This document shows positions 1-64,000 of a stretch of DNA of 64,000 bases, one piece after another (the stretch's first letter is position 1; each line of letters opens with the position of its first letter). The stretch spans positions 1,613,092 through 1,677,091 of the forward strand of contig NZ_AP019781.1 of the NCBI RefSeq assembly GCF_019669965.1, read 5' to 3'. The notes under the pieces were generated by a model. That model saw only the letters and a list, made by a program, of their open reading frames with translations. It had not been told where the DNA came from and did no database searches. This DNA comes from Methanoculleus chikugoensis. GTDB lineage: Archaea; Halobacteriota; Methanomicrobia; Methanomicrobiales; Methanoculleaceae. The position numbers were made by a program, and so were the translations under genes.

Positions 1-1
1 C

Positions 2-751
2 GCAAGGATAAAACTCCTCATAGCCCTCGCCGCCATCGTGGCCATGGTGGCCATGCCCTACTCGACGAGCGTCTACGAACTCGGTGCCGTCCTCTTCGTC
101 CTCTTTGCTCTACTCTGGGCCGCATCCCGCCTCCCGCCGACCGTCTACTTGAAGAGGCTCGCGCTCATCCTGCCGTTCGGCATCTTCCTGGTCGGGTTCC
201 AGGTATTCGTGAAAAACCCCTACTACGATATCTTTCATACGATTGCAACCCTGCCGTTCGGGATTGAGGTCTACGCAGAGTCGGTTGAGTTCGCGTCGAT
301 CCTCCTCGTGAAGTTCGTCGTCAGCGTATCGTTCATCATCCTGCTCTCGTCGACGACGAAGATGCAGGATATGATCGAGGCGGCGGGGAGGCTCGGCCTG
401 CCCCGGGAGTTCACCCTCACGCTCGCGATGATGGTCCGCTACCTCTTCGTCTTTGCCGAGATGTTTACCCGGATACGAACCGCGATGGCGACCCGGTGCT
501 TCGATCCCCTCGACCGCACCCTCCCCTACCGCTACCGGCTGCACCAGCTCGGCTACACGGTCGGGACGATCTTCATCCGGTCCTACGAGCAGGGCGAACG
601 CACCTACACGAGCATGCTCTGCCGGGGATACGGGGCGAACGCCGGCCTGTATGTCAAGAAAAAGCCTCTCCGCACCAGGGAGACCGTGTTATTCATCGCG
701 ACGCTCGGCTTCATCGTGCTCTCTGCGGTTCTGATCTACGTGCAGCCGTAG
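2..751 (+). CDS. cbiQ: CbiQ/EcfT-type energy-coupling transporter permease (5' truncated)
   Basis: The frame is open to the first base of the window, and a GTG at 38 lies inside a hydrophobic helix, so the true start is upstream and the gene is cut by the window edge. The product is an integral membrane protein with about five or six hydrophobic segments. Its C-terminal part carries the cytoplasmic coupling region typical of this family, including an ARG-like motif near AMATRCFD and a second one near LCRGYG. Known role: the T component of cobalt/nickel or vitamin ECF importers, linking the substrate component to the CbiO ATPases. cobY and cobD are elsewhere in the window, so cobalt is the likely cargo, but substrate is inferred only. 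A hairpin at 799-820 follows the stop. Confidence 0.85.
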   Translation, partial: ARIKLLIALAAIVAMVAMPYSTSVYELGAVLFVLFALLWAASRLPPTVYLKRLALILPFGIFLVGFQVFVKNPYYDIFHTIATLPFGIEVYAESVEFASILLVKFVVSVSFIILLSSTTKMQDMIEAAGRLGLPREFTLTLAMMVRYLFVFAEMFTRIRTAMATRCFDPLDRTLPYRYRLHQLGYTVGTIFIRSYEQGERTYTSMLCRGYGANAGLYVKKKPLRTRETVLFIATLGFIVLSAVLIYVQP

Positions 752-798
752 GTGAGTGCGGGACGCTATAGAGCCCTTTGCCAGGAGTGGGGCCCCAT

Positions 799-820
799 CT
801 GAAAATCTCCGCTTTTTCAG
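799..820 (+). terminator. Hairpin with T-run after cbiQ
   Basis: CTGAAAA and TTTTCAG can pair across a short loop 48 bases after the cbiQ stop, and the right arm contains a run of five T. This is seen in sequence; a role in ending the cbiQ transcript is inferred. Confidence 0.35.
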
Positions 821-854
821 GCCTCAGTGTTTCTTTGGTACGGATTTTGAGGTA

Positions 855-969
855 TATCACCATTTGGGGGAGGGGTCGCAGGGGAGGGGGGTCTCCCCCT
901 GTTCCCCAATTCGCACCTTCGGTGCTCAAACTCCTGTCCTTCGGACAGTCGTTCCCCCCCATGGCGATA
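855..969. repeat. Dispersed G/C-rich element, copy A, with hairpin module
   Basis: The left end reads TATCACCAT followed by a G-run and the right end reads a C-run followed by ATGGCGATA, so the two ends are near inverted repeats. Inside lie GCACC-ttc-GGTGC (913-925) and TGTCC-ttc-GGACA (935-947), both perfect 5-bp stems. The sequence just right of the element (970-992) is the reverse complement of the sequence just left of copy C (37662-37685). No coding sequence is credible here. It fills most of the 399-base gap between cbiQ and the next gene. Confidence 0.6.
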
Positions 970-1150
970 CTCCCACGGTCCACTGCATCGGGATTTTTCC
1001 CCGCTTCGATCAGTTTGTTTCTCGCAACCCGATGGAAACCGGTGATAGGTTTGAGGCAGGACCGACCCGCAGACCCGGAACCGTTTCTTTGGCACGATCA
1101 TCACACGAAAAACCAGATCGTTCATATTCCCCGGCGGTGCATAGGGTAGT

Positions 1151-1465
1151 ATGCCTGCAAAGAGCGAATTCGGCAGAGGGTTCGTCGTCAACCTGATGCT
1201 GCTTTCACGGCACTTCGGCCTGCCCCCCGAGCGAGCATTCTTCGGCGCCGCGGACCACCTCAACGACTTCATCGTGCCGGAACAGTTCCGGGGAACCGAG
1301 ATCGACGAACTCGTCGAGCGGCTCCGCAAGATGGTGATCTGGCACCAGCCGGGAACCCTGGACAAGGAGGACGCGGCCGATGTGAAACGGCTCCTCAACC
1401 GGCTCGCGGTCGCGGTCGATAAAGAACTCGGCATACCCGATCCGGATACAGGAAAATACGATTGA
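1151..1465 (+). CDS. Conserved-looking hypothetical protein
   Basis: A 104-residue soluble protein starting with ATG, of normal codon use (strong G/C in third positions). It has no signal peptide, membrane segment or cysteine motif. The composition is helical with charged residues in the C-terminal half (EIDELVERLRKM, DKEDAADVKRLLNRL). I do not recognise the family. It stands alone between repeat copy A and the gyrase promoter. Confidence 0.6.
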   Translation: MPAKSEFGRGFVVNLMLLSRHFGLPPERAFFGAADHLNDFIVPEQFRGTEIDELVERLRKMVIWHQPGTLDKEDAADVKRLLNRLAVAVDKELGIPDPDTGKYD

Positions 1466-1622
1466 CGGGAGCGCATGCTTCCCATCCCATAACCGGGATG
1501 GCCGGAACGCCGGGGCTTTCCGGGCATGCCTGCGCTGGAGCCCCATCGAACCACAAAGCAGCAGGATTACCTCAAATCAGAGAATTTCCCGGATCCAAAC
1601 AGTATAAGTGGCTACACGACCA

Positions 1623-1629
1623 ATATATA
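1623..1629 (+). promoter_or_regulatory. TATA box of gyrB-gyrA
   Basis: ATATATA lies 52 bases before the gyrB ATG, in an A/T-rich patch within a GC-rich region. Transcription would start near 1650. No close Shine-Dalgarno is obvious before gyrB apart from GCGGAGGTCACAA directly upstream of the ATG. Confidence 0.55.
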
Positions 1630-1647
1630 CTGTGAGTTTTGCTGTGA

Positions 1648-6070
<4,423 letters not shown>

Positions 6071-6085
6071 GCGCCCGTCCCCCCT

Positions 6086-6103
6086 CTTTTTGCACATTTT
6101 TTT
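6086..6103 (+). terminator. T-run terminator after gyrA
   Basis: Two T-tracts (five and eight T) lie within 35 bases after the gyrA stop, the usual archaeal intrinsic termination signal. Confidence 0.5.
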
Positions 6104-6228
6104 CGGATCCCTGCGTGGCCTTCAGCCTCTGATTGACTGTTGTGAAACCCTGCTACATAGAGAAACCGGCTGCACCATATAGGAAGATATTTACCCAATA
6201 AGAGAAGCATGTGTTACATTGAGACACT

Positions 6229-6780
6229 ATGAAACAGAGAACCTATCTCATCTGCATTGCCCTGGTGGCGGCCGGTCTGATCCTTGCTCTTGGGTTCGGC
6301 CTGACAACCGCAAACATGATCGTCCCGGTCGTTGCCGTCGTCGCTGGAGTCGCTATCCTGGCACTCTGCCGCCGCAACGTGACGGAGGTCACGGAAGACG
6401 AACTCTCCACGATCCTGCACGGGAAGGCGGCACTCAGCGCACTCGAGGTGACCATTATCGTCGCCGCGATCGGGTTTGCCGTACTGATGACCTTCTCGTT
6501 CGGCGAGGGGTGTACATCAGGCATAAAAACGTATGACAATGGGTCGATTCGTCTTTTTTATGGGATTCCTGACTATCACTACGAAAGTTCTTGTTTTATC
6601 CCCGATCCGGCGCACCTGACCTTTGACGACCTCCATGCCATCGAGACTATGTTTGCCGAAGGCCACCGCATCCGTGATACAACCCGCGCGTTCGGCGCAG
6701 CACTCGGGATGGTCACGGTACTGCTGGCCGTGCTGTACGGCGCGTTCCTGTGGTATTACAACAGAAAATACGGGGCGTAA
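6229..6780 (+). CDS. Membrane protein, possibly DUF2178-like, first gene of ABC operon
   Basis: A 183-residue protein with two N-terminal hydrophobic helices (about residues 6-46), a third near 71-90, an extracellular-looking loop with two cysteines (CTSGIK, SSCFIP), and a last helix near 154-175. This layout, and its place directly before a small XRE regulator, recalls DUF2178-type archaeal membrane proteins, but the assignment is tentative. The next gene begins 5 bases after the stop. Gene order suggests it is controlled by, or senses for, the regulator. Confidence 0.6.
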   Translation: MKQRTYLICIALVAAGLILALGFGLTTANMIVPVVAVVAGVAILALCRRNVTEVTEDELSTILHGKAALSALEVTIIVAAIGFAVLMTFSFGEGCTSGIKTYDNGSIRLFYGIPDYHYESSCFIPDPAHLTFDDLHAIETMFAEGHRIRDTTRAFGAALGMVTVLLAVLYGAFLWYYNRKYGA

Positions 6781-6785
6781 AGCCG

Positions 6786-7004
6786 ATGAAGAACAAGATC
6801 AAGGTCTTTCGCGCGATGCACGACATGACTCAGGAGGAACTTGCCGATACAATCCGGGTCACCCGGCGGACGATCAACTCTATCGAGCGGGGGAAGTACA
6901 ACCCCTCCATCGAGGTCGCTTACAAGATTGCGAAGACCTTCGGCGTCACCATCGAGGAGGTCTTCTGCTTCGAGGACGACGAGGATACGGAGGCCGGGCG
7001 ATGA
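6786..7004 (+). CDS. XRE-family helix-turn-helix transcriptional regulator
   Basis: A compact 72-residue DNA-binding protein consisting only of the HTH domain: MTQEELADTIRVTRRTI and the recognition helix region NSIERGKYNPSIEVAYKIA. These small Xre proteins usually repress or modulate their own operon. The ATG at 6786 is preferred over an upstream start because it begins the domain and follows the previous stop by 5 bases. The stop overlaps the next ATG (ATGA). Confidence 0.9.
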   Translation: MKNKIKVFRAMHDMTQEELADTIRVTRRTINSIERGKYNPSIEVAYKIAKTFGVTIEEVFCFEDDEDTEAGR

Positions 7005-7912
7005 TCCGCTGCGACCACCTGACCAGGGTCTACGACGGCATCCCGGCCGTGGACGACCTCTGCCTCGAGGTTCCCGCCGGCGAGGTCTTCGGGCTGCTCG
7101 GCCCGAACGGCGCCGGGAAGAGCACCACCATCCTGATGCTCGTCGGGCTCATCCAGCCGACATCGGGCGCGTGCTCTATCGACGGGATCGAGGTTGCCGC
7201 CCACCCAATCGAGGTGAAGAAGAAGATCGGTTACATGCCCGAAGACGTCGGGTTCTACGCCGACCTCACCGCAAAAGAGAACCTCGACTACGCGGCGAGG
7301 TTCTACGGCCTGAAGGAGGACGAGCGGAAAAGGCGGATCGACGACCTCCTCGCCCTCGTCGGGCTGGACGGCGTCGGGACGAAGGTCGGCGGCTACTCGA
7401 AAGGGATGCGGCAGCGGCTCGGCCTCGCCCGGGCCCTCGTCAACGATCCCGCCGTCGTCATCCTCGACGAGCCGACGGCAAACCTCGACCCCCGGGGAGT
7501 GCTGGACTACCGCCGGATCGTCAGGGAACTTGCCGACCAGGGAACGACCGTCCTCGTTTCTTCACACATCCTCCCGGAGGTGAGCAAAGTCTGCACCTCC
7601 GTCGGGATCCTCGCACGCGGCAAACTCATCGCGTCCGGCGACCGGGAGATGCTCTCGCGCGCTGCGATGCAGGACCGGGTGACGATCGACGTCGAGACCA
7701 TGACCCCGATGCCGCGGCTCACGAACCCGGAAGTCCTCTCTACGGAGTATTCGCAGGACGCCTGCTCCGCCCGGATCGTCGCGAAGAGCGATATCAGCAC
7801 CCTCATCGCAGAGGCTCTGTACGCCGAAGGCGTCCTCCCCCGGCGACTGACGGTCGAGAAGCCCGACATGGAAGATATCCTGCTCTCGTATTATACGGAG
7901 GGAACCGCATGA
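7001..7912 (+). CDS. ABC transporter ATP-binding protein
   Basis: A 303-residue ABC-2-type ATPase. It has Walker A (GPNGAGKST, residues 37-45), signature YSKGMRQRLGLARAL, and Walker B VVILDEPTANLD, followed by a C-terminal regulatory tail. It powers the permease encoded by the next gene, with ATGA overlaps on both sides showing tight co-translation. Substrate is unknown; such pairs export peptides, drugs or lipids or act in membrane stress. Confidence 0.93.
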   Translation: MIRCDHLTRVYDGIPAVDDLCLEVPAGEVFGLLGPNGAGKSTTILMLVGLIQPTSGACSIDGIEVAAHPIEVKKKIGYMPEDVGFYADLTAKENLDYAARFYGLKEDERKRRIDDLLALVGLDGVGTKVGGYSKGMRQRLGLARALVNDPAVVILDEPTANLDPRGVLDYRRIVRELADQGTTVLVSSHILPEVSKVCTSVGILARGKLIASGDREMLSRAAMQDRVTIDVETMTPMPRLTNPEVLSTEYSQDACSARIVAKSDISTLIAEALYAEGVLPRRLTVEKPDMEDILLSYYTEGTA

Positions 7913-8967
7913 CCGCAACCGGACTTCGTATCATCGCGGGCAAGGAGTTCTCCGACCATCTCCGGAGCAGGCGGTTCCACCTCCTCTTCGCGATCCTGGC
8001 CGTCGTCGCCGCCGTCGGCATGATCACCGGAGCGGTCCAGTACTCGAAAGACCTCTCCGACTACAACGCGGTCCAGATGATTGCGGAGAATGAAGACGAC
8101 CCGACGCTCGCCGGCAATCTTGCTGGAATGAAACCCTCCGTCCTCTCGGCATACTCCCAGATGGGAATGCTGATGGCCGGTATCGGCGTGGTGCTCGGGA
8201 TCGCGATGGGGTTCGACCTGGTGACCCGGGAAAAGGAGAGTAAATCCCTCAAAAGCCTGCTCGCCTACCCGGTGTTCCGCGACGAGGTGATCAACGGAAA
8301 GGCCCTCGGAGGCGTCGGTGCAATCGCGCTCGCGATGGGGGTCGTCCTGGCCGTCTCCGTTGCAATCATGGCCCTGTTCGGCATCGTCCCGAACGTCGAC
8401 GAGTTCGCCCGCATCCTGGTCTTCGGGGTGGCGTCGTTCCTCCTCGTCTTCACGTTCTTTGCCCTCGCCCTCCTGATGTCGACGGTCTCGAAAGACAGCG
8501 GGAGCGCCCTGCTGTACTCCCTGATCGTGATGATCGTCCTCTCTTCGTTCGTCCCGATCTTCGCGTACACCCCGGTATACTCGGCCGTCTTCGGCGACGC
8601 CCCCACCCCGCCGGGCATGTCCACCTACTCCTACCAGCAGAGCTCTTCGGCCTACACGGTGACATCGGTCGCGGTTGCATACAAATCCGACGATGCCGTA
8701 GACCCGGAAGCCCTCGCGGAGTACGAGCGGGCATCGAGAGAGTACATGAACCAGAAACGGGCGATCACCGATATCGTCACGCTCGTCTCGCCGACCGGCA
8801 ACTACCAGACGATTCTCGGCGCCGCATCACAGCCCGCAGGGGATAATACTCCGGGGCTCGGAAGTCTGCTCGGCGCCCTCGCCTGCAACATCATCGCCCT
8901 GCTTGCAATGCCGGCGGCCTTCTTCGGGCTGGCATGGGTCCGGTTCATGCGGGAGGATATCCGATGA
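7909..8967 (+). CDS. ABC-2 type transporter permease
   Basis: A 352-residue membrane protein with an N-terminal helix (about 23-43), a long soluble loop, then a cluster of helices (about 75-190), a large extracytoplasmic segment rich in Ser/Thr/Tyr, and a last C-terminal helix. The motif LVTREKESKSLKSLLAYP is the cytoplasmic elbow typical of ABC-2 permeases. Start overlaps the ATPase stop (ATGA). Partner of the preceding ATPase. Confidence 0.85.
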   Translation: MTATGLRIIAGKEFSDHLRSRRFHLLFAILAVVAAVGMITGAVQYSKDLSDYNAVQMIAENEDDPTLAGNLAGMKPSVLSAYSQMGMLMAGIGVVLGIAMGFDLVTREKESKSLKSLLAYPVFRDEVINGKALGGVGAIALAMGVVLAVSVAIMALFGIVPNVDEFARILVFGVASFLLVFTFFALALLMSTVSKDSGSALLYSLIVMIVLSSFVPIFAYTPVYSAVFGDAPTPPGMSTYSYQQSSSAYTVTSVAVAYKSDDAVDPEALAEYERASREYMNQKRAITDIVTLVSPTGNYQTILGAASQPAGDNTPGLGSLLGALACNIIALLAMPAAFFGLAWVRFMREDIR

Positions 8968-9281
8968 CCAAAACCCCCTCATGGCTGGAGAAGCCGAGCG
9001 TGGTGCTCATCATCCTCCTTGCCGGGCTGACGGCGGCGACGGTCTCGAACATCGTCGGGAGAGAGGTCGCCGTCTATCTCATGGCGGTGCTGGCGGTCGC
9101 GAGCGCAGTCGTCGTGTACTTCGATGCGACGGCGATCGGTGCCGGAACCCGGGCAAAGATCGAATGGCTCCGCGATATCGAGACCTGGAAGCCGGCCTCG
9201 TGGGCAATCTGGGTCATCATCTTCTGGCCGTTCTTCCTGCCGTATTATCTCTGGAAGCGGAATGTGGTAAAGAACTCCTGA
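8964..9281 (+). CDS. Small three-helix membrane protein of the ABC operon
   Basis: A 105-residue protein with two N-terminal helices (about 11-50) and one near the C terminus containing SWAIWVIIFWPFFLPYYLW. The start overlaps the permease stop by four bases (ATGA), so it belongs to the transporter operon. It may be an accessory or immunity-like subunit; no family is recognised. Confidence 0.75.
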   Translation: MTKTPSWLEKPSVVLIILLAGLTAATVSNIVGREVAVYLMAVLAVASAVVVYFDATAIGAGTRAKIEWLRDIETWKPASWAIWVIIFWPFFLPYYLWKRNVVKNS

Positions 9282-9378
9282 ACCCCACCCGGGAAGATGG
9301 TCATCCGACTGCGGGCCGGGGCCACGGGCCTGCTGACGCTCACGTCCCGCAGAGGTTCGCCGGACGCCCTCATGGAGC

Positions 9379-9680
9379 TCAGAACGCCGGTTTCGTGAAG
9401 TACCGGAGCGCCTCAGGCCGGTGCCGCTTGAGTTCCACAAAGAAGTACTGTGCGAGCTCTGGGTCGGAGTCGTCGATCGCCTGCTTGCAGGGTGCGCAGC
9501 AGCCACCCCGGGATATCCTCGCCCGCATCAAGCGTATTCATCACGACAACGATTGCCTCGTCTACATCCTGTCCATCATTCCAGCGATAGGGCACCCGGC
9601 ACCATCTCCGGAGAGGAGATATCCGTCTCGCACATAAAGCGTCTCCGGGGCGTCCCGGTTCCGCAGGAACACGAGGTTTA
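9379..9680 (-). pseudogene. Frameshifted remnant of a small gene
   Basis: On the minus strand three reading frames join into one protein-like sequence. Frame one gives NLVFLRNRDAPETLYVRDGY and ends in a stop; the second continues with YRWNDGQDVDEAIVVVMNTL; the third gives CCAPCKQAIDDSDPELAQYF and ends FTKPAF-stop at 9379. Third codon positions are G/C-rich in each piece, as in real genes here. Two frame changes are needed, so this is a decayed gene or a region with sequence errors. Family unknown. It occupies the 433-base gap before the next gene; 9282-9378 shows nothing else. Confidence 0.4.
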
Positions 9681-9714
9681 AGTGACCCACAGGACAACAG
9701 GAGGTGCGGATGAG

Positions 9715-10137
9715 GTGTCCATGATGTTCCGTACGACAATCAGGGTAGATACGCACGGGGAAGGAGAGATCGTCGACCTCACGCCCCGGGTGGCGCAGGC
9801 GGTCGCCGAGAGCGGTGTTCGGGAAGGCCTCGCGAACGTCTTCGTCGCGGGCTCGACCGCCGCCGTCACCACCATTGAGTACGAGCCGGGCGTGCTCACC
9901 GATCTCTCCCGGGCGCTCGCGGTCATCGCCCCGGCCGATATCCCCTACGCCCACGATGCGGCATGGGGCGACGGCAACGGCCGCTCGCACGTCAGGGCGG
10001 CGATCGTCGGCCCGTCGCTCTCCATCCCGGTGATCGGCGGTGCGCTCGCGTGCGGCACCTGGCAGCAGATCGTCCTCCTGGAACTCGACGTGCGATCGAG
10101 ACGCGAGCGGACGGTCTACGTCACCGTCACAGGCTGA
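9715..10137 (+). CDS. YjbQ/UPF0047 family (secondary thiamine-phosphate synthase type) protein
   Basis: A 140-residue soluble protein of the YjbQ fold: EIVDLTPRV near the N terminus, a core GLANVFVAGSTAAVTTIEYE, and the C-terminal signature GSLSIPVIGGAL-like segment ending in GTWQQIVLLELD. Members show weak thiamine-phosphate synthase activity, though the physiological role is unsettled. The GTG at 9715 is chosen because GGAGGTG lies 8 bases upstream; the ATG at 9721 is the alternative. Confidence 0.88.
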   Translation: MSMMFRTTIRVDTHGEGEIVDLTPRVAQAVAESGVREGLANVFVAGSTAAVTTIEYEPGVLTDLSRALAVIAPADIPYAHDAAWGDGNGRSHVRAAIVGPSLSIPVIGGALACGTWQQIVLLELDVRSRRERTVYVTVTG

Positions 10138-10252
10138 GATTACGACCGGATTGCCGCACGGCGGACAAAAGGGTACGGTGTTCGGGCCGGAGACCCGGAT
10201 AGTATCGCCCTGCTTCCGGCCCGGGCCGGATCGCTCGGGGAGAATGAGTGGT

Positions 10253-10516
10253 TTAATCGAGAGGTACCGTTTCGAGTTGAGATACCAGTTCCCAGATGCG
10301 GGTCCGTGCATGAACCGGCATGTTCGGATCGTTGCTGATCTCGTCGATCATGGAGATTGCGGTTGCGGCGCGAAGGCCGATGCTTCTCGATTCGTCCTGG
10401 AGAACCGATCTGGTTGAGTCTGCGACGCGCCGGATATTTCTTGGAATGGTAGAATCTTCGCTGATATTCTGCAGCATCTGAATGCAGATCCGTATTGTTT
10501 CGTCTGGACTTGCCAT
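10253..10516 (-). CDS. UPF0147 family protein
   Basis: An 87-residue helical archaeal protein with the family hallmark [11 protein letters not shown] in its first third and a long second helix. Function is not known. It is divergent from the zinc protein at 10583, and the 66-base gap holds both promoters. Confidence 0.9.
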
Positions 10517-10550
10517 TAGAATTACCCCTCTATTATTAATGGCATCCAGA

Positions 10551-10560
10551 CATATATAAG
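10551..10560 (+). promoter_or_regulatory. TATA box for the zinc protein gene
   Basis: CATATATAAG centred about 27 bases before the ATG at 10583, so the transcript would start close to the start codon. An opposing A/T patch (TATTATTAAT, 10531-10540) may serve the divergent UPF0147 gene. Confidence 0.5.
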
Positions 10561-10582
10561 TTCATTAAGGGAGTTCAACGAA

Positions 10583-10957
10583 ATGACGGCTGATCAGGCT
10601 GACGAAGTCATGGCCGAGTATCTCCTCAAGGGAGGAAAGATGCTCGCTAAATCCTGTAAGGTCTGCGGCTACCCCCTGTTTGAGTATAAGGGAGAGACAC
10701 AGTGCGTCATCTGCCCGCGTGTCGCTCCAGAAGAGCCTCTTCCCGAGCCAGAGCCCCCTGCACCGGCCCCGGAACCCGGACGGGCCCCGGCACCGGCATC
10801 ACGAGAAGTGCAGGGCGAGGCCGCCGCCGAGATCGAGCGGACGATCGTCCACCTCTGCGAACGGATCAGAACGGATCAGAGGCCCGACGAGTGCCTGACC
10901 CTGATGAAGGCGGTCGAGCGGGGCGCCAGAGCCCTCGCGAGACTGGGTCAGCGATAG
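10583..10957 (+). CDS. Autoantigen p27 (SSSCA1) family zinc-binding protein
   Basis: A 124-residue protein. The N-terminal half has LLKGGKMLAKSC, CGYPLFEYKGE and CVIC, giving a CX2C...CX2C zinc site typical of the Sjogren autoantigen p27 family. A Pro/Glu-rich linker (about 50-80) joins it to a C-terminal helical hairpin. Role unknown in archaea. Its last 10 bases overlap the end of hef on the other strand. Confidence 0.85.
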   Translation: MTADQADEVMAEYLLKGGKMLAKSCKVCGYPLFEYKGETQCVICPRVAPEEPLPEPEPPAPAPEPGRAPAPASREVQGEAAAEIERTIVHLCERIRTDQRPDECLTLMKAVERGARALARLGQR

Positions 10958-13209
10958 GGTCTGCGAGCGAGATCCCATATCGCACGGGCGGTCTTTTCCC
11001 CGATCCCGTACACCGACGAGAGTTCCTCCGGTTCGGCATCGACAATCGCTTTAAGCGACCCGAAGTGTTCGAGGAGGAGACGTGCGCTTTTTAGGCCGAC
11101 GCTCGGGAACGCAGCGAGCGCGTACTCCTGCTCCTCGCGGACCGAGCGGTACGACTTCTTCGGGTGTATCTTCCGCTCTCCCCGCTCGCTCCCCTCTCGC
11201 TGTGCGAGGACGTAGAGCGTCTCGGCGGTGTCGTCCGCATCCCTGGTGCGTATCAGCGCGACGCCCATATCGACCGTTATGGCCGCAAGCGTGCCCCTGA
11301 TTGCGTTCGGGTGGATGTTTCGCACCGCATAGAGGTCGTCCTCTCCCTCGATGATCAGGACGGGACGCAGCACCGCGTCGGCCATCGCCTTGATCTGCCC
11401 GAAGAGATCACGCTCGACGAGGGTGTTCATGAAATCCTGCACGGTCTTCCTCTCCACGAGGATACGGTCGCCGATGGCGTAGTCGCCGACCTCGAGGCGC
11501 TCCAGGGCGATCGATGCCCCGAGTTCGTACAGGCGCCCGACGACCCTCGACGACGTCTCACGGTCGTCGATGGTGATCGCCGGCCCCGCCGGGGCAAACG
11601 AAAGGATCTCCGCCTGTCTGGTTGCGGCCGGGACGGACGGGGTCGGGGCAGGAGCGGGAGCGAGCAGGGGCGCAGCGCTCATCTCCTTGATCCCTGTCAC
11701 CATCGCCCGCTCCCGGCTCTGGCTCACGTACCGGAACGTCTCGTCGGACGTGCCTTTCGTCACCAGCACGACGATCGTGCCGCTGCCGCTCCGCCCGGTC
11801 CGACCCTTCCGCTGGATGCTCCGGATCTCTGAGGGGACGGCCTCGTAAAAGATCACCATATCCGTCGAGGGGACGTCGAGCCCCTCCTCGCCCACGGAGG
11901 TCGCGATCAGGCACTTGAACTCGCCCTCCCGGAACCGGGCGAGACTTGCGATCTGCTCCTTCTGCGAGAGTCCCCGCTCCGCGTCCCTGGACGCCTGGCC
12001 GACGAACCGCTCGCAGGCGATACCGGCGGCGGTGAGCGTATCCACGAGCGTCTGGACGGTGTCGCGATAGGTGGCGAAGACGATGATCCGGCTCTCGGGG
12101 TGCGCCGCAAGCTGCGCCCGCACCAGTTCGCGGACGATCGAAGCCTTGGGGTGCAACTCCTCCTTCCAGCCGGCGGCGGCCTCGACGAGGCCCAGGTAAG
12201 CGGGATCGGCGACGAGGCGCTTGCTCGCCTTGCTCCCCGAGCTCGAGGCGCCTTCCGCGCCGAGCCGGCCGAGGTAGAGTTTGAGCGCCTCGCTTCCTTG
12301 CGTCTCGGCAAGCGATATGGCGTGCCGGAGTTTCATGCACTCGGCATGCAGGGATGCCGCGATGAACGCCGATGGATCGCGCGTCCGTATACGCTGCTGG
12401 ATCTGGGCGTTCAAGGCATTAAGCGCCTTCATCGAGAGTTTGTCCGGTTTCGGAACGCGGAAGTTGAGCTTCGCGAGCCGGGCAAGGCGCGACTCCACGA
12501 GCCCCCGGAGGACAACGATCGCCGCCTGCAGTTCTTCGGGCAGGTAGACGTCGACGTACTGGATCTCGCGCTCGTGGATGTAGGGCCGGACATCTTCGTC
12601 GGTCTCCACCCGGGTCTCGACCGCCTCGATATGCAGGTTGTTGCAGACTTCCTGCACCTTCGCCGGGTCCCCGCCGGGGGAGGCCGTCATCGCGAGCAGC
12701 AGGGGATCGTTCGCCGCGGTACAGTAGTGCTGTGCGAGAAAGACGTAGGCGTAGTTCCCCACCGCCCGGTGGCACTCGTCCACGACCAGCAGCACGACGT
12801 CGGCGAGGCTGTACCTCCCCGCAAGGCAGTCGTTCTTGATCACCTGCGGGGTGGCGAAACAGACCCGGCACGCCTCCCAGGCCCGCGCCCGCTCCTCCGG
12901 GGAGGTGTCGCCGGTGAACATGGCAAAATCGGATTCATCCGGCTCGGAGCCGTCCCGGATGAGCAGGAACTGTTTGAAGAAACGGAGGTGCTGCTCGACC
13001 AGAGGTTTCGTGGGCGCAAGCACGAGCACTCTCCCGGGGTGAGAATAGAGACGGGACGCCGCGACGATGAGCGCGACGGCCGTCTTCCCGAGCCCCGTCG
13101 GGAGGACGACCATCGTGTTCGCATCAAGCGCCCGGAGCGCGATGGAGAGTTGATACCGCCGTTCCTCGATGCTCTCCGGCCGGATCAGCGGGTGAGAGAC
13201 GTAGTTCAT
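10948..13209 (-). CDS. hef: Hef-type helicase/nuclease (XPF/FANCM family)
   Basis: A 753-residue enzyme for forked and stalled replication intermediates. The N-terminal SF2 helicase has Walker A PTGLGKT (37-43), DECH (144-147) and the C-terminal helicase motif RKGRTGRSG. The C-terminal XPF-type nuclease has IDDRE, GDYAIGD and VERK near residue 585, followed by tandem helix-hairpin-helix motifs (FPSVGLKSA, VYGIGEKTA). All catalytic motifs are intact. The start overlaps the glyS stop by ATGA, so it is co-translated with glyS. Confidence 0.95.
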   Translation of the reverse strand: MNYVSHPLIRPESIEERRYQLSIALRALDANTMVVLPTGLGKTAVALIVAASRLYSHPGRVLVLAPTKPLVEQHLRFFKQFLLIRDGSEPDESDFAMFTGDTSPEERARAWEACRVCFATPQVIKNDCLAGRYSLADVVLLVVDECHRAVGNYAYVFLAQHYCTAANDPLLLAMTASPGGDPAKVQEVCNNLHIEAVETRVETDEDVRPYIHEREIQYVDVYLPEELQAAIVVLRGLVESRLARLAKLNFRVPKPDKLSMKALNALNAQIQQRIRTRDPSAFIAASLHAECMKLRHAISLAETQGSEALKLYLGRLGAEGASSSGSKASKRLVADPAYLGLVEAAAGWKEELHPKASIVRELVRAQLAAHPESRIIVFATYRDTVQTLVDTLTAAGIACERFVGQASRDAERGLSQKEQIASLARFREGEFKCLIATSVGEEGLDVPSTDMVIFYEAVPSEIRSIQRKGRTGRSGSGTIVVLVTKGTSDETFRYVSQSRERAMVTGIKEMSAAPLLAPAPAPTPSVPAATRQAEILSFAPAGPAITIDDRETSSRVVGRLYELGASIALERLEVGDYAIGDRILVERKTVQDFMNTLVERDLFGQIKAMADAVLRPVLIIEGEDDLYAVRNIHPNAIRGTLAAITVDMGVALIRTRDADDTAETLYVLAQREGSERGERKIHPKKSYRSVREEQEYALAAFPSVGLKSARLLLEHFGSLKAIVDAEPEELSSVYGIGEKTARAIWDLARRPYR

Positions 13210-14936
13210 GCCCTGATGTCACGGAACGCGGTGGTGCCGGAGATGAGTGCGGAGAGGATCTCGGGCAGGCGCTCGATCGGTATGCGGACCTGCTCCATGC
13301 TGTCGCGGTCTCTCACGGTCACGGTGTTGTCCTCAAGCGTATCGTAGTCGACGGTGACGGCGAAGGGCGTCCCGACCTCGTCCTGCCTCCGGTAACGCCG
13401 GCCGATGGCGCCGGAGTCGTCGTACTGGGCGAGGATGCGGCACTGCGTGAGCCTCTCCGTGATCGTCTGTGCAATATCGTCGAGACCGTCGCGGTTCATC
13501 AGCGGGAAGACAGCGGCCTGGATCGGCGCGACCGCCGGCGGGAGCCGGAGCACTTTCCGGATCTCGCCGTCGACCTCTTCCTCGGCGTAGCTGTGCTCGA
13601 GGGCGACGTAGATCATCCGGTCGATGCCGTAGGATGGCTCGATGACGTGGGGCATCACCTCTTCGCCGCGAACTTCGACCTCCTCCTCGCGAACCTGGTA
13701 GAGGTCGGCGGGGATGAAGAACTCCTCCCCGTCGACGGTGACCCGCGCGCCGTCCTCTCCCGGCTCGGATGCGGCGAGAGCATCCGCGATCGCCTTCGCC
13801 TTGCCGCGGTACTGCGGTCCGAGCACCCCCATGTCGGCCACGATCCGCCGTTTCACGACCCGTTTCGGCTCGTCGTAGGGCATGAAGACCGTCATTGAGG
13901 TGCCGGAGTGCTCCGCATGCGAGCGCAGGTCGTAGTTGGTGCGGTCGGCGATGCCGACGATCTCCACCCACCCGAACCGGCCGGAGTAGACCTCGGCGTC
14001 CCAGCAGTCGGCCGCGTAGTGCGCCCGCTCATCGGTCAGGTGCTGGCGGAACCGGAGTTTTGCCGGATCGACACCGATGGCGGTCAGGATCCGGTGCGTG
14101 AGCGCGATGTAGTAGGCGACGTACTCGTTCGCGATAACTCCCTCGCCTACCGCGGCGCGCATCGTCATTGCGGCCGGCTCCTGGCCGTCGAGCTGCCGCG
14201 CGATGGTGAGGAGAGGGGCCGTGTAGTCCGCGTAGCGGTGGAAGGCGGGGTGATCCTTCTCACCCGGATGGACGAAGATCTCGGCTTCCGCCTGAGAGAA
14301 CTCCCGCAGCCGGATCATGCCCTGGCGGGGGGAGATTTCGTTGCGGTAGGACTTCCCGATCTGAACGGCGCCGAAGGGGAGTTTGTCCCGGTAAAATCGC
14401 AGGAGCCGGGAGAAGTCGGTGAAGATGCCCTGGGCGGTCTCGGGGCGCAGGTAGCCCTTCCGCTGCGAGCCGGGACCGATGGTCGTCTCAAACATCAGGT
14501 TGAACGCAAAGACTCCCGCTTCGCCCAGGGGTTCCTTGCATGACGGGCAGGGAAGCTCATAGAGTGCCGCCTGGAGCGCCTCCGCCGAGAGCGTGCCCGC
14601 GTTCGCAACGCCGTTCTCTTCCGCGATATGATCGGCGCGGAGGTACTCGCCGCAGTGCGGGCACTGCACCATCTTGTCGGCGAACTCTTTCACATGGCCG
14701 GATGCGACGAAGATCGCTTCGTTTCCGACGGTGGGGCATTCGATCTCGTAGTAGCCTTCCTGGAAGACGTAGAACGACCGCCAGAGATTCTCGACGTTTC
14801 GCTTCAGCATCGCTCCAAGCGGGCCGTAATCGATGAATCCGGCGACCGACCCGTATATCTCGGATGAGGGCCAGACAAAACCCCGTCTTCTGGCTACTTC
14901 CATGACTTTTTCGTAAATATCGCTCGTTTCGGCCAT
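13206..14936 (-). CDS. glyS: Glycyl-tRNA synthetase (class II, alpha2 type)
   Basis: A 576-residue archaeal/eukaryotic-type GlyRS that charges tRNA-Gly. Class II motif 2 is visible as SYRNEISPRQGMIRLREF (196-213), with the glycine-pocket segment RPETAQGIF (164-172). A zinc-like pair CPHC (92-95) and CPSC (130-133) interrupts the N-terminal part. The C-terminal anticodon-binding domain includes DDSGAIGRRYRRQDEVGTP. First gene of the glyS-hef operon. Confidence 0.96.
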   Translation of the reverse strand: MAETSDIYEKVMEVARRRGFVWPSSEIYGSVAGFIDYGPLGAMLKRNVENLWRSFYVFQEGYYEIECPTVGNEAIFVASGHVKEFADKMVQCPHCGEYLRADHIAEENGVANAGTLSAEALQAALYELPCPSCKEPLGEAGVFAFNLMFETTIGPGSQRKGYLRPETAQGIFTDFSRLLRFYRDKLPFGAVQIGKSYRNEISPRQGMIRLREFSQAEAEIFVHPGEKDHPAFHRYADYTAPLLTIARQLDGQEPAAMTMRAAVGEGVIANEYVAYYIALTHRILTAIGVDPAKLRFRQHLTDERAHYAADCWDAEVYSGRFGWVEIVGIADRTNYDLRSHAEHSGTSMTVFMPYDEPKRVVKRRIVADMGVLGPQYRGKAKAIADALAASEPGEDGARVTVDGEEFFIPADLYQVREEEVEVRGEEVMPHVIEPSYGIDRMIYVALEHSYAEEEVDGEIRKVLRLPPAVAPIQAAVFPLMNRDGLDDIAQTITERLTQCRILAQYDDSGAIGRRYRRQDEVGTPFAVTVDYDTLEDNTVTVRDRDSMEQVRIPIERLPEILSALISGTTAFRDIRA

Positions 14937-15245
14937 AGTCTTGCAGTACAGTTGAGCGGCGGTGCTAATAAAGAATAGTCCTCACCTCGCACGAGATCAC
15001 GATCCTTCGAGAAATAGATGATCCGGCAGAGGGTTTTTTTTCACGGCAGGGCATATCCCGGAAGATATGGTGACATCCACCGAAACGATCCTTCTGTTTT
15101 GAGAGTTTATATGGTAATGTTTAAATGTTAGCGGTTGTAATGTAGGGAACGTTACGCCCCGGTCGGGGGAAAATGTATATATACCGGGTCGCCATGGGTG
15201 ACCTTCAGAACCAGACGGTGGAATACAGAACTGAGAGAGACGGAC
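14937..15245. other. Divergent intergenic region, glyS / HTH protein
   Basis: A 309-base gap with no credible gene. It holds the glyS promoter on the minus strand near 14960-14990, a T8 tract at 15035-15043 of unclear role, an A/T-rich stretch near 15100-15130, and the strong TATA box listed for the HTH gene. Confidence 0.5.
15176..15183 (+). promoter_or_regulatory. TATA box of the HTH protein gene
   Basis: A perfect TATATATA 63 bases before the ATG at 15246. Transcription would start near 15205, which excludes the in-frame upstream start at 15198 and supports 15246. Confidence 0.6.
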
Positions 15246-15854
15246 ATGGCAGAAGATACCCGCAAGCAGCAGCTCCTCGAGCTGTTCACGACCATCACGA
15301 ACAAGAAGACGATCGTCGAACCGATGAGAAAGGTTCACGGTACGCTCCGGGATCGCGACGCTGTGGAGCGCGAGATTGCCCTGATCATGCGGGAGATCCT
15401 CGATCGGGGGTATTTCAAAACCAAACTCGCCCCGCGGCAGCTCGCGAAACTTGTGGTCGCGTACTACGACGGTAAGAACGACACCGAGATCGCGAGGGCG
15501 CTCGGCGATGAGAAGCTGAGCAAGACCGTGGCGCGTGCCCGGGTCCGCCTCAAACTCTTCCGGGAGCTCGATTTCAAGATGCCGTTCGACCAGGCGGCGA
15601 TGGCGGAACTTCTTGATTCGGGAAAGACCATGAAGGAGATCAGCGAGGAACTCGATGTAAGCCCCTCGACACTCCGTGAGTACCGCCACGTGATCGAGCA
15701 GCAGAGAGACACCACACTCGACCCGTTTCTGGAACGGATCAGGGACGTCATGGAAGACCGCGATCTCTCCGAGACGATGACGCGCGGTGTCATCAACGAC
15801 GGCCTTAGCGAAGCGATCGACATCACCGAAGCGATAGATATGGGGGAGTTCTGA
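15246..15854 (+). CDS. Archaeal helix-turn-helix protein (possibly CMI4-like)
   Basis: A 202-residue acidic soluble protein. The centre has two HTH-like segments: NDTEIARALGDEKLSKTVAR (about 80-99) and MKEISEELDVSPSTLREYR (about 131-149), resembling sigma-factor or response-regulator winged helices. The architecture recalls the haloarchaeal conditioned-medium-induced protein 4 family, an uncertain match. The N-terminal third is helical, and the C terminus is acidic (DITEAIDMGEF). Probably a transcription regulator; targets unknown. Confidence 0.7.
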   Translation: MAEDTRKQQLLELFTTITNKKTIVEPMRKVHGTLRDRDAVEREIALIMREILDRGYFKTKLAPRQLAKLVVAYYDGKNDTEIARALGDEKLSKTVARARVRLKLFRELDFKMPFDQAAMAELLDSGKTMKEISEELDVSPSTLREYRHVIEQQRDTTLDPFLERIRDVMEDRDLSETMTRGVINDGLSEAIDITEAIDMGEF

Positions 15855-15914
15855 ACCCCGGTATCCTCATAACCCACTGAACACTTTTTTAACATCCGAG
15901 CCGATCTCTTCTCC

Positions 15915-16589
15915 ATGAGGTTGACCTGGCTTGGCCACGCGTGTTTCTCTCTTGCAGGATCGCGGACGATCCTCATCGATCCCTTCATCCCGGAGGGATC
16001 TCTCGCCACAGAGCCCGATATCGTTGCCGTGACGCACGCTCACGCCGACCACCTGGGTATCACCGTAAAACTCTCGAAGAAGACGGTCGCCATCAACGAG
16101 GTGGCGAAGTACCTGAAGGCAAAGGGCGTTCCCGTCGAACCGATGAACCTCGGCGGCACCATCACCGTCGACGGCGTTCGGTTCACGATGACGCCCGCGC
16201 TCCATTCGTCGTGGCTGGAGGACGAGGGGGCGGGATTTTACGGTGGTGTGGCCGCCGGATTCGTCATCACGATGGACGGCGTCAGCGTCTACCACGCCGG
16301 CGACACGGCGCTCTTCTCCGATATGCAGCTCATCCGCGACCTCTACCGACCGGACGTGGCGCTCCTCCCTGTAGGCGGGTGTTACACAATGGGGCCCGAA
16401 GAGGCGATGATCGCGGCGCGGTACATCGGCGCGCCGCTCGTGATCCCGATGCATTACGACACCTTCCCCATCATCCAGCAGAACCTGGAGGAGTTCAAGC
16501 GAACCATCGAGCGGACGACGTCGATCCGGGTCGCGTTGCTCTCGCCGGGAGAGAGCATCGAGGTCGGCCCGGAGGGGGGCGGGGAGTGA
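15915..16589 (+). CDS. UPF0173-type metallo-beta-lactamase-fold hydrolase
   Basis: A 224-residue metal-dependent hydrolase. The metal motif is THAHADHLG (about 40-48), preceded by GHACF at the N terminus and followed by HSSW, YHAGDTALF and HYDTFP, which supply the remaining ligands. Family members (UPF0173/YtkL-like) have no agreed substrate. It stands alone, with a short T-run before it. Confidence 0.92.
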   Translation: MRLTWLGHACFSLAGSRTILIDPFIPEGSLATEPDIVAVTHAHADHLGITVKLSKKTVAINEVAKYLKAKGVPVEPMNLGGTITVDGVRFTMTPALHSSWLEDEGAGFYGGVAAGFVITMDGVSVYHAGDTALFSDMQLIRDLYRPDVALLPVGGCYTMGPEEAMIAARYIGAPLVIPMHYDTFPIIQQNLEEFKRTIERTTSIRVALLSPGESIEVGPEGGGE

Positions 16590-16776
16590 GGGGTTCGCAC
16601 TCCGGCCTCTCCGGGAGCAACGGGGCTTTGCGGTTACAGAGAGCGTATGCTCGGGGGTATTTTTTGGTGGCATATTTGACTGAGGGTTGAGGAAGATCAA
16701 CTCACACCTTCGGTGCTTGCGCTCCTCCAGCCACATTTTGGGACATCTTAAGTCCCGCGCACGGATTTCCATCGGA

Positions 16777-17074
16777 TATCGCCATTGGGGGAGGGGCTGA
16801 CGGGGAGGGGGGCATGCCCCCCTCCCCTGTCTCTGCCCTGTATGCCGATATCTGTAACCCCACTCGAAGACCTTCGGTTTTCTCAAACTCCCAGCGTTGT
16901 CCGTCGCCCTTCCTGGGCAGTCGGACTCCCCCTATATGGGCGCTCGCAAGCCTCTCCTCAAAACCCCCCACCCCCGCGCTTCGCGCTCCTCATTCGCACC
17001 TGACGGTGCTCAAACTCCGCTCCTGATGGAACGTCGTTCCGCCCCCCCAAGGGGGCGGGCAGTGCGTGGCGATA
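16777..17074. repeat. Dispersed G/C-rich element, copy B
   Basis: Left end TATCGCCATTGGGGGAGGGG, right end a G/C-rich palindrome then TGGCGATA. A large hairpin arises from GGGGAGGGGGGCATG and its complement CCCCCCTCCCC (16801-16826). Inside are GCACC-tgac-GGTGC (16996-17009) and AAGACC-type stems. The left flank shares ACGGATTT with copy A. No gene is credible. Confidence 0.6.
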
Positions 17075-17440
17075 TGTGACTGGCCAAAGGGCAGGAGCAG
17101 GAGAAGACCGAAGGTCTTAGACCGGCGATTGGCCAAAGGACAAGAACACGAACACCGAAGAACAACGTTCCTTCGGAATGCGATGGGCCGAAGGGCCGGA
17201 GCATGAGCATCGAAGGTGTGCAGTCCCCTCGAAATCCGTGCACGGGCTTTACGACATAGTGAAGAAGAATCACCATAAGGCGAATCACCCGTACGACAGA
17301 GTTCAAGAAGACATCAGGCTTCCAAATGCGAGCATAAGTGGCATACGAGAAGACCAAAGGTCTTCGAGCCGCGATGGCAGTGGCCGTAAGCACCATCGGA
17401 CTTCGAGCAACAGCAGATCGGAGGTTGCCAGAGGTGCAAC
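17075..17440 (+). repeat. Hairpin-linker modules beside copy B
   Basis: Runs of linker and hairpin: GGAGCAGGAG, AAGACC-gaa-GGTCTT (17104-17118), GGCGATTG, then near 17179-17220 GCGATG, GGCC-gaag-GGCC, GGAGCATGAG and a degraded GCATC-gaa-GGTGT. A weaker AAGACC-aaa-GGTCTT with GCGATG recurs at about 17350-17380. Order and linkers match the copies at 18815, 37913 and 56764. Confidence 0.55.
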
Positions 17441-17690
17441 GTCGTCTCCCCATGAGCAGCCCACGAACAACCTTTCACACACCCAAACCCCCATACCGGC
17501 ACCTATTGAACCAGCGCGCCAACCTTCAGAGCTCGTCGCTTTAGCAAACGTGCTCACCGGAACGCAATACTCCAACTCACCAGACCCCGCCCCCCACTCG
17601 ATCCTGCACAAAGATATATGTGGTCTCAAACCTGGAGTGACGCGGGCTCACCGGCCCCCGGTGAGAGTATCCAGCATGAGGTGAGGGAAA
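17441..17690. other. Non-coding stretch before rhodanese gene
   Basis: No gene is supported between 16590 and 17690. This last part has no clear repeat and probably holds the rhodanese promoter (ATATATG at 17613-17619) and leader. Confidence 0.45.
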
Positions 17691-18653
17691 ATGGAAGAGA
17701 AGATGTTTACTCCCGGCGGGATGGAGCGCCTGCAGGCCACGAGCGACCGGGAGAATATCCCGTACCCCCGTGGCGACGGGAAGGTCAAACTGGTGAACTC
17801 GGAGTGGCTGGACCGCCACCGGAACGACGCCAACCTGACGGTCGTCGACGTTCAGCCGAACATACACGACTACATCCAGGAGCATATCCCCGGTGCCGTC
17901 TACCTGACCGAAGGCGTGCTGCGAGTATCCAACCGCGGCTTTCCGGGGTCGTACAGCCCGAACGCCTGTATCCAGGAGTCGTTCCGACGTGCGGGCATCG
18001 ACGCCGACTCCCCGGTCGTTGTCTACACCGGGAAAGGCGCGTTCTCCGGCGCGGGCGACGGGCTCGGGCAGACGATGATGGCCTATACCCTCGCGAAATA
18101 CGGTCACAACACCGTATACATCCTCGACGGCGGGATTGACGCGTGGAAGAGCGAGGGGCGGGAACTCTCGCAGGACTATCCCGCGGTCGAGCCGTCCAGC
18201 TTCATCGCCGAGGTTCGCGACGACTACCCCATCGGTTACGAGGAGTTCGTGCGGATCAAGGACAACGACAACGTGGTCGTGCTCGATGCGCGCCCGGCAA
18301 AGGTCTATGAAGGGAAGGGGCCCTGGCGGAAGGCCGGGCATATCCCCGGTACCGTCAACCTGCCCTGGAAGAGCCTGATGCACGAGGCGAATCCGGCACG
18401 GCTCAAGTCGAACGACGAGCTCGACACGATCCTGGAAGAACACGGCGTCGACCGGAGCAAGGCGGTCATCTGCTCGTGCGGAACCGGTCGGGAGGCCACG
18501 AACGAGTTTGTCCTCTTGAAATGGCTCTACCTCTACCCAAACGTCCGGATCTACGAGGGTTCGTTCACCGAGTGGGTCACCTATCCGAATAACCCGGTCG
18601 TAGAGGGGCCGAAACCCCGAGGGGCGAGCGTTGAGGCGGCTCCCGCACGGTAA
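17691..18653 (+). CDS. Thiosulfate/3-mercaptopyruvate sulfurtransferase (two rhodanese domains)
   Basis: A 320-residue SseA-type sulfurtransferase. The N-terminal rhodanese domain (about 30-145) has YTGKGAFSG in the active-loop position and lacks a cysteine, so it is catalytically silent as usual for this family. The C-terminal domain (about 170-300) carries CSCGTGREAT with C261 and C263; C263, in the CxxGxxA pattern, is the likely persulfide cysteine. Role is sulfane-sulfur transfer for biosynthesis or detoxification. The start follows GTGAGGGAAA. Confidence 0.92.
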   Translation: MEEKMFTPGGMERLQATSDRENIPYPRGDGKVKLVNSEWLDRHRNDANLTVVDVQPNIHDYIQEHIPGAVYLTEGVLRVSNRGFPGSYSPNACIQESFRRAGIDADSPVVVYTGKGAFSGAGDGLGQTMMAYTLAKYGHNTVYILDGGIDAWKSEGRELSQDYPAVEPSSFIAEVRDDYPIGYEEFVRIKDNDNVVVLDARPAKVYEGKGPWRKAGHIPGTVNLPWKSLMHEANPARLKSNDELDTILEEHGVDRSKAVICSCGTGREATNEFVLLKWLYLYPNVRIYEGSFTEWVTYPNNPVVEGPKPRGASVEAAPAR

Positions 18654-18814
18654 CCCTTAAATTCCCGGGCAACCGGCCAAAACCTTTATTTTCTACATTT
18701 CCAGAACAGGAATTATTAAATATTAAAATGCACTAGATAGACCTAGAGAGATTTGGATCCACACAAGACACTTCCCCCCTTGACGTCGTCTTTTCGTGTA
18801 TCCTCTTCTCTCTA

Positions 18815-18908
18815 AATGCGACGGCCCGTAGGGCCGGAGCTCGAGAAAACGCGAAGCGTTTTCGAGTTGCGATGGTCCGAAGGACCGGAGCAGAAGCGCC
18901 ACAGGTGC
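18815..18908 (+). repeat. Hairpin-linker module, copy D
   Basis: The clearest copy: GCGAC, then GGCCC-gta-GGGCC (18823-18835), GGAGCTCGAG, AAAACGC-gaa-GCGTTTT (18846-18862), CGAGTTGCGATG, GGTCC-gaa-GGACC (18874-18886), GGAGCAGAA, and GCGCC-aca-GGTGC (18896-18908). Each stem is perfect or has one mismatch, and the stems differ from those in other copies. Confidence 0.65.
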
Positions 18909-19006
18909 AAAACCGCATTTCTTCAGGGCTCGCTCTCCACCGGGAGGCAGGTCTCCGCGACCCATCACCGCGTTCTGCCGGTCAAACCGCCATCATCCCG
19001 CCGGCG

Positions 19007-19240
19007 GTGGTGGCCGGCCTCGTCCTGGTGCTCCGGTCGATGAGCCTGATCGCCTCCGGGCTGCTGGTTGCCGGACAGATCGTCGGGCCGATAGCAGGCG
19101 CGCTCGTTGCCGTGGTCCTGATGAAGATAGAGCCCCGGGCTCCCCAGGACAAAGCCGCCGCACGACGATACCGGATCGGGTCGATCGCAACGACCGCTAT
19201 CCTCTTCACCCTGCCCCTCTGGATCACGGCGCTCATGTGA
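19007..19240 (+). CDS. Small two-helix membrane protein, start uncertain
   Basis: About 77 residues from a GTG, with two hydrophobic segments separated by a basic stretch (KIEPRAPQDKAAARRYR). The open frame extends back to 18872 into repeat copy D, but that part is not protein-like, so either translation starts at 19007, 19010 or 19040 or an older gene lost its 5' end when the repeat arrived. Function unknown. Confidence 0.4.
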   Translation: MVAGLVLVLRSMSLIASGLLVAGQIVGPIAGALVAVVLMKIEPRAPQDKAAARRYRIGSIATTAILFTLPLWITALM

Positions 19241-19293
19241 TATAACGACAGTATTCGCCCGCCGGAGATCGCGCGGGCGGATGTTCCCGAAAA

Positions 19294-19313
19294 CGACTAT
19301 ACCAATATAGTCG
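19294..19313. promoter_or_regulatory. Perfect palindrome, candidate operator of the PhoU-like gene
   Basis: CGACTATA-ccaa-TATAGTCG, two exact 8-base arms, lies about 22 bases before the TATA box (19336-19341) of the gene at 19388. Position and symmetry suit an activator or repressor site; binding protein unknown. Confidence 0.55.
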
Positions 19314-19335
19314 CTCCTCGTAGATACCGGTGGCG

Positions 19336-19341
19336 TATATA
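19336..19341 (+). promoter_or_regulatory. TATA box of the PhoU-like gene
   Basis: GTATATAG about 50 bases before the ATG at 19388; start of transcription would fall near 19365. Confidence 0.5.
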
Positions 19342-19387
19342 GCCCGCAGAACTCATATATCCTCCCGGCACCAATGCCTACCAACCC

Positions 19388-20395
19388 ATGGAGATCAGAA
19401 AAGTCCAGATCACCGGCGGTTCGTCATACATCGTATCCCTGCCGAAACAGTGGATCAGGGCCGCGAATATCCAGAAGAACGACCCGGTGGGATTGGTCGT
19501 GCAGCCCGACGGATCGCTCCTGATCACCCCGAAGATCAGCGGCGAGCCGGCCCACCGGACCAGGACCTTCGAAGTAGGAGCCGCAACCGACCGCACCTAC
19601 CTGCTCCGCCTCCTTGTGGGAGCGTACATTGCCGGGTTCACGACCATCCGTCTTGAGTCGAAAGGAAGGATGCCGCCGTTCATCCTGCAACTCGTCCGGG
19701 AGTTCACGCAGATGGCGATCGGCCAGGAGGTGGTCGGCGAGACCGACACCTCGATAACGATCAAGGATCTCCTCAACCCCGCAGAGATGCCGCTTGAAAA
19801 CACCATCAAACGGATGCACCTTCTCGCGCGGGGCATGCAGCAGGACGCTATGGCCGCGCTACGGGGGCACGATGCGGCTCTTGCGGGCGATGTCGTCGCG
19901 CGGGACACGGAAGTCGACCGGCTGCACTGGCTCGTTGCGCGGCAGAACAATCTCATCGCGAGCGACGCCACGCTCGCGCGCCGGATGGACATCCCGGTAG
20001 CCCAGGCGGCGTACTGCTTTCAGGTGAGCAGGATCATCGAGCGGATCGCCGACCACGCCACCCGGGTCGCGCACAACGCCCTCCTCCTGATCGACCGGGA
20101 GATCGAGACGGCGACCCTCGATCTCATGGACGAGGCAAGCACGCTTGCCCTGCAGATCTTCTCGTGGAGCATGGAGGCGTTTCACACGGGAGACGTCGAG
20201 AAGGCAAACGCGACGCTTCAGAGGGTGCGCGACCTCGAGGAGACGACACGCGATATCGTTACCCGGGTACTCCGGTTCGAGGCGGTGACGGCGATCCCGA
20301 TTGGGCAGATCACAGACAGCATCCGGCGGATCGGAGAATACTCCGGCGACATCGGCGAGTGCGTCATCAACTATACCGTCGGACGGGAGGCCTGA
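19388..20395 (+). CDS. PhoU-family regulator with AbrB-like DNA-binding N terminus
   Basis: A 335-residue archaeal regulator. The N terminus (about 1-50) is a SpoVT/AbrB swapped-hairpin domain (RKVQITGGSSYIVSLPKQWI), and the rest holds two PhoU-type three-helix bundles (about 125-215 and 230-330). Such proteins link phosphate status to transcription. No pst transporter lies nearby, but an anion permease follows 82 bases downstream on the same strand, so the pair may be coregulated. A palindromic operator candidate precedes it. Confidence 0.88.
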   Translation: MEIRKVQITGGSSYIVSLPKQWIRAANIQKNDPVGLVVQPDGSLLITPKISGEPAHRTRTFEVGAATDRTYLLRLLVGAYIAGFTTIRLESKGRMPPFILQLVREFTQMAIGQEVVGETDTSITIKDLLNPAEMPLENTIKRMHLLARGMQQDAMAALRGHDAALAGDVVARDTEVDRLHWLVARQNNLIASDATLARRMDIPVAQAAYCFQVSRIIERIADHATRVAHNALLLIDREIETATLDLMDEASTLALQIFSWSMEAFHTGDVEKANATLQRVRDLEETTRDIVTRVLRFEAVTAIPIGQITDSIRRIGEYSGDIGECVINYTVGREA

Positions 20396-20477
20396 CGGCT
20401 CTTCGGCTCCGGGAGATCCCTTTTTCGGATAGAGGGCAAAACCAATCGGTTGCACGCAGTTCTTCGCCGGCGATATC

Positions 20478-21731
20478 ATGGGCACACTCATCCCGCTCGT
20501 CGTTCTCGTCATCGTCTTCCTCCTGATCGCGGTCAGAAAGATCGGGAACGTCAACTTCCGCATCTGGCAGGTGATGCTCCTCGGTGCGGCGGCCGTCCTC
20601 GCGACGGGATCGATCGCACCGCTCGACGCGCTCGCGTCGATCAACCTCGACGTGATGCTCTTCCTCTTCTTCATGTTCGTGATCGGGGAGGCACTCGCGT
20701 CGAGCGGTTACCTCCACCACCTCTCCTTTCGCTTCTTCTCACGGGCGGGGTCGGCCAGGCATCTGGTCGTTCTCATCCTCATCGGCGCAGGCGTCCTCTC
20801 GGCGCTCCTGATGAACGACACGCTCGCGGTCGTCGGCACCCCGCTGATGCTCTACTTCGCCCGGCGGCACGGTATCTCCCCAAAACTCCTCCTGCTCACC
20901 CTTGCGTTCGCCGTCACGACCGGAAGCGTTGCAAGCCCCATCGGGAACCCGCAGAACCTCCTCATCGCGCTCTCGGGCGACATTGCAAACCCGTTCATCA
21001 CGTTTCCCCTCTATCTCGCCGTCCCGACAGCGATCTCCCTCCTGCTCGTCTACGCCTTTCTCTGCCGGGCATTCCCGGAAGAACTCAACTCCACCGTCCC
21101 GCTGGTTCACCGCGATGAGACGATCTGTGATCCCGGCCTCGCGGCCCTCGCCCGCCTCTCGCTCATCCTGCTCGTCATCATGATTGCAGTTAGAATAGCG
21201 GCGGTGACGCTCATCCCGGGTCTCGATATCCCGCTGACCTGGATCGCGGCCGTTGCAGCCATCCCCATCCTCGCCGGGAGCGGGCGGCGGTTGGAGATCC
21301 TCCGCCGGATCGACTGGCCGACACTGGCGTTCTTCGCCGGCCTCTTCGTCCTCATGGCGAGCGTCTGGCAGTCGGGGTTCTTCCAGCCGCTCGTCGAAGG
21401 GAGTTCGCTCGATCTCGGCGCCGTCCCGGTCATCGTCGCAACCGGCGTCGTCGTCTCCCAGTTCATCTCGAACGTCCCCTTCGTCGCCCTCTTCCTCCCG
21501 GCCCTCTCCCACCTCGGGACGTCCACCGTCGGGCTGATGGCGCTTGCGGCCGGCAGCACCATCGCCGGGAACATGCTGATCCTCGGCGCGGCAAGCAACG
21601 TCATCGTCATCCAGGGTGCGGAGAAGGGAGGCGAGACGCTGACATTCTGCGAGTTTGCGCGGGTCGGTGTCCCGCTCACCCTCGCCCAGGCGGCGGTCTA
21701 CATAATCTGGCTCTCGCTCATCCCTGCGTGA
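20478..21731 (+). CDS. ArsB/NhaD (ion transporter superfamily) permease
   Basis: A 417-residue membrane protein with about eleven hydrophobic helices. It carries the superfamily motifs LMNDTLAVVGTPLM in the first half and FISNVPFVALFLP in the second, the duplicated helix-hairpin cores of SLC13/ArsB/CitM transporters, plus SPIGNPQNLL. Likely a cation-coupled anion (arsenite, phosphate, sulfate or dicarboxylate) or Na+/H+ carrier. Its place after the PhoU-like gene hints at an anion, by inference only. Confidence 0.88.
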   Translation: MGTLIPLVVLVIVFLLIAVRKIGNVNFRIWQVMLLGAAAVLATGSIAPLDALASINLDVMLFLFFMFVIGEALASSGYLHHLSFRFFSRAGSARHLVVLILIGAGVLSALLMNDTLAVVGTPLMLYFARRHGISPKLLLLTLAFAVTTGSVASPIGNPQNLLIALSGDIANPFITFPLYLAVPTAISLLLVYAFLCRAFPEELNSTVPLVHRDETICDPGLAALARLSLILLVIMIAVRIAAVTLIPGLDIPLTWIAAVAAIPILAGSGRRLEILRRIDWPTLAFFAGLFVLMASVWQSGFFQPLVEGSSLDLGAVPVIVATGVVVSQFISNVPFVALFLPALSHLGTSTVGLMALAAGSTIAGNMLILGAASNVIVIQGAEKGGETLTFCEFARVGVPLTLAQAAVYIIWLSLIPA

Positions 21732-21738
21732 GAGAGGC

Positions 21739-22614
21739 TCAGCGCCGGAACGACTCCATCGACCCCGGAGCCGCCCCGAGATCCAGGGAGATCGAACCGA
21801 ACCGGATCGAGGCGACGGCGGCCGGGTCGAAGGGCGGGGCGAAGACCTCGAGCCGCCTTCCGGGGTGCAGGTCCTCGACGATGCCGAGAGCGATGACGAA
21901 GTTCTCGGGGTCATTGAGGGAGACCAGCCTCCCGCCGATCCCACGGGGGTTCCCGAGGTCGGGCACCCTGCCCTGGAGCCCGAGCCCCCGGAGCGGGATA
22001 TCCTGAGATTCTGCGCCGGCAAAATAGGCCGTGAACCGTTCCTCGCGGTAACGTCGCCGTCCGGCGGCAGGCCGGGCAACTACGGCAGGGGAGACAGCCA
22101 GCCGGTGGATTAGAGTCCCCGGACGACGGGCAAAGTTCGCGAGCAGCCGTTCGAGCTCCCGCCCGCGCTGGAGGGCGACGATGCGGGTGGGGCGGAGGAG
22201 ATCGATCATCTGCAACTGGAACTCGATGCCCACCCCGCCGGAGACGAGCCCGGGCGAGTCGATGACGGTGACGCGGGCGGAGAGTTCGTCGGCCTTCTCG
22301 GCGAGGCGTTTTGCTCCCGTGAGGATCTGGACGAAGTGGCCGCCCGGGGACGTCGAACCGACGAACCGGAGATAGGGGTCCGACGGGTCGGGATAGACAG
22401 CCATCCCCTCGGTCGTCGGCGGACCGATCCGGGACTGCCCGGTGTCGCAGTCGACGTATGCCGCCCTCGTCTGCGCCGCCGCCGTATCGACGAGATACCG
22501 ACAGAGCGTCGTCTTCCCGCAGTCCGTCGCCCCGACGACGTAGACGCGCTCACCGGCATCCGAACCCCGGAGCGCCGCGGCGAGGTCTTCCCATCCTTCC
22601 CCGATGCTGATCAA
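21739..22614 (-). CDS. Clp1/Grc3-type polynucleotide 5'-kinase
   Basis: A P-loop RNA/DNA 5'-kinase relative. Walker A is GATDCGKTT near the N terminus, followed by YVDCDTGQSRIGPPT (the Clp1 substrate loop) and VIDSPGLVSG as Walker B. The C-terminal region forms the beta-rich Clp1 domain. The frame opens at 22692, but the shared TATA box at 22710-22716 would place that codon at or before the transcript start. TTG at 22614 with GGGAGG upstream fits better (291 residues). Confidence 0.8.
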   Translation of the reverse strand: MISIGEGWEDLAAALRGSDAGERVYVVGATDCGKTTLCRYLVDTAAAQTRAAYVDCDTGQSRIGPPTTEGMAVYPDPSDPYLRFVGSTSPGGHFVQILTGAKRLAEKADELSARVTVIDSPGLVSGGVGIEFQLQMIDLLRPTRIVALQRGRELERLLANFARRPGTLIHRLAVSPAVVARPAAGRRRYREERFTAYFAGAESQDIPLRGLGLQGRVPDLGNPRGIGGRLVSLNDPENFVIALGIVEDLHPGRRLEVFAPPFDPAAVASIRFGSISLDLGAAPGSMESFRR

Positions 22615-22709
22615 CCTGGTACGCCTCCCTGGAGGAACTGTTGCGCTCGAAAGGTATAGTGCTTGGCGCAATGCCTCCCGCCCAAAGACCACACCTCCCC
22701 GGGAGAGGG

Positions 22710-22716
22710 TTTATAG
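22710..22716. promoter_or_regulatory. Shared A/T core between divergent genes
   Basis: TTTATAG in the 126-base gap between the Clp1-type gene (minus) and the gene at 22741 (plus); it reads as a TATA box in either direction. Confidence 0.4.
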
Positions 22717-22740
22717 TAAGGGTGCCCTTACCTGCAGGCC

Positions 22741-23262
22741 ATGGACAGAACGCCAACAACCACCGAACCGGTGCCCGCAGCCCTCGGCAGGACGTTCCCC
22801 ACCCTCATGGCTGCGTCCCTCTCCGGCAGGGTCGTCACCCTCCCCGACGATGCCGAGGGCGACGTCTCGCTCGTCGTCCTCGTCTTCCTTGAGTCCGCCG
22901 GGCCGATGGCGGAGTCCTGGAGCGGCCCCTTCGTCGGAGCGTTCACCGAGAATCCCCGGGTGAAGACCTACCTCGTTGCGGTCATCGGGGACAGCCTCAT
23001 CGGGAGTTCACTCGCCGACCGCATCCGGCAGGGGCTCGCGGGCGGCACCCCTCCCGCAGAGCACGACCGGGTGCTGATCTACCCGGAGGATATCGAGCGG
23101 TGCCGGCGGGCCTACGCGATCGGCGACCCTTCGCTCGCCTACATCTACCTCCTGGATGGGCGCGGCATCATCCGCTGGATGGAGAAAGGGACCGCAACAC
23201 CGGAAGGCCTCGCCGGCCTGCTCGATACCGCCGGGGCAATGCTCGAACCGTTCCTTGTGTGA
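22741..23262 (+). CDS. Thioredoxin-fold-like protein without redox cysteines
   Basis: A 173-residue soluble protein. The pattern LGRTFPTLMAASLSGRVV, SLVVLVFLESAGPMAESW and YIYLLDGRGIIRWMEKG follows the thioredoxin/peroxiredoxin fold, and the overall layout recalls the ATP10 (ATP synthase assembly) family. The CxxC position is SAGPM, so no disulfide chemistry is possible; one lone cysteine is near 120. Function unknown. Confidence 0.6.
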   Translation: MDRTPTTTEPVPAALGRTFPTLMAASLSGRVVTLPDDAEGDVSLVVLVFLESAGPMAESWSGPFVGAFTENPRVKTYLVAVIGDSLIGSSLADRIRQGLAGGTPPAEHDRVLIYPEDIERCRRAYAIGDPSLAYIYLLDGRGIIRWMEKGTATPEGLAGLLDTAGAMLEPFLV

Positions 23263-23263
23263 C

Positions 23264-24256
23264 TCACGGCAACGGACGGCGGCGGGCCGGCAGGACAGCG
23301 GCAATGAAGGCAAGCACGGGGCCGATCACGAGCCCCGCCCAGGTGACCAGGGCGAGAGGGCCGAGCGCCGCCATGGCGATGCGCTCCCCGGCCCCGACGT
23401 GCCTGCGGAAGGCCACCAGGAGCGCCCAGACCCCGAGGAGAACGGGGATGACCGCGAAGACAAGGGTCAGGAGGAGAGCGGCCCCGGCGTCCGTTCCCAC
23501 GGCCGCGATAACCATCTGCATCAGGGTCATGGCGCCGCTCCCGATGTAGAGGAGACCGACGATCGCCGCAAAGAGCGCGAAGGGGGAGAAGGGGCGGCGA
23601 CTCCGGAGCAGCAGGGCGGCCCCCGTGACAAGGACGGCGATCATCGGTGCGAAGATCAGGAGGAGAGGCTGCCCCTCATGGCGGTGGATGGCAACGACGT
23701 CGATCGGAACCCGAACCCATTCTCCGAGGGTGTAGGACTCGACGTAGCCAAGCGCAAGAGCATAGTTCCCTCCCTCCTCGGGGGTGTAGACCGCGAGGGT
23801 ATAGTCACCGGTCTGCGGCGCCGCCGTATCGATCCGGGCGAGTTCATAGAGTTTCGACGGCGTGAACGGTTCGTACTCCGGCTGCCCGGGAAGATTCCCC
23901 GGCACCGCCGTCGCGCCGGTACCCTCCGGGACAGCCACGTAGGGCGGAACAGTGCCCGAGTTCACGATACCCGGCCCCGTGAGCACCATGCCCGGCACAA
24001 ACCCGCCTGCACGCGGAACCTGAAGCGTTGCGTATATCCGCTCCCCTTCCTCCATCCGGAACCGGTAGTACCGGGCGGCGGGGCCGTCCGGCAGGGTGTC
24101 GTAGATCACCCACGACTTTGCAGGATCTTCTACGACGAACGCCGAGTCGGATGACGACCCGTCCCGGGCGAAGAGCGGAACGTGAGCAAGAGCGGGCGTC
24201 GCGACCAGCAGTGCGATAAGAAGAGCGGAGAGCACCAAACGGCATCCCGGAGCCAT
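23264..24256 (-). CDS. Secreted-domain membrane protein, hypothetical
   Basis: A 330-residue protein. A signal peptide (MAPGCRLVLSALLIALLVA, cleavage after PALA) leads to an extracytoplasmic beta-type domain of about 190 residues, then five hydrophobic helices with short loops and a basic tail. Start at 24256 is chosen because the signal peptide begins there. The outer domain resembles beta-sandwich domains that bind ligands at the surface. Stop is one base from the convergent gene end at 23262. Confidence 0.7.
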   Translation of the reverse strand: MAPGCRLVLSALLIALLVATPALAHVPLFARDGSSSDSAFVVEDPAKSWVIYDTLPDGPAARYYRFRMEEGERIYATLQVPRAGGFVPGMVLTGPGIVNSGTVPPYVAVPEGTGATAVPGNLPGQPEYEPFTPSKLYELARIDTAAPQTGDYTLAVYTPEEGGNYALALGYVESYTLGEWVRVPIDVVAIHRHEGQPLLLIFAPMIAVLVTGAALLLRSRRPFSPFALFAAIVGLLYIGSGAMTLMQMVIAAVGTDAGAALLLTLVFAVIPVLLGVWALLVAFRRHVGAGERIAMAALGPLALVTWAGLVIGPVLAFIAAVLPARRRPLP

Positions 24257-24315
24257 AGCCGTCCCGTGTCTTCCCGACTCATAAGGGTTCCGCGCCCCGG
24301 GCTCCGTCAAAAAAG

Positions 24316-24792
24316 TTAGAGGTTCTTTAAGGCAACGATATCGGTCACGCCGGTCAGTTTCCAGATGTTCGAACGCTCTTCGGAGGCGATCGCCTCGATC
24401 GGCTCCTCCGGCTTATGGCCGAGCGCTGCGAGGATGTTCTTCGAGAGGTTGTGCGCCTTGATCATAGTCACGAACTTCTCCCTGATGATCTTCTTCTCGA
24501 TCGCGTCCTCAAGCTGCACCAGGTACCCCTGCATCGTCACGAAGGTGTAGCAGGAGAGATCACCGGAGTACTTCTCGATCTCGACGGAGACGTATGGATG
24601 CTGCCGGAAGAGATCGTTCTTCCTGCCGTACTTGGTTGCCAGGAAGTAGAGAAACTTTCCGTCGAAGACATACAGGAACGGGGCGATATAGGGGTATTTA
24701 GCCCCCTGGAACGCGATACGGCTGAGAAACCCCTCCTCGATGAGCTTATCGTACTCCGCTTTATCCATATTCGGTATCTTCACGATCTCCAT
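24316..24792 (-). CDS. Pyridoxamine 5'-phosphate oxidase family (FMN-binding) protein
   Basis: A 158-residue split-barrel protein: GFLSRIAFQGAKYPYIAPFL, FLYFLATKYGRKNDLFRQHP and VSVEIEK are the flavin-binding strands. A C-terminal helical extension (about 105-150) is present. Substrate unknown, and cofactor could be FMN or F420. The open frame extends further up, but the ATG at 24792 follows AGAGGA and begins the fold. Confidence 0.85.
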   Translation of the reverse strand: MEIVKIPNMDKAEYDKLIEEGFLSRIAFQGAKYPYIAPFLYVFDGKFLYFLATKYGRKNDLFRQHPYVSVEIEKYSGDLSCYTFVTMQGYLVQLEDAIEKKIIREKFVTMIKAHNLSKNILAALGHKPEEPIEAIASEERSNIWKLTGVTDIVALKNL

Positions 24793-25157
24793 CAGGCTTC
24801 CTCTTAACCCGGTAACCCGCGAGAGTACATATAGGTTTCCAGGGGAGAGAAGGCAACGCCCCTGGAGTTCGGCGTAACCGACCGGCAGCAGGCGCGACCA
24901 CGATACTACCAGCCTCAAGAGCCGGAATCGAGGATCGTGACCCAACCCGAAGCAGAACCATCGGGCCCTCCCCGCCGCAGGGCTCCCACGTCTCAGGAGG
25001 GGGCGGAAGGGGTTCGCCTGTCGGCCGGTTCCGGCCCGGGTCGTTCGTGACGACTTCGGTGCTGCCGGGCACGCAGCTAGGGGATGGCGGATCTCCGGCG
25101 GTAGCGGAAACGGTTTTGCCGGAGGGGTGTTTTTTCAAAATGTGCAATATAATAATA

Positions 25158-25168
25158 TTTATATAAAT
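25158..25168 (+). promoter_or_regulatory. TATA box of secreted protein gene
   Basis: TTTATATAAAT in an A/T-rich patch. Its centre is about 25 bases from the ATG at 25188, which suggests a leaderless transcript. Confidence 0.55.
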
Positions 25169-25187
25169 CCACTGAAAGAAAATGCTC

Positions 25188-26567
25188 ATGAGCAAGCACC
25201 ATGAGAATGCTCTCATTTTCCTGGGAATTGCCGTTTGCGCGGGATTCCTCCTCACCATACCGGCCGTTGCCGACTCGGGCCAGGGGCTCATGGCACTTGA
25301 GTCGGGAGAGTTATTGCCGTTCTCGCCCGGCAACCTGTCGGCGATAGGGGACACACTGGAGCCATCCGACCTCCGGGTACTCGCCGATGAGGGGAACGCA
25401 ACAGACACGGCCCCGGTACTCCCGGAGGAGGACAACGCAACCGAGACCTCCCCGGCGCACATGGATGAGAGGGATAACCCCGATCCGTTCGCAGAGTTCC
25501 AGGACGGGGAGAACGCCTCCTCTCCACCCGAAGAACCCCTCTCCGAGAGCGATGCGGAGCCGGTGATGCATGCCGTGCCGGAGAGCACCGACCGGCCCGT
25601 TCCTGTGGTCGGGGCCCCTTACGAGGGAACCGGCGATTATGACGACGAACGGCTGGCCGGGCTGGTCGAGACCGCCAGCATCCGCCTGATGAGACTCTCG
25701 ATGGAGCATGCCCACGCCCTCTATCTGCAGGACGCAGATGCCGCTGCCGTAGCGGCGGACGACATGCATGCGTTCTCCGTCAGGCTGCTCGGCGAGGTGC
25801 AGCCGCTCCAGGTCTCCCCGGAACGGCAGCCCTTCAAGGACGAGTTCGTCAGGTCGCTCGAAGCATACTCAGCAGCAAGCAAGACGCTCCTCGACCCGGT
25901 TGATACCGGCGAAGATGCCGTTCCGACGGCGTTCAGGGATCTCGCCACGGCATCGGAGGGGCTTGAGAATGCCACCCGGCAGGCCGCCGAGATACAGCCG
26001 ACAGACGGCGGCATCTCCACGATGAACGTTGCCGCCAGCACCTTTGCGGTCAGCACCGGACCGGTCGTGGTCGCACCGCCGGAGAAGGTTCTTCCGCTCA
26101 TGGACCGCCACACCTACGACGATCCGGGCGGCGAGAACATGATCTCGCTGCTCGCCGAGTCCACCCGGACCGCAACGACATACCGGGAATTTCCCGGCAA
26201 TGAGTCGACGCCGACCGTCGAAGCAGGCGAGGGGCGTATGTTCTTCCTCGTAGCCGTCAAATCGACCAACCTCGGGCACAAGGGCGACTCCGACCTCTAC
26301 ACCATCGAGTCGCCCGCACGGGACGCGTTCGTCCTCGAATACGGGGGAACCACGGTTGCCCCCCTGGATGTCCCGCCCTTCACCACGCTCGGGGAGTCGT
26401 TCGACAAAAAACCGCTTGAGCGGTACGAGTCGCTGAAAGGCTACCTCTACTTCGACGTCCCGGATACGTTCGAGGTCTCCGGGGCGACGCTCAGGGCGGA
26501 TCTCGGGTATGCCGGCACTCCGGCCTGGATACTCGACGAAGGATCCGGCGACGCGGAAGCGGTCTAA
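25188..26567 (+). CDS. Large secreted protein with acidic linker and DUF4352-like C-terminal domain
   Basis: A 459-residue exported protein. The signal peptide covers about 1-30 (ALIFLGIAVCAGFLLTIPA, VADS). Then comes a Pro/Glu/Asp-rich low-complexity region (about 55-135) and a helical middle domain (about 145-285). The C-terminal beta domain (about 325-445) contains FFLVAVKSTNLGHKG and LYFDVPDTFE, which resemble DUF4352 immunoglobulin-like lipoprotein domains. No lipobox or C-terminal anchor. Likely extracellular; role unknown. Confidence 0.7.
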   Translation: MSKHHENALIFLGIAVCAGFLLTIPAVADSGQGLMALESGELLPFSPGNLSAIGDTLEPSDLRVLADEGNATDTAPVLPEEDNATETSPAHMDERDNPDPFAEFQDGENASSPPEEPLSESDAEPVMHAVPESTDRPVPVVGAPYEGTGDYDDERLAGLVETASIRLMRLSMEHAHALYLQDADAAAVAADDMHAFSVRLLGEVQPLQVSPERQPFKDEFVRSLEAYSAASKTLLDPVDTGEDAVPTAFRDLATASEGLENATRQAAEIQPTDGGISTMNVAASTFAVSTGPVVVAPPEKVLPLMDRHTYDDPGGENMISLLAESTRTATTYREFPGNESTPTVEAGEGRMFFLVAVKSTNLGHKGDSDLYTIESPARDAFVLEYGGTTVAPLDVPPFTTLGESFDKKPLERYESLKGYLYFDVPDTFEVSGATLRADLGYAGTPAWILDEGSGDAEAV

Positions 26568-26593
26568 CCCGCACCGCCTCTTTTTCACCCCCA

Positions 26594-27091
26594 TCAGAGG
26601 GAGAGCAGTTCCACGTTCCGGGTTCCCGTATCCAGCACGGCGACGGTCGGCCGCCCGGTCAGGTAACCGCAGGCCTCGCCGGGATTGACGACCAGCGTCC
26701 CGCAGAGCGTTCTGACCTGCGCCTGGTGGGTATGGCCGTGAACCACGACATCGAAGGCTTTCCGCCCGATGAGCGCCTGCAGGAGTTCGCGGTCATCGCC
26801 GTGGAGCAGCCCCATCGTCATGCCGCCCGCGGTGACGGCGGCAAACGTGCCCCGCAGGCTGAGCCGGTCGTGCTCGGCGAACCGTGCCGAAAGGAGACGG
26901 TGATCGCCGTCGTTGTTCCCGAGGACGCCGATCATGGGCGACTGCAGATTCGCAAGCCGGGGAATGACGAACGGCGAGACGTAATCCCCGGCGTGAAGCA
27001 CCAGATCTACCCGTTCCCCGTTCAGCTGTTTTACGGCCGCGTCCACCATCTCGAGGCAGTCGTGTGTGTCCGAGAGGATCCCGATGCGCAT
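26594..27091 (-). CDS. Calcineurin-type metallophosphoesterase (YfcE/MJ0936 family)
   Basis: A 165-residue phosphodiesterase. Metal ligands are in GILSDTHD (4-11), HAGDY, GNND, LLHGDD and GHTH, the full set for this family. Known members hydrolyse bis-p-nitrophenyl phosphate and cyclic or small phosphodiesters; cellular substrate unknown. Start set at ATG 27091 (MRIGILSDTHD). Confidence 0.92.
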   Translation of the reverse strand: MRIGILSDTHDCLEMVDAAVKQLNGERVDLVLHAGDYVSPFVIPRLANLQSPMIGVLGNNDGDHRLLSARFAEHDRLSLRGTFAAVTAGGMTMGLLHGDDRELLQALIGRKAFDVVVHGHTHQAQVRTLCGTLVVNPGEACGYLTGRPTVAVLDTGTRNVELLSL

Positions 27092-27247
27092 GTATGCTTC
27101 CCTGGACACCGCCACGATATATGGCTGTCTATCGCCGCCGGGGCAGAACAGATCCCTTCAGCACGGCCGTCAGGGATGCGCTACCATGTACACCACCCTG
27201 GAAATCCGGAATAGTATGACATAATCCGGCATTTTAAAGCGCAAAAT

Positions 27248-27257
27248 CTTTATAAAA
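27248..27257 (+). promoter_or_regulatory. TATA box of small acidic protein gene
   Basis: CTTTATAAAA about 90 bases before the preferred start at 27338 and 36 before the earlier in-frame ATG at 27284. Confidence 0.45.
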
Positions 27258-27337
27258 CCGCCATCTGATACTGGAATAGGAGCATGTTTCCGGGATTGGC
27301 CGGGAGCACCGAGAGAATGGATCTAAAGAGGTATAGC

Positions 27338-27508
27338 ATGTGGGCGTACATCAAACACTCTGACGGCAGAACAGAGGAGCGGGAGTTTCCTGCCGGGGTA
27401 TGCATCGAGATCGGCGACATCCTCGAAGACGGATCGATCGTCATCGATGTCCCGTACCCCGACGAGATCGAAGACGATGCAGAATTCCCGGATCTCTACG
27501 ACGACTGA
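27338..27508 (+). CDS. Small acidic hypothetical protein
   Basis: A 56-residue protein with an acidic C terminus (DEIEDDAEFPDLYDD) and beta-like core (CIEIGDILEDGSIVIDV). The frame can start at 27284, but GAGGT lies 5 bases before 27338 and the domain begins there. No family recognised. Confidence 0.55.
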   Translation: MWAYIKHSDGRTEEREFPAGVCIEIGDILEDGSIVIDVPYPDEIEDDAEFPDLYDD

Positions 27509-27537
27509 ATCGGGCGGAACGGTCGCGCGAGAACATG

Positions 27538-28773
27538 TTATCGCCGGAACCAGCCTGCGGCCCGGCGCATCGGCTGGACGTTCGCCCCCTCCATCTCGCC
27601 GAGAGCAAACGCATACCTTGCCCGGATCGTCGGCGGGAGGTCGCTCTCCGGTATCGATATGAATCCATACTCCCCGTAAAAATCGACGAGGTTCCTGACC
27701 GAGTGCATGTACAGGGTATCGTGCTGGCACGCCTCGACGAGTGCGTCCATCGCCCGCCGGGCATACCCCTTGCCCCGGAACCGGACCGGGGTGAAGACGC
27801 CGTCTACCTCGCAGCCGTCCGGATGCCGCCGGCATCGGGCGACAGAGACGAGGAACTCGCCCGCAAAGACCCCGAATATCCGATCCGTCTTCAGGTCAGC
27901 CTTTAGTTCGTGGTAATCAACCCAGATCTCTTCTGCAAGCGCGAACTCCTCGCTTCGCAGTTCCCGGGTCTCGACCGCGAGGTGAATCGGGACCGCCAGC
28001 ACCAGTACCGGGGGCCTTACGCACTCCACGACACCGGCGGCGACCAAACCAAGCGATATGCTTCCCGCGGCATCACGCCTATCCATACGCGGGATGATGA
28101 TCGCAGAGGCGCCGATTTCTTCTGCCACTGCGCAGATCGTGCGTGCCGGGGGTCCGGTACGCACCAGGGCCCGGAGTTTCCGTCCCGCCGGGAGCGTGAG
28201 GTCGTTGTGGAGAGCGGAGAGCCGGCCGGTCGCCTCCGGCTCTGTGCCTGCACGACCGGGTTCTACGACGTGCAGGAGCACCGCCGTCCCGTCTCCGGCG
28301 GGAAATTCCAGGAGTGAACGGACCTCCGGCGCCAGGGCAGTGAGATCCGTCGGCACCAGCAGTCGCGAAAAGAGCAGCGGTCTGCCCTCCGCCGGTTGCG
28401 GAACGACAAGGACGTGTGTTCTGGCATCCCGGAGCACGGTAGCCGCAACGTTCCTGCCGAGGAGGTTCCTGAGGAGCCCCTGGTTCCTGACACCCATTGC
28501 AATCAGATCGGCGCCCGTCTCGGTTGCGGCCCTGAGTATCCTCCCGGTAACAGTCGTCCCGTCGTTCTCCGCTATCACTACCTCCACGGAGAACCCCTGT
28601 CGCAGCACCAACTCCTGCATCCGGCGGATCGGACCGTCGGCGGGTATGGAGGCGGCCGAGGTCCGGACATGGAAGAGGATGACCTCGCGGACCCCGGGGA
28701 CCTCGCCGACCCGCTTCACCATGGCTATGGAGGCTTCGGAGAGATCCGTCGCGATGAGTACTTTCTTAAACAT
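27538..28773 (-). CDS. Fusion of two universal stress protein domains and a GNAT acetyltransferase
   Basis: A 411-residue protein. UspA domain 1 spans about 1-128 (KKVLIATDLSEAS, GRNVAATVLRDA, HVLVVP). UspA domain 2 spans about 135-262 (SRLLVPTDLT, ASAIIIPR). A GNAT domain covers about 275-395 and has the acetyl-CoA motif RFRGKGYARRAM. The three-part layout suggests stress sensing or nucleotide binding coupled to acetylation. The stop of the sensor kinase gene is 8 bases upstream, so the two are one operon. Confidence 0.88.
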   Translation of the reverse strand: MFKKVLIATDLSEASIAMVKRVGEVPGVREVILFHVRTSAASIPADGPIRRMQELVLRQGFSVEVVIAENDGTTVTGRILRAATETGADLIAMGVRNQGLLRNLLGRNVAATVLRDARTHVLVVPQPAEGRPLLFSRLLVPTDLTALAPEVRSLLEFPAGDGTAVLLHVVEPGRAGTEPEATGRLSALHNDLTLPAGRKLRALVRTGPPARTICAVAEEIGASAIIIPRMDRRDAAGSISLGLVAAGVVECVRPPVLVLAVPIHLAVETRELRSEEFALAEEIWVDYHELKADLKTDRIFGVFAGEFLVSVARCRRHPDGCEVDGVFTPVRFRGKGYARRAMDALVEACQHDTLYMHSVRNLVDFYGEYGFISIPESDLPPTIRARYAFALGEMEGANVQPMRRAAGWFRR

Positions 28774-28781
28774 GGTCTCCC

Positions 28782-30125
28782 TCAGATTATCCGGTATCCT
28801 TCCAGCGGTACGTGTATCTCAAACCTTGCTCCCGTGCCGGGTTCCCCGATCTCGCGGATCGTCATATTCGTGATCGAGAGGATCTCGCGGACGAGGAAGA
28901 GCCCGAGTCCCCCTCCGGCACAGGCGCCGTACTCGAAGATCCTCTCTTTCTCTGTTTCGGGGATACCCACACCGTCGTCCTCTACATAGATCAGGAGCCC
29001 GTCATCCCCGACCTGGTAGGTGATGACGACCTGCGAGACGGTCTTTCCGTGGCGAGCGGAACTCTTGATGAGATTCAAAAAGACCCGGTCGAGCATCGGG
29101 TCAGCGAAGACCTCGACCCGCTCCACCCAGGATCTGACCGATAACTCGGGCAGCAGGAGGCACGACGTCGCCTCCCGGATCGCGCTCTGCAGGGGCTGCC
29201 AGTCCGCCGGCCGGAGGCCGAGATCCTGATAATCCCTGGTGATCTCCGCACTACGTTGCACGACCAGGGCATCCTGTTCCAGGCCGCCCAGGTACCGGAG
29301 AAGGGCAGGATCGTCAAACTGCTGCACCCCGTCGCCTATCCGCCCAAGGAGTGTCGATATCCCCGCCAGCAGATCGTTCTGGGTGAGCCGTCCCAGCATG
29401 TTCAGCTTGGCGTTCGTCCGGCGGAGGGAATCTTCAGCATTTGTCCGGGCGGTGATATCGACGAGCGTGAGGATGATCCGCCCGTCCGGGAGCAGTCCTC
29501 CCGATTCGAGCACCCGGACGGCGACACCGTCCGGGCGGCGGAGGGGCACCTCATACCCGTAGACTGCACCGTCGCGGCGGACCTTCGCCTGGAACTCTCT
29601 CCATACGGCAGGATCGTCGAGGAACCGGATGATGGGCTCTCCGACCAGATCGTTCGCCCGGGAACCGAGGAGGGCAGCGCCCACGTAGTTGACCTCCTCG
29701 ATGCGCGGTTCGCCGTCTCCGGGAGTGAGGATGAACGCCCCTGCTTCCGAATTGTCAAAGACCGCCCGGTAACGCTGCTCCCGTTCCCGGAGACCCAGGA
29801 TGAGGAGCGATATGACTGCGCCGATTGCGACGAAGACCATCGCACGCGCGAGCGCCGCAACGACCGGTCCGGCGTCGCCCCCGGCGAAAGGCAGGGTCAT
29901 TGCCAGGTAGCCCAGGGCGATGGCGAGCGAGAAAGCGATGCCGCGGCGAGGGAACCAGCAGGCGGCGAGCACGATAGGCAGATACATGAGGTGCGGAAAG
30001 ACGCTCGTGATCCCGGCAACGAGCCCGGCAGCGTTTGCCACGAAGGCAATGACGACCGAGGCCGCAAGAAGGGGAAGACGGGCGTCCTCGCTTGCTATAC
30101 CTGCGAACCGGCGCTGTCCGGCCAT
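28782..30125 (-). CDS. PAS sensor histidine kinase with degenerate catalytic motifs
   Basis: A 447-residue membrane sensor with four or five N-terminal helices (to about residue 112), a PAS domain (about 115-225) and a HATPase domain (about 330-445). The phospho-acceptor box reads LTQNDLLAG, where methanogen kinases usually have a His; here it is Asn (N250). The N-box reads NLIKSSARHG, with Ser at 355 in place of the second Asn. The G boxes (DDGVG, GGGLGL) are intact. It may bind ATP but act as a pseudokinase or scaffold. Start at ATG 30125 after GAGGCGGG; a GTG at 30164 is possible. Confidence 0.82.
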   Translation of the reverse strand: MAGQRRFAGIASEDARLPLLAASVVIAFVANAAGLVAGITSVFPHLMYLPIVLAACWFPRRGIAFSLAIALGYLAMTLPFAGGDAGPVVAALARAMVFVAIGAVISLLILGLREREQRYRAVFDNSEAGAFILTPGDGEPRIEEVNYVGAALLGSRANDLVGEPIIRFLDDPAVWREFQAKVRRDGAVYGYEVPLRRPDGVAVRVLESGGLLPDGRIILTLVDITARTNAEDSLRRTNAKLNMLGRLTQNDLLAGISTLLGRIGDGVQQFDDPALLRYLGGLEQDALVVQRSAEITRDYQDLGLRPADWQPLQSAIREATSCLLLPELSVRSWVERVEVFADPMLDRVFLNLIKSSARHGKTVSQVVITYQVGDDGLLIYVEDDGVGIPETEKERIFEYGACAGGGLGLFLVREILSITNMTIREIGEPGTGARFEIHVPLEGYRII

Positions 30126-30427
30126 CAGGCTACCCGCCTCAGACCCGGGAGGGACTGTCTGCACGCAATCCGGGCGTACCAGGTTTGGATTTCTTCTTTA
30201 CGGGAGATGTCATGCATGGTCTTTCATAAGGCGCTTTTACGTCTGGCCATTAAAACTGATCGCTCTTTACGCTGTCCTGATCCGGTATCGGCTTTTTTTA
30301 CACTGGTTTCTCCGAGGAGACCCGGGGCCTCCGGGGTGTTCTGCACGCCCGGATAGGAGAATAAGGTCGTGCAAAGGCATATGCCATTCATTTCGCAATT
30401 ACTGATCAGGATGAACCGGGTATAACC

Positions 30428-32020
30428 ATGAAGATCGCACTTCTCCAGCTGAACACGGTCGTCGGCGACCTCGCCGGAAACGCCGACAGGATAGCGGCAG
30501 GCGTCGATGAAGCGGTCCATTACCGGCCGGACCTGATCGTGGCACCGGAGCTCTCCCTGCCGGGCTGCCCACCCCGGGACCTGCTGTTGCAAACGGGGTT
30601 TATCGCGCGCAGTCTCACCGTCCTCGGCGAACTTGCAGCCGACCTCAGGGATGCGCCCCCGGTTCTCGTCGGTTTCGCCGAGCCGAACCTCACCGGCACC
30701 GGCCGGCCGCTCTTCAACGCCGCCGCCCTCCTCCGGGACGGTGCGGTAAGTAAGACGTTCCGGAAGGCCCTTCTCTCCTCCGGCGTATTCGATGAAGACC
30801 GCTACTTCGAGCCGGGGCCCGGGATCCCGCAATCCCTCAACCTCGACGGGGTGACGGTCGGGGTCACCATCGGTGAGGAGATCCGGTGTGCCGGGCCGGT
30901 GCCGGAGGTGATCGTGAACCTCTCCGCATCGCCGTTTGCCGCAGGCCTGCACGCCCTGCGCGAGGAGGCGCTCTCGGAGATCGCAAGGACCCGCCAGGTC
31001 GCAATCGTCTCGGCAAATCTCGTCGGCGGGAACGACGATCTGGTCTTCGACGGTCGGAGCATTGCCGTTTCCGCAGACGGAACCCTCATCGCCCGCGGTG
31101 CGGCCTTTGCCGAGGGCGTCGTAACCGTCGATCTTGCCCGCCCCGTCCCGCAGGCGGTCGCTCCCGACGACCCGACACCTGAGGCGGAGATCTGGCGGGC
31201 GCTGGTCCTCGGCACCCGCGACTACGTCCAGAAATGCGACCTGACATCGGTCCTCATCGGCCTCTCCGGCGGGATCGATTCCTCGCTCGTGGCCGCCGTC
31301 GCCGCCCGGGCGCTCGGGCCGGAGAACGTCCTCGGGGTGCTCCTCCCTTCCCCACACACCTCCGCGGAGAGCATCGAAGACGCCCGGGAACTTGCGGCGA
31401 ACCTCGGTATCGGGGTGCAGTGCATTCCAATTGCCCCTATGATGGAGGCGTTCGACGGCGCCCTCGCGGATGTCTTCGCGGGGCTTGCCCCCGACATCAC
31501 CGAAGAGAACCTCCAGGCCAGGATCCGGGCGACGGCGCTGATGGCCCTCGCGAACAAGTTCGGCTCCATGCTCCTCTCGACCGGGAACAAGTCAGAGGTC
31601 GCGGTCGGCTACTCCACACTTTATGGGGATGCGGCAGGGGGGTTATCCGTGATCGCCGACGTCCCGAAGGGGATGGTCTACCGGATTGCCCGGTGGCTGA
31701 ACGCACAACGCCCCGTCATTCCTGAGAGGGTGCTACAAAAACCTCCCTCCGCGGAACTCCGGCCCGGCCAGACCGACCAGGAGATCCTCCCCCCTTACGA
31801 CCTTCTCGACGCGATCCTCCGCCGTCATATCGACTGTTTCGAGTCGGTCGACGAGATCATCGCCGCCGGGTATCCCGAGGAGACCGTCCGGGAGGTCGCG
31901 AGAATGGTCGATCGGGCAGAATTCAAGCGCAGGCAGGCTCCGCCGGGGATAAAAGTGACCGGCAGGGCGTTTTCCACCGACTGGCATATGCCGATCGCCG
32001 CGAAGCCCTGGTGGCAGTGA
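30428..32020 (+). CDS. nadE: NAD+ synthase with nitrilase-like N-terminal domain
   Basis: A 530-residue two-domain enzyme for the last step of NAD synthesis. The C-terminal synthetase has the ATP-pyrophosphatase loop SGGIDSS (280-286), LSTGNKSE and the family end KPWW. The N-terminal amidase-like domain (about 1-250) keeps the Glu (E41, APELSLPG) and Lys (K113, FRKALL), but the catalytic Cys position reads VTIGEEI with Gly149. Glutamine hydrolysis in that domain is therefore not expected, and ammonia may be used directly. The downstream gene overlaps by one base. Confidence 0.95.
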   Translation: MKIALLQLNTVVGDLAGNADRIAAGVDEAVHYRPDLIVAPELSLPGCPPRDLLLQTGFIARSLTVLGELAADLRDAPPVLVGFAEPNLTGTGRPLFNAAALLRDGAVSKTFRKALLSSGVFDEDRYFEPGPGIPQSLNLDGVTVGVTIGEEIRCAGPVPEVIVNLSASPFAAGLHALREEALSEIARTRQVAIVSANLVGGNDDLVFDGRSIAVSADGTLIARGAAFAEGVVTVDLARPVPQAVAPDDPTPEAEIWRALVLGTRDYVQKCDLTSVLIGLSGGIDSSLVAAVAARALGPENVLGVLLPSPHTSAESIEDARELAANLGIGVQCIPIAPMMEAFDGALADVFAGLAPDITEENLQARIRATALMALANKFGSMLLSTGNKSEVAVGYSTLYGDAAGGLSVIADVPKGMVYRIARWLNAQRPVIPERVLQKPPSAELRPGQTDQEILPPYDLLDAILRRHIDCFESVDEIIAAGYPEETVREVARMVDRAEFKRRQAPPGIKVTGRAFSTDWHMPIAAKPWWQ

Positions 32021-32700
32021 TGGCGGTGACCCTCACCGACGACCTCAACCTCATCTACGACGCCCTCTTCGCAGCGTTCGGCCACCAGCACTGGTGGCCC
32101 GCAAGGACGCCGTTCGAGGCGATGATCGGCGCGATCCTCGCCCAGAACGTCTCCTGGACGAACGCTGCGCGGGCCGTCCGTAACCTCGAAGACGCCGGGA
32201 TGCTCGACCCCCATCTCCTCGCTGCGGCCGATACCGCCGCCATCGCGTGCCTGATCGTCCCTTCCCGGTACTACAACCAGAAGGCAGAGCGGATCAGGGA
32301 GTTTTCCGCGGTCTACGTCGCCGAGTTCGGGGCCGACCCGGCGGCGATGGCGGCCGTAGAAACCGGCGAACTCCGCGAGCGGCTGCTTGCCCTCCGGGGG
32401 TTCGGGAAGGAGACGGCGGACACCATCCTGCTGTATGCCTGCGAAAAGCCGGTCTTCGTCGTCGATGCGTATACCCGGCGGATATTTTCACGCTACGGCC
32501 TCCTCCCTGAAGGGGCGTCCTACGACCAGACACAACAGTTCTTTGCCGAGAACCTTGAGTCGGACGCGGAACTCTTCAACGACTACCATGCCCAGATCGT
32601 GCGCCTGGGAAGCACCATCTGCAAAAAATCGCCGCTCTGCGACCGCTGTCCCATCCGGGAGGTCCGCGGGCCGCTCCGGTGTGCCGTGGGGCGGACGTAA
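32020..32700 (+). CDS. Endonuclease III-related DNA glycosylase with Fe-S motif
   Basis: A 226-residue HhH-GPD protein for base excision repair. The hairpin motif LRGFGKETAD (125-134) is followed by the catalytic Asp in VVDAYTRR (D149). At the usual lyase-lysine position the sequence is Glu131 with Lys130 one residue earlier, so it may be a monofunctional glycosylase, like MagIII-type 3-methyladenine enzymes. Cysteines C201, C207, C210 and C221 form a [4Fe-4S] loop. The ATG at 32020 shares its A with the nadE stop. Confidence 0.88.
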   Translation: MAVTLTDDLNLIYDALFAAFGHQHWWPARTPFEAMIGAILAQNVSWTNAARAVRNLEDAGMLDPHLLAAADTAAIACLIVPSRYYNQKAERIREFSAVYVAEFGADPAAMAAVETGELRERLLALRGFGKETADTILLYACEKPVFVVDAYTRRIFSRYGLLPEGASYDQTQQFFAENLESDAELFNDYHAQIVRLGSTICKKSPLCDRCPIREVRGPLRCAVGRT

Positions 32701-32708
32701 CCGCCCGC

Positions 32709-32888
32709 TCACTTCGCCCGGTAGATGTTCAGCCCGATCTTGATCTCCTCGTGCCCCGGCACCGGGACGTTCCCCTCGGTGGAGGCGATCGTGATCGACT
32801 TCCCGCTCTTGGACGCCCCGAACTCCTTTGCGAGGTCTACGCGTATGGTGAGAATGTTCTTCTCGACCGCCATATCGACGTTCTTCAT
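32709..32888 (-). CDS. Small conserved-looking 59-residue protein
   Basis: Reading the minus strand from ATG at 32888 gives a clean 59-residue frame that fits local codon use (mostly G/C third positions) and a beta-strand pattern: NILTIRVDL, KSITIAS, EEIKIGLNIY. It ends in TGA at 32709, 8 bases from the convergent stop of the glycosylase gene. Similar short proteins occur in methanogens (from memory). Function unknown. Confidence 0.7.
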   Translation of the reverse strand: MKNVDMAVEKNILTIRVDLAKEFGASKSGKSITIASTEGNVPVPGHEEIKIGLNIYRAK

Positions 32889-33033
32889 CGTTTCCAGTAG
32901 TTGCGCTTCCCGTGGATATGCGCTTCGATCCGGACAGGAAAGAGAGTGCGGGATCCTGTCACCGCCGCCCGGAACAACAAACCCTATCCCGGCTTCCGCC
33001 CAACTCTATTCGCACACCGACTCCGATGAAGCA

Positions 33034-34848
33034 ATGAATGCAAAATACAGTGTTCTGGAGAAATACTTCGGCTATACGTCCTTCCTTCCCCACCAGGAGG
33101 AGATCGTCGACACCGTCCTTGCCGGGCGCGACGTCCTCGCCGTCATGGCGACCGGGGGCGGCAAATCCCTCTGTTACCAGCTCCCCGCCCTCGTCTTCGG
33201 CGGGCTTACGGTCGTCGTCTCGCCGCTCATCGCCCTGATGAAAGACCAGGTCGACGGTCTCCGGGCAAACGGCATCCCGGCGGCGACGATCAACAGTTCG
33301 CTCGGGCGCGGCGAGCAGAAGATCATTGAGAGGGTGATCCTCGAAGGCCGCATCAGGATCCTCTACGTCTCGCCGGAACGGGCGGTGCAGCCGTTCTTCC
33401 TCTCGCTCCTTGAGCGTGCGGACGTCCGGCTCATCGCCATCGACGAGGCGCACTGCATCTCCATGTGGGGCCACAACTTCCGCCCCGAATACCGCCGACT
33501 CCAGGTGCTCAAAGAGCGGTTCCCCGCGGTCCCCGTCATCGCCCTGACCGCGACCGCCATCCCCGCCGTCCAGAACGACATCGCGGTGCAACTTGCCCTG
33601 AAAAACCCGGTCCGGTTCGTCGGGAGTTTCAACCGCAAAAACCTCACCTACCGGGTGGTGCCGAAGGCCCGCTACTTCCCGCGGCTGGTCGCCTATCTCG
33701 CCGAGCACCCAAACGATGCCGGGATCATCTACTGCTTCTCCCAGAAAGCAACGGAGGAACTCGCGAAGAAACTGCAGGATAAGGGATTCTCGGCGCTGCC
33801 CTACCACGCCGGCCTCCCCGACGCCGTCCGCGCGGAGCACCAGGAGGCATTCTCTCGCGGCGACGTCGCGATCATCTGCGCCACCGTCGCCTTCGGCATG
33901 GGCATCGACAAACCGGACGTGCGGTTCGTCATCCACACCGACCTCCCGAAGGATATCGAGTCCTACTACCAGGAGACCGGCAGAGCAGGGAGAGACGGGG
34001 AGCCGGGCGACTGCATCCTCTTCTATTCCCGTGGCGACTACGGCACAATCCGTTACGTCATCGAGAAGGAGGGCGGCGATGCGGTGCAGAAGGACGTCGC
34101 CTATCGCAAAGCCGGAGCGATGCTCGACTACTGCGAGACCGCCGGGTGCCGGAGGAAGTTCCTGCTCGCCTACTTCGGCGAGTCCTACCCCGAAGAGCGG
34201 TGCGGCGCGTGCGACCGCTGCGAGACAGAGATCCGGGTCTTTGACGGGACAGAGGTCGCGTCGGCGGTCATCGCCTGCATCCGCGAGACCGGGGAGCGGT
34301 TCGGCGCTTCTTACGTCGCCGATGTCCTCACCGGATCGAAGAATACGAGGATCCGCGAGAACGGACACGACCGGCTTCCTGCCTACGGCTCCGGCGGAGG
34401 CTACACCCGCGATCAGTGGCTGCTCTTCATCCAGGAGATGGTCGGGAAAGGGTTCGTCACGTCGACCGGCGGCCGGTACCCCGTTCTCGTGCAAAACGAC
34501 CGGAGCCGGGAGGTGCTCGCGGGGGAGATCCCGGTACCGCTCGCAGAGCCGCGTCCTGAGGGCGTCGTCGCGGCACGGGTCGAGAACGACTACGACGAGA
34601 TCCTCTTCCTCCGGCTGCGGCAGCTCCGGAAAATCGTTGCCGACCTCGACCACGTGCCGCCGTTCGTCGTCTTCCACGACCGGAGCCTCAAGGAGATGGC
34701 AACGTTCTACCCGGGCACCGGCGTTGCCCTCCTCGACATCTACGGCGTCAGCGAGGCGAAACTGAAACGTTACGGCAGGAGATTCCTCGACGCCATCGAT
34801 AAGCACTGCACCGAACACGGGATCGGGCCGGAGCAGCGGAGCGGGTGA
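33034..34848 (+). CDS. recQ: RecQ-family ATP-dependent DNA helicase
   Basis: A 604-residue SF2 helicase. Walker A MATGGGKS (38-45), DEAH (137-140), FGMGIDKPDV and QETGRAGRDG are all present. Zinc cysteines CETAGCRRKF and CGACDRC form the RQC zinc module. The C-terminal HRDC domain (about 510-590) is visible (LRQLRKIVAD, GVSEAKLKRYG). Acts 3'-5' on replication and recombination intermediates. The frame is open further upstream but 33034 starts the conserved region. Confidence 0.95.
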   Translation: MNAKYSVLEKYFGYTSFLPHQEEIVDTVLAGRDVLAVMATGGGKSLCYQLPALVFGGLTVVVSPLIALMKDQVDGLRANGIPAATINSSLGRGEQKIIERVILEGRIRILYVSPERAVQPFFLSLLERADVRLIAIDEAHCISMWGHNFRPEYRRLQVLKERFPAVPVIALTATAIPAVQNDIAVQLALKNPVRFVGSFNRKNLTYRVVPKARYFPRLVAYLAEHPNDAGIIYCFSQKATEELAKKLQDKGFSALPYHAGLPDAVRAEHQEAFSRGDVAIICATVAFGMGIDKPDVRFVIHTDLPKDIESYYQETGRAGRDGEPGDCILFYSRGDYGTIRYVIEKEGGDAVQKDVAYRKAGAMLDYCETAGCRRKFLLAYFGESYPEERCGACDRCETEIRVFDGTEVASAVIACIRETGERFGASYVADVLTGSKNTRIRENGHDRLPAYGSGGGYTRDQWLLFIQEMVGKGFVTSTGGRYPVLVQNDRSREVLAGEIPVPLAEPRPEGVVAARVENDYDEILFLRLRQLRKIVADLDHVPPFVVFHDRSLKEMATFYPGTGVALLDIYGVSEAKLKRYGRRFLDAIDKHCTEHGIGPEQRSG

Positions 34849-34914
34849 CCCCGCCCTGCACAAACACCTTGAAATTGCCTCAACTCGATGTATTAATGAA
34901 CAAGGAGTGCTAAT

Positions 34915-35901
34915 ATGCCATGTACAGGGCATATGCGGCTCATTTCATGGAACGTGGATCTCTTCCGCTCCGGTCTTAAGAGCGTGGAGAAGAAAGTCGA
35001 AGCGGTCTGCCAGCACTCGCCTGATATCGTCGCTTTCCAGGAGGTGACGGATCGATCCCTGCCGCTCTTCCGGGAAGAACTGGAGAAGTTCGGGCTGTTC
35101 CACTCCGTCGACAGCCTTGCGCTGGTGGAGATCGCGCGGGTGGCCTACATGGCCGAGCGGCTGAACGAACTTCGCGCGCGGGGCACAAACGATCCCTTTC
35201 AGTTCGCGTACAGCGCCTCCCGGCTCTCGGAACAGTACTCGCCTCCCGGCGAAGCAAAGGATTGCGGGTGCCTGATCGCGAGCAGGTATCCCCTCACGCC
35301 GCTAAACCCGCTGGACTTCGATATCCCGCGGAAACAGCGGGTGGTCTCCGCCGTCGTCAGCGCACCGGCGGGCGAGTTCGAGATCCACAACGTCCATGTG
35401 CCGACGGCCATAGGGAGCAGGAGGAACGAGATCGCCAAGGCCGAGACGCTGGTCGGGATCTACCGGCACCTCGCCGTTCAGTCGGCACGGCCGCGGATCC
35501 TCTGCGGCGATCTCCATATCCCGGAGGCGGAGCTTCCCGACGGGACGATCGTTCCGTTCTACCGCGACATCATCCCGGACAAAACCTACAGCACCACGAT
35601 CTCCGAGAGCGACGAGTACCTCGGCCGCCCGAGACGGTGGTGGTACAACGCCGAGATGAATGTCCTCCCCGGTCTCGCGGAGTATGACCTCCCCGACGTC
35701 TTCCGGAGGCTGCACGGCTACCAGGCGAGAGAGTACAGCTGGTGCCCCGACCGCGGGCCCGAGGACGTGCCGAAGTGCAAACGCTACGACCACATCTTCG
35801 CGTCCGTGCGCCTCAACCCGACGGCGTGCTGGTACCTCCACGACCTGCGCGGGCAGGGGTTGAGCGACCACTCCGCCGTCGTGATGGACTTCGAGCCGTG
35901 A
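34915..35901 (+). CDS. Endonuclease/exonuclease/phosphatase-fold (exonuclease III-like) protein
   Basis: A 328-residue EEP-fold enzyme. It has ISWNVDL near the N terminus, FQEVTD (Glu metal ligand), NVHVPTAIG, CGDLHIP where the AP-endonuclease Asn would be His, KRYDHIFAS and LSDHSAVV at the end. The DNA-repair type motif GDLN reads GDLH, so substrate may differ. Start at 34915 is supported by AAGGAG 7 bases before. Confidence 0.82.
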   Translation: MPCTGHMRLISWNVDLFRSGLKSVEKKVEAVCQHSPDIVAFQEVTDRSLPLFREELEKFGLFHSVDSLALVEIARVAYMAERLNELRARGTNDPFQFAYSASRLSEQYSPPGEAKDCGCLIASRYPLTPLNPLDFDIPRKQRVVSAVVSAPAGEFEIHNVHVPTAIGSRRNEIAKAETLVGIYRHLAVQSARPRILCGDLHIPEAELPDGTIVPFYRDIIPDKTYSTTISESDEYLGRPRRWWYNAEMNVLPGLAEYDLPDVFRRLHGYQAREYSWCPDRGPEDVPKCKRYDHIFASVRLNPTACWYLHDLRGQGLSDHSAVVMDFEP

Positions 35902-36009
35902 GCGGTGCGGCCGACGGGACGCAAGCCCAATCGGACTCACCATGACCGCTGTTTTCCCACAGGATCTATTTTTAAACCTGCAATCGAGAGATCATACCGG
36001 TGAAAAACG

Positions 36010-36414
36010 ATGGTTGCACTTACTGAAGAGATGAAGACGGCGTTTCGCACAATGAAGGCGTTCCCGGTCGCCACTGCATCAAAGGGCGGCTGGCCGAACG
36101 TGGTTCCGATCGGGTTCGTCGAGCTCGTCGACGACGAGACGATCTGGATCGCGGACAACTTCATGAAGAAGACGCTCGCAAACATCCAGGAGAACCCGAA
36201 GATCTCTATCTACGTCTGGGGGCCCGAGACGAAGGGCTGCTTCCAGGTCAAGGGCGACGTCGAAATCCGGTCGAGCGGCCCGGAGTTCGAGAAGATGCAG
36301 TTCACTGTCCACTCGAAGATGGCGAAGGCACCGGCGAAGAACCTCCTCATCGTGAAGATCCGGGAGGTCTACGAGTGCTCCCCCGGACCGAAGGCCGGGG
36401 AGAAGATACTTTAA
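36010..36414 (+). CDS. Pyridoxamine 5'-phosphate oxidase family flavoprotein
   Basis: A 134-residue split-barrel protein with FPVATASKGGWPNVVPIGF, WIADNFMKKTLANI and SIYVWGPE, the usual cofactor-binding strands. Close in type to the small flavin or F420 reductase-like proteins common in methanogens. A/T-rich promoter CTATTTTTAAAC lies near 35968-35980. Confidence 0.88.
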   Translation: MVALTEEMKTAFRTMKAFPVATASKGGWPNVVPIGFVELVDDETIWIADNFMKKTLANIQENPKISIYVWGPETKGCFQVKGDVEIRSSGPEFEKMQFTVHSKMAKAPAKNLLIVKIREVYECSPGPKAGEKIL

Positions 36415-36424
36415 CTTTTTTCTC
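36415..36424 (+). terminator. T-run terminator
   Basis: ACTTTTTTCT immediately after the TAA of the flavoprotein gene. Confidence 0.45.
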
Positions 36425-36799
36425 CGGGATCCCTGCCGGGATCTGTCGTGGACAATCTCCGCGGCCCATGTAGGGAGCGATCGAAGGAACCCAAGGGTTC
36501 GTAAAAAGCCCGGCACAGCACTCTGTTGAAATGCATCACGCAACCCCCGGAGAACGCTGAGTTACCAATAGAGGGCAATAATGTTGCCTCACGCGAAGCC
36601 GCGAAGGACGACTTTCCGCAGGGAAAGGAGTTAGAACATCGTCAGGTGCGAAGAACGCGAAGGGAGGTCGATAATTTGACCCTCGGGGTGCTTCCTCAGA
36701 ACTTTAGCGAAGCACTGCGTCTCGCGGCGAGCGCCGCCCCCCGTTCCGCACATTTTTCCCGCGCCGGAGCCAACGCATCCTCCGGGAAGTGACGGAAGA
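36425..36799. other. Gene-free stretch with a decayed hairpin module (copy G)
   Basis: No credible gene in about 375 bases. At 36621-36660 the sequence GGAAAGGAGTTAGAACATC, then AGGTGCGAAG, is a degraded match to the linker-hairpin unit of copy E (41886-41920). Confidence 0.4.
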
Positions 36800-37474
36800 G
36801 TGAAGATAACTGCAGTTGTGGGAAGCCCGCGGGGGATGCGGAGCAGGACAAGAAAACTTGTAAATCTCGTGCTCGCCGGGGCAAAAGAGTCCGGTGCCGA
36901 TATTGACATCATCGATCTCGGCGACCTGCAGGTCACCCCCTGCACCGCCTGCGAGAGCTGCAGCCTGGACGGAACGTGCGTCTTTGCCGACGATCTCCCC
37001 GCCGCGTACGACCGGATGCGGGATGCCGACGGGCTGGTCTTTGCCTCGCCGGTCTACGTCGACAACGTCAGCGGGCAGATGAAGGTCTTCATCGACCGGC
37101 TGGCGGACGCGATGCACTACCAGAACTTCGCCGGGAAGTACGGCTGCAGCGTCGCGACCACCGAGATCTCGGGAGGCGATGCGGTCACGGGCTACCTGAA
37201 CCACGCGCTCAACTACCTCGGGGTGACGACGGTCGGGGGGATGAGCGTCGCACTCGGCAGCGACCCAGAGGCGCTCGACCGGGCGGAACCGGCGGCGCGC
37301 GATCTCGGGCGGCAACTCGTCCTCGCCGTCAGGGACCGGCCGCGCTATCCCGAGCAGGAGGCCGGGATGGCGGAGAACCGGAAGTACTTCGCCGAGATAG
37401 TGCGGGCGAACCGGGACTGGCGGCCGGACGGGTACGAGCGGTGGGTACGCGAGGGCTGGATCGGGGAGGAATAA
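36800..37474 (+). CDS. Iron-sulfur flavoprotein (Isf) / NADPH-dependent FMN reductase family
   Basis: A 224-residue flavodoxin-fold protein. GSPRGMRSRTRKL is the FMN phosphate loop, and C48, C51, C54 and C60 give the compact CX2CX2CX5C cluster motif of methanogen Isf proteins. FASPVYVDNVSGQMK is the flavin-contact loop. Isf proteins carry electrons and reduce O2 or peroxide in methanogens. The GTG at 36800 follows a GGAAGA purine stretch. Confidence 0.9.
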   Translation: MKITAVVGSPRGMRSRTRKLVNLVLAGAKESGADIDIIDLGDLQVTPCTACESCSLDGTCVFADDLPAAYDRMRDADGLVFASPVYVDNVSGQMKVFIDRLADAMHYQNFAGKYGCSVATTEISGGDAVTGYLNHALNYLGVTTVGGMSVALGSDPEALDRAEPAARDLGRQLVLAVRDRPRYPEQEAGMAENRKYFAEIVRANRDWRPDGYERWVREGWIGEE

Positions 37475-37685
37475 AGAGACCGGCAGTCATTAGATCGTCT
37501 CGCCGGTACCGTTGGTTCCGGACCGGACATGGGGAGCTGTATCTTGCCATAGAAGAGCGGAACTACCGGTTCTGCTGAAACCGCGTTCCATCTTCATCCT
37601 TTCCTGATGAGGTTAACGCTGGGCCCGGCTGTCCCTAGGATCAACCTTTTTTCCTCGAACATCCCCATGCAGTGGACCGTGGGAG

Positions 37686-37912
37686 AATCGCCATTGGGGG
37701 TGGGGCTGACGGGGAGTGCGAGCGGAGCGAGCTTGAGCACCGATAGGTGCGAAGGGGGCACGCCCCCTCCCCTGTCTCCACCATACAGGGATCAGCCTAC
37801 AACCCCACCCCGCCCGGCCTTCGGCCTCCTCATTCGCACCTAACGGTGCTCGAACTCCTGCCGTTCCGGCAGTCGTTCCCCGCCCCGAGGGGCGGGGGCA
37901 GTCATGGCGATA
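37686..37912. repeat. Dispersed G/C-rich element, copy C
   Basis: Left end AATCGCCATTGGGGGTGGGG, right end CAGTCATGGCGATA. It holds GCACC-gata-GGTGC (37737-37750), GCACC-taac-GGTGC (37836-37849) and TGCCG-ttc-CGGCA (37859-37871). The left flank (37662-37685) matches the right flank of copy A in reverse complement. Confidence 0.6.
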
Positions 37913-38010
37913 GGCGATGCCCCCTACGGGACATCGCTGGAGAAGATCGAAGGTCTTGGACTTGCGATGGACGGAACGTCCGGAGCACGAGCACCGCTAG
38001 GTGCGCAGCC
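37913..38010 (+). repeat. Hairpin-linker module beside copy C
   Basis: GGAG, AAGATC-gaa-GGTCTT (37943-37957), TTGCGATG, GGACG-gaa-CGTCC (37969-37981), GGAGCACGA, GCACC-gcta-GGTGC (37991-38004). Same order as copies D and F with different stems. Confidence 0.6.
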
Positions 38011-38120
38011 CAGTGGAAAGCCGTGCTCCTGAGCACCCCTGATTGCGGCCATCTGGAGCAAACAGGGGGTTTCAACAAGGCCGAACTAACTTTCTTCAAC
38101 GATTGGACGTGAATAATAGA

Positions 38121-38205
38121 CGCCGGGAGGGAGATTTGAACTCCCGAGGTGCCAGGCACCAGTGGCTTTCAAGGCCACCGCCTTCCCGGACTAGACTATC
38201 CCGGC
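38121..38205 (-). tRNA. tRNA-Ser (anticodon TGA)
   Basis: The minus strand folds as a serine tRNA: acceptor GCCGGGA pairs with TCCCGGC, discriminator G, anticodon stem-loop GGCCTTGAAAGCC with TGA at 38169-38171, a long variable arm, and T-loop GTTCAAATC. 85 bases; 3' CCA not encoded. Confidence 0.95.
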
Positions 38206-38244
38206 TCGCCTTAACCTATTGGTCACCGGACAAAAAAAGGTTGT

Positions 38245-39330
38245 TCATCCCCTGCGCGCGAAGACAACGGCAAGAAGCGCGAGGAGTGCGAGAGCAGCAG
38301 GGAGCGGCGCGGCCTGCGCAGGGGTGGGGGTCGCGTCCCCGAAGAGACCGGGCGCGGTCTGGCTTACCCGGACTGCGTCGGCGTTCGAGGCCGAGACCTG
38401 CACTGTGCCGCTGTCGTTGTAACTCATGGGATAGACCTTGACATAAACCAGGCCGCCCCGTGCGGCAACCTCCACGGTCTCAGGCTCGAGCATGCCCTTG
38501 TTGTTGACTTTATGGAGATTTCCATCCTCATCGACGTACTCGACCACCCAGTCGATCCCGGCCGAGGTCACGATCTTCACCGTGCCGCTTCTGGTGTCGA
38601 CCTCGAAGTAGGCCGGGGCGGCCCGGCCGGCGGGGGAACTCGCGGAGATCATCGCCTCCGTCGGCGTCGGACCGGGTGTCCCTGCTACCACGAATACGGC
38701 GTCGCCGATGTAGCCTTTGGTATCGGAGAAGGTGACCTCGTACGAGCCTCCTTCGGAGATGGGCACCTCAACGGAGAACGCTCCGTTCTTGTCGGTCGCC
38801 ACGTACTTCGGCCCGTAGACGATAAAGCCGTCGCGTTCGACCCGAACCTGTACGCCTGCGTCACCGAGATCCGCGATCGAACCCCGGAGGTCGAGCGTGC
38901 CGTCGAAGTCCTGGTTGCCCGGAGAGTTGATCTTGAGACTCCCGGACCGGTCGACCAGATTGACGATCTGCTGTTTCTTCGAACTGCTTCCAAAGGTAGA
39001 GAGCGTGGGATCGACGATCTCAATCGAGTACTGCCCCGGTTCGAGGCCGTCCGTCTCGAACGTCGTGGAGAACGACCCGTCATTCTGGACGGTGATAATC
39101 TTTCGTTCAATCTCGTGTTTCATATACTGGGCACGATACAGTATAATCTCCGTGCTGAACCCGGGATTGATCGTTGGTTTGGGAAGTCCCTCCACGATCG
39201 TGGTACCGGTAATTTCGAGTGTATCGCCGATGTACACCGTCTGCGGGGCACTGAATGAGATATATGCGGCCGATGCCGTACCGACGAGCATCATCGCGGC
39301 GATGATCGTCAGCCATGCGATCCTTTTCAT
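38245..39330 (-). CDS. Exported surface protein with C-terminal membrane anchor
   Basis: A 361-residue protein: signal peptide (MKRIAWLTIIAAMMLVGTA), an MEMO/S-layer-like series of beta domains (TVYIGDTLEITGTTIVEG, LEPGQYSIEIVDP, GSYEVTF), a Pro/Thr-rich stretch and a C-terminal hydrophobic helix ending in ARRG (PLPAALALLALLAVVFA). That tail resembles sorting or anchor signals of methanogen S-layer proteins. Likely a cell-surface protein; beta repeats may bind ligands or glycans. Start is ATG 39330. Confidence 0.8.
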   Translation of the reverse strand: MKRIAWLTIIAAMMLVGTASAAYISFSAPQTVYIGDTLEITGTTIVEGLPKPTINPGFSTEIILYRAQYMKHEIERKIITVQNDGSFSTTFETDGLEPGQYSIEIVDPTLSTFGSSSKKQQIVNLVDRSGSLKINSPGNQDFDGTLDLRGSIADLGDAGVQVRVERDGFIVYGPKYVATDKNGAFSVEVPISEGGSYEVTFSDTKGYIGDAVFVVAGTPGPTPTEAMISASSPAGRAAPAYFEVDTRSGTVKIVTSAGIDWVVEYVDEDGNLHKVNNKGMLEPETVEVAARGGLVYVKVYPMSYNDSGTVQVSASNADAVRVSQTAPGLFGDATPTPAQAAPLPAALALLALLAVVFARRG

Positions 39331-39358
39331 ATCATTACATCCTCGAATATGAGGTATA

Positions 39359-40345
39359 ATGGTATCCAAATTAACCGAGAAGCCGCTGGCGTCCTGGCGA
39401 GGGAAAGACCGCTTTGACGGACGGATCCTCGATACCCTGACGGTTATCTTTCGAAGCGGCGGGTGCTCCTGGAACCGGTGCCGGATGTGCGGCTACCGGC
39501 ACGAGCGGTATCCCGACCTCCCGGGGGAAGAACTCGCCGAACGGATGATCCGCCAGGTCCGCTGGGTGAAAGAGAACTTCCGCGACGAGGACTACCAGGT
39601 GCTCAAGATCTTCACGTCGGGGAGTTTCTTCGACCCCGGCGAGGTTCCCCCCGCCGTCCGGCGCGCAGTCGCGGAGGCGTTCCGCGGCAAGGCCGTGATT
39701 GCCGAGACACGGCCCGAGTACGTCGAGGCCGACGCAGTCCGCGAGTTCCGGGAAGAGATCGATACCGGCGACTGGGATAAACCGCTTCACGTCGCCGTGG
39801 GCCTCGAGACCACGAACGATCTCATCCGGGAGAGGAGCATCGACAAGGGGTTCTCGTACGCCGACTTCCTCCGCGCCGCAGAGGTCGCCCACGCCGCCGG
39901 TGCGGGCATGAAGGCCTACCTGATGATGAAACCGCCGTTCCTGACCGAACGCGAGGCACGCGACGATATGATACGCTCGATCAGGGACGTCGCTCCCGTT
40001 GCGGACAGCGTCTCCATGAACCTCTGCACTGTCCAGAGCAGGACCGAGGTCGAACATCTCTGGAAGCAGCACGCATACCGGCCGCCGTACCTCTGGAGCG
40101 TCCTTGACGTGCTGATCGCCTCCCCGGTGCATATCCTCTGCGATCCTGTCGGCGGCGGACAGATGCGGGGGCCGCACAACTGCGGCGGCTGCGACCGCCC
40201 GATCGTGAAGGGGATCGCCGACTACTCGCTAACCGGCGACGTCGAACTCCTGCGTGCCCTGGCGGAGACGGAGTGCGGGTGCAAAGAAGAGTGGGAGTTC
40301 GTGCTGGATCAGGAAGAGCCGTTCTGTATGCCGCTCACCCGCTAG
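39359..40345 (+). CDS. Archaeosine biosynthesis radical SAM protein RaSEA
   Basis: A 328-residue radical SAM enzyme with an unusual cluster motif C36-X4-C41-X2-C44 (CSWNRCRMCGYRH). It converts the preQ0-lysine adduct on tRNA position 15 to archaeosine with ArcS. Strong similarity to the Elp3-like/RaSEA family is visible in FTSGSFFDPGE, ETRPEYV and DPVGGGQMRGPHNCG. GAGGTATA lies before the ATG. Stop overlaps the convergent gene by four bases (CTAG). Confidence 0.9.
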   Translation: MVSKLTEKPLASWRGKDRFDGRILDTLTVIFRSGGCSWNRCRMCGYRHERYPDLPGEELAERMIRQVRWVKENFRDEDYQVLKIFTSGSFFDPGEVPPAVRRAVAEAFRGKAVIAETRPEYVEADAVREFREEIDTGDWDKPLHVAVGLETTNDLIRERSIDKGFSYADFLRAAEVAHAAGAGMKAYLMMKPPFLTEREARDDMIRSIRDVAPVADSVSMNLCTVQSRTEVEHLWKQHAYRPPYLWSVLDVLIASPVHILCDPVGGGQMRGPHNCGGCDRPIVKGIADYSLTGDVELLRALAETECGCKEEWEFVLDQEEPFCMPLTR

Positions 40346-41571
40346 CACTTCTCCAGTTTCTCCAGCTGCTCGCAGAGCAGCGGGAGGAACGTTCCCGCAT
40401 CGCTCACGACGCCTATCGCCTGCGTCGTGCCCCTGTCCATCAGTTTCGTAACCGATGCGGGGTTGATGTCGACGCAGACGGTCTTGACGTACGAGGGGAG
40501 GCAGTTCCCGACGGCGATCGAGTGCAGAAGCGTTCCCACCATCACCACCATCCCGAGATCGTGGATATGGCAGCGCATGGTGTCCTGCGCCTCGACGACG
40601 TCCGTGATCGTGTCGGGGAGCGGGCCGTCGTCCCGGATGGAGCCAGCGAGCACGAACGGGATGCCCTTCTTCACGCACTCGTACATGATCCCGCCGGTGA
40701 CGAGCCCCTGGTCGACCGCGTTCTTGATGGAGCCCGCCCGCATGATCTCGCTGATGGCGCGGATGTGGTGCTTGTGCCCGCCGGTGACGAGCGTGCCCGT
40801 TTTGACGTTCATCCCGAGCGACGTGCCAAAGAGGTTGGACTCGATATCGTGGGTGGCGAGCGCGTTCCCCGCGAAGAGCACGTCGATGTAGCCTTCACGG
40901 ATCATCGTTGCGAGAGCGTCGGCCGCTCCGGTATGAACGATGGCGGGGCCGCCGACGAGCGCAATCTTCTCGCCTTTCCTCTTTGATCTCAGGATCTCGC
41001 GGGCGATCTTTCCGATGATCGCCTCGCTCGGCCGCTCGGACGAGACGGTCCCGTGCATGAACTCGAAGGTGCTGACTTTCCTCGGCCGCTCGGGGTAGAC
41101 CACGCGAACCCCGGTCTCGCTGACAACGACCGCATCCCCCGCCTTGATCTTCGCTATCGGGGTGCAGATCGCGCGCTTCTCCTTCTCGTCGACCACGATA
41201 TGGCAGTCCATCTCGATGCGTTCGACGGGCAGCCATTCGTCCCGGTATTTTACAAAGGTCGGGTGATTGGTGGTCGAGTAGAACCCCTTCGGCAGGATCC
41301 GGTCGCCCTCTGCCGGTACGAGGGTGACGTCGCCGATCTCGGGGGTACGCGCGCCGAGCCGGTGCAGTTCGGAGAGGATGGCGTCGAGCAGGTGATCGTC
41401 GGGCGCCGTCACGCGCAGACGTGCGTAACTGGTGTCCGTCTTCAGCTTCCCGACATTGAACGTGAGGATCTCGAATTCGCCTCCCATATCCATGATCCTG
41501 TCAAACACCAGGGTCATGACGCCCGAATCGATGATATGGCCTTCTAGCTCGATTTCCCGGCAGGATTCCAT
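40342..41571 (-). CDS. TIGR00300 family (LOR/SDH-like, ornithine cyclodeaminase type) protein
   Basis: A 409-residue protein of the archaeal TIGR00300 family: N-terminal LOR-like domain (ELEGHIIDSGVMTLVFDRI, TNHPTFVKY) and a C-terminal Rossmann-like part with GPAIVHTGAADAL, FAGNALATHDIE and GKHKHHIRAI-like segments. A related methanococcal enzyme is reported as an ornithine cyclodeaminase. The frame opens 110 codons earlier but the family start is at 41571. Confidence 0.88.
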   Translation of the reverse strand: MESCREIELEGHIIDSGVMTLVFDRIMDMGGEFEILTFNVGKLKTDTSYARLRVTAPDDHLLDAILSELHRLGARTPEIGDVTLVPAEGDRILPKGFYSTTNHPTFVKYRDEWLPVERIEMDCHIVVDEKEKRAICTPIAKIKAGDAVVVSETGVRVVYPERPRKVSTFEFMHGTVSSERPSEAIIGKIAREILRSKRKGEKIALVGGPAIVHTGAADALATMIREGYIDVLFAGNALATHDIESNLFGTSLGMNVKTGTLVTGGHKHHIRAISEIMRAGSIKNAVDQGLVTGGIMYECVKKGIPFVLAGSIRDDGPLPDTITDVVEAQDTMRCHIHDLGMVVMVGTLLHSIAVGNCLPSYVKTVCVDINPASVTKLMDRGTTQAIGVVSDAGTFLPLLCEQLEKLEKC

Positions 41572-41849
41572 GTTATAAAGATGGGTGATAGTCCGATAAT
41601 ACAGTTTCCCCGCCGGCCTCTCCCCCCAGAACACTGCCCCAGCCGCCGGTCCGTGACGATACTCTCCCGGGTGAGTGGCGGCGCGCACCGGTCCCGAGGG
41701 TGGGAAAACTTCGGCGCTCAAATTCTCTTCAGCGGGGTCGAGTGCGACAGGCGGGACGTCAGGAGACTGAGACAGTGCGGGTATTCCAGCAGCAGATGGC
41801 AGCACGGACGCGACTTTGATCGTGAGAAACCTGGAATGCTTCAAGACGT

Positions 41850-41925
41850 GAGGGAAAGCGAACGTGAGCACCGCAAGGTGCGGGGAAAGGAGTTCGAGCA
41901 CCGCCGGGTGCGAAGGAGCGTTACT
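41850..41925 (+). repeat. Hairpin-linker module, copy E
   Basis: Two tandem units: GTGAGCACC-gcaa-GGTGC (stem at 41868-41881) and GGAGTTCGAGCACC-gccg-GGTGC (41898-41911), with GGAAAGGAGTTCGAG linker between. Confidence 0.5.
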
Positions 41926-41967
41926 CCGAACTAACCTGTTCTTCGTGTTTCCGAAGCCCTATGCACT

Positions 41968-42564
41968 TCACTTCCGGCAGAGGTACTTCTGCACCAGCGC
42001 CAGTTCCTCGCGGGTGTTGACGTTGAAGGCAAGCCGTCTGTCGCGCAGGAGAAGTTGCAACTCGTCCTGTGCCGCACCGGAATCGCCCGCCGTCAGGATG
42101 TTGATCCCGGCGGGGCAGGCCGGGATACCGTCGACCGCTTCCGTGTACCGGGTGCGGCAGCCGTGCTCCTCGCAGAGGTCTCGGGGCACCCACGTCGAGC
42201 ATGCCGGCGTTCCCGCCCGGCGCCAGGCGTCCTCGACGGCGGTGACGATATCGGGCGCAAGACAGGGGAGGTCGGATACGCAGGTGAAGAAGGGCGTTCC
42301 TTCTTCCTCCAGGTCCGCCGCAGCGGCGTTGATGTCTTCGATGTAGCCGAGCCCCTCCGCTTCGTACAGGCCGACCCCCTGCGCCCGGCACCAGTTCTTG
42401 GTGAACGGCGTCCGGTACGAGGCGACCACGACCACCTCGTGGCCTGCGGCCGTGAAGGCGTCGGTGACGTAAGAGAGCATCGGCCGGCCGCAGATGGTGA
42501 CCAGGGGTTTCTCACCCATCCGGAGACGGGTACCTCGCCCCCCGGCCATGATCAGGGCAAGCAT
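41968..42564 (-). CDS. cobY: Adenosylcobinamide-phosphate guanylyltransferase
   Basis: A 198-residue nucleotidyltransferase with LALIMAGGRGTRL, GEKPLVTICGRPM and SDLPCLAP, the MobA-like GTP fold of archaeal CobY. It transfers GMP to adenosylcobinamide phosphate in the nucleotide-loop assembly of cobamides. The context of an overlapping cobD gene supports this over molybdopterin use. Start overlaps the cobD end by 13 bases. Confidence 0.85.
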   Translation of the reverse strand: MLALIMAGGRGTRLRMGEKPLVTICGRPMLSYVTDAFTAAGHEVVVVASYRTPFTKNWCRAQGVGLYEAEGLGYIEDINAAAADLEEEGTPFFTCVSDLPCLAPDIVTAVEDAWRRAGTPACSTWVPRDLCEEHGCRTRYTEAVDGIPACPAGINILTAGDSGAAQDELQLLLRDRRLAFNVNTREELALVQKYLCRK

Positions 42565-43550
42565 GCTTCGAGCGCCTCAATGAGTTGCCTGTTCTCCTCG
42601 TGGGTCCGGACGGCCACGCGGATGTGCCGGGGGAGCCCGAACGACCGGCAGTCCCGGACAAGAAGGCCGCGGGAGAGGAGCCGCCCAACGAGCACCTCCG
42701 CCTCCATCGGGACTTCAATAAGGATATAGTTCGCAGAGGGGGGCGCATAGCCGAGATTGAGAACATCCAGGCGGCTGCAGAGCCAGGCACGCTCCCGGGC
42801 AATCCGCTCCCGCGACTCCTCAAGGAGGTCGTAGTGCCGGAAAGCCTCGATCGCGAACGACTCGGCGAACGCGTTCACCGTCCAGGGAAGGCGCACCGTC
42901 TCCACCCTCTCGATGAGCTCGGGCGCGCCGAAGGCGTAGCCGAACCGGATGCCCGGCACGGCGAAGCTCTTCGTGAGGGAACGCAACAGAAAGAGGTTCT
43001 CGTGGGAGACGTCGACAACGCTCTGGGCCGGGTCGGAGAGTTCAATGAAGGCTTCGTCGAGGAAGAGGCACGCTCCCCGGCCGGCGACCCCCTCAAGCAA
43101 CCGGAGGACTTCCACCCGGGTCAGAAGTTTCCCGGTGGGGTTGTTCGGGTTGCAGAGGAACCGAACGGCAGCCCCGTTCTCATCCGCCGTACACCGGGCA
43201 CCGGCAAGCCTCACCGACACCCCGTACTCGGCAAACGTCGGCGACTCGACATAGGCGGCATCACCGGTCCCGAGCACGGCAGAACAGAACGCGCGAATCA
43301 ACTCGACGGAACCGTTGCCGACGGCGACCTCTGCGGCATCGCGCCCGAATGTTCTGCCTATTTCCTCTTTGAGCGTCACATACCGGTCGTCGGGGTAATC
43401 TTTCAGCGCCGAAACGTCCGGAATCCAGGGGATATCCGGAGGATACGGATTCACGTTAGCACTGAAATCAAGCAGCTCGCCCATCTCCCGGGTGCGGTGC
43501 CAGCGCACCCGGCCGCCATGTTCCGCCCTTTCGGGGAGATTATCTCTCAT
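42552..43550 (-). CDS. cobD: CobD-type threonine-phosphate decarboxylase / PLP aminotransferase
   Basis: A 332-residue fold-type I PLP enzyme. The Schiff-base lysine is K194 in RSLTKSFAVPG, with FLCNPNNPTG (131-140) and LDEAFIEL (164-171) as the PLP-contact motifs. In cobamide synthesis it makes (R)-1-aminopropan-2-ol phosphate. Its overlap with cobY argues for this over histidinol-phosphate aminotransferase. Confidence 0.85.
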   Translation of the reverse strand: MRDNLPERAEHGGRVRWHRTREMGELLDFSANVNPYPPDIPWIPDVSALKDYPDDRYVTLKEEIGRTFGRDAAEVAVGNGSVELIRAFCSAVLGTGDAAYVESPTFAEYGVSVRLAGARCTADENGAAVRFLCNPNNPTGKLLTRVEVLRLLEGVAGRGACLFLDEAFIELSDPAQSVVDVSHENLFLLRSLTKSFAVPGIRFGYAFGAPELIERVETVRLPWTVNAFAESFAIEAFRHYDLLEESRERIARERAWLCSRLDVLNLGYAPPSANYILIEVPMEAEVLVGRLLSRGLLVRDCRSFGLPRHIRVAVRTHEENRQLIEALEACLP

Positions 43551-43630
43551 ATTCGTGGCAACTCTTTGAGGATACGTTGTCGGCTGCTATCCATAAAACC
43601 GTTATGTCGGGCAGAATTTCATACCGATAG

Positions 43631-43640
43631 ATATATATAC
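43631..43640 (+). promoter_or_regulatory. TATA box of the RHH-ftsZ operon
   Basis: ATATATATAC about 100 bases before the regulator start, near the end of the divergent cobD promoter region. Confidence 0.5.
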
Positions 43641-43672
43641 CATCCGGATATTATTATGCCTTATCTGATGCA

Positions 43673-43733
43673 GTCAGACGAAAAGGTTACGATTGTCTGA
43701 CAAATGGCCGACAAGGGGCAGCCACATGTCAGA
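43673..43733. promoter_or_regulatory. Inverted-repeat operator candidate before the CdrS-like gene
   Basis: Three copies of a GTCAGAC-type half-site in alternating orientation: GTCAGAC at 43673, GTCTGAC at 43695, and TGTCAGA within 43722-43733. The last pair forms TCTGACAAATGG...CCACATGTCAGA with a 14-base spacer. The sites lie between TATA box and start codon, which suits autorepression by the ribbon-helix-helix protein. Confidence 0.5.
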
Positions 43734-43747
43734 TATGAGTGATTGAA

Positions 43748-43927
43748 ATGATGGATCGGATAACAATCAGATTGCCACGGCAACAGGTCGAGATGCTCGA
43801 GAGGCTGGTGGAAGCCGGCGAATTCCCCACAGTATCGGAGGCTGTGCGGTATTCGGTCAGGGCGCTTCTTGAAAGGCATGGAAACCGTGTTCTACGTGAG
43901 GCCGACCAGATTTCATTCAAAGTTTAG
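43748..43927 (+). CDS. Ribbon-helix-helix regulator, CdrS-like, ahead of ftsZ
   Basis: A 59-residue RHH protein: [20 protein letters not shown] then [16 protein letters not shown]. Its size, position directly before ftsZ and sequence type match CdrS, the haloarchaeal cell-division regulator encoded with ftsZ. The stop sits inside the ftsZ Shine-Dalgarno region. Start at ATG 43748 (43751 or GTG 43739 also possible). Confidence 0.82.
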
Positions 43928-43938
43928 GAGGTATATTG

Positions 43939-45066
43939 ATGCAGACGATCATCAACGAAGCGTTAAGACACGCCGAACGTGAGAAGTACCTGAAGACGGA
44001 CATGGCAGATGGCGAAGATGACATCATCGGCCAGCCACGCATTGTCATCGTAGGATGCGGCGGTGCGGGCAACAACACCGTCAACCGGCTGTACCACATG
44101 CAGGTCAGCGGTGCGGAGACAATCGCGATCAACACGGACAAGCAGCACCTGGACATGATCCAGGCCGACAAGAGAGTTCTTGTCGGCAAATCGCTCACCA
44201 AAGGCCTTGGAGCCGGCGGGTTCCCCGACGTCGGCAGGCGTGCAGCCGAGATGGCCCGGCCCACCCTGGAGAACCTCCTCTGCGACGCCGACCTCGTCTT
44301 CATCACCGCAGGTATGGGCGGAGGCACCGGTACGGGCACCGCCCCGGTCGTCGCGCAGATCGCAAAGGAGCAGGGCGCCATCGTCGTCGGCATGGTCAGC
44401 TACCCCTTCCAGGTCGAGAAAGCCCGGCTTCTCCGCGCGGAAGAGGGGCTTGAACAGCTCTCGTCCGCTGCCGACTCGGTGATCGTGCTCGACAACAACC
44501 GCCTCATCAAGTACGTGCCGAACCTCCCGCTCGGCCAGGCGTTCTCGGTCATGGACCAGCTCATCGCGGAGACCGTCAAGGGCATCAGCGAGACGATCAC
44601 GGAGCCTTCTCTCATCAACATCGACTACGCCGACGTGCGTGCCATCATGAGCAAGGGAGGCGTCGCCGTGATGCTCGTCGGCGAGAGCAAGCAGCAGAAC
44701 AAAGCCGAGAGCGTCGTTCACGAGTGCCTCAACCACCCCCTGCTGGACATCGACTACCGCGGAGCAACGGGCAGCCTCATCCACATCACGGGCGGAAACG
44801 ACCTGACCCTCCAGGACGCCGAAGAGATCGCAAGCTCCCTGACCTACGAACTCGACCCCCACGCGGACGTCATCTGGGGGGCGCGGGTGAACAGCGAGTA
44901 CGAAGGAAGAGTTCGTGTCATGGCAGTCATGACCGGCGTGAAAAGTGCACAGATCCTCGGAAGCCACCGCGCCTACGAACCCGCGACCCAGCGGTCCGGC
45001 GCACCTGCCAACAGGCGCATGGCCAGGGACGCCCCGAGCGGGGGCGGCCTCATAGACTTCCTCTAA
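43939..45066 (+). CDS. ftsZ: Cell division protein FtsZ
   Basis: A 375-residue tubulin-fold GTPase that forms the division ring. [17 protein letters not shown] begins the GTP-binding domain, and the tubulin signature GGGTGTG is at 127-133. The T7 loop [11 protein letters not shown] supplies the catalytic Asp. The C-terminal tail is short and ends GGLIDFL. AGGAGGT precedes the ATG by 6 bases and overlaps the end of the RHH gene. Subtype FtsZ1 versus FtsZ2 not decided. Confidence 0.96.
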
Positions 45067-45264
45067 AATCCCCTACCCTCTATCATACCTTTCTTAAATC
45101 GGAATCGTTTCACGGAGGCGCCCTCCATGCTTCTACGAAATACTTAAGAGCACAGATGACGTTTGAATTATAGACGTTCTTGTATAATCCCTCCAGCACG
45201 GGGTGTATTGTGCAGGGCATAGATCCACCGGATCTGCGATTGCCAAAGTACCGGGGTTGAACAC
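45067..45264. other. Leader region before coiled-coil gene
   Basis: About 200 bases without a credible gene. A/T-rich pieces near 45140-45190 (ACTTAAGA, ATTATAGA, TATAAT) probably include the promoter of the next unit. Confidence 0.4.
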
Positions 45265-45423
45265 ATGAGCAGACAGATGAACGACGGTCTCGATCACCGA
45301 GTCCGGGAAGCGTCTTTTCTTGTGGTGTGGCCGCTACACGAGCCTCCGGCATCCTGCAGCACACAGGAGCGGCCTTTTGCTGGCGGGGATATGAGACAGG
45401 TACCGAATGTCGAGGATTGGTAA
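45265..45423 (+). CDS. Possible 52-residue upstream reading frame
   Basis: An ATG-started frame (MSRQMNDGLDHRVREASF...) ending VEDW-stop just 3 bases before the ATG of the coiled-coil gene. Composition is not strongly protein-like (two Cys-Ser-Thr stretch, many Pro), so it may be a short leader peptide or chance. No Shine-Dalgarno is clear. Confidence 0.25.
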   Translation: MSRQMNDGLDHRVREASFLVVWPLHEPPASCSTQERPFAGGDMRQVPNVEDW

Positions 45424-45426
45424 AGA

Positions 45427-46287
45427 ATGCTGAACGATCTGATTGAAAAGAGAAAAAAGGTCCTTGCGGAGTCTGAACAGCACAAAGACCGGCGAAACGA
45501 GCTGAACGCGCTTGCCAGCAAAAACGCCAGGGAACGCAACACGTTGAATGGCCAGACCCGCGAGTTCGTCGAGGAGGCGCAACAGCACAAGGAGCAGCGG
45601 GATAAGATCAACGAAGAAGTCCAGGCGCTGAAAGACCAGAGAAACGATTACAACGACAAGGCAAACGCGCTCTTCGAGGAGATCGAGTCCTTCAAGAGAG
45701 AGCACGGCAACCTCCAGAACCGGGGCATCAAGGAACTGCAGAAGCAGATCGAGCACCTGGAGTTCAAGCAGCAGACCGAGGTCTACAGCACCGATAAGGA
45801 ACGTGAGCTGATCGAGAAGATCAAGCAGCTCAAGGCGGCGGCGAAGGACCAGGAGGCCGAGCTCGAACAGAACAAAGAGATGCGGACGAAGCTTACCGAC
45901 GCCCGCGAGTTTCGCAGACTGGCGTCCGAGATCCACAAGGATGTCACCGAGAAGGCCGAAGCCGCACAGCAGCACCACGACCTGATGGTGGAGTCTTACA
46001 GGAAGGCCGACAAGTCCCGCGAAGAGGCCGATCAGGCCCACCAGCAGTTCGTCGAGGCCCAGGAGGCTGCGGACGAAGAGCACAAGCAGTTCATCGCCTG
46101 CCAGAAGGAGCTCCGTGACTACGACAAGGTTATCTCGGGTCTCCGGAAGAAGACCAAGAAGACCAAAGTCACCAAAGAGCAGAAGGCCGTCCGGAAAGAG
46201 GCGGAACGTGTCTTCCAGCAGTTCCGTGACGGTGAGAAGATCACCACCGACGATCTGCTCCTGCTTCAGCGTGCAAAACTCATCTAA
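45427..46287 (+). CDS. Archaeal coiled-coil protein (COG1340 type)
   Basis: A 286-residue highly charged protein that is almost all coiled coil (about 5-270): repeated Glu/Lys/Gln heptads such as EEAQQHKEQRDKINEEVQAL and KELQKQIEHLEFKQQ. No membrane segment. It belongs by appearance to the widespread archaeal COG1340 group, suspected to act in chromosome or division structure, though unproven. Encoded 360 bases after ftsZ on the same strand. A T-run follows. Confidence 0.85.
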   Translation: MLNDLIEKRKKVLAESEQHKDRRNELNALASKNARERNTLNGQTREFVEEAQQHKEQRDKINEEVQALKDQRNDYNDKANALFEEIESFKREHGNLQNRGIKELQKQIEHLEFKQQTEVYSTDKERELIEKIKQLKAAAKDQEAELEQNKEMRTKLTDAREFRRLASEIHKDVTEKAEAAQQHHDLMVESYRKADKSREEADQAHQQFVEAQEAADEEHKQFIACQKELRDYDKVISGLRKKTKKTKVTKEQKAVRKEAERVFQQFRDGEKITTDDLLLLQRAKLI

Positions 46288-46298
46288 TACTTTTTTAC
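46288..46298 (+). terminator. T-run terminator
   Basis: ACTTTTTTACC just after the coiled-coil gene stop. Confidence 0.45.
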
Positions 46299-46342
46299 CG
46301 CGCCGCAAATCATTTAATAGATCTGAGGCGATGTTCTATTGA

Positions 46343-47467
46343 ATGGCAAAAGAGCGGACGCTCGTCCTCTGTGTCGATCGCGATGACGATCTCGGGTTTA
46401 AAGCCGGGATCGATGGCCCCATCGTGGGCAGGGAGGCATGCCTCCATGCGGCGACCTCGCTCGCCCTGGTCGATCCCGAGGACTCCGACGTCAACGCGAT
46501 CTTCGAGACGATCAAACTCCACGACGAACTTACCGGGAAAGGGGAAGAGGTCGCCGTCGCCGTCATCTGCGGCAACCATATGAACCTGCTCGAGGGTGAT
46601 CGGCGGGTAGCGTCCAGTCTCGACGCAATCCTCTCCGCAACGGGTTCCACATCCTGCATCATCGTGACGGACGGAGCCGAGGACGAGTACGTCCTCCCCA
46701 TCATCCAGTCCCGGGTGCCGGTCAGCAGCGTGCGGAGAGTCGTGGTCAACCAGATGCCGAACCTCGAGGGGACGTATTATATCTTACGGCGTCTGCTCGA
46801 CGACCCGAAGGTTTCGAAGATCGTGCTTGTCCCGGTCGGTCTCGCGATGCTCCTCTATGCCGTGGGATACCTCCTCGGGTACCCCGAGGGTGCGACCATC
46901 GTCGTCGTCGGCGTCATCGGCACCTACCTGCTCTTCAAGGGCATCGGAATAGACGAGGTCTTCGGTTACCTGATTACCTCGCTGAAAGCATCGCTCCACG
47001 GCGGGAGGTTCACGTTCGTCTCCTACATCGCTGCGATACTCCTCGGTATCGTCGGGATTATCCTCGGGCTCATAAGCCTCCTCGAATACTACTCCCCGTT
47101 CGGCATCGTCATCCAGGTGCTCGCGTTCATCTACGGTGCCGTCGCCTGGTTCACCGCCGCCGGCCTCGTGGCATCGGTGGGAAAGATCATCGACGTCTTC
47201 TTGAACGAACGCGAAGCCATCCAGCGGGTGATTGCCCTGCCGTTCTTCGTTCTGGCGATCGGGGCCATCGCCTACGGGGCAAGCATCTACATCCTCTCGA
47301 TCAGCAGCGAGATCTCCGGGTTCCCCATAACGAGTACGAGCGGTGCGCTGTATATCCTCTTCGCGATAATCGGAGGGCTCTTCTGCGCCTTTTTCGGCGT
47401 ATACCTCCAGTCGTTCCTGGGCCGCTGGGTCGACGAACGCGAACCGGTCGCGAACCAGTCGCACTGA
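46343..47467 (+). CDS. DUF373 family membrane protein
   Basis: A 374-residue archaeal protein with a soluble N-terminal domain (about 1-145: LVLCVDRDDDLG, GPIVGREA, VICGNH, IIVTDGAEDEYVLP) and seven or so hydrophobic helices (about 155-365). DUF373 is found across euryarchaea; function unknown. Confidence 0.9.
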   Translation: MAKERTLVLCVDRDDDLGFKAGIDGPIVGREACLHAATSLALVDPEDSDVNAIFETIKLHDELTGKGEEVAVAVICGNHMNLLEGDRRVASSLDAILSATGSTSCIIVTDGAEDEYVLPIIQSRVPVSSVRRVVVNQMPNLEGTYYILRRLLDDPKVSKIVLVPVGLAMLLYAVGYLLGYPEGATIVVVGVIGTYLLFKGIGIDEVFGYLITSLKASLHGGRFTFVSYIAAILLGIVGIILGLISLLEYYSPFGIVIQVLAFIYGAVAWFTAAGLVASVGKIIDVFLNEREAIQRVIALPFFVLAIGAIAYGASIYILSISSEISGFPITSTSGALYILFAIIGGLFCAFFGVYLQSFLGRWVDEREPVANQSH

Positions 47468-47802
47468 AGAGACGTGGCGGCGCCCGATCACCTTTCAGAA
47501 CCCAGGTTCTCCCCGTCTTGCGGGAGATTCCCGCCCCTCACTTCTCGACGACATAGCGGATGAAGCGTTTCGGCCTGATAACGACCGCAGTTGTAGACGG
47601 CACTCATCGGGCTGTGTGACGATGCCAGACGCCCCGGATCGTCCCTGCCGCGAGGCAGCAGCGGCCCCAAAAGACTCTCAATTCACCCGCCACACCCACC
47701 GCGCCCTTACGGGGATCGGGCCGCTGCCGCAGGCGTGAGCACGGCCGTAACGCCGTACTCGAAAGACCTGAAGGTAGCGTCAAAAGTCCGGCTTACCGAC
47801 GA
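47468..47802. other. Gene-free stretch
   Basis: About 335 bases with no supported gene or clear repeat. Only a short basic frame on the minus strand near 47540 looks vaguely protein-like and is too short to call. Confidence 0.4.
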
Positions 47803-48246
47803 TCAGGCAAAATAGCCGAATCCATCGGGGAATTCGCTGACGTTCTCGTAGTGTTTGACGTCCTGAGAGGTAACGACGGTGAGCGAGGGCACGACCACGC
47901 CGAACCGGTGAGCGGGGAACCAGTACGACCCCTGCCCGTAGTCGTTCGATGCATCTTTCACGCGCACCTCGATGCGCTCGAGATCGAGATACTGAACGCT
48001 GGCGTTGTTGAAGTTCAGTATCTCGAGTGCTTTCTGCCTCAGATCGGATTTCCCAATGAGGAGAACGAGGAACCCGATGCCGTCGTCTATCGTATAGTTC
48101 ATGGTGACGACGGCATCCGCCTTCTCCAGCCGGACGGTGACGTCTTTGACGGTGATGTAACTGTACCGCTCCTCGCCCGCCGCCACCGCGGGAGCAATGA
48201 GAGCAGCCACCAGCAGCAGCGCCATGCCGACCGCCAACCGTTTCAT
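47803..48246 (-). CDS. Small exported hypothetical protein
   Basis: A 147-residue protein with a clear signal peptide (KRLAVGMALLLVAALIAPAV, cleavage near AAG). The mature part is beta-rich (YSYITVKDVTVRL, AVVTMNYTIDDG, IEVRVKD) with no cysteine. Likely extracytoplasmic. A/T-rich promoter near 48270-48260 on the minus strand. No family recognised. Confidence 0.65.
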   Translation of the reverse strand: MKRLAVGMALLLVAALIAPAVAAGEERYSYITVKDVTVRLEKADAVVTMNYTIDDGIGFLVLLIGKSDLRQKALEILNFNNASVQYLDLERIEVRVKDASNDYGQGSYWFPAHRFGVVVPSLTVVTSQDVKHYENVSEFPDGFGYFA

Positions 48247-48478
48247 GGTATAGCGTATATAGAGCGGCTCATAAAGCCTTTATGGTCGATCCGCACCAAA
48301 TCGGCCGCATACACGACCGTCTGACGGATAGGGCGCGCAAGAGAGGTTTTTCCGGAGCGCCGGATGCCGCCGGCGCACCGTGCGGGAGCATCCGCGAGAA
48401 TAACTCCCGAAGGGAGAGATTCCATCGACATCCGACCGCTACGCTCTCCCCACGGGTATCAAAAAGTGCTTCGGGATC

Positions 48479-48754
48479 TCACTTCGCATGAGCGAGGACA
48501 ATCTCGATGCTTGATACGTTAGTCTTACCGGTATCGGTGTCGATCATCTCGGTCGACGTAAAGATCTCTTTTTTGTCCACGTTTGCAAGGAACCGGTTGA
48601 GCGCGATCTCCGCCGTATCGACCGCACGTGAAATTGCCTTCCCCCGGGCCTTAATCGCGACTTCCTCCGCTCCGTTATTGAACTGAGTGACCACCGCAAG
48701 CACGTAGTTCATGACAGGTTTGTTTCCTACGAATACTGTGTTGTCCTTTATCAT
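48479..48754 (-). CDS. albA: DNA/RNA-binding protein Alba
   Basis: A 91-residue archaeal chromatin protein: [18 protein letters not shown], then [20 protein letters not shown] with the conserved basic patch, and [14 protein letters not shown] at the end. It coats DNA and RNA as dimers. It starts 13 bases after the asd stop, so asd and alba are probably co-transcribed. Confidence 0.95.
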
Positions 48755-48767
48755 TAGCCCACCTCGT

Positions 48768-49784
48768 CTAAAGGTACTTCTTCGAGCATATCAGTTCTGC
48801 GTTGAGGACGGATGCGCCTGCGGCCCCACGGATAGTGTTGTGACCGAGCGCAACGAACCGTAATCCTTCACGGATTCTCCCGACCGACACCGTCATGCCT
48901 CGCCCGCGGTTACGGTCGAGCCGTGGCTGCGGACGGTCGGGCAGGTCGAGGAACTCAACGGCCTTCTCCGGCTGTAAGGGTAGATTGTTGAAGGGTGACT
49001 TAAAGTTTGCGTAAACTTTTTTCACCTCGGCAACCGGCTCCTTCACGTCGATCCAGACCGCAATGGTATGCCCGTCGATGACAGGAACCCGGTGGCAACT
49101 TGCGCTCACGCTGAACGGAGCCGGAGTCACCTCGGAACCGTCAAACGATCCCATGATCTTCAGCGTCTCGATCTCCATCTTCTCCTCTTCGGAGCCGATG
49201 TAGGGAACGACGTTATCATAGATGTCCATAGCGGAGACGCCGGCAAACCCGCCCCCGGAGATAGCCTGCATGGTCGCCACGCGCACGTCATGGAACTCGA
49301 ACGATCTCAAGGGTGCAAGGGCCAGCGCAAGGACGATCGTCGAACAGTTCGGGTTCGTCACGATGAATCCCTCACGCCCGCGATCCCGCTGGACGTCGAT
49401 CAGACCGAGGTGATCCGGGTTGACCTCCGGGATCACCAGCGGAACGTCCGCATCCATACGGTGCGACCGGGCGTTGCTGCAGACGCCGATACCCGCATCA
49501 GCGATCTCCGTCTCAAGAGACGCCGCCACCTCGGGAGGGAGCGCCGAGAAGACGAGATCGCAGTCCTTCAGGCTCTCGACGGTTGTGGGAGTGACGACGA
49601 TATCGCTGACATTGTCCGGGTACGGCGCATCGAGGCGCCAGTTGACCACTTTGCCGTACGGTTTTCCCGCACTCCGCTCAGATGCGGTCAGCGTCTGAAG
49701 ATGAAACCAGGGATGATCCGCCAGCAACTGAACAAAGCGCTGTCCTACCGCTCCTGTGGCACCAAGCACTCCTACATTGATCAT
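48768..49784 (-). CDS. asd: Aspartate-semialdehyde dehydrogenase
   Basis: A 338-residue enzyme making aspartate semialdehyde for lysine, threonine and methionine. The N-terminal NADP-fold is [13 protein letters not shown], the catalytic Cys is C147 in VTNPNCSTI, and the His motif is [10 protein letters not shown]. It shares a strand and neighbourhood with ferredoxin, dapB and dapA, the lysine-path genes. The ATG at 49784 is chosen; the open frame further up is not family-like. Confidence 0.95.
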
Positions 49785-49831
49785 AGACAAAAATATCTGT
49801 AGTGTAGGAGGTATTAAAAGAGTTGGTTTCT

Positions 49832-50005
49832 TTACTCCATGGAGATCGCTTCTGACGGGCACTCGTCGACGCAGGTCTCGCAATCGACGCAGAGATCGAT
49901 GTCGACCTTCGCCTTCCCGTCTTCCATAGTGATGGCGGAAGCCGGACAGACATCCACGCAGGTTTCACAACCGGTACACTTTTCAATATCAACAACTGCT
50001 GCCAA
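49832..50005 (-). CDS. 2[4Fe-4S] ferredoxin
   Basis: A 57-residue ferredoxin missed by length filters. Two cluster motifs: C10-X2-C13-X2-C16-X3-C20 and C39-X2-C42-X2-C45-X3-C49, each ending in Pro. Start is TTG at 50005, chosen because GGAGG lies 7 bases before. It sits between dapB and asd on the same strand, an electron carrier with unknown partner. Confidence 0.93.
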   Translation of the reverse strand: MAAVVDIEKCTGCETCVDVCPASAITMEDGKAKVDIDLCVDCETCVDECPSEAISME

Positions 50006-50066
50006 TTTGATTCCTCCGAATGTACATAGTTTACAATCGCATCAAAAATAAATTTCGCTTTCCTTA

Positions 50067-50825
50067 TCACAGCCCGAGGACATCCTGCATACTATAGATG
50101 CGCGGTTCCCTGCCGACGACCCAGCGTGCGGCCCGGACGGCGCCCTGAGCGAAGACCGCCCGGTCGTAGGCCCGGTGGGAGACCTCGATGCACTCGAAGT
50201 TCCCGGCAAAGAGGACGGAGTGATCGCCGACGATATCGCCGCCGCGGACGACGTGGACGCCGATTTCGCCTTTCCGCTCGGCCTCGCCGACACGGCCGTA
50301 GACTTTTTCGCGGCTTCCGAGTTCCTGGTCGAGGATCTCGAGGATGGTCTTTGCCGTGCCGCTCGGGGCGTCCTTCTTGTAGCGGTGATGGGCTTCGGTG
50401 ACCTCGATGTCATAGTCACCGAGCTCGCGTGCCGCTTCCCGCACGAGTTTCCAGAAGATGTTGACGCCGACGGAGAAGTTGCTCGATATCACCGCCGGGA
50501 CGGTTCCTTCGACGGCGCTCGCGATCGTCGTCCGCTGCTCGGGGGAGAACCCCGTCGTCCCGACGACGAGCGCCACGTCGTTTCGGGCGGCGGCTTTGAT
50601 GTTCTCGACCGCAGCGGCCGCAACGGTGAAGTCGATCAGGACGTCGGGCTTCTTCTCGTTCAGGAACGCATCTATCTTCCCCGCCGGGACGACCTCAGTC
50701 CCGAACAGCGTTCCTTCCCGTATATCGATGCCGCCGACCAGCTCCATGTCGGGGGCTTCATCGACGATCCGGCCGATGTTGGTGCCCATACGCCCCAGGG
50801 CACCGGATACGACTACCTTAACCAT
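50067..50825 (-). CDS. dapB: 4-hydroxy-tetrahydrodipicolinate reductase
   Basis: A 252-residue NAD(P)H enzyme of the diaminopimelate/lysine route. The N-terminal loop is VSGALGRMG, and the substrate-site motif is EAHHRYKKDAPSGTA (144-158). It overlaps the dapA stop by 8 bases, so dapA-dapB are one transcript. Confidence 0.96.
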   Translation of the reverse strand: MVKVVVSGALGRMGTNIGRIVDEAPDMELVGGIDIREGTLFGTEVVPAGKIDAFLNEKKPDVLIDFTVAAAAVENIKAAARNDVALVVGTTGFSPEQRTTIASAVEGTVPAVISSNFSVGVNIFWKLVREAARELGDYDIEVTEAHHRYKKDAPSGTAKTILEILDQELGSREKVYGRVGEAERKGEIGVHVVRGGDIVGDHSVLFAGNFECIEVSHRAYDRAVFAQGAVRAARWVVGREPRIYSMQDVLGL

Positions 50826-51693
50826 GGTTTACCAGCACCTTCCTCAGTTGTTCCGTCTTTGCTTCGTCAAGTTCGTCGAGCGGCAGCCTGACCGGTCCCG
50901 CGGCCATCCCGATGAGCTCCACCGCCTTCTTCACGGGGATGGGGTTCGTGTCCACGAACATCGCCCGCATGAGGGGAGCAAGTTCATAATGCAGAACCCG
51001 TGCGCGGGCAAGGTCGCCGGCCCGGAAGGCCTCGTACATCTCCACCATCCGGCGGGGGTCGACGTTTGCCGTCACCGATATCACGCCTGTGCCCCCTATG
51101 GCGAGGACGGGCATGGTCATTGCATCGTCCCCGGAGATCACGCTGAACTCCTCGTCCTGCGTCTCCTCGATGATGCGGGAGATCTGGGTGATGTCGCCGC
51201 TCGCCTCCTTGATCCCGACGATGTTCGGGTGTCTCGCGAGCTCGGCCACCAGGTCGGGCTGGAGGTTCTGCCCCGTCCGGCCCGGGACGTTGTAGAGGAC
51301 GATCGGGAGATCAAGGTCGGCGAGCTTCGTGAAGTGCTTGATGAGCCCGGAGCGGTTCGGTTTGTTGTAGTACGGGCTGATGACGAGCGCGCCGTCCGCA
51401 CCCACGTCCTTCGCCGACCGGGTCAGGCGAACGGCCTCCTCCGTGTTGTTCGAACCCGTCCCGGCAAGCACCGGCACCCGTCCGTCGACGACCTCGACGG
51501 TCTTACCGATCACCAGTTCGTGCTCCTCGAACGTGAGCGTCGCGGACTCGCCGGTCGACCCGCAGGGCACGATACCGTGAACCCCGCGCTGCAGGAGTGA
51601 TTCTATGTTGGACTGCAATCCTTCAATATCGAGACCCGCCCTCGAGTCCCGGTAAAAAGGGGTAATGATTGCCGGAAGGATTCCCTCAAACAT
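50818..51693 (-). CDS. dapA: 4-hydroxy-tetrahydrodipicolinate synthase
   Basis: A 291-residue class I aldolase-fold enzyme joining pyruvate and aspartate semialdehyde. The Schiff-base lysine is K162 in VGIKEASGD, with Y134 in LYNVPGRTG and the GSTGES pocket (45-50). First lysine-branch step; forms an operon with dapB. Confidence 0.96.
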   Translation of the reverse strand: MFEGILPAIITPFYRDSRAGLDIEGLQSNIESLLQRGVHGIVPCGSTGESATLTFEEHELVIGKTVEVVDGRVPVLAGTGSNNTEEAVRLTRSAKDVGADGALVISPYYNKPNRSGLIKHFTKLADLDLPIVLYNVPGRTGQNLQPDLVAELARHPNIVGIKEASGDITQISRIIEETQDEEFSVISGDDAMTMPVLAIGGTGVISVTANVDPRRMVEMYEAFRAGDLARARVLHYELAPLMRAMFVDTNPIPVKKAVELIGMAAGPVRLPLDELDEAKTEQLRKVLVNHG

Positions 51694-51703
51694 ATAGTTT
51701 GGT

Positions 51704-51892
51704 TTAACGCTTCCTGGTATTTATCTTTCTTGAGATGTACCCGGCAACCCGGTTCCGGACGGTCTTGCTGTCAATCATGGCAACTTCGGCGACCGCGTGT
51801 TTATTCTCTTCAAAGTCTCCGCTGAATCTGCTGCGGTGCTTGACGATCAGTTCTTCGCCGAGGTTCTTGATGTATGACGGTTTTATTCCCAT
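51704..51892 (-). CDS. rps17e: Ribosomal protein S17e
   Basis: A 62-residue small-subunit protein specific to archaea and eukaryotes: MGIKPSYIKNLGEELI and VAGYISRKIN are family landmarks. It is encoded directly before dapA, with a 10-base gap. Confidence 0.95.
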   Translation of the reverse strand: MGIKPSYIKNLGEELIVKHRSRFSGDFEENKHAVAEVAMIDSKTVRNRVAGYISRKINTRKR

Positions 51893-51904
51893 GTGGACCT
51901 ACCC

Positions 51905-52456
51905 TTACAATTGTGCATAGGTAATGCGATTCGACAGTTTAAGAATATTTTGTGCGACCGTGACCGGATCTTCCCCAAGAACCCGGATCATCGGCTCTTT
52001 CCCCACGGCCCCCCGGTCATAGATGACGTCGGGCACGCCCTCCCGGCAGCAGGAGGCGACTCCCCAGTCCATCGTCTGCACGCCCGGCGGTTCGTTCTCC
52101 CGGTCGAACGAGCAGACCTCGAAGAGGAGGTTATCGAGCTCCGGGAGGATTGCTTCCGAGAAACGGATGTTCGCGGCGCTCCGGATGCGCGGGTCGAAAC
52201 GCATGGCCGTAATGACGATCCGGGCCACGTGGTCGCTTGCCCCGAACGCGATCTCCCCGACGGGGTGCACCGCTTCGCCGAGCCTGACGATCCGGCCGAG
52301 GACTCCCGCCACATCGTCTTTGCTCCGCGCATCGGGCAGGGCGTAGCCGATGTTCATCCCGACCTCCGGGATGAGCCGGGCGTCCATCCGCTCAACCAGG
52401 AGCGCTACGGCCTCTTCCAGACGATCGACAACCTTCTCGCGCTCTTCCTGCATCAT
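51905..52456 (-). CDS. Stand-alone ThiN-type thiamine-phosphate synthase
   Basis: A 183-residue ThiN-domain protein (LIPEVGMNIGYALPDA, FGASDHVARIVITAM, RSAANIRFSEAIL), the archaeal thiamine-phosphate synthase that is usually fused to ThiD. Here it stands alone. The frame opens at 52483, but CATATAT there looks like the TATA box, so ATG 52456 with GAGGAT upstream is taken. Confidence 0.85.
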   Translation of the reverse strand: MMQEEREKVVDRLEEAVALLVERMDARLIPEVGMNIGYALPDARSKDDVAGVLGRIVRLGEAVHPVGEIAFGASDHVARIVITAMRFDPRIRSAANIRFSEAILPELDNLLFEVCSFDRENEPPGVQTMDWGVASCCREGVPDVIYDRGAVGKEPMIRVLGEDPVTVAQNILKLSNRITYAQL

Positions 52457-52496
52457 ACCTTCTATCCTCGGTCCGGGAGTCATATATGGATTGCGC

Positions 52497-53045
52497 TCAG
52501 CCGAGACCTACATCGCCGCGGACCTCCGCGAGCCCCTCGATCGCGAGGCGGTAGAACGTCTCCATGTCCATCAGGGATTCAATCATCCGGATCCTCTCGC
52601 GCTCGCAGCCGGCGGCAAACGACTTCTCCTTGAACTTCTTCTTCACCGTCCGGGGGGTGACCTCGTCGATCGCCCCGCCTTTCACCAGGGCGCAGGCGAT
52701 GATCAGGCCCGAGGCGCTGTCCGCCGCCTGGAGCGCAACCTCGACCGGCCGGACATAATCCCCAAAGAGCATGTGGTTGTGGCGCCTGACGACATCCGCG
52801 ATCTCTTCCGGGACACCGTTCTCGACGAGTATCCGGTAGCCCTCGACGCCGTGCCGCTCCATATCCCCGCCGACGACGTCGTAGTCGATGTCGTGCAGAA
52901 GGCCGATGACCTCCCATGTCGCGGCATCCTCGCCGAGCTGCTCCGCGACCTTCCTCATGATGGCGGCCGTGGCATGGCTATGTATGATATGGGATGGCGA
53001 CGTCACGTAACGCCGGAGCAGGGCCAGTGCCCCGTCTCTCTCCAT
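52497..53045 (-). CDS. HD-domain phosphohydrolase
   Basis: A 182-residue HD protein. Metal ligands are in HSHATAAIM (His), LLHDIDYD (His-Asp), and a later VEVALQAADSAS (Asp). RHNHMLFGDY is a second His-rich loop. Likely nucleotide hydrolase; substrate unknown. Confidence 0.85.
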   Translation of the reverse strand: MERDGALALLRRYVTSPSHIIHSHATAAIMRKVAEQLGEDAATWEVIGLLHDIDYDVVGGDMERHGVEGYRILVENGVPEEIADVVRRHNHMLFGDYVRPVEVALQAADSASGLIIACALVKGGAIDEVTPRTVKKKFKEKSFAAGCERERIRMIESLMDMETFYRLAIEGLAEVRGDVGLG

Positions 53046-53136
53046 AAGCGTGGGATTGTCGGTCGACCCGGATAAGCGTGTGGGTCGCCCCCACCCTATG
53101 GATAGAGATATACCTGCACGTACCCCACCTGTTTAC

Positions 53137-53319
53137 ATGAATCTACGGGTTCTTGAGGTGCTGGCCGCATTCGGGTGTCTTGCACTGTTTGTCGTGCTGC
53201 TGGTGACGCTGCCCGATCTTATGGTAGAGATGAAGGGGTTTGCATACGTCGCCGCACTGGTCGCCTTCATCGCCGCGCTCAGTATCGCCGGCTACCTGAT
53301 CGATAAAAAGGTCGCTTAA
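53137..53319 (+). CDS. Small two-helix membrane protein
   Basis: A 60-residue protein with two hydrophobic helices and a Lys-Lys-Val-Ala end. AGATATACC at 53105-53113 is about 27 bases before this ATG, which suits a leaderless transcript; the earlier in-frame ATG at 53098 precedes that box. Convergent with priL, overlapping by 4 bases. Confidence 0.55.
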   Translation: MNLRVLEVLAAFGCLALFVVLLVTLPDLMVEMKGFAYVAALVAFIAALSIAGYLIDKKVA

Positions 53320-54320
53320 CTCCGTTTTTTCTTTATATTTTTCTTGAACCGGTAGTAACTCAGCGGATGGTTGACCCGTTCGCAGTCTTTGTCCCGGTTG
53401 GCGCAAAGCCCGAACGTGCGCATGGTGGCGCATGACGGCGGGGTATACTCGGTGCCGCCCCGGCCGGAGATGTGCTCCACCTGGTACATCGTCATATCCG
53501 GGTCGAAGTCCGGAGCGCGCGCGAATACGTCCGCTATCTGGGCGACGTTCAGCCCGATGGTGTGGAGGAACGCCGTGATGGCGAACCGACCCATGTGCGT
53601 CAGGTTCGTTCCCGCGGTGATCGCCTGGATGAGCGCGCCGATGCAGGGCGGGAACGCCTCCTCCCTGACCTCGCCGAACTGCTCGAGGGCCTGCTGCTGC
53701 TGCAGCGCGGCAATCTCGCCTGTAACCGGCGCGAGACGTTCGCAGATCCCCCCCGGAACCCGGAGCGGCAACTGGTCGGCGATGATCGCCCGGATCCGTT
53801 CCCGGATAAGTTCATCGATCTCGCCCGCCTCAAGGTTCACGCCTCCCTGCCGGACCTCCCGGTTGACGAGCCGCCACCGCTTGTCGCGCAGGTGCGGAAC
53901 CAGTTCGACGTACCGGGTGACCGGCATTGAAACCGCCCGGGTATCGATGCCGACACTCTTGGCAACGAACCGCCGTATCTCCGGCTCTTCGGCCGCGAGG
54001 AAGAAGGATGCGCTTTCGGCCTCGTAGCGGGCAAGGCGGTCGATGAGCGACCGGTCGCCGATGCAGGAGACGAGCATCCGGGCAAGCGCGTAGCTCGCGA
54101 TCTCGAGTTCGGGCTTGAGGTTCCGGGTATCTTCGTCCCCGAACTCCTTTTTGAACGTGACCGCGGCAACGACCCGCTCCTTTGCCCGCTCGAGTGCCGC
54201 GGCGCCCGGGCTGCCGGTAAGGAACTCTTCGAGCGACTCAACGTGCCGGCGGGCCAGCTGCTGCGATTCTTTCAAAAAGGGGTATTTGATGAGTTCTTTG
54301 CGGTCGAGTACAATATCCAT
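53316..54320 (-). CDS. priL: DNA primase large subunit
   Basis: A 334-residue subunit that pairs with PriS to make RNA primers. The C-terminal cluster cysteines FPPC, PSCATMRTFGLC and DKDC form its [4Fe-4S] site. The ATG at 54320 overlaps the PCNA stop by one base, so PCNA-priL is an operon; priS is not in the window. Confidence 0.95.
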   Translation of the reverse strand: MDIVLDRKELIKYPFLKESQQLARRHVESLEEFLTGSPGAAALERAKERVVAAVTFKKEFGDEDTRNLKPELEIASYALARMLVSCIGDRSLIDRLARYEAESASFFLAAEEPEIRRFVAKSVGIDTRAVSMPVTRYVELVPHLRDKRWRLVNREVRQGGVNLEAGEIDELIRERIRAIIADQLPLRVPGGICERLAPVTGEIAALQQQQALEQFGEVREEAFPPCIGALIQAITAGTNLTHMGRFAITAFLHTIGLNVAQIADVFARAPDFDPDMTMYQVEHISGRGGTEYTPPSCATMRTFGLCANRDKDCERVNHPLSYYRFKKNIKKKRS

Positions 54321-55063
54321 CAATCGGCCTCGATCCGAGGAGCAAGGAGGTACTCGACGCGGCCGTTGCCGTCCGCAATGTCAAAGACAAACCTTACCGG
54401 GTGATCGATGCCGAGGTAGACCTCCACCTCGTCCGCGCGCGCCATGACCCGGCCCATGTCCTTTAAGTAGTCGATCGAGAAGAGAGAGCGGGCCCGCACC
54501 GGGTTTAACGCGACGAGTTCATCCTCGCCGAGCGCGAGTTTGATGTGGTCGGTATCCCCCTCCGCCTCCATGTAGAAGGTCATGGCATCGGGGTCGATCC
54601 CGAGCGCGATCTTATCGGAGATGACGGCAGCGGCTTTGATGGCGTTGTTCAGCGCGTCGCCCGGGACGACCGCCTTGCCGGGGAGGTCGATTCCCGGAGG
54701 GTTCGGGTCTTTCCGGATGGTGTTGACGTCAAGGAGCGAGATGGAGTAGCGGTAGCCGCCGAAACTCAGTTCTAGTTTCCGCTCTTCGTCGAGCAGGTTC
54801 AGGGTCAGCGCGTCGCCCTTCCCCATCATCCCGATGATGTTCTTCATCTTTGCGATATCCAGACCCAGCTCCCCGGTCGTTGCCGAGAAAGAGTTGAACG
54901 CCGTGCTCTGGAGTTCCAGGGAGACCATGGCCACGTTTGCGGTATCGACGGAGCGTGTCCGGATCTGGTCCTCGGCCGTGTGCAGGCGGCATTCCGTCAC
55001 CAGTGCGGCGATCGCATCGATGGATTCCCGAAATATTTCTGCGTCAATCGTTGCCTTTAACAT
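54320..55063 (-). CDS. pcn: DNA polymerase sliding clamp (PCNA)
   Basis: A 247-residue clamp: MLKATIDAEIFRESI at the N terminus, the inter-domain loop near IRKDPNPPGID, and LKDMGRVMA and EYLLAPRIE at the end. Trimeric ring that holds polymerases, ligase and nucleases on DNA. The upstream divergent gap holds its A/T-rich promoter. Confidence 0.97.
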   Translation of the reverse strand: MLKATIDAEIFRESIDAIAALVTECRLHTAEDQIRTRSVDTANVAMVSLELQSTAFNSFSATTGELGLDIAKMKNIIGMMGKGDALTLNLLDEERKLELSFGGYRYSISLLDVNTIRKDPNPPGIDLPGKAVVPGDALNNAIKAAAVISDKIALGIDPDAMTFYMEAEGDTDHIKLALGEDELVALNPVRARSLFSIDYLKDMGRVMARADEVEVYLGIDHPVRFVFDIADGNGRVEYLLAPRIEAD

Positions 55064-55295
55064 TGTGACCCCTTATTAAACTCTCGTTGAAAGTATATAA
55101 TCACCCTATTCATTATAGTGCTTTACGATCAAAATCGGCAAAAGGCTCATGACATCGGTCGCGGCAGACACCGATCGCCCGTACTCGGAACCGTATCATT
55201 GATGTTTAACAGCATCGAATACTATACATAATCTTCTTGATTGTGCCGGCGGTGCGGGCAGCCATCCGTCGACCTCAGGTGGAGGGTAGCTCCCA

Positions 55296-55907
55296 ATGGG
55301 TTCTCAATGGACTAAAGACAGCGTCTATCGAAAGGCGATGAAAGCGGGATACCGGGCACGCGCCGCCTACAAACTGCTGGAGATCCAGCAGCGAAACGGC
55401 ATCATCAGACCCGGCGACAACATCGTCGACCTCGGGGCGGCGCCGGGCAGCTGGCTGCAGGTGCTCCGCGACCTGACCGACGGGAAGGTCATCGGCGTGG
55501 ATCTCAATCCCATCGCGCCCATGGAAGGCATCACCACCATCGTCGGGGACTTCACCGACCCTCTTGTTCAGGAGCGTATCCGCGAGGAGGCCCGCGGTGT
55601 CGTCAACGTCGTGGTCTCCGACGCCTCGCCGAAACTCTCCGGGCAGAAGAGTTACGACCAGGCCCGTGCAATCGGGCTCGGCGAGGACGCACTGGCGTTT
55701 GCCTGCACGATCCTGAAACCCGGCGGCAACATGGTGATCAAGTCGTTCCAGGGCGAGCTCTTCGGCGAACTGATTGCCGAGGTGAGGAAGCATTTCTATT
55801 CCGTCCGGGGCTACAGGACGAAGGCGTCGCGGAAAGGGAGTGCCGAGACCTATATTATTGCAAAAAATTTCAAAGGAACCTGCGATGGTGCTGAAAGACC
55901 CTTATAA
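55296..55907 (+). CDS. rlmE: 23S rRNA (uridine-2'-O-) methyltransferase RlmE/FtsJ
   Basis: A 203-residue SAM methyltransferase. VDLGAAPGSWLQV (44-56) is the SAM loop, and the catalytic tetrad K-D-K-E can be placed at RAAYK, SDASPK, MVIKSF and SAETY. It modifies 23S rRNA or tRNA. The 3' end overlaps moaA by 23 bases. Confidence 0.95.
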   Translation: MGSQWTKDSVYRKAMKAGYRARAAYKLLEIQQRNGIIRPGDNIVDLGAAPGSWLQVLRDLTDGKVIGVDLNPIAPMEGITTIVGDFTDPLVQERIREEARGVVNVVVSDASPKLSGQKSYDQARAIGLGEDALAFACTILKPGGNMVIKSFQGELFGELIAEVRKHFYSVRGYRTKASRKGSAETYIIAKNFKGTCDGAERPL

Positions 55908-56763
55908 CCGAACCGTAACCAACCTCAGGATCAGCCTCACCCAGCGGTGCAACCTGCGGTGCATCTACTGCCACGCCGAGGGCGAGGTGAACCCGGAGGA
56001 GCAGATGAGTGCCGAGGATATCGCCGAGCTGATGCAGGTGGGCGTGCAGTTCGGGATCAGGAGCATCAAGTTCACCGGCGGGGAGCCGCTGCTCCGCCGC
56101 GACCTCGTCGATATCATCCGCTCGGTGCCGCCGGGAGTGGAGTCGTCCCTGACGACGAACGGAACGCTGCTTGCGGCGAAGGCCGCGGAGCTCAAAGAGG
56201 CCGGGCTTGCGCGGGTGAACGTCAGCCTCGACACCCTCCGCCCCGAGCGCTACCGGCAGATCACGGGCAAAGACTGCCTCGCGGACGTTCTTGAGGGGAT
56301 CGACGCGGCGATCGAGGTCGGGCTGACTCCGGTCAAGCTCAACATGGTGCTCCTCGACGGCATCAACGAGGACGAACTGGACGACTTCATGGCGTTCGTC
56401 CGGAGCAAGCGCGACGTCATCCTCCAGGTCATCGAGCTGATGGAGTTCAACGAATGCAAGTTCCACGGAGACGTGGATGGCGTCGAGCAGGACCTGAACG
56501 AGCGGGCGAAACGGGTCGTCACCCGCCGGATGCACCACCGCAAGAAGTACTGCCTCGACGGCGCCGAGGTCGAGGTGGTGCGCCCGCTCCACAACACGGA
56601 GTTCTGCGCATTCTGCAACCGCCTGCGCGTGACCTCAGACGGGAAACTCAAGCCCTGCCTTCTCCGGAGCGACAACCTGATCGATATCCGGGGCAAGCAC
56701 GGCAAGGAACTCGAAGATGCCTTCCGCGAAGCCGTCGGCAGGCGAAAGCCGTTCTTTACGTAA
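55885..56763 (+). CDS. moaA: GTP 3',8-cyclase (molybdopterin biosynthesis)
   Basis: A 292-residue radical SAM enzyme making the pterin precursor of molybdopterin. N-terminal cluster cysteines C22, C26 and C29 (CNLRCIYC), C-terminal cluster C241, C244 and C258. The start at 55885 follows AAAGGA and lies within the end of rlmE, so the two are translationally coupled. The terminal Gly-Gly of bacterial MoaA is absent, as in many archaea. Confidence 0.94.
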   Translation: MVLKDPYNRTVTNLRISLTQRCNLRCIYCHAEGEVNPEEQMSAEDIAELMQVGVQFGIRSIKFTGGEPLLRRDLVDIIRSVPPGVESSLTTNGTLLAAKAAELKEAGLARVNVSLDTLRPERYRQITGKDCLADVLEGIDAAIEVGLTPVKLNMVLLDGINEDELDDFMAFVRSKRDVILQVIELMEFNECKFHGDVDGVEQDLNERAKRVVTRRMHHRKKYCLDGAEVEVVRPLHNTEFCAFCNRLRVTSDGKLKPCLLRSDNLIDIRGKHGKELEDAFREAVGRRKPFFT

Positions 56764-56950
56764 GCGATGTTCGGCCGCGATCGCGGCCGAACGGAGCTTG
56801 AGAAAATTGCGCAGCAATTTTCGATGCGCGACTGGCCGAAGGGCAGGAGCGTGAGCACCGGAGGTGCGAAGGCGATGTTCGGTCTTTTCGAACTCCGGCC
56901 CTGTGACCCGTCATTACTCGAAGACCTTCGGCCATCTCACACTCCGATTC
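56764..56950 (+). repeat. Hairpin-linker module, copy F
   Basis: Directly after moaA: GCGATG, a perfect 24-base palindrome at 56769-56792 (GTTCGGCCGCGA and its complement), GGAGCTTGAG, AAAATTGC-gca-GCAATTTT (56803-56821), a GCGACTGG linker with a short GC stem, GGAGCGTGAG, and GCACC-gga-GGTGC (56855-56867), then GCGATG again and further decayed units. Confidence 0.65.
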
Positions 56951-57039
56951 GGTAGAACAGAGCCCCCACCGCCCCGTATCACCGCCATTGTTACCGGGAA
57001 GGAATACTTTTTGTACCTCTCTCCCCAATAGGAGAGAAT

Positions 57040-57549
57040 ATGCTGGAAATGAACGAGTACGTCCGCGTCATGCAGAAGTTGTACAGCAAATCGCTGATCC
57101 TGGAGAGCCCCGCCGAGTTCCATCCGGTCCTGCACTTCTACTTCACCGATGCCCTCGCCCACATCGACTACACGCTCAGCACGCTCGCCTACAACTACAT
57201 GTCGCCCCGGAACATCATGAGCGTGGAATACATGCGGTGGCGTCTGGACGAGGAGAAGGTCGGCGACCGGGTGCACTTCCCCGGATTTATCAACTGGCTC
57301 AAAGAAGAGCAGCCGGAGAAGTACGAGGCGCTCCCGATGCTCTGGACCGGCGTCTACGACAACGACGACCCCGCTCATTACCGGAGTTTCCGGATCGTGC
57401 TCAACCCCGACGACAAGAGGGCGATCCCGGCCGATTACCTCTCGACGTTCATCGACGAGTTCTTCGACCCGAAGTTCATCAGACAGCTCTACAACACCTC
57501 GTCGCTTGCCCGGCTCTTCGACGAGTACGTCCGGAACAGACCGGCATAA
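57040..57549 (+). CDS. Conserved-looking hypothetical protein
   Basis: A 169-residue soluble protein, acidic and aromatic-rich, with no cysteine or known motif. The M20 deacylase starts 12 bases downstream, so they are probably one operon. The second in-frame ATG (57049) is also possible. Family not recognised. Confidence 0.6.
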   Translation: MLEMNEYVRVMQKLYSKSLILESPAEFHPVLHFYFTDALAHIDYTLSTLAYNYMSPRNIMSVEYMRWRLDEEKVGDRVHFPGFINWLKEEQPEKYEALPMLWTGVYDNDDPAHYRSFRIVLNPDDKRAIPADYLSTFIDEFFDPKFIRQLYNTSSLARLFDEYVRNRPA

Positions 57550-57561
57550 GAGGACCGCTCT

Positions 57562-58728
57562 ATGGATGTCGCCCGACTCGCTTCTGCACTCATCCAGATC
57601 AGGAGCGAGAACCCCCCGGGGAGCACGGCGGATGTCGTCGCGTTCATCGGGGAGTTCCTCGACTCCCTCGGGGTGAAGAACCGTATCATCTCGCATCCCG
57701 GCGGGCGGGAGAACCTCGTCACGACCGGGGCCGGTTCCCGGCTCCTCCTCTGCGGCCACGTCGACGTGGTCCCCGCCATCCCCGACGACTGGACGCACGA
57801 CCCCCATAGCGGGGAGGTTGCCGACGGTTACGTCTGGGGAAGAGGCGCCACCGATATGAAAGGGGGATGCGCCGCCCTCCTTATCGCCTACCGCGACCTC
57901 ATCGAGGGCGGGGTGGAGCCGGGTGTCCAGTTCGCCTTCGTCTGCGACGAGGAGACCGGGGGGGAGTACGGAATCCGGTCGCTGCTTGCACAGGGTCTGC
58001 TCGAACCCCGCGAATGCCTGATCGCCGAACCGACGCCGGAGACCAGCCCGGCGGTCGGCCAGAAAGGCCTCTACCGGGTCGATCTCTCCTTCCGCGGCAG
58101 GCCAGGCCACAGTTCCCTCTACCCCCTGGTCGGGAAGAGCGCCGTCATGGCGGCGTTCGATCTCATCGGCTACCTGCGGGAGGTTCACGCCCGCCAGTTC
58201 CCTGTCGGCGAAGACCTGCAGCCGCTCATCGACCAGTCCGCCCGGGTCTTCTCCGAGATCTTCGGGATCGCGGGAGGGGACGATATCCTCACGAGGGTGA
58301 TGTTCAACCCGGGCCGCATCGAAGGCGGCGAGAAGGCGAACATCGTGGCGGAGCAGTGTCGGATGGAACTCGACATCCGGGTGCCGTGGGGCTGCTCCCT
58401 TGACGAACTCCGGAAGGGCATCGCCGAACATGCACCGGACGCCGTGATACGCGAGACGGACGTGGCCGAGCCGACCCTGACGCCTCCGGATGCCCGGATC
58501 GTCCGGACGGTCTCCCGCGAGGTGGAGCGGGTCTATGGGACGGTGACGCCGTTTCTCCAGTGGGCGGCAAGCGACGCGAAGTACCTTCGCGACGTGGGGT
58601 TCGACGTCGTTGAGTACGGTCCGGGGGAGATCCCGACGCTGCACGCGGTGGACGAGCGGGTTTCGTTAGAGCAGCTCGAGAAGGCGGTGGATGTCTACCG
58701 GGGGGTTATCCGGGCGTACTCGGGGTGA
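57562..58728 (+). CDS. M20-family deacylase (ArgE/DapE/ACY1-like)
   Basis: A 388-residue zinc amidohydrolase. Ligands H66 (CGHVDVVP), D98 (GRGATDMKGG) and E131 (CDEETGG) follow the M20 pattern. It has the dimerisation domain with GRPGHSSLYP in the middle. Possible lysine- or arginine-path deacetylase, but substrate cannot be set from sequence alone. Confidence 0.88.
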   Translation: MDVARLASALIQIRSENPPGSTADVVAFIGEFLDSLGVKNRIISHPGGRENLVTTGAGSRLLLCGHVDVVPAIPDDWTHDPHSGEVADGYVWGRGATDMKGGCAALLIAYRDLIEGGVEPGVQFAFVCDEETGGEYGIRSLLAQGLLEPRECLIAEPTPETSPAVGQKGLYRVDLSFRGRPGHSSLYPLVGKSAVMAAFDLIGYLREVHARQFPVGEDLQPLIDQSARVFSEIFGIAGGDDILTRVMFNPGRIEGGEKANIVAEQCRMELDIRVPWGCSLDELRKGIAEHAPDAVIRETDVAEPTLTPPDARIVRTVSREVERVYGTVTPFLQWAASDAKYLRDVGFDVVEYGPGEIPTLHAVDERVSLEQLEKAVDVYRGVIRAYSG

Positions 58729-58841
58729 CCCCCTCCCACTGACGCGGCGCACCCGGATCCCAACCCTGCTGCCCCCCCAATCCTCCATCTTCTCGTCTCG
58801 ATCCAGTTGAGGAAGCAGTCGGATCCTGACCGCTCAGATCT

Positions 58842-59786
58842 TCATGCACCCTTGAGAGCATCGAAAGAGAGTTTCGAGAAGATGAAGCCCAGCACTAGGG
58901 CGAAATACATCGAGATCATGCGATCAACAAGGACGATAGCGATCGCCGTGACCGAGGGAACGCCCATGGCCGTGATGAAGTAGCTCAGCGAGCCCTCCAT
59001 CGCCCCCACGCCGAGAGGTATCTGCGAGACAAGCCCGATAATGAAGGCAAGGCTCATCAAGATCGATAACTGAATCGGGTTTACGAGAAAGCCGAATGCC
59101 AGTGCTACACACCAGAGCCGGGCAAACTCCAGAACCAGTGAGAGCAGCGTTATCAGGAAGACTACCAAGATCTTGGAAAGCGGCATCTTCCGGATGTGCA
59201 GGTTGGGCTCCAGTTCTCTCTTCTCAATAGGCAGCCTGACCAGAACCTTCTCCGCCAGCCCCATGAAGAAATCTGCTTTGTAGTAGAGAACCAGCAACAG
59301 GAACAGCACCAGCAGAGTGAACTCGAGCACAATTACCGTCACGGCCTTGAGCTGGATCATGACGATGCCGGCAGCAACCAGGAAGAGGATGGTTAATTCG
59401 AAAAAACGCTCGTAAAAGAGCATGGATATCCCATCCAGAAACTGCACGCCGTACCTGCGGTTCATGAAGTACGCTTTGTAGAGGTCGCCGACCTTTCCGG
59501 GAGTAATATTCGCAAAAAACAGGCTGGATACACTCACCAAGGAGGCATCGTACCATGATATCTCTTGATAATAGTATCTGCTAAGGTACTTCCAGCGATA
59601 GACTTTCGATCCTATATTTGCAATAGAGAGCAGAAACGCCAGGGTAAACAGAGGAATGCTGATTGTTGTAATAATCCAGAGGTTGCCGATGATGCCTGAC
59701 TGCAGGATGAAATATGCCAGGATCACGAGACCGATCAAGAGGAGCAGTAACTGAATGAATCCCTGGCGAGGTACGTGAAACTTCAT
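58842..59786 (-). CDS. Flippase-like integral membrane protein (UPF0104/AglD type)
   Basis: A 314-residue protein with eight or so hydrophobic helices and the LPG-synthase/UPF0104 pattern (ANITPGKVGDLYKAYFM, PLGVGAMEGSL). It may move glycan or lipid-linked sugars, in keeping with the glycosylation genes next to it. Start set at ATG 59786. Confidence 0.8.
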   Translation of the reverse strand: MKFHVPRQGFIQLLLLLIGLVILAYFILQSGIIGNLWIITTISIPLFTLAFLLSIANIGSKVYRWKYLSRYYYQEISWYDASLVSVSSLFFANITPGKVGDLYKAYFMNRRYGVQFLDGISMLFYERFFELTILFLVAAGIVMIQLKAVTVIVLEFTLLVLFLLLVLYYKADFFMGLAEKVLVRLPIEKRELEPNLHIRKMPLSKILVVFLITLLSLVLEFARLWCVALAFGFLVNPIQLSILMSLAFIIGLVSQIPLGVGAMEGSLSYFITAMGVPSVTAIAIVLVDRMISMYFALVLGFIFSKLSFDALKGA

Positions 59787-60104
59787 GGCATCCTCAGGAC
59801 TCCGGGGCTCTCTGGAGGTCGTCACCTAATTTCCTGCTCTCCGGCTGGCTGTACCTCACATCCAGAGAACATATCCCAGCCAGAGAAATTTCGGGATGCC
59901 CTCTCCGGGAACAGGATAGTTCAACGGGCATGGGTCATATACATTGTATGTCTCTTTGATACATTAAGCCAGCGGAGATATCCACCGAGAATCGGATTTT
60001 ATGCATATCAACGCCTCTCCGTGTAAAAGCTATTCAATCGCCTAGGGTTTATCAGGTCAGGATGCCAATGATAATTAATCCATGCAGCTTACGGAGGATA
60101 TCTG
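59787..60104. other. Divergent intergenic region of the glycan cluster
   Basis: No gene in about 318 bases. CTGGCTG...CAGCCAG (59843-59883, 7-base arms) and a short palindrome ATACATTGTAT (59939-59949) may be regulatory. GGAGG lies 7 bases before the GT2 start. Base composition is richer in A/T than most of the window. Confidence 0.4.
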
Positions 60105-60836
60105 ATGATCTCCATAGTCATTCCACTCTACAACGAGAGAGACAACATACTGACGTACAGGGATGAGCTTTTTCCAAAGATCGATCGTATTGCGGGTGCT
60201 ACGGGGGAATCCTTCCAATATGTTATGGTTGACGATGGGAGTCGTGACGATACATATCCGTTGCTGCAGGGCCTCGCTCGCGAACGATCCGACGTTATCG
60301 CGGTGACCAATGGAACAAATAAAGGTATGGGAGCGGCGATAAAGCACGGCCTGCAGTACTGTAAAGGCGATCTTGTTGTAACCATGGACTCGGACCTCAC
60401 TTTTCGCCCGGAGGATGTCGAAGCCCTTATCGCCGCATACCGGGCGTCGCATCCGGATTGCGTATCGGGATCTCCGTACCTCGAACAGGGATTAATGGAG
60501 GAGGTCAGTTTTATCCGGTTTCTGCCGAGCAAAGTAGTGAACACGCTGTACCAGATCCTGCTTGGTGCGAAAATCACCTGTGTAAGCCCCATCTTCCGGC
60601 TCTACAGGAAGGACGTCCTTGACGAGATACGCATACAGAGCAATAACTTTGAGATCAACGCCGAGATACTGGCCAAACTGATCCTGAACGGCAGATCGGT
60701 GGTGGAAGTCCCAGTCGTACTCCATACGCGCAGGTACGGCGAATCGAAGATCAACGTCAGCAAGGAGATCCGGAACCATGTGCGGCTTCTGACCAAGATC
60801 TTCAAGATTCGAGTTTTCAAAGGGAACTGGGACTGA
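60105..60836 (+). CDS. Family 2 glycosyltransferase (polyprenyl-phosphate mannosyl type)
   Basis: A 243-residue GT-A enzyme: ISIVIPLYNERDN, VDDGSRDDT with D43/D44, and TMDSDLTFRPED with D95/D97 as the metal motif. No membrane segments. Resembles dolichol-phosphate hexosyltransferases of N-glycosylation. Confidence 0.88.
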   Translation: MISIVIPLYNERDNILTYRDELFPKIDRIAGATGESFQYVMVDDGSRDDTYPLLQGLARERSDVIAVTNGTNKGMGAAIKHGLQYCKGDLVVTMDSDLTFRPEDVEALIAAYRASHPDCVSGSPYLEQGLMEEVSFIRFLPSKVVNTLYQILLGAKITCVSPIFRLYRKDVLDEIRIQSNNFEINAEILAKLILNGRSVVEVPVVLHTRRYGESKINVSKEIRNHVRLLTKIFKIRVFKGNWD

Positions 60837-60902
60837 TGCGGATCGGATTTTGCGTCGGTCTCGCCGCACAACAAAAATCATGACACCCAGAGGTGATATA
60901 GC

Positions 60903-61982
60903 ATGCACGTTGCTGTTGTTCTTGGAACCCGCCCCGAGATCATTAAGATGTCCCCCATCATCCGGTATTGCGAGGAACTCGACCTAGACTACTCTCTCAT
61001 CCATACCGGCCAGCACTACTCGTATGAGATGGATGCAGCATTTTTTCACGATCTCGAACTGCCGAAACCCGGGCATAAGCTGAATGTAGGATCAGGGACG
61101 CATGCCGAGCAGACGGGTAAGATTATGGTCGGCCTGGAGCGCATCCTTATCCACGATAGACCCGACGTTGTGCTCGTACAGGGTGACACCAACACGGTTC
61201 TGGGTTCGGCGTTATCTGCTGCGAAGTTGAACGTAGACGTCGGGCATGTGGAAGCCGGATTACGGAGTTGGGATAGAACGATGCCTGAAGAGATTAACCG
61301 CATCCTAACAGACCATTTATCGAGATACCTGTTTGCCCCTACAGAGAAGGCACGGACCAACCTTCTGCAGGAGGGAATCGACGGGGAGAAAATTCGGGTA
61401 ACTGGAAACACTGTCGTCGATGCGGTTCTTCAGAATATCGAGATTGCAGAGCAGCGATCGCACATTCTTCACGATCTCGATCTGGAACCGGGGAAATACT
61501 TTTTACTCACTGCTCATAGGCAGGAGAACGTCGACGATCGTGCGAAATTGGAGAACCTGATCGTTGCAATGCAGGATCTCTATTCGATCTACGGGCTCCC
61601 GATACTGTTCCCCGCGCATCCGCGTACATTGAAGCGCCTCAATGAGTTTGGCCTGCCAGTACCGGAGGGCGTATACGTACTCGAACCACAGGGATATCTG
61701 GAATTTCTGCTCTTAGAAAAATCCGCAAGGGCTATCCTGACGGACTCCGGCGGCATCCAGGAAGAGGCATGCATATTGCATGTTCCCTGCATAACGTTGC
61801 GGGAGAATACGGAACGGCCCGAGGCTCTTGATACTGGGGGAAACATCCTCGCAGGGACTGAACCCAAACGGATTTTACAGGCCGTGTCAACCACGCTGTC
61901 GACCGAGGCGACATGGATGAATCCTTTCGGTGACGGGCAGTCGGGTAAAAGGATTATAGAGGTGCTTCTCAGCGACCGATAG
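60903..61982 (+). CDS. wecB: UDP-N-acetylglucosamine 2-epimerase
   Basis: A 359-residue GT-B-fold enzyme: VLGTRPEIIKMSPIIR, HTGQHYSYEMDAAF, VQGDTNTVLG, VEAGLRS, TDSGGIQEEA and NTERPEAL are the WecB signatures. It makes UDP-ManNAc for surface glycans. Encoded 66 bases after the GT2 gene. Confidence 0.95.
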   Translation: MHVAVVLGTRPEIIKMSPIIRYCEELDLDYSLIHTGQHYSYEMDAAFFHDLELPKPGHKLNVGSGTHAEQTGKIMVGLERILIHDRPDVVLVQGDTNTVLGSALSAAKLNVDVGHVEAGLRSWDRTMPEEINRILTDHLSRYLFAPTEKARTNLLQEGIDGEKIRVTGNTVVDAVLQNIEIAEQRSHILHDLDLEPGKYFLLTAHRQENVDDRAKLENLIVAMQDLYSIYGLPILFPAHPRTLKRLNEFGLPVPEGVYVLEPQGYLEFLLLEKSARAILTDSGGIQEEACILHVPCITLRENTERPEALDTGGNILAGTEPKRILQAVSTTLSTEATWMNPFGDGQSGKRIIEVLLSDR

Positions 61983-62056
61983 TGTCGCCCGCCGTTTTTC
62001 CCGGTCTATGTTTTTCACCGGCAGAGCCGCAGGGCGCAGTCATCGTAACCACCCCT

Positions 62057-63580
62057 CTAGGTCGACACAAAGAGATAGATCCCCCCACGCTGCCTGACGA
62101 ACTCTGCATTTTCATTAAGCCAGTCCACCGCATCCCCGGTGGGGTCCACGGCAAAGATATCCCAGGTCACGATGTAGAACGCACGCTGTTCTGGATGCCA
62201 GTCCCGGATCGCCTCGAGATCCTTCCCGGTTGTCGCCCCGAGTTCGATGGTTCCGTCGGTTGCGTTGCTGTAGTAGTAGTCGAGCGGTTGCGCCATGTAG
62301 GACGGCAGCATGACGACAAGATCCCCTTCTCCGGTCATCTCGCCCAGTTCCATGGAGAATCCCCGCCAGTCGTTCTTCTGCAGTGTCGTGTAGTAGGTTG
62401 CAAGGAAGGGTGCGCTGACGAGAAACACCAGCGTGATAGCGAGATAGACCGCTCTCCTGTCCCTGACGAGGGCATGGAGTCCGGGATACGCCGACGCGAT
62501 CCCGATGAAGTAGATAGGAAGGAGGAAGATAAGGTGGCGCGGGATCATCGGCATCCGTGAAGAGAGGATAAGGCTCGCCGCCAGCGGGAGAACCATCATG
62601 AAGACGAGGAGGAGCGCTTCGTTCCTGTCCTCGCGCCAGGTATAGGCGACGCCGAGCAGAAAGAGGAGGAGGAAGGGAACCATGATGAAGTCGCTGAACC
62701 CCGATATCTGCGAGAGGGTCATGTGGATGACGTCGAGTCCCTGCATGCCGAAGGTCGGGGTGGATGACGTCCTCGCCATGAAGAGGTTGAACGTGACGAT
62801 GAGCAGGGGAAGGGTGGCAACGATGAAGGCAGCGAGCGCGAGGATGGGGCTCCTCACGTTCCTGACATCCTTTCGGATCTCGCCGACGCGGGTGACCAGG
62901 GCGTGGAGAACGAGGACAGCAACCGGCACGATGGCGTAGAAGTGCATCCAGAAGGCAATTGCGGAGAAGAAGCCGAAGAGAGCCCAGGAGCGGGTCTCGT
63001 TCGATCTGTTTGCCCGCACGTAAAAGAGTAGTGCGAAGGAGAAGAAGAAGAGCATCGGGGCGTATGCCCGGGCTTCCTGGGAGTAGAAGATATGAAAGGG
63101 CGAGAACGTGAGGAGGGCGGCGGCGATGAGCCCGACGTTCCTGTCCCGGAACTCAGAGCCGATGTAGTATATAACCGGGATCGTCAGGACGCCGAAGAGT
63201 GCGGGGAGAAACCGGAGCACGAACTCACTCTCGCCGAAGAAGAGCATGCCGTGTTCCAGCCAGTAGAAGAGCGGTGGGTTGAACTCGCCGCCAGCGGTGC
63301 TCCCCCATATGCCGAGGAGTGACTGCCGGGCAAATGTGAGGGTCGCAGCCTCGTCGAGCCAGAGCGAGTTGCCGGCGAGGTTATAGAACCGGAGGAGAAA
63401 ACCGGCGAGTGTCAACCCAAGAAGAGTCTGGACATACCTGCTGGTTTTTATGGATGCCACAACGGTATCGAGGGCGGATGCACCCGGGCGTACCGAAGTG
63501 GAGATCCCTGAATCAAGATCCCTTCCGCCATCGTGCACGTCTGCCTTGCGTTTGGCCCGTTTCTCCTGCTTTTTACCCAT
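62057..63580 (-). CDS. GT39-type membrane glycosyltransferase
   Basis: A 507-residue protein with an N-terminal basic tail, about twelve hydrophobic helices and the GT39/ArnT motif NSLWLDEAATL in the first loop. EFNPPLFYWLEHG and SQEARAY are further family landmarks. Probably transfers a sugar from a lipid carrier to a surface acceptor, fitting the flippase, GT2 and WecB genes. Start at ATG 63580, with another 9 bases upstream. Confidence 0.85.
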   Translation of the reverse strand: MGKKQEKRAKRKADVHDGGRDLDSGISTSVRPGASALDTVVASIKTSRYVQTLLGLTLAGFLLRFYNLAGNSLWLDEAATLTFARQSLLGIWGSTAGGEFNPPLFYWLEHGMLFFGESEFVLRFLPALFGVLTIPVIYYIGSEFRDRNVGLIAAALLTFSPFHIFYSQEARAYAPMLFFFSFALLFYVRANRSNETRSWALFGFFSAIAFWMHFYAIVPVAVLVLHALVTRVGEIRKDVRNVRSPILALAAFIVATLPLLIVTFNLFMARTSSTPTFGMQGLDVIHMTLSQISGFSDFIMVPFLLLFLLGVAYTWREDRNEALLLVFMMVLPLAASLILSSRMPMIPRHLIFLLPIYFIGIASAYPGLHALVRDRRAVYLAITLVFLVSAPFLATYYTTLQKNDWRGFSMELGEMTGEGDLVVMLPSYMAQPLDYYYSNATDGTIELGATTGKDLEAIRDWHPEQRAFYIVTWDIFAVDPTGDAVDWLNENAEFVRQRGGIYLFVST

Positions 63581-63945
63581 CGTTATCATCAACCGTTGGC
63601 CATGGGTGCAGATATACGTTACTGGATTGATTTGATAATGGGATCCAGGTCTGGTGAGCATTCCTCCCCGAACACTGCATGTTACATCCGTTTGTGTATG
63701 CATTATATTCGAAATACAGCAGACATTTTTTGGTGGATATAAAAATCCTTTCCGGTAAATCTCCCCGGAAAAAAACACGACCATCCTCTTTGAGATGGCC
63801 CTTCAGAGGCCGGGTTGATATAATCCTTAATCCGGCTGGATTTCGGGCTACAACACCTGACTCAGATCCACATCTCCCGTATAAATTATTTCACCGAATA
63901 TCCAAGAGTAAAAACATAAATATCCCCCTGCATAATCCCTCTACG
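63581..63945. other. Divergent region with promoters
   Basis: No gene in about 365 bases. TTTCCGG...CCGGAAA at about 63747-63770 followed by an A-tract may be a transcript end on the minus strand or a regulator site. ACATAAATATCC at 63914-63925 is the likely TATA region of the last gene. Confidence 0.35.
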
Positions 63946-64000
63946 ATGAGCATGGTATATAAGTCGCTCTTTGCAGCTGCGGTGATGATCCTGGTTCTCG
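63946..64000 (+). CDS. Start of an exported protein (cut by the window end)
   Basis: ATG followed by 18 codons of a basic-then-hydrophobic N terminus (MSMVYKSLFAAAVMILVL), typical of a signal peptide. TATA-like ATAAATA lies about 25 bases before. The rest lies outside. Confidence 0.5.
   Translation, partial: MSMVYKSLFAAAVMILVL

Follow-up and report, generated by a model that had tools for sequence, protein, structure and literature searches.

REP, BIME and REPIN elements are regarded as miniature mobile DNA of a non-autonomous kind that acts through single-stranded DNA hairpins (PMC3733652; PMC3116915; PMC6006769). The main text of one of these works (PMC3733652) names no Methano- genera, and archaea appear in its reference list only. 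As for the hairpins themselves, DNA mini-hairpins in which G-C pairs carry a GNA or GNNA loop are reported to be extraordinarily stable (PMC4686876), and template switching is known to produce inverted loops and compensatory changes of several bases at once (PMC8794818). The sole repeat entry found in the genome paper of M. marisnigri JR1 concerns CRISPR repeats, with a count of 0, and we found no paper in the open-access literature on the Methanoculleus repeats described here, of which an earlier description elsewhere is possible.

The window analysed here, a stretch of 64,000 nt from Methanoculleus chikugoensis (positions 1613092–1677091 of the genome; coordinates of covariance model matches count from the genome start), was originally predicted to contain at least seven intergenic sites that share two linkers with short hairpins between them. 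All seven sites listed do hold these motifs, and a repeat search of the window redone without this framing recovered the same module (repeat families D1/D2, D3 and D19). The family consists of cassettes of 45–48 nt (period of 45–49 nt) with two small hairpins each, whose sense strand reads (T)GCGA-stem-loop-stem′-GAGC-nn-GA-stem-loop-stem′-CGA. Hairpin 1 (slot 1) combines an outer helix of ~3 bp, a tandem G-A/G-A step and a covarying stem of 5–7 bp whose loop is GNA or GNNA. Hairpin 2 (slot 2) has the same kinds of loop, with GA/GA on its flanks. The GCGA and GAGC flanks are invariant in 24 diverse modules (alignment A1), with variants ACGA and GAGT elsewhere, and the module edges, TGCGA...GCGA, resemble direct repeats. 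The covariance-model search proposed at the outset was run with a model (R1) built from these 24 modules; against the whole 2.62-Mb genome (one contig) it returned ~150 copies among the matches listed (best E 3e-14). The copies are one modular family, as first described. The slot-2 pattern GCACC-GNNA-GGTGC occurs in about a hundred copies genome-wide, whereas the control, the same pattern reversed, occurs four times on each strand. The absence of a named family also stands, for Rfam 15 at the gathering threshold retrieved one tRNA only across the window and no match for the modules; MIR1858 and CRISPR-DR56 were discarded as below threshold and chance-like. Our preferred reading, with a probability of roughly 60%, is that the modules are Methanoculleus-specific, REP-like non-autonomous DNA elements, in which the 45–48-nt two-hairpin cassette would act as single-stranded DNA.

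As had been predicted, it is pairing and not sequence that is conserved. Slot-1 arms picked by linker position alone, in modules chosen by slot 2 alone, give 235 paired cells out of 282, where shuffled partners give 142 ± 7 (none of 2000 shuffles was that high), and the 24 modules are 94.4% paired, against 66% after shuffling and 23–53% in slid controls, with a covariation score of 0.739 versus 0.242 (0/500 shuffles). Two of the initial statements had to be abandoned, namely that all stems are perfectly paired, because a single imperfect pair occurs in 60 of the 111 distinct slot-1 hairpins sampled more widely, and that the linkers stay fixed, because they pair as an outer helix and covary (TGC..GCA versus AAC..GTT). 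Outward from the inner stem of slot 1, both sides have a conserved G-A, and beyond this step come a C-G pair and then covarying bases (TG with CA or CT, AA with TT); the second position of this outer helix pairs in 106 of 149 cases and the third in 77 of 149, levels not reached in any of 5000 shuffles, hence the composite hairpin 1 described above.

The element at 18.8 kb was examined together with its orthologous sites, located in the genus by the flanking gene region. It is a multi-hairpin insertion of about 93 nt, TGCGAC...GGTGC (at about 18817–18909, + strand), between CTCTCTAAA and (AAA)CCGCATTTC; these bounds replace those given at first (18815–18908). The site is filled in the window, G005, G030, G011 and others, and empty in G010, G012 and G016, where CTCTCTAAA runs directly into CCGCATT, and in G007, where AAA is joined to CTGCATTT. 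On the + strand, the insertion holds a slot-1 hairpin (18818–18840; GC-GA-CGGCCC-GTA-GGGCCG-GA-GC), which covaries in paralogues and orthologues, a slot-2 hairpin compared with its orthologues (18843–18865; GA-GAAAACGC-GAA-GCGTTTTC-GA), a third hairpin of slot-1 type (18869–18891; GCGA-TGGTCC-GAA-GGACCG-GAGC) and a fourth of slot-2 type whose left arm is decayed (18896–18908; GCGCC-ACA-GGTGC). The full module pattern, GCGA-stem-GNA-stem′-GAGC-nn-GA-stem-loop-stem′-GA, is found on the + strand at 18818–18865 as well as at 37964–38005 and 56828–56871.

Across nine orthologues, the 18.8-kb element is 97.9% paired, with a covariation of 0.240 versus 0.110 after shuffling (0/500). Slot 1 reads CGGCCC-GTA-GGGCCG in the window, CGGGCC-GCA-GGGCCG in G005, CGGTCC-GAA-GGACCG in G030, CGGCCG-GAA-CGGCCG in G028 and CTGCCG-GAA-CGGCAG in G026; the last two are sisters, with a flank divergence of about 1.7%, and stems are replaced between sister species at only 2–4% flank divergence. 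Slot 2 shows a compensated change from AAAACGC/GCGTTTT to AAAACAC/GTGTTTT (AAAACAC-GAA-GTGTTTT in G005, G030 and G033) and is inverted in G003, where the loop is TTC, while orthologues carry GGTTCC-GCA-GGAACC at the position of the third hairpin. An extra complete two-hairpin module lies within the slot-1 arm of G033 and G003, and the other filled species examined are without it. Matched stem changes among copies may be in part wholesale hairpin replacement, and not base-by-base compensation. Directly 5′ of this insertion there is a strongly conserved intergenic stretch, CTAGAGAGATTTGGATCC...GTGTATCC..CTCTCTA (18731–18816, + strand), also present at module-free sites in the genus; its consensus folds into a single long hairpin of 24 pairs, of which one has changed on both sides, without a match in Rfam, and it constitutes a candidate unannotated small RNA.

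Loop sequences and mismatches both distinguish the two strands. Of 88 distinct slot-1 triloops, 59 are GNA, with any of the four bases in the middle, and 4 are the inverted TNC; the closing pair of the 59 is C-G or G-C in 55 (C-G 39, G-C 16). Slot-2 tetraloops are mainly GTCA, GTTA and GCTA, but also GCCA, GCAA and others, that is, GNNA and not the GNRA of RNA, and the modules conform to the rule for stable DNA mini-hairpins, by which a loop of GNA or GNNA is carried by two or more G-C pairs. Single mismatches are G.T in 35 cases and A.C in 11, and in the outer helix the counts are 19 and 3, with a non-significant excess of G.T (14:7) at inner stem positions alone; since module copies share descent, these tests are not fully independent and the p-values are indicative only. 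Both asymmetries indicate that one particular strand folds and carries the structural constraint. The cruciform, one of the two structures originally envisaged, does not fit in its symmetric form with either asymmetry. Both argue also against purely neutral arm-copying, in which template switching would make, perfect, invert and duplicate hairpins, gene conversion would spread them and mutation would keep the pairing. Template switching is known for such compensatory changes and loop inversions (PMC8794818), and the inverted hairpin of G003 and the whole-hairpin replacements in orthologues agree with this explanation; however, it predicts that GNA equals TNC and G.T equals A.C and, alone, leaves unexplained why a unit of fixed length, 46 nt, recurs with its GA/GA steps conserved at more than 100 places. 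We consider it quite improbable.

The same asymmetries do not alone rule out RNA. If the arrays were transcribed and the hairpins selected as structured non-coding RNA, perhaps as protein-binding sRNAs, then the strong covariation, the one-strand constraint with more G.T than A.C and the tandem G-A steps, which are common in RNA too, would all be expected. Folding energies from ViennaRNA fail to separate the two molecules, a comparison that is uninformative because the DNA and RNA parameter sets have no GNA triloop term, and the carrier at 37.5–38.1 kb beats shuffles in folding as RNA (z −4.85), though as DNA too (z −4.18). Such an RNA is nonetheless unlikely in our view, considering the GNA/GNNA loops with free middle bases, the lack of orientation bias versus neighbouring genes and of any Rfam match, the presence or absence of whole units, the rapid turnover of stems among close species and the rarity or absence of modules in several congeners.

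The original prediction missed the mobility of the units, which are mobile or duplicating cassettes as judged by whole-unit presence and absence, arrays and empty sites. At orthologous as well as paralogous sites, modules are either there in full or missing altogether, and they are also nested one in another. One setting is a carrier of ~515 bp (37568–38082, no strand assigned) with terminal inverted repeats GGTTCTGCTGAAA and TTTCAACAAGGCC, flanked by GAACTACC and GAACTAAC, a 7/8 duplication. It is present in L130 and L132, with its right part in L129, and is missing from M. sediminis (L131) and two others, L133 and L149 (empty sites in three species). Within it there is a short inserted module of 38 nt, AGTGCGAGCGGAGCGAGCTTGAGCACC-GATA-GGTGCGA (37715–37752, + strand), which L130 lacks (GACGGGG joined to AGGGGGCACG), and an inserted two-hairpin module of 46 nt, AACGACTGCCG-GAA-CGGCAGGAGTTCGAGCACC-GTTA-GGTGCGAAT (37832–37877, − strand), which is precisely missing from the orthologues in L129 and L130 and present in L132. 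They are followed by a degenerate module, GCGATGCCCCCTACGGGACATCGCTGGAGAAGATC-GAA-GGTCTTGGACTT (37913–37963, + strand), whose hairpin is exchanged for another in L130, and by the two-hairpin module GCGATGGACG-GAA-CGTCCGGAGCACGAGCACC-GCTA-GGTGCG (37964–38005, + strand), which belongs to alignment A1 and is matched by R1 in its own genome. None of the pairs found by searching with the pattern of the terminal repeats could be shown to enclose a transposase, and the one pair read, of 2.4 kb, holds a LeuA-like gene. The same ~500-bp carrier occupies the same site in L136 (Methanoculleus sp. UBA208) and L138, around 9400–9850, with a duplication of CAAATTTC in L136; one of the two bears extra modules and the other does not.

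Systematic comparison of carriers revealed many more precise differences of 45–48 nt, confined to a small number of sockets that recur, mostly beside G-runs, and one socket can hold different modules with different stems. The cassette insertions are clean, with no consistent target duplication, and the presence/absence patterns could be due in part to precise deletion or gene conversion between carriers. Modules also follow one another head to tail every 46 nt, close neighbours (<60 nt) being on the same strand in 26 of 26 cases, and the longest array has 14 copies in G019 (region 5850–6550 of L209; G019:C1:1429832–1430480). This array mixes two unit types, and most of its slot-1 hairpins have one mismatch. 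A second type of carrier has inverted repeats CTCACGCGAAGnnGCGAAGCCGCGAAG ... CTTCGCGGCTTCGCG with GCGAAG recurring every 8–9 nt and modules inside, and occurs at many loci (e.g., L044 4180–4290, L049 3750–3830 and L081); GCGAAG is the core of the d(GCGAAGC) mini-hairpin.

Further modules are scattered along the window. On the − strand are AACGACTGTCC-GAA-GGACAGGAGTTTGAGCACC-GAA-GGTGCGAATT (909–955; R1 match 1613997–1614043), which is missing from the paralogous carrier in L061, and AACGACGTTCC-ATCA-GGAGCGGAGTTTGAGCACC-GTCA-GGTGCGAAT (16990–17036; R1 match G000:1630080–1630128), of a kind gained or lost among paralogues. The + strand contains an array of module relics, GCGAT..GGAGC..AAGACC-GAA-GGTCTT..GCGATGGGCC-GAA-GGGCCGGAGC (17064–17225; families D1/D2), and an array at 56763–56873 that starts with a large GTTCGGCCGCGATCGCGGCCGAAC hairpin, continues with AAAATTGC-GCA-GCAATTTT and ends with the module GCGACTGGCC-GAA-GGGCAGGAGCGTGAGCACC-GGA-GGTGCGA (R1 match 1669919–1669965). 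Partial modules on this strand are two slot-2 hairpins at 41850–41925 (GCACC-GCAA-GGTGC and GCACC-GCCG-GGTGC), a site with the second hairpin type only and not among the R1 matches listed, and two copies new to the original prediction: a slot-2 hairpin, GAGAAGACC-AAA-GGTCTTCGAG, followed by GCGATGG (17347–17375; family D19), and a slot-2 half module, GGAGTTAGAACATC-GTCA-GGTGCGAAG (36618–36653; family D3).

Methanoculleus genomes, some of the relatives being draft assemblies, mostly contain from dozens to more than 100 module copies, and some contain 0–22; one sister genus has 67 copies, and no copy occurs in 24 genomes from the order's other families. Among 149 genomes of the class that were scanned, those outside Methanoculleus and the sister genus yielded only 1–2 weak matches in five genomes. 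Four genomes from other families of the same order (G082, G106, G116 and G130) show one or two weak matches each (E about 1e-5 to 1e-4), which are possible distant relatives of the cassette. The intergenic location initially described was confirmed, with none of 70 clusters inside a predicted gene in 61 stretches (620 kb) chosen around matches, with genes called by a simple codon model. In this sample, 33 of 69 clusters lie in convergent gaps, versus 35 of 188 for the other gaps (p 6e-6), an enrichment that could be taken to indicate host regulatory parts, such as terminators, mRNA stabilisers or nucleoid/gyrase sites like the classical roles of REP and BIME. We find this very improbable: avoidance of promoters fits the enrichment equally well, there is no T-run after the hairpins in the sequences read, the sites are polymorphic and genus-limited, and there is no bias relative to tandem genes (37 in the same orientation, 28 in the opposite). 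Replication strands are also used equally (71:71), without a clear pattern in 200-kb bins.

REP-type Y1 transposases (PF01797) and reverse transcriptases (RVT_1) were searched for in 23 genomes of the genus, including the present one, which has neither. Y1 transposases appear in five of the 23, four of them low-copy for modules; nearly all module-rich genomes tested are devoid of both enzymes, the exceptions being G009, with Y1, and G011, with one reverse transcriptase. We accordingly rejected an origin from RAYT or IS200 elements, given the absence of PF01797 here and its occurrence mostly in module-poor genomes, and retro-copying, given that RVT_1 is absent here and found once in module-rich G011; an autonomous partner beside the modules was also rejected, their neighbours having no repeated gene family. 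G020, of the same genus, has 19 matches to Y1 transposase, many fragmentary, and no module matches.

We infer mobility by a dedicated pathway, as well as the single-stranded stage and the copying machinery. Under the preferred reading as REP-like elements, the cassette would be exposed as a single strand in the lagging strand or in a transposition intermediate, and its very stable GNA/GNNA mini-hairpins would be what is copied or recognised. Copying in this genome would use neither a REP-type Y1 transposase nor a reverse transcriptase, and would proceed through template switching during replication, which probably contributes, and ectopic conversion among copies, or through a putative recombinase. 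The joint changes of the arms would have two causes, selection for the fold and the swapping of whole hairpins or renewed copying of one arm from its partner, and the wholesale replacement of stems would be due to the proposed ectopic exchange among copies. A more specific version, which we offer tentatively as a doubtful possibility, is a previously undescribed mobile system of Methanoculleus in which a protein-free, 46-nt two-hairpin single-stranded DNA cassette is copied into G-rich junctions by a putative archaeal enzyme that recognises the GNA loop and the G-A step by their shape and not by sequence, so that stems would be free to diversify.

The modules offer a natural case in which the shape of a DNA hairpin, under the GNA/GNNA rule derived from synthetic oligonucleotides, is kept while its sequence turns over between sister species; they would carry REP-like biology into methanogenic archaea without the known transposase, and their empty and filled orthologous sites are ready for dating the gain of cassettes. 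They also caution against taking strong covariation as proof that an RNA is functional.

Among known systems, the tandem arrangement with a period of ~46 nt resembles CRISPR arrays, but the variable parts of the modules are self-complementary stems and not freely varying spacers. Integron attC sites and the ends of IS200-IS605 elements are folded single strands recognised by structure, with variable stem sequence. The modules may resemble them in this respect, but without cassette genes or a demonstrated matching enzyme. The likeness to MITEs is confined to the carrier at 37568–38082, with its terminal inverted repeats and duplications of ~8 bp (7/8–8/8 in the window element and L136); the cassettes have no terminal inverted repeats or consistent target duplication, and exist also outside such carriers (e.g., at 18.8 kb and in GCGAAG-repeat carriers). 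CGTC-tagged REPs (PMC3733652) are likewise palindromic repeats without a dedicated transposase, but the modules lack CGTC at the stem end and have stems of 5–7 bp and loops of 3–4 nt, versus 8–9 bp and 4–5 nt. With the GTAG REPs, BIMEs and REPINs mobilised by RAYTs (PMC3733652; PMC3116915; PMC6006769) they share being short, palindromic, intergenic, clustered, genus-limited and present in more than 100 copies. Conversely, the modules bear GCGA and GAGC flanks in place of a GTAG/GTGG end tag, a RAYT/Y1 transposase is missing from this genome and from most of those rich in modules, they run head to tail without a predominance of inverted HH/TT dimers, and each is a two-hairpin 46-nt unit with GNA/GNNA loops and stems covarying over 43 distinct sequences. 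Because of these differences in tag, transposase and dimer geometry, we do not class the modules as REP, but as elements that work like them.

Follow-up and report, generated by a model that had tools for sequence, protein, structure and literature searches.

Our analysis of a window of 64,000 nucleotides from Methanoculleus chikugoensis revealed a two-domain NAD synthetase (NADS), encoded by nadE, in which the catalytic cysteine of the N-terminal glutaminase domain is replaced by glycine. The replacement is not a peculiarity of one genome but extends throughout the genus. Taken as a whole, the best explanation, and one that we consider very probable, is that the enzyme runs on free ammonia and that the inactive domain has been kept. 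The features of the gene are the following (positions within the window):

30428..32020, + strand: nadE, two-domain (fused) NAD synthetase, 530 aa plus stop (NF010588/PRK13981, PF02540, PF00795)
30431..31144, + strand: nitrilase-like (CN_hydrolase) glutaminase domain, residues 2-239, predicted inactive (PF00795, 56.5 bits)
30548..30550, + strand: Glu41, the Glu of the former triad, kept (E in 36/37 Methanoculleus rows of the alignment)
30566..30568, + strand: Cys47, replacing the constriction Tyr (residue-47 column of the alignment)
30764..30766, + strand: Lys113, the triad Lys, kept (K in 37/37 Methanoculleus rows)
30770..30796, + strand: degraded YRE-type loop, residues 115-123, with Glu123 kept (alignment)
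30872..30874, + strand: Gly149 (codon GGT) at the position of the nucleophilic Cys (window sequence and alignment to relatives)
30875..30907, + strand: residues 150-160, remnant behind the nucleophile, 18 residues fewer than in Cys-bearing archaeal enzymes (alignment)
31193..31939, + strand: NAD synthetase domain, residues 256-504 (PF02540, 252 bits)
31265-31282, + strand: PP-loop SGGIDS of the synthetase domain
31940..32017, + strand: C-terminal extension, read as the interface loop typical of two-component NadE (alignment to 4f4h)

The window protein exceeds the cut-offs of both the fused NAD+ synthase model NF010588 (629.9 bits, cut-off 479) and the NAD synthase model TIGR00552 (216.8 bits, cut-off 63.65). 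It has a nitrilase domain fused N-terminally to the synthetase, a C-terminal loop and a PP-loop of the SGGxDS type, as is characteristic of the class; what it lacks is a complete C-E-K triad, because Gly149 stands in place of the nucleophilic Cys next to the preserved Glu41 and Lys113. The C-terminal extension, aligned with 4f4h up to its residue 558 of 565, is kept, with Gly516 and Gly518 changed in the genus and low pLDDT in the window model; by our own mapping, it would represent the extended-loop signature of the 2012 classification. In the window, nadE is preceded by two genes on the other strand, which appear to be universal-stress/acetyltransferase-like and PAS-kinase-like, and is followed by an endonuclease III-like and a RecQ-like ORF. 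All four neighbours were matched in six of six long-flank relatives (L052-L057), the RecQ-like match in L052 comprising 61 residues only, and Methanoculleus largely preserves the gene order kinase/nadE/EndoIII/RecQ. The listed GTG start of the endonuclease III-like ORF (32011-32700, + strand) overlaps the nadE stop.

Enzymes of this class have a Cys-Glu-Lys catalytic triad, represented in M. tuberculosis NadE by Cys176, Glu52 and Lys121, with Glu132 as a second Glu (available text of PMC6946656). In the alignment to Cys-bearing relatives, Gly149 falls on the nucleophile without any gap just before or at the site, the window protein reading VGVTIGEEI where the relatives have ICEDIW. This bears out the original prediction that the catalytic Cys has given way to Gly, and that Glu41 and Lys113 remain, both being read in the window protein and nearly invariant in the genus. 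The range assigned to the site, 30875-30895, points to a real feature but lies one codon late, starting at Glu150 and covering EEIRCAG. The sole exception at Glu41 is row L050, whose gene is split between two frames at that place; Glu123 (the second Glu) and Glu150 are each kept in 35 of the 37 Methanoculleus rows. The possibility raised at the outset that Cys154 is the actual nucleophile was checked and rejected, as this residue is not conserved: 85 of 88 Cys-bearing rows have Asn here, and among the 35 Methanoculleus rows only 23 have Cys.

Changes around the former active site go well beyond the nucleophile. Residue 47 is Tyr in all 88 Cys-bearing rows and Cys in 33 of the 35 Methanoculleus rows. 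The YRE-type loop, LLPTYDVFDE in the Cys-bearing set, has become variable in Methanoculleus; in the window protein it is altered and one residue shorter, with Phe121 and Glu123 still there and Cys in place of Tyr47. Elsewhere in the genus Phe121 is often replaced by Leu (22/35 rows) and Trp153 is often lost (21/35). Behind the nucleophile, the segment 149-168 comprises 20 aa in the window protein, whereas 84 of the 88 Cys-bearing rows have 38 aa there. With the triad residues as reference points, we take Tyr47 and Phe121 to correspond to the constriction residues Tyr58 and Phe130 of M. tuberculosis NadE, and Trp153 to the human gate residue Trp179; the pairing is our own, the roles of the three reference residues being those given in the accessible part of PMC6946656. 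Not all of these changes would be inactivating. By our reading, the changes at residues 119 and 118 are not so by themselves: where Methanoculleus has Gly119, 5kha and 3n05 have Gly too, and 4f4h has Thr at the place of Tyr118. Loop sequence varies among triad-bearing structures too. Likewise, the insert DFWKRRRYHxDP is also absent from the triad-keeping 4f4h and 5kha, and only the loss of the stretch beyond it goes further.

How widely is the Cys lost? A search of the family covered 40 genomes, 35 of them from the genus of the window, which was assigned to Methanoculleus via named relatives. A nadE match was present in 33 of the 35 and absent from G142 and G145 (83 and 85% complete); in two others (G124, G153) the match stops short of the site, leaving 31 readable genomes. 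Cys is absent from all 31, with Gly in 30 and Ser in one (G155), and sequencing error or a local mutation is excluded, since every readable genome of the genus agrees. Gly is also found in at least six loci titled Methanoculleus (5) or Methanomicrobiales archaeon (1), 75-84% identical to the window protein, which may be of the same species. In an alignment of 128 rows, made without L001, L002, L024 and L028 (duplicates or members of another family), 91 rows have C at the site, 36 have G and one has S; the G and S rows come exclusively from the Methanoculleus group, and all 91 long-NadE rows outside it keep Cys. The codons in 36 rows (the GGT of the window excluded) are GGC in 23, GGT in six, GGG in four, GGA in two and AGC (Ser) in one.

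Outside the genus the Cys persists. It is kept in sister genera of the same family that have a long NadE (G080, G104, G116), and in the order-wide search (199 genomes, 187 matched) 17 of 17 long NadEs outside the genus retain it among the matches listed. Most non-genus genomes of the order gave a synthetase-domain match only, with frames mostly of about 220-310 codons among the matches listed, as would be expected of a short NadE. Thus, the proposal to look for a lineage-wide loss holds at the level of the genus, wherever the site is readable, but not for Methanomicrobiales as a whole.

To place the loss we used a tree of the synthetase domain alone, built by a quick method without L048 and L049, in which 26 of 56 inner branches are open. 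All 26 distinct Methanoculleus rows fall into a single clade (SH-aLRT 99), to which three Cys-bearing sisters attach (SH-aLRT 96). The site requires two changes, which we read as a single C-to-G and a single G-to-S step; on this quick tree, the Cys would have been lost a single time, on the genus stem.

Erosion is concentrated in the glutaminase domain. We regarded as near-invariant the positions with at least 97% constancy across 88 Cys-bearing rows, and tested them in 35 Methanoculleus rows (leaving out L046, L085, L103, L050 and L029). Of 48 such positions in the glutaminase domain, Methanoculleus has lost 18, versus eight of 76 in the synthetase domain (Fisher p = 0.0005), so that 68 of 76 synthetase positions are kept. 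The losses affect Tyr47, Pro49, 115-122, Cys149 to Trp153, the deleted segment after the Cys, and positions 166, 174 and 208. In seven comparison clades, each smaller (3-21 rows versus 35), the glutaminase domain has lost 0-5 of 48-53 such positions and the synthetase domain 1-12 of 77-85; the f2/f4 long NadEs, with 12/85, exceed Methanoculleus in synthetase loss. The segment 149-168 has shrunk to 32 aa in four Methanoculleus rows, 28 in four, 21 in one, 20 in 25 and 17 in one, and the 27 of 35 rows with 17-21 residues have lost the ELVRAGA-equivalent stretch. At least 80 of the reference loci were retrieved with six peptide patterns including FDEDRYFE, and the invariance of that stretch is consequently in part selected; LLPTYDV lies outside the pattern. 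In a check for this bias by whole-protein search, 19 of the 20 long NadEs from an Acidobacteria family that are readable at both sites keep the Lys, a loop of the LPxYxVFDE type and ICED; the exception (L142) is the same gene as L085 (see below), L156 is without the segment, and L160 and L163 are one gene.

The AlphaFold2 model of the window protein has a mean pLDDT of 87.8; its amidase fold matches the Nesterenkonia amidase (Z-score 30.1, 228 residues), and the full-length model matches 3n05 (Z-score 40.8, 495 aligned residues). Both folds are thus predicted to be intact. In the model of a Cys-bearing Methanosaeta protein (L064), helices 153-156 and 165-171 separate the strand that precedes Cys146 from the one that follows it. 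The window model has no helix between the corresponding pair of strands, 142-148 and 161-166.

The substitution patterns show that both domains, the inactive glutaminase domain included, are under purifying selection. In Methanoculleus, the glutaminase domain has median pairwise dN/dS values of 0.345, 0.250 and 0.206 in three distance bands (285, 36 and 4 pairs), and the synthetase domain has 0.221, 0.142 and 0.107; near-identical rows were left out, and the values are descriptive, as pairs are not independent. In Cys-bearing archaea (5, 23 and 29 pairs) the two domains are alike, with glutaminase/synthetase values of 0.181/0.177, 0.169/0.200 and 0.154/0.125. The between-domain dN ratio is 1.53-1.76 in Methanoculleus, 1.42-1.53 in the broad Cys-bearing set and 1.11-1.22 in Cys-bearing archaea, and in most identity bands the domain difference in Methanoculleus is no larger than that in the broad set. 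Because of this similarity, we take relaxation to be local rather than domain-wide. The largest change concerns the YRE-type loop (residues 111-127), where pN/pS is 0.409 versus 0.060 in Cys-bearing archaea; the values are 0.560 versus 0.278 around the Cys motif and 0.790 versus 0.480 for residues 128-143. Residues 1-110 show no such relaxation (0.324 versus 0.414). These ratios are rough, since pS is about 0.38 in Methanoculleus and 0.75, near saturation, in Cys-bearing archaea, and since the archaeal pairs are few. The near-invariance of Glu41, Lys113, Glu123 and Glu150 also runs against plain decay. The suggestion of the original prediction that the domain is retained for a structural or regulatory role fits such purifying selection.

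If the enzyme has lost its own glutaminase, does the cell still depend on it? At E <= 1e-10, no second NadE was found among the matches listed for the 33 matched genomes of the genus, so the candidate of a hidden second enzyme was rejected at that threshold; the same search does find synthetase-only matches in other genera at 1e-11 to 1e-38. In the one-contig genome of the window, the sole other match at E <= 0.01 covers 65 residues of a separate 273-codon open frame. This genome encodes two NadA (quinolinate synthase) proteins, NadC and a NadM-type adenylyltransferase; of the two nadA genes (L135 and L137), one adjoins nadC. It also encodes a nicotinate phosphoribosyltransferase (NF006415, 452 bits, cut-off 243), which first appeared as a second QRPTase-type match. 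Its product, NaMN, still needs amidation by way of NaAD, and salvage that would make NadE dispensable was on that ground rejected. PF04095, which we take to be the family holding the nicotinamide enzyme able to bypass NadE, was not found in the genome of the window, the control set being matched in 6 of 14 genomes. As both the de novo and the nicotinate salvage routes end at NadE and no second NadE was found, we see no candidate for the amidation step other than the fused protein.

We propose that the ancestor was a fused glutamine-dependent NadE with Cys, a form still held by the sister genera, and that its nucleophilic Cys changed to Gly on the genus stem. The glutamine pocket, the YRE-type loop and the tunnel constriction would then have eroded, followed by the segment behind the nucleophile. 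The synthetase domain would still adenylate NaAD with ATP, and free NH3 instead of glutamine would attack the adenylated intermediate, yielding NAD. The absence of glutamine hydrolysis, ammonia as the donor and the role of the retained domain are all things we infer. The inactive domain would be kept for structure or as an ammonia entry: it would hold the fused fold, probably the oligomer too, and may offer an open entry for ammonia, as the path once taken by glutamine could be opened when bulky gate residues disappear along with the nucleophile. The fused M. tuberculosis NadE accepts free ammonia as a substrate (available text of PMC6946656), which means that an enzyme without the Cys may well continue to make NAD. 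In a more elaborate form of the proposal, the glutaminase domain has been rebuilt as an ammonia port: with the nucleophile, Tyr47, Phe121 (in most of the genus), Trp153 and the covering segment lost, the old route would be opened into the tunnel, Glu41, Lys113, Glu123 and Glu150 would shape the entry or sense a ligand, and NH3 would be funnelled to adenylated NaAD. We regard this version as rather unlikely, though conceivable. On the other side, the glutaminase domain of yeast Qns1 is reportedly "essential and obligate", to judge from a title of 2003, suggesting that ammonia alone is not always enough in a cell.

Alternative readings differ mainly in what they make of the retained domain and of the nitrogen source. 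The inactive domain might be mere baggage on its way out, with a role limited to not disturbing the fold, a reading that is compatible with the use of ammonia and that we regard as possible, if somewhat doubtful. The stepwise deletion of segment 149-168, from 38 aa to 32, 28, 20-21 and 17 aa, is what it would lead one to expect; a glutaminase dN/dS well under 1 and the retained Glu and Lys residues are not. Moreover, a clearly shortened gene was seen in none of the genomes: incomplete matches sit in fragmented drafts (G022, G124, G128, G132, G153 and G160), with contig ends seen for most, and in draft G112 nadE is split between frames. The retained charged residues Glu41, Lys113, Glu123 and Glu150 could instead mean that glutamine is still hydrolysed by a relocated nucleophile, with Cys47 (or Cys154) replacing Cys149. 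Cys47 lies near the old active site and, common as it is in Methanoculleus, occurs in 0 of 88 Cys-bearing rows. However, loss of Cys149 is exceptionless and gain of Cys47 is not, two of 35 rows having Tyr47 yet no Cys149; Cys154 is missing from 12 of 35 rows, and that every row has one or the other or both is expected by chance at these counts. With the post-nucleophile segment and the glutamine-touching loop gone or variable as well, we consider this reading very improbable.

Ammonia could also be fed to the synthetase in trans, by another nitrilase-family protein or another glutaminase. Two-subunit NADS do exist elsewhere, e.g. in Thermus (available text of PMC3376133), and the genome of the window has two further CN_hydrolase genes; neither is near nadE, however, and the synthetase already has its own G-domain. 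The best model for one product is N-carbamoylputrescine amidase, with a fused agmatine-deiminase-like part, and for the other deaminated-glutathione amidase, all scores being below curated cut-offs. A trans-acting G-subunit was therefore rejected within the CN_hydrolase family, whose two other members resemble other amidases, and the reading as a whole seems to us highly unlikely. The 646-aa protein encoded at L132:376-2316 (- strand) in the same genome joins an N-carbamoylputrescine-amidase-like and an agmatine-deiminase-like part, i.e. two successive agmatine steps fused. Least probable, in our judgement, is that the window protein works mainly on NaMN as an NMN synthetase, like the Francisella enzyme, feeding NadM rather than making NAD from NaAD. 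The NadM-type adenylyltransferase encoded in the genome would be compatible with this, as archaeal NadM accepts both NMN and NaMN; yet the two NAD synthase models are both exceeded, and the NadE of M. jannaschii has no appreciable NMN synthetase activity (both activities from the available text of PMC3376133). Free ammonia as the donor, as the original prediction had it, is the reading that we retain.

Compared with known systems, the window protein is closest to type F NADS (NF010588/PRK13981; 4f4h, 5kha, 3n05), with which it shares domain order, folds, PP-loop, most synthetase residues, the C-terminal extension, Glu41 and Lys113; unlike them, it has no nucleophilic Cys, constriction Tyr or post-nucleophile segment, and its YRE-type loop is degraded. 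The PDB title of 3n05 says NH3-dependent, yet its sequence retains ICED. The predicted chemistry, ATP plus NaAD plus free ammonia, is that of single-domain ammonia-dependent NadE (M. jannaschii; 2e18), but the window protein carries a PF00795 domain, is fused, and has apparently lost glutamine use secondarily. The C176A variant of M. tuberculosis NadE lacks the same Cys and crystallises with ATP, AMPCPP or NaAD (PDB titles); it is, however, a man-made single change in an otherwise intact pocket. By analogy, the nearest parallel is the origin of CPS I (carbamoyl-phosphate synthetase I) of land vertebrates from CPS III, in which the amidotransferase domain was kept without its catalytic Cys and the enzyme switched to free ammonia (available text of PMC7657897), although CPS is not related to NadE and the triad of its GAT domain is Cys-His-Glu.

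Similar erosion may not be confined to Methanoculleus. The long NadE of Acidobacteriaceae bacterium Jx357_bin24 (L085:2148-3758; G199, a draft of about 2.6 Mb) has a degraded glutaminase domain, with Ser at the position of Lys113, the YRE-type loop gone, ICED changed to FCAD (Ala after a preserved Cys) and a seven-residue deletion in the same post-nucleophile segment; its synthetase domain looks intact, and it is the only match of its genome at E <= 1e-10. Its family had a match at E <= 1e-50 in 20 of the 27 genomes searched, and these changes are shared by none of the 19 other readable long NadEs. This apparently independent case hints at repeated inactivation by different routes, weakly so in that it is one draft genome. 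In a long NadE from another family of the same order as Methanoculleus (L046, G019), the N-terminal domain is spread over two frames and Thr occupies the position of Lys113, which may reflect a draft error or a pseudogene-like glutaminase domain.

The fused case in archaea is itself not new. De Ingeniis et al. 2012 (PMC3376133, available text) described single-domain NADS as typical of Archaea, listed "Methanocalleus marisnigri" and Methanosaeta thermophila among those with a fused form gained via horizontal transfer, and classed the fused form as glutamine-utilising; that text, as far as it is available, has no mention of a missing Cys. From the rest of the genus, M. marisnigri NadE is likely to be without the Cys as well. 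A literature search of titles and abstract starts, with thin coverage of subscription journals, found no published report of the Cys loss in Methanoculleus NadE. Some Methanoculleus stem from high-ammonia biogas digesters, according to partially available sources; a causal tie between such a habitat and the loss would be speculation.

Overall, a fused glutaminase domain is commonly read as evidence of glutamine use, as in the 2012 survey (available text of PMC3376133), and here a whole genus, which the survey had listed among the fused archaeal examples, breaks the rule. Methanoculleus offers a natural series of stages in which an amidotransferase was switched off without being deleted, and the route of ammonia into a fused synthetase becomes a testable question in its NadE. 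If the ammonia port were true, free NH3 would be funnelled through what was formerly the active site of an enzyme.
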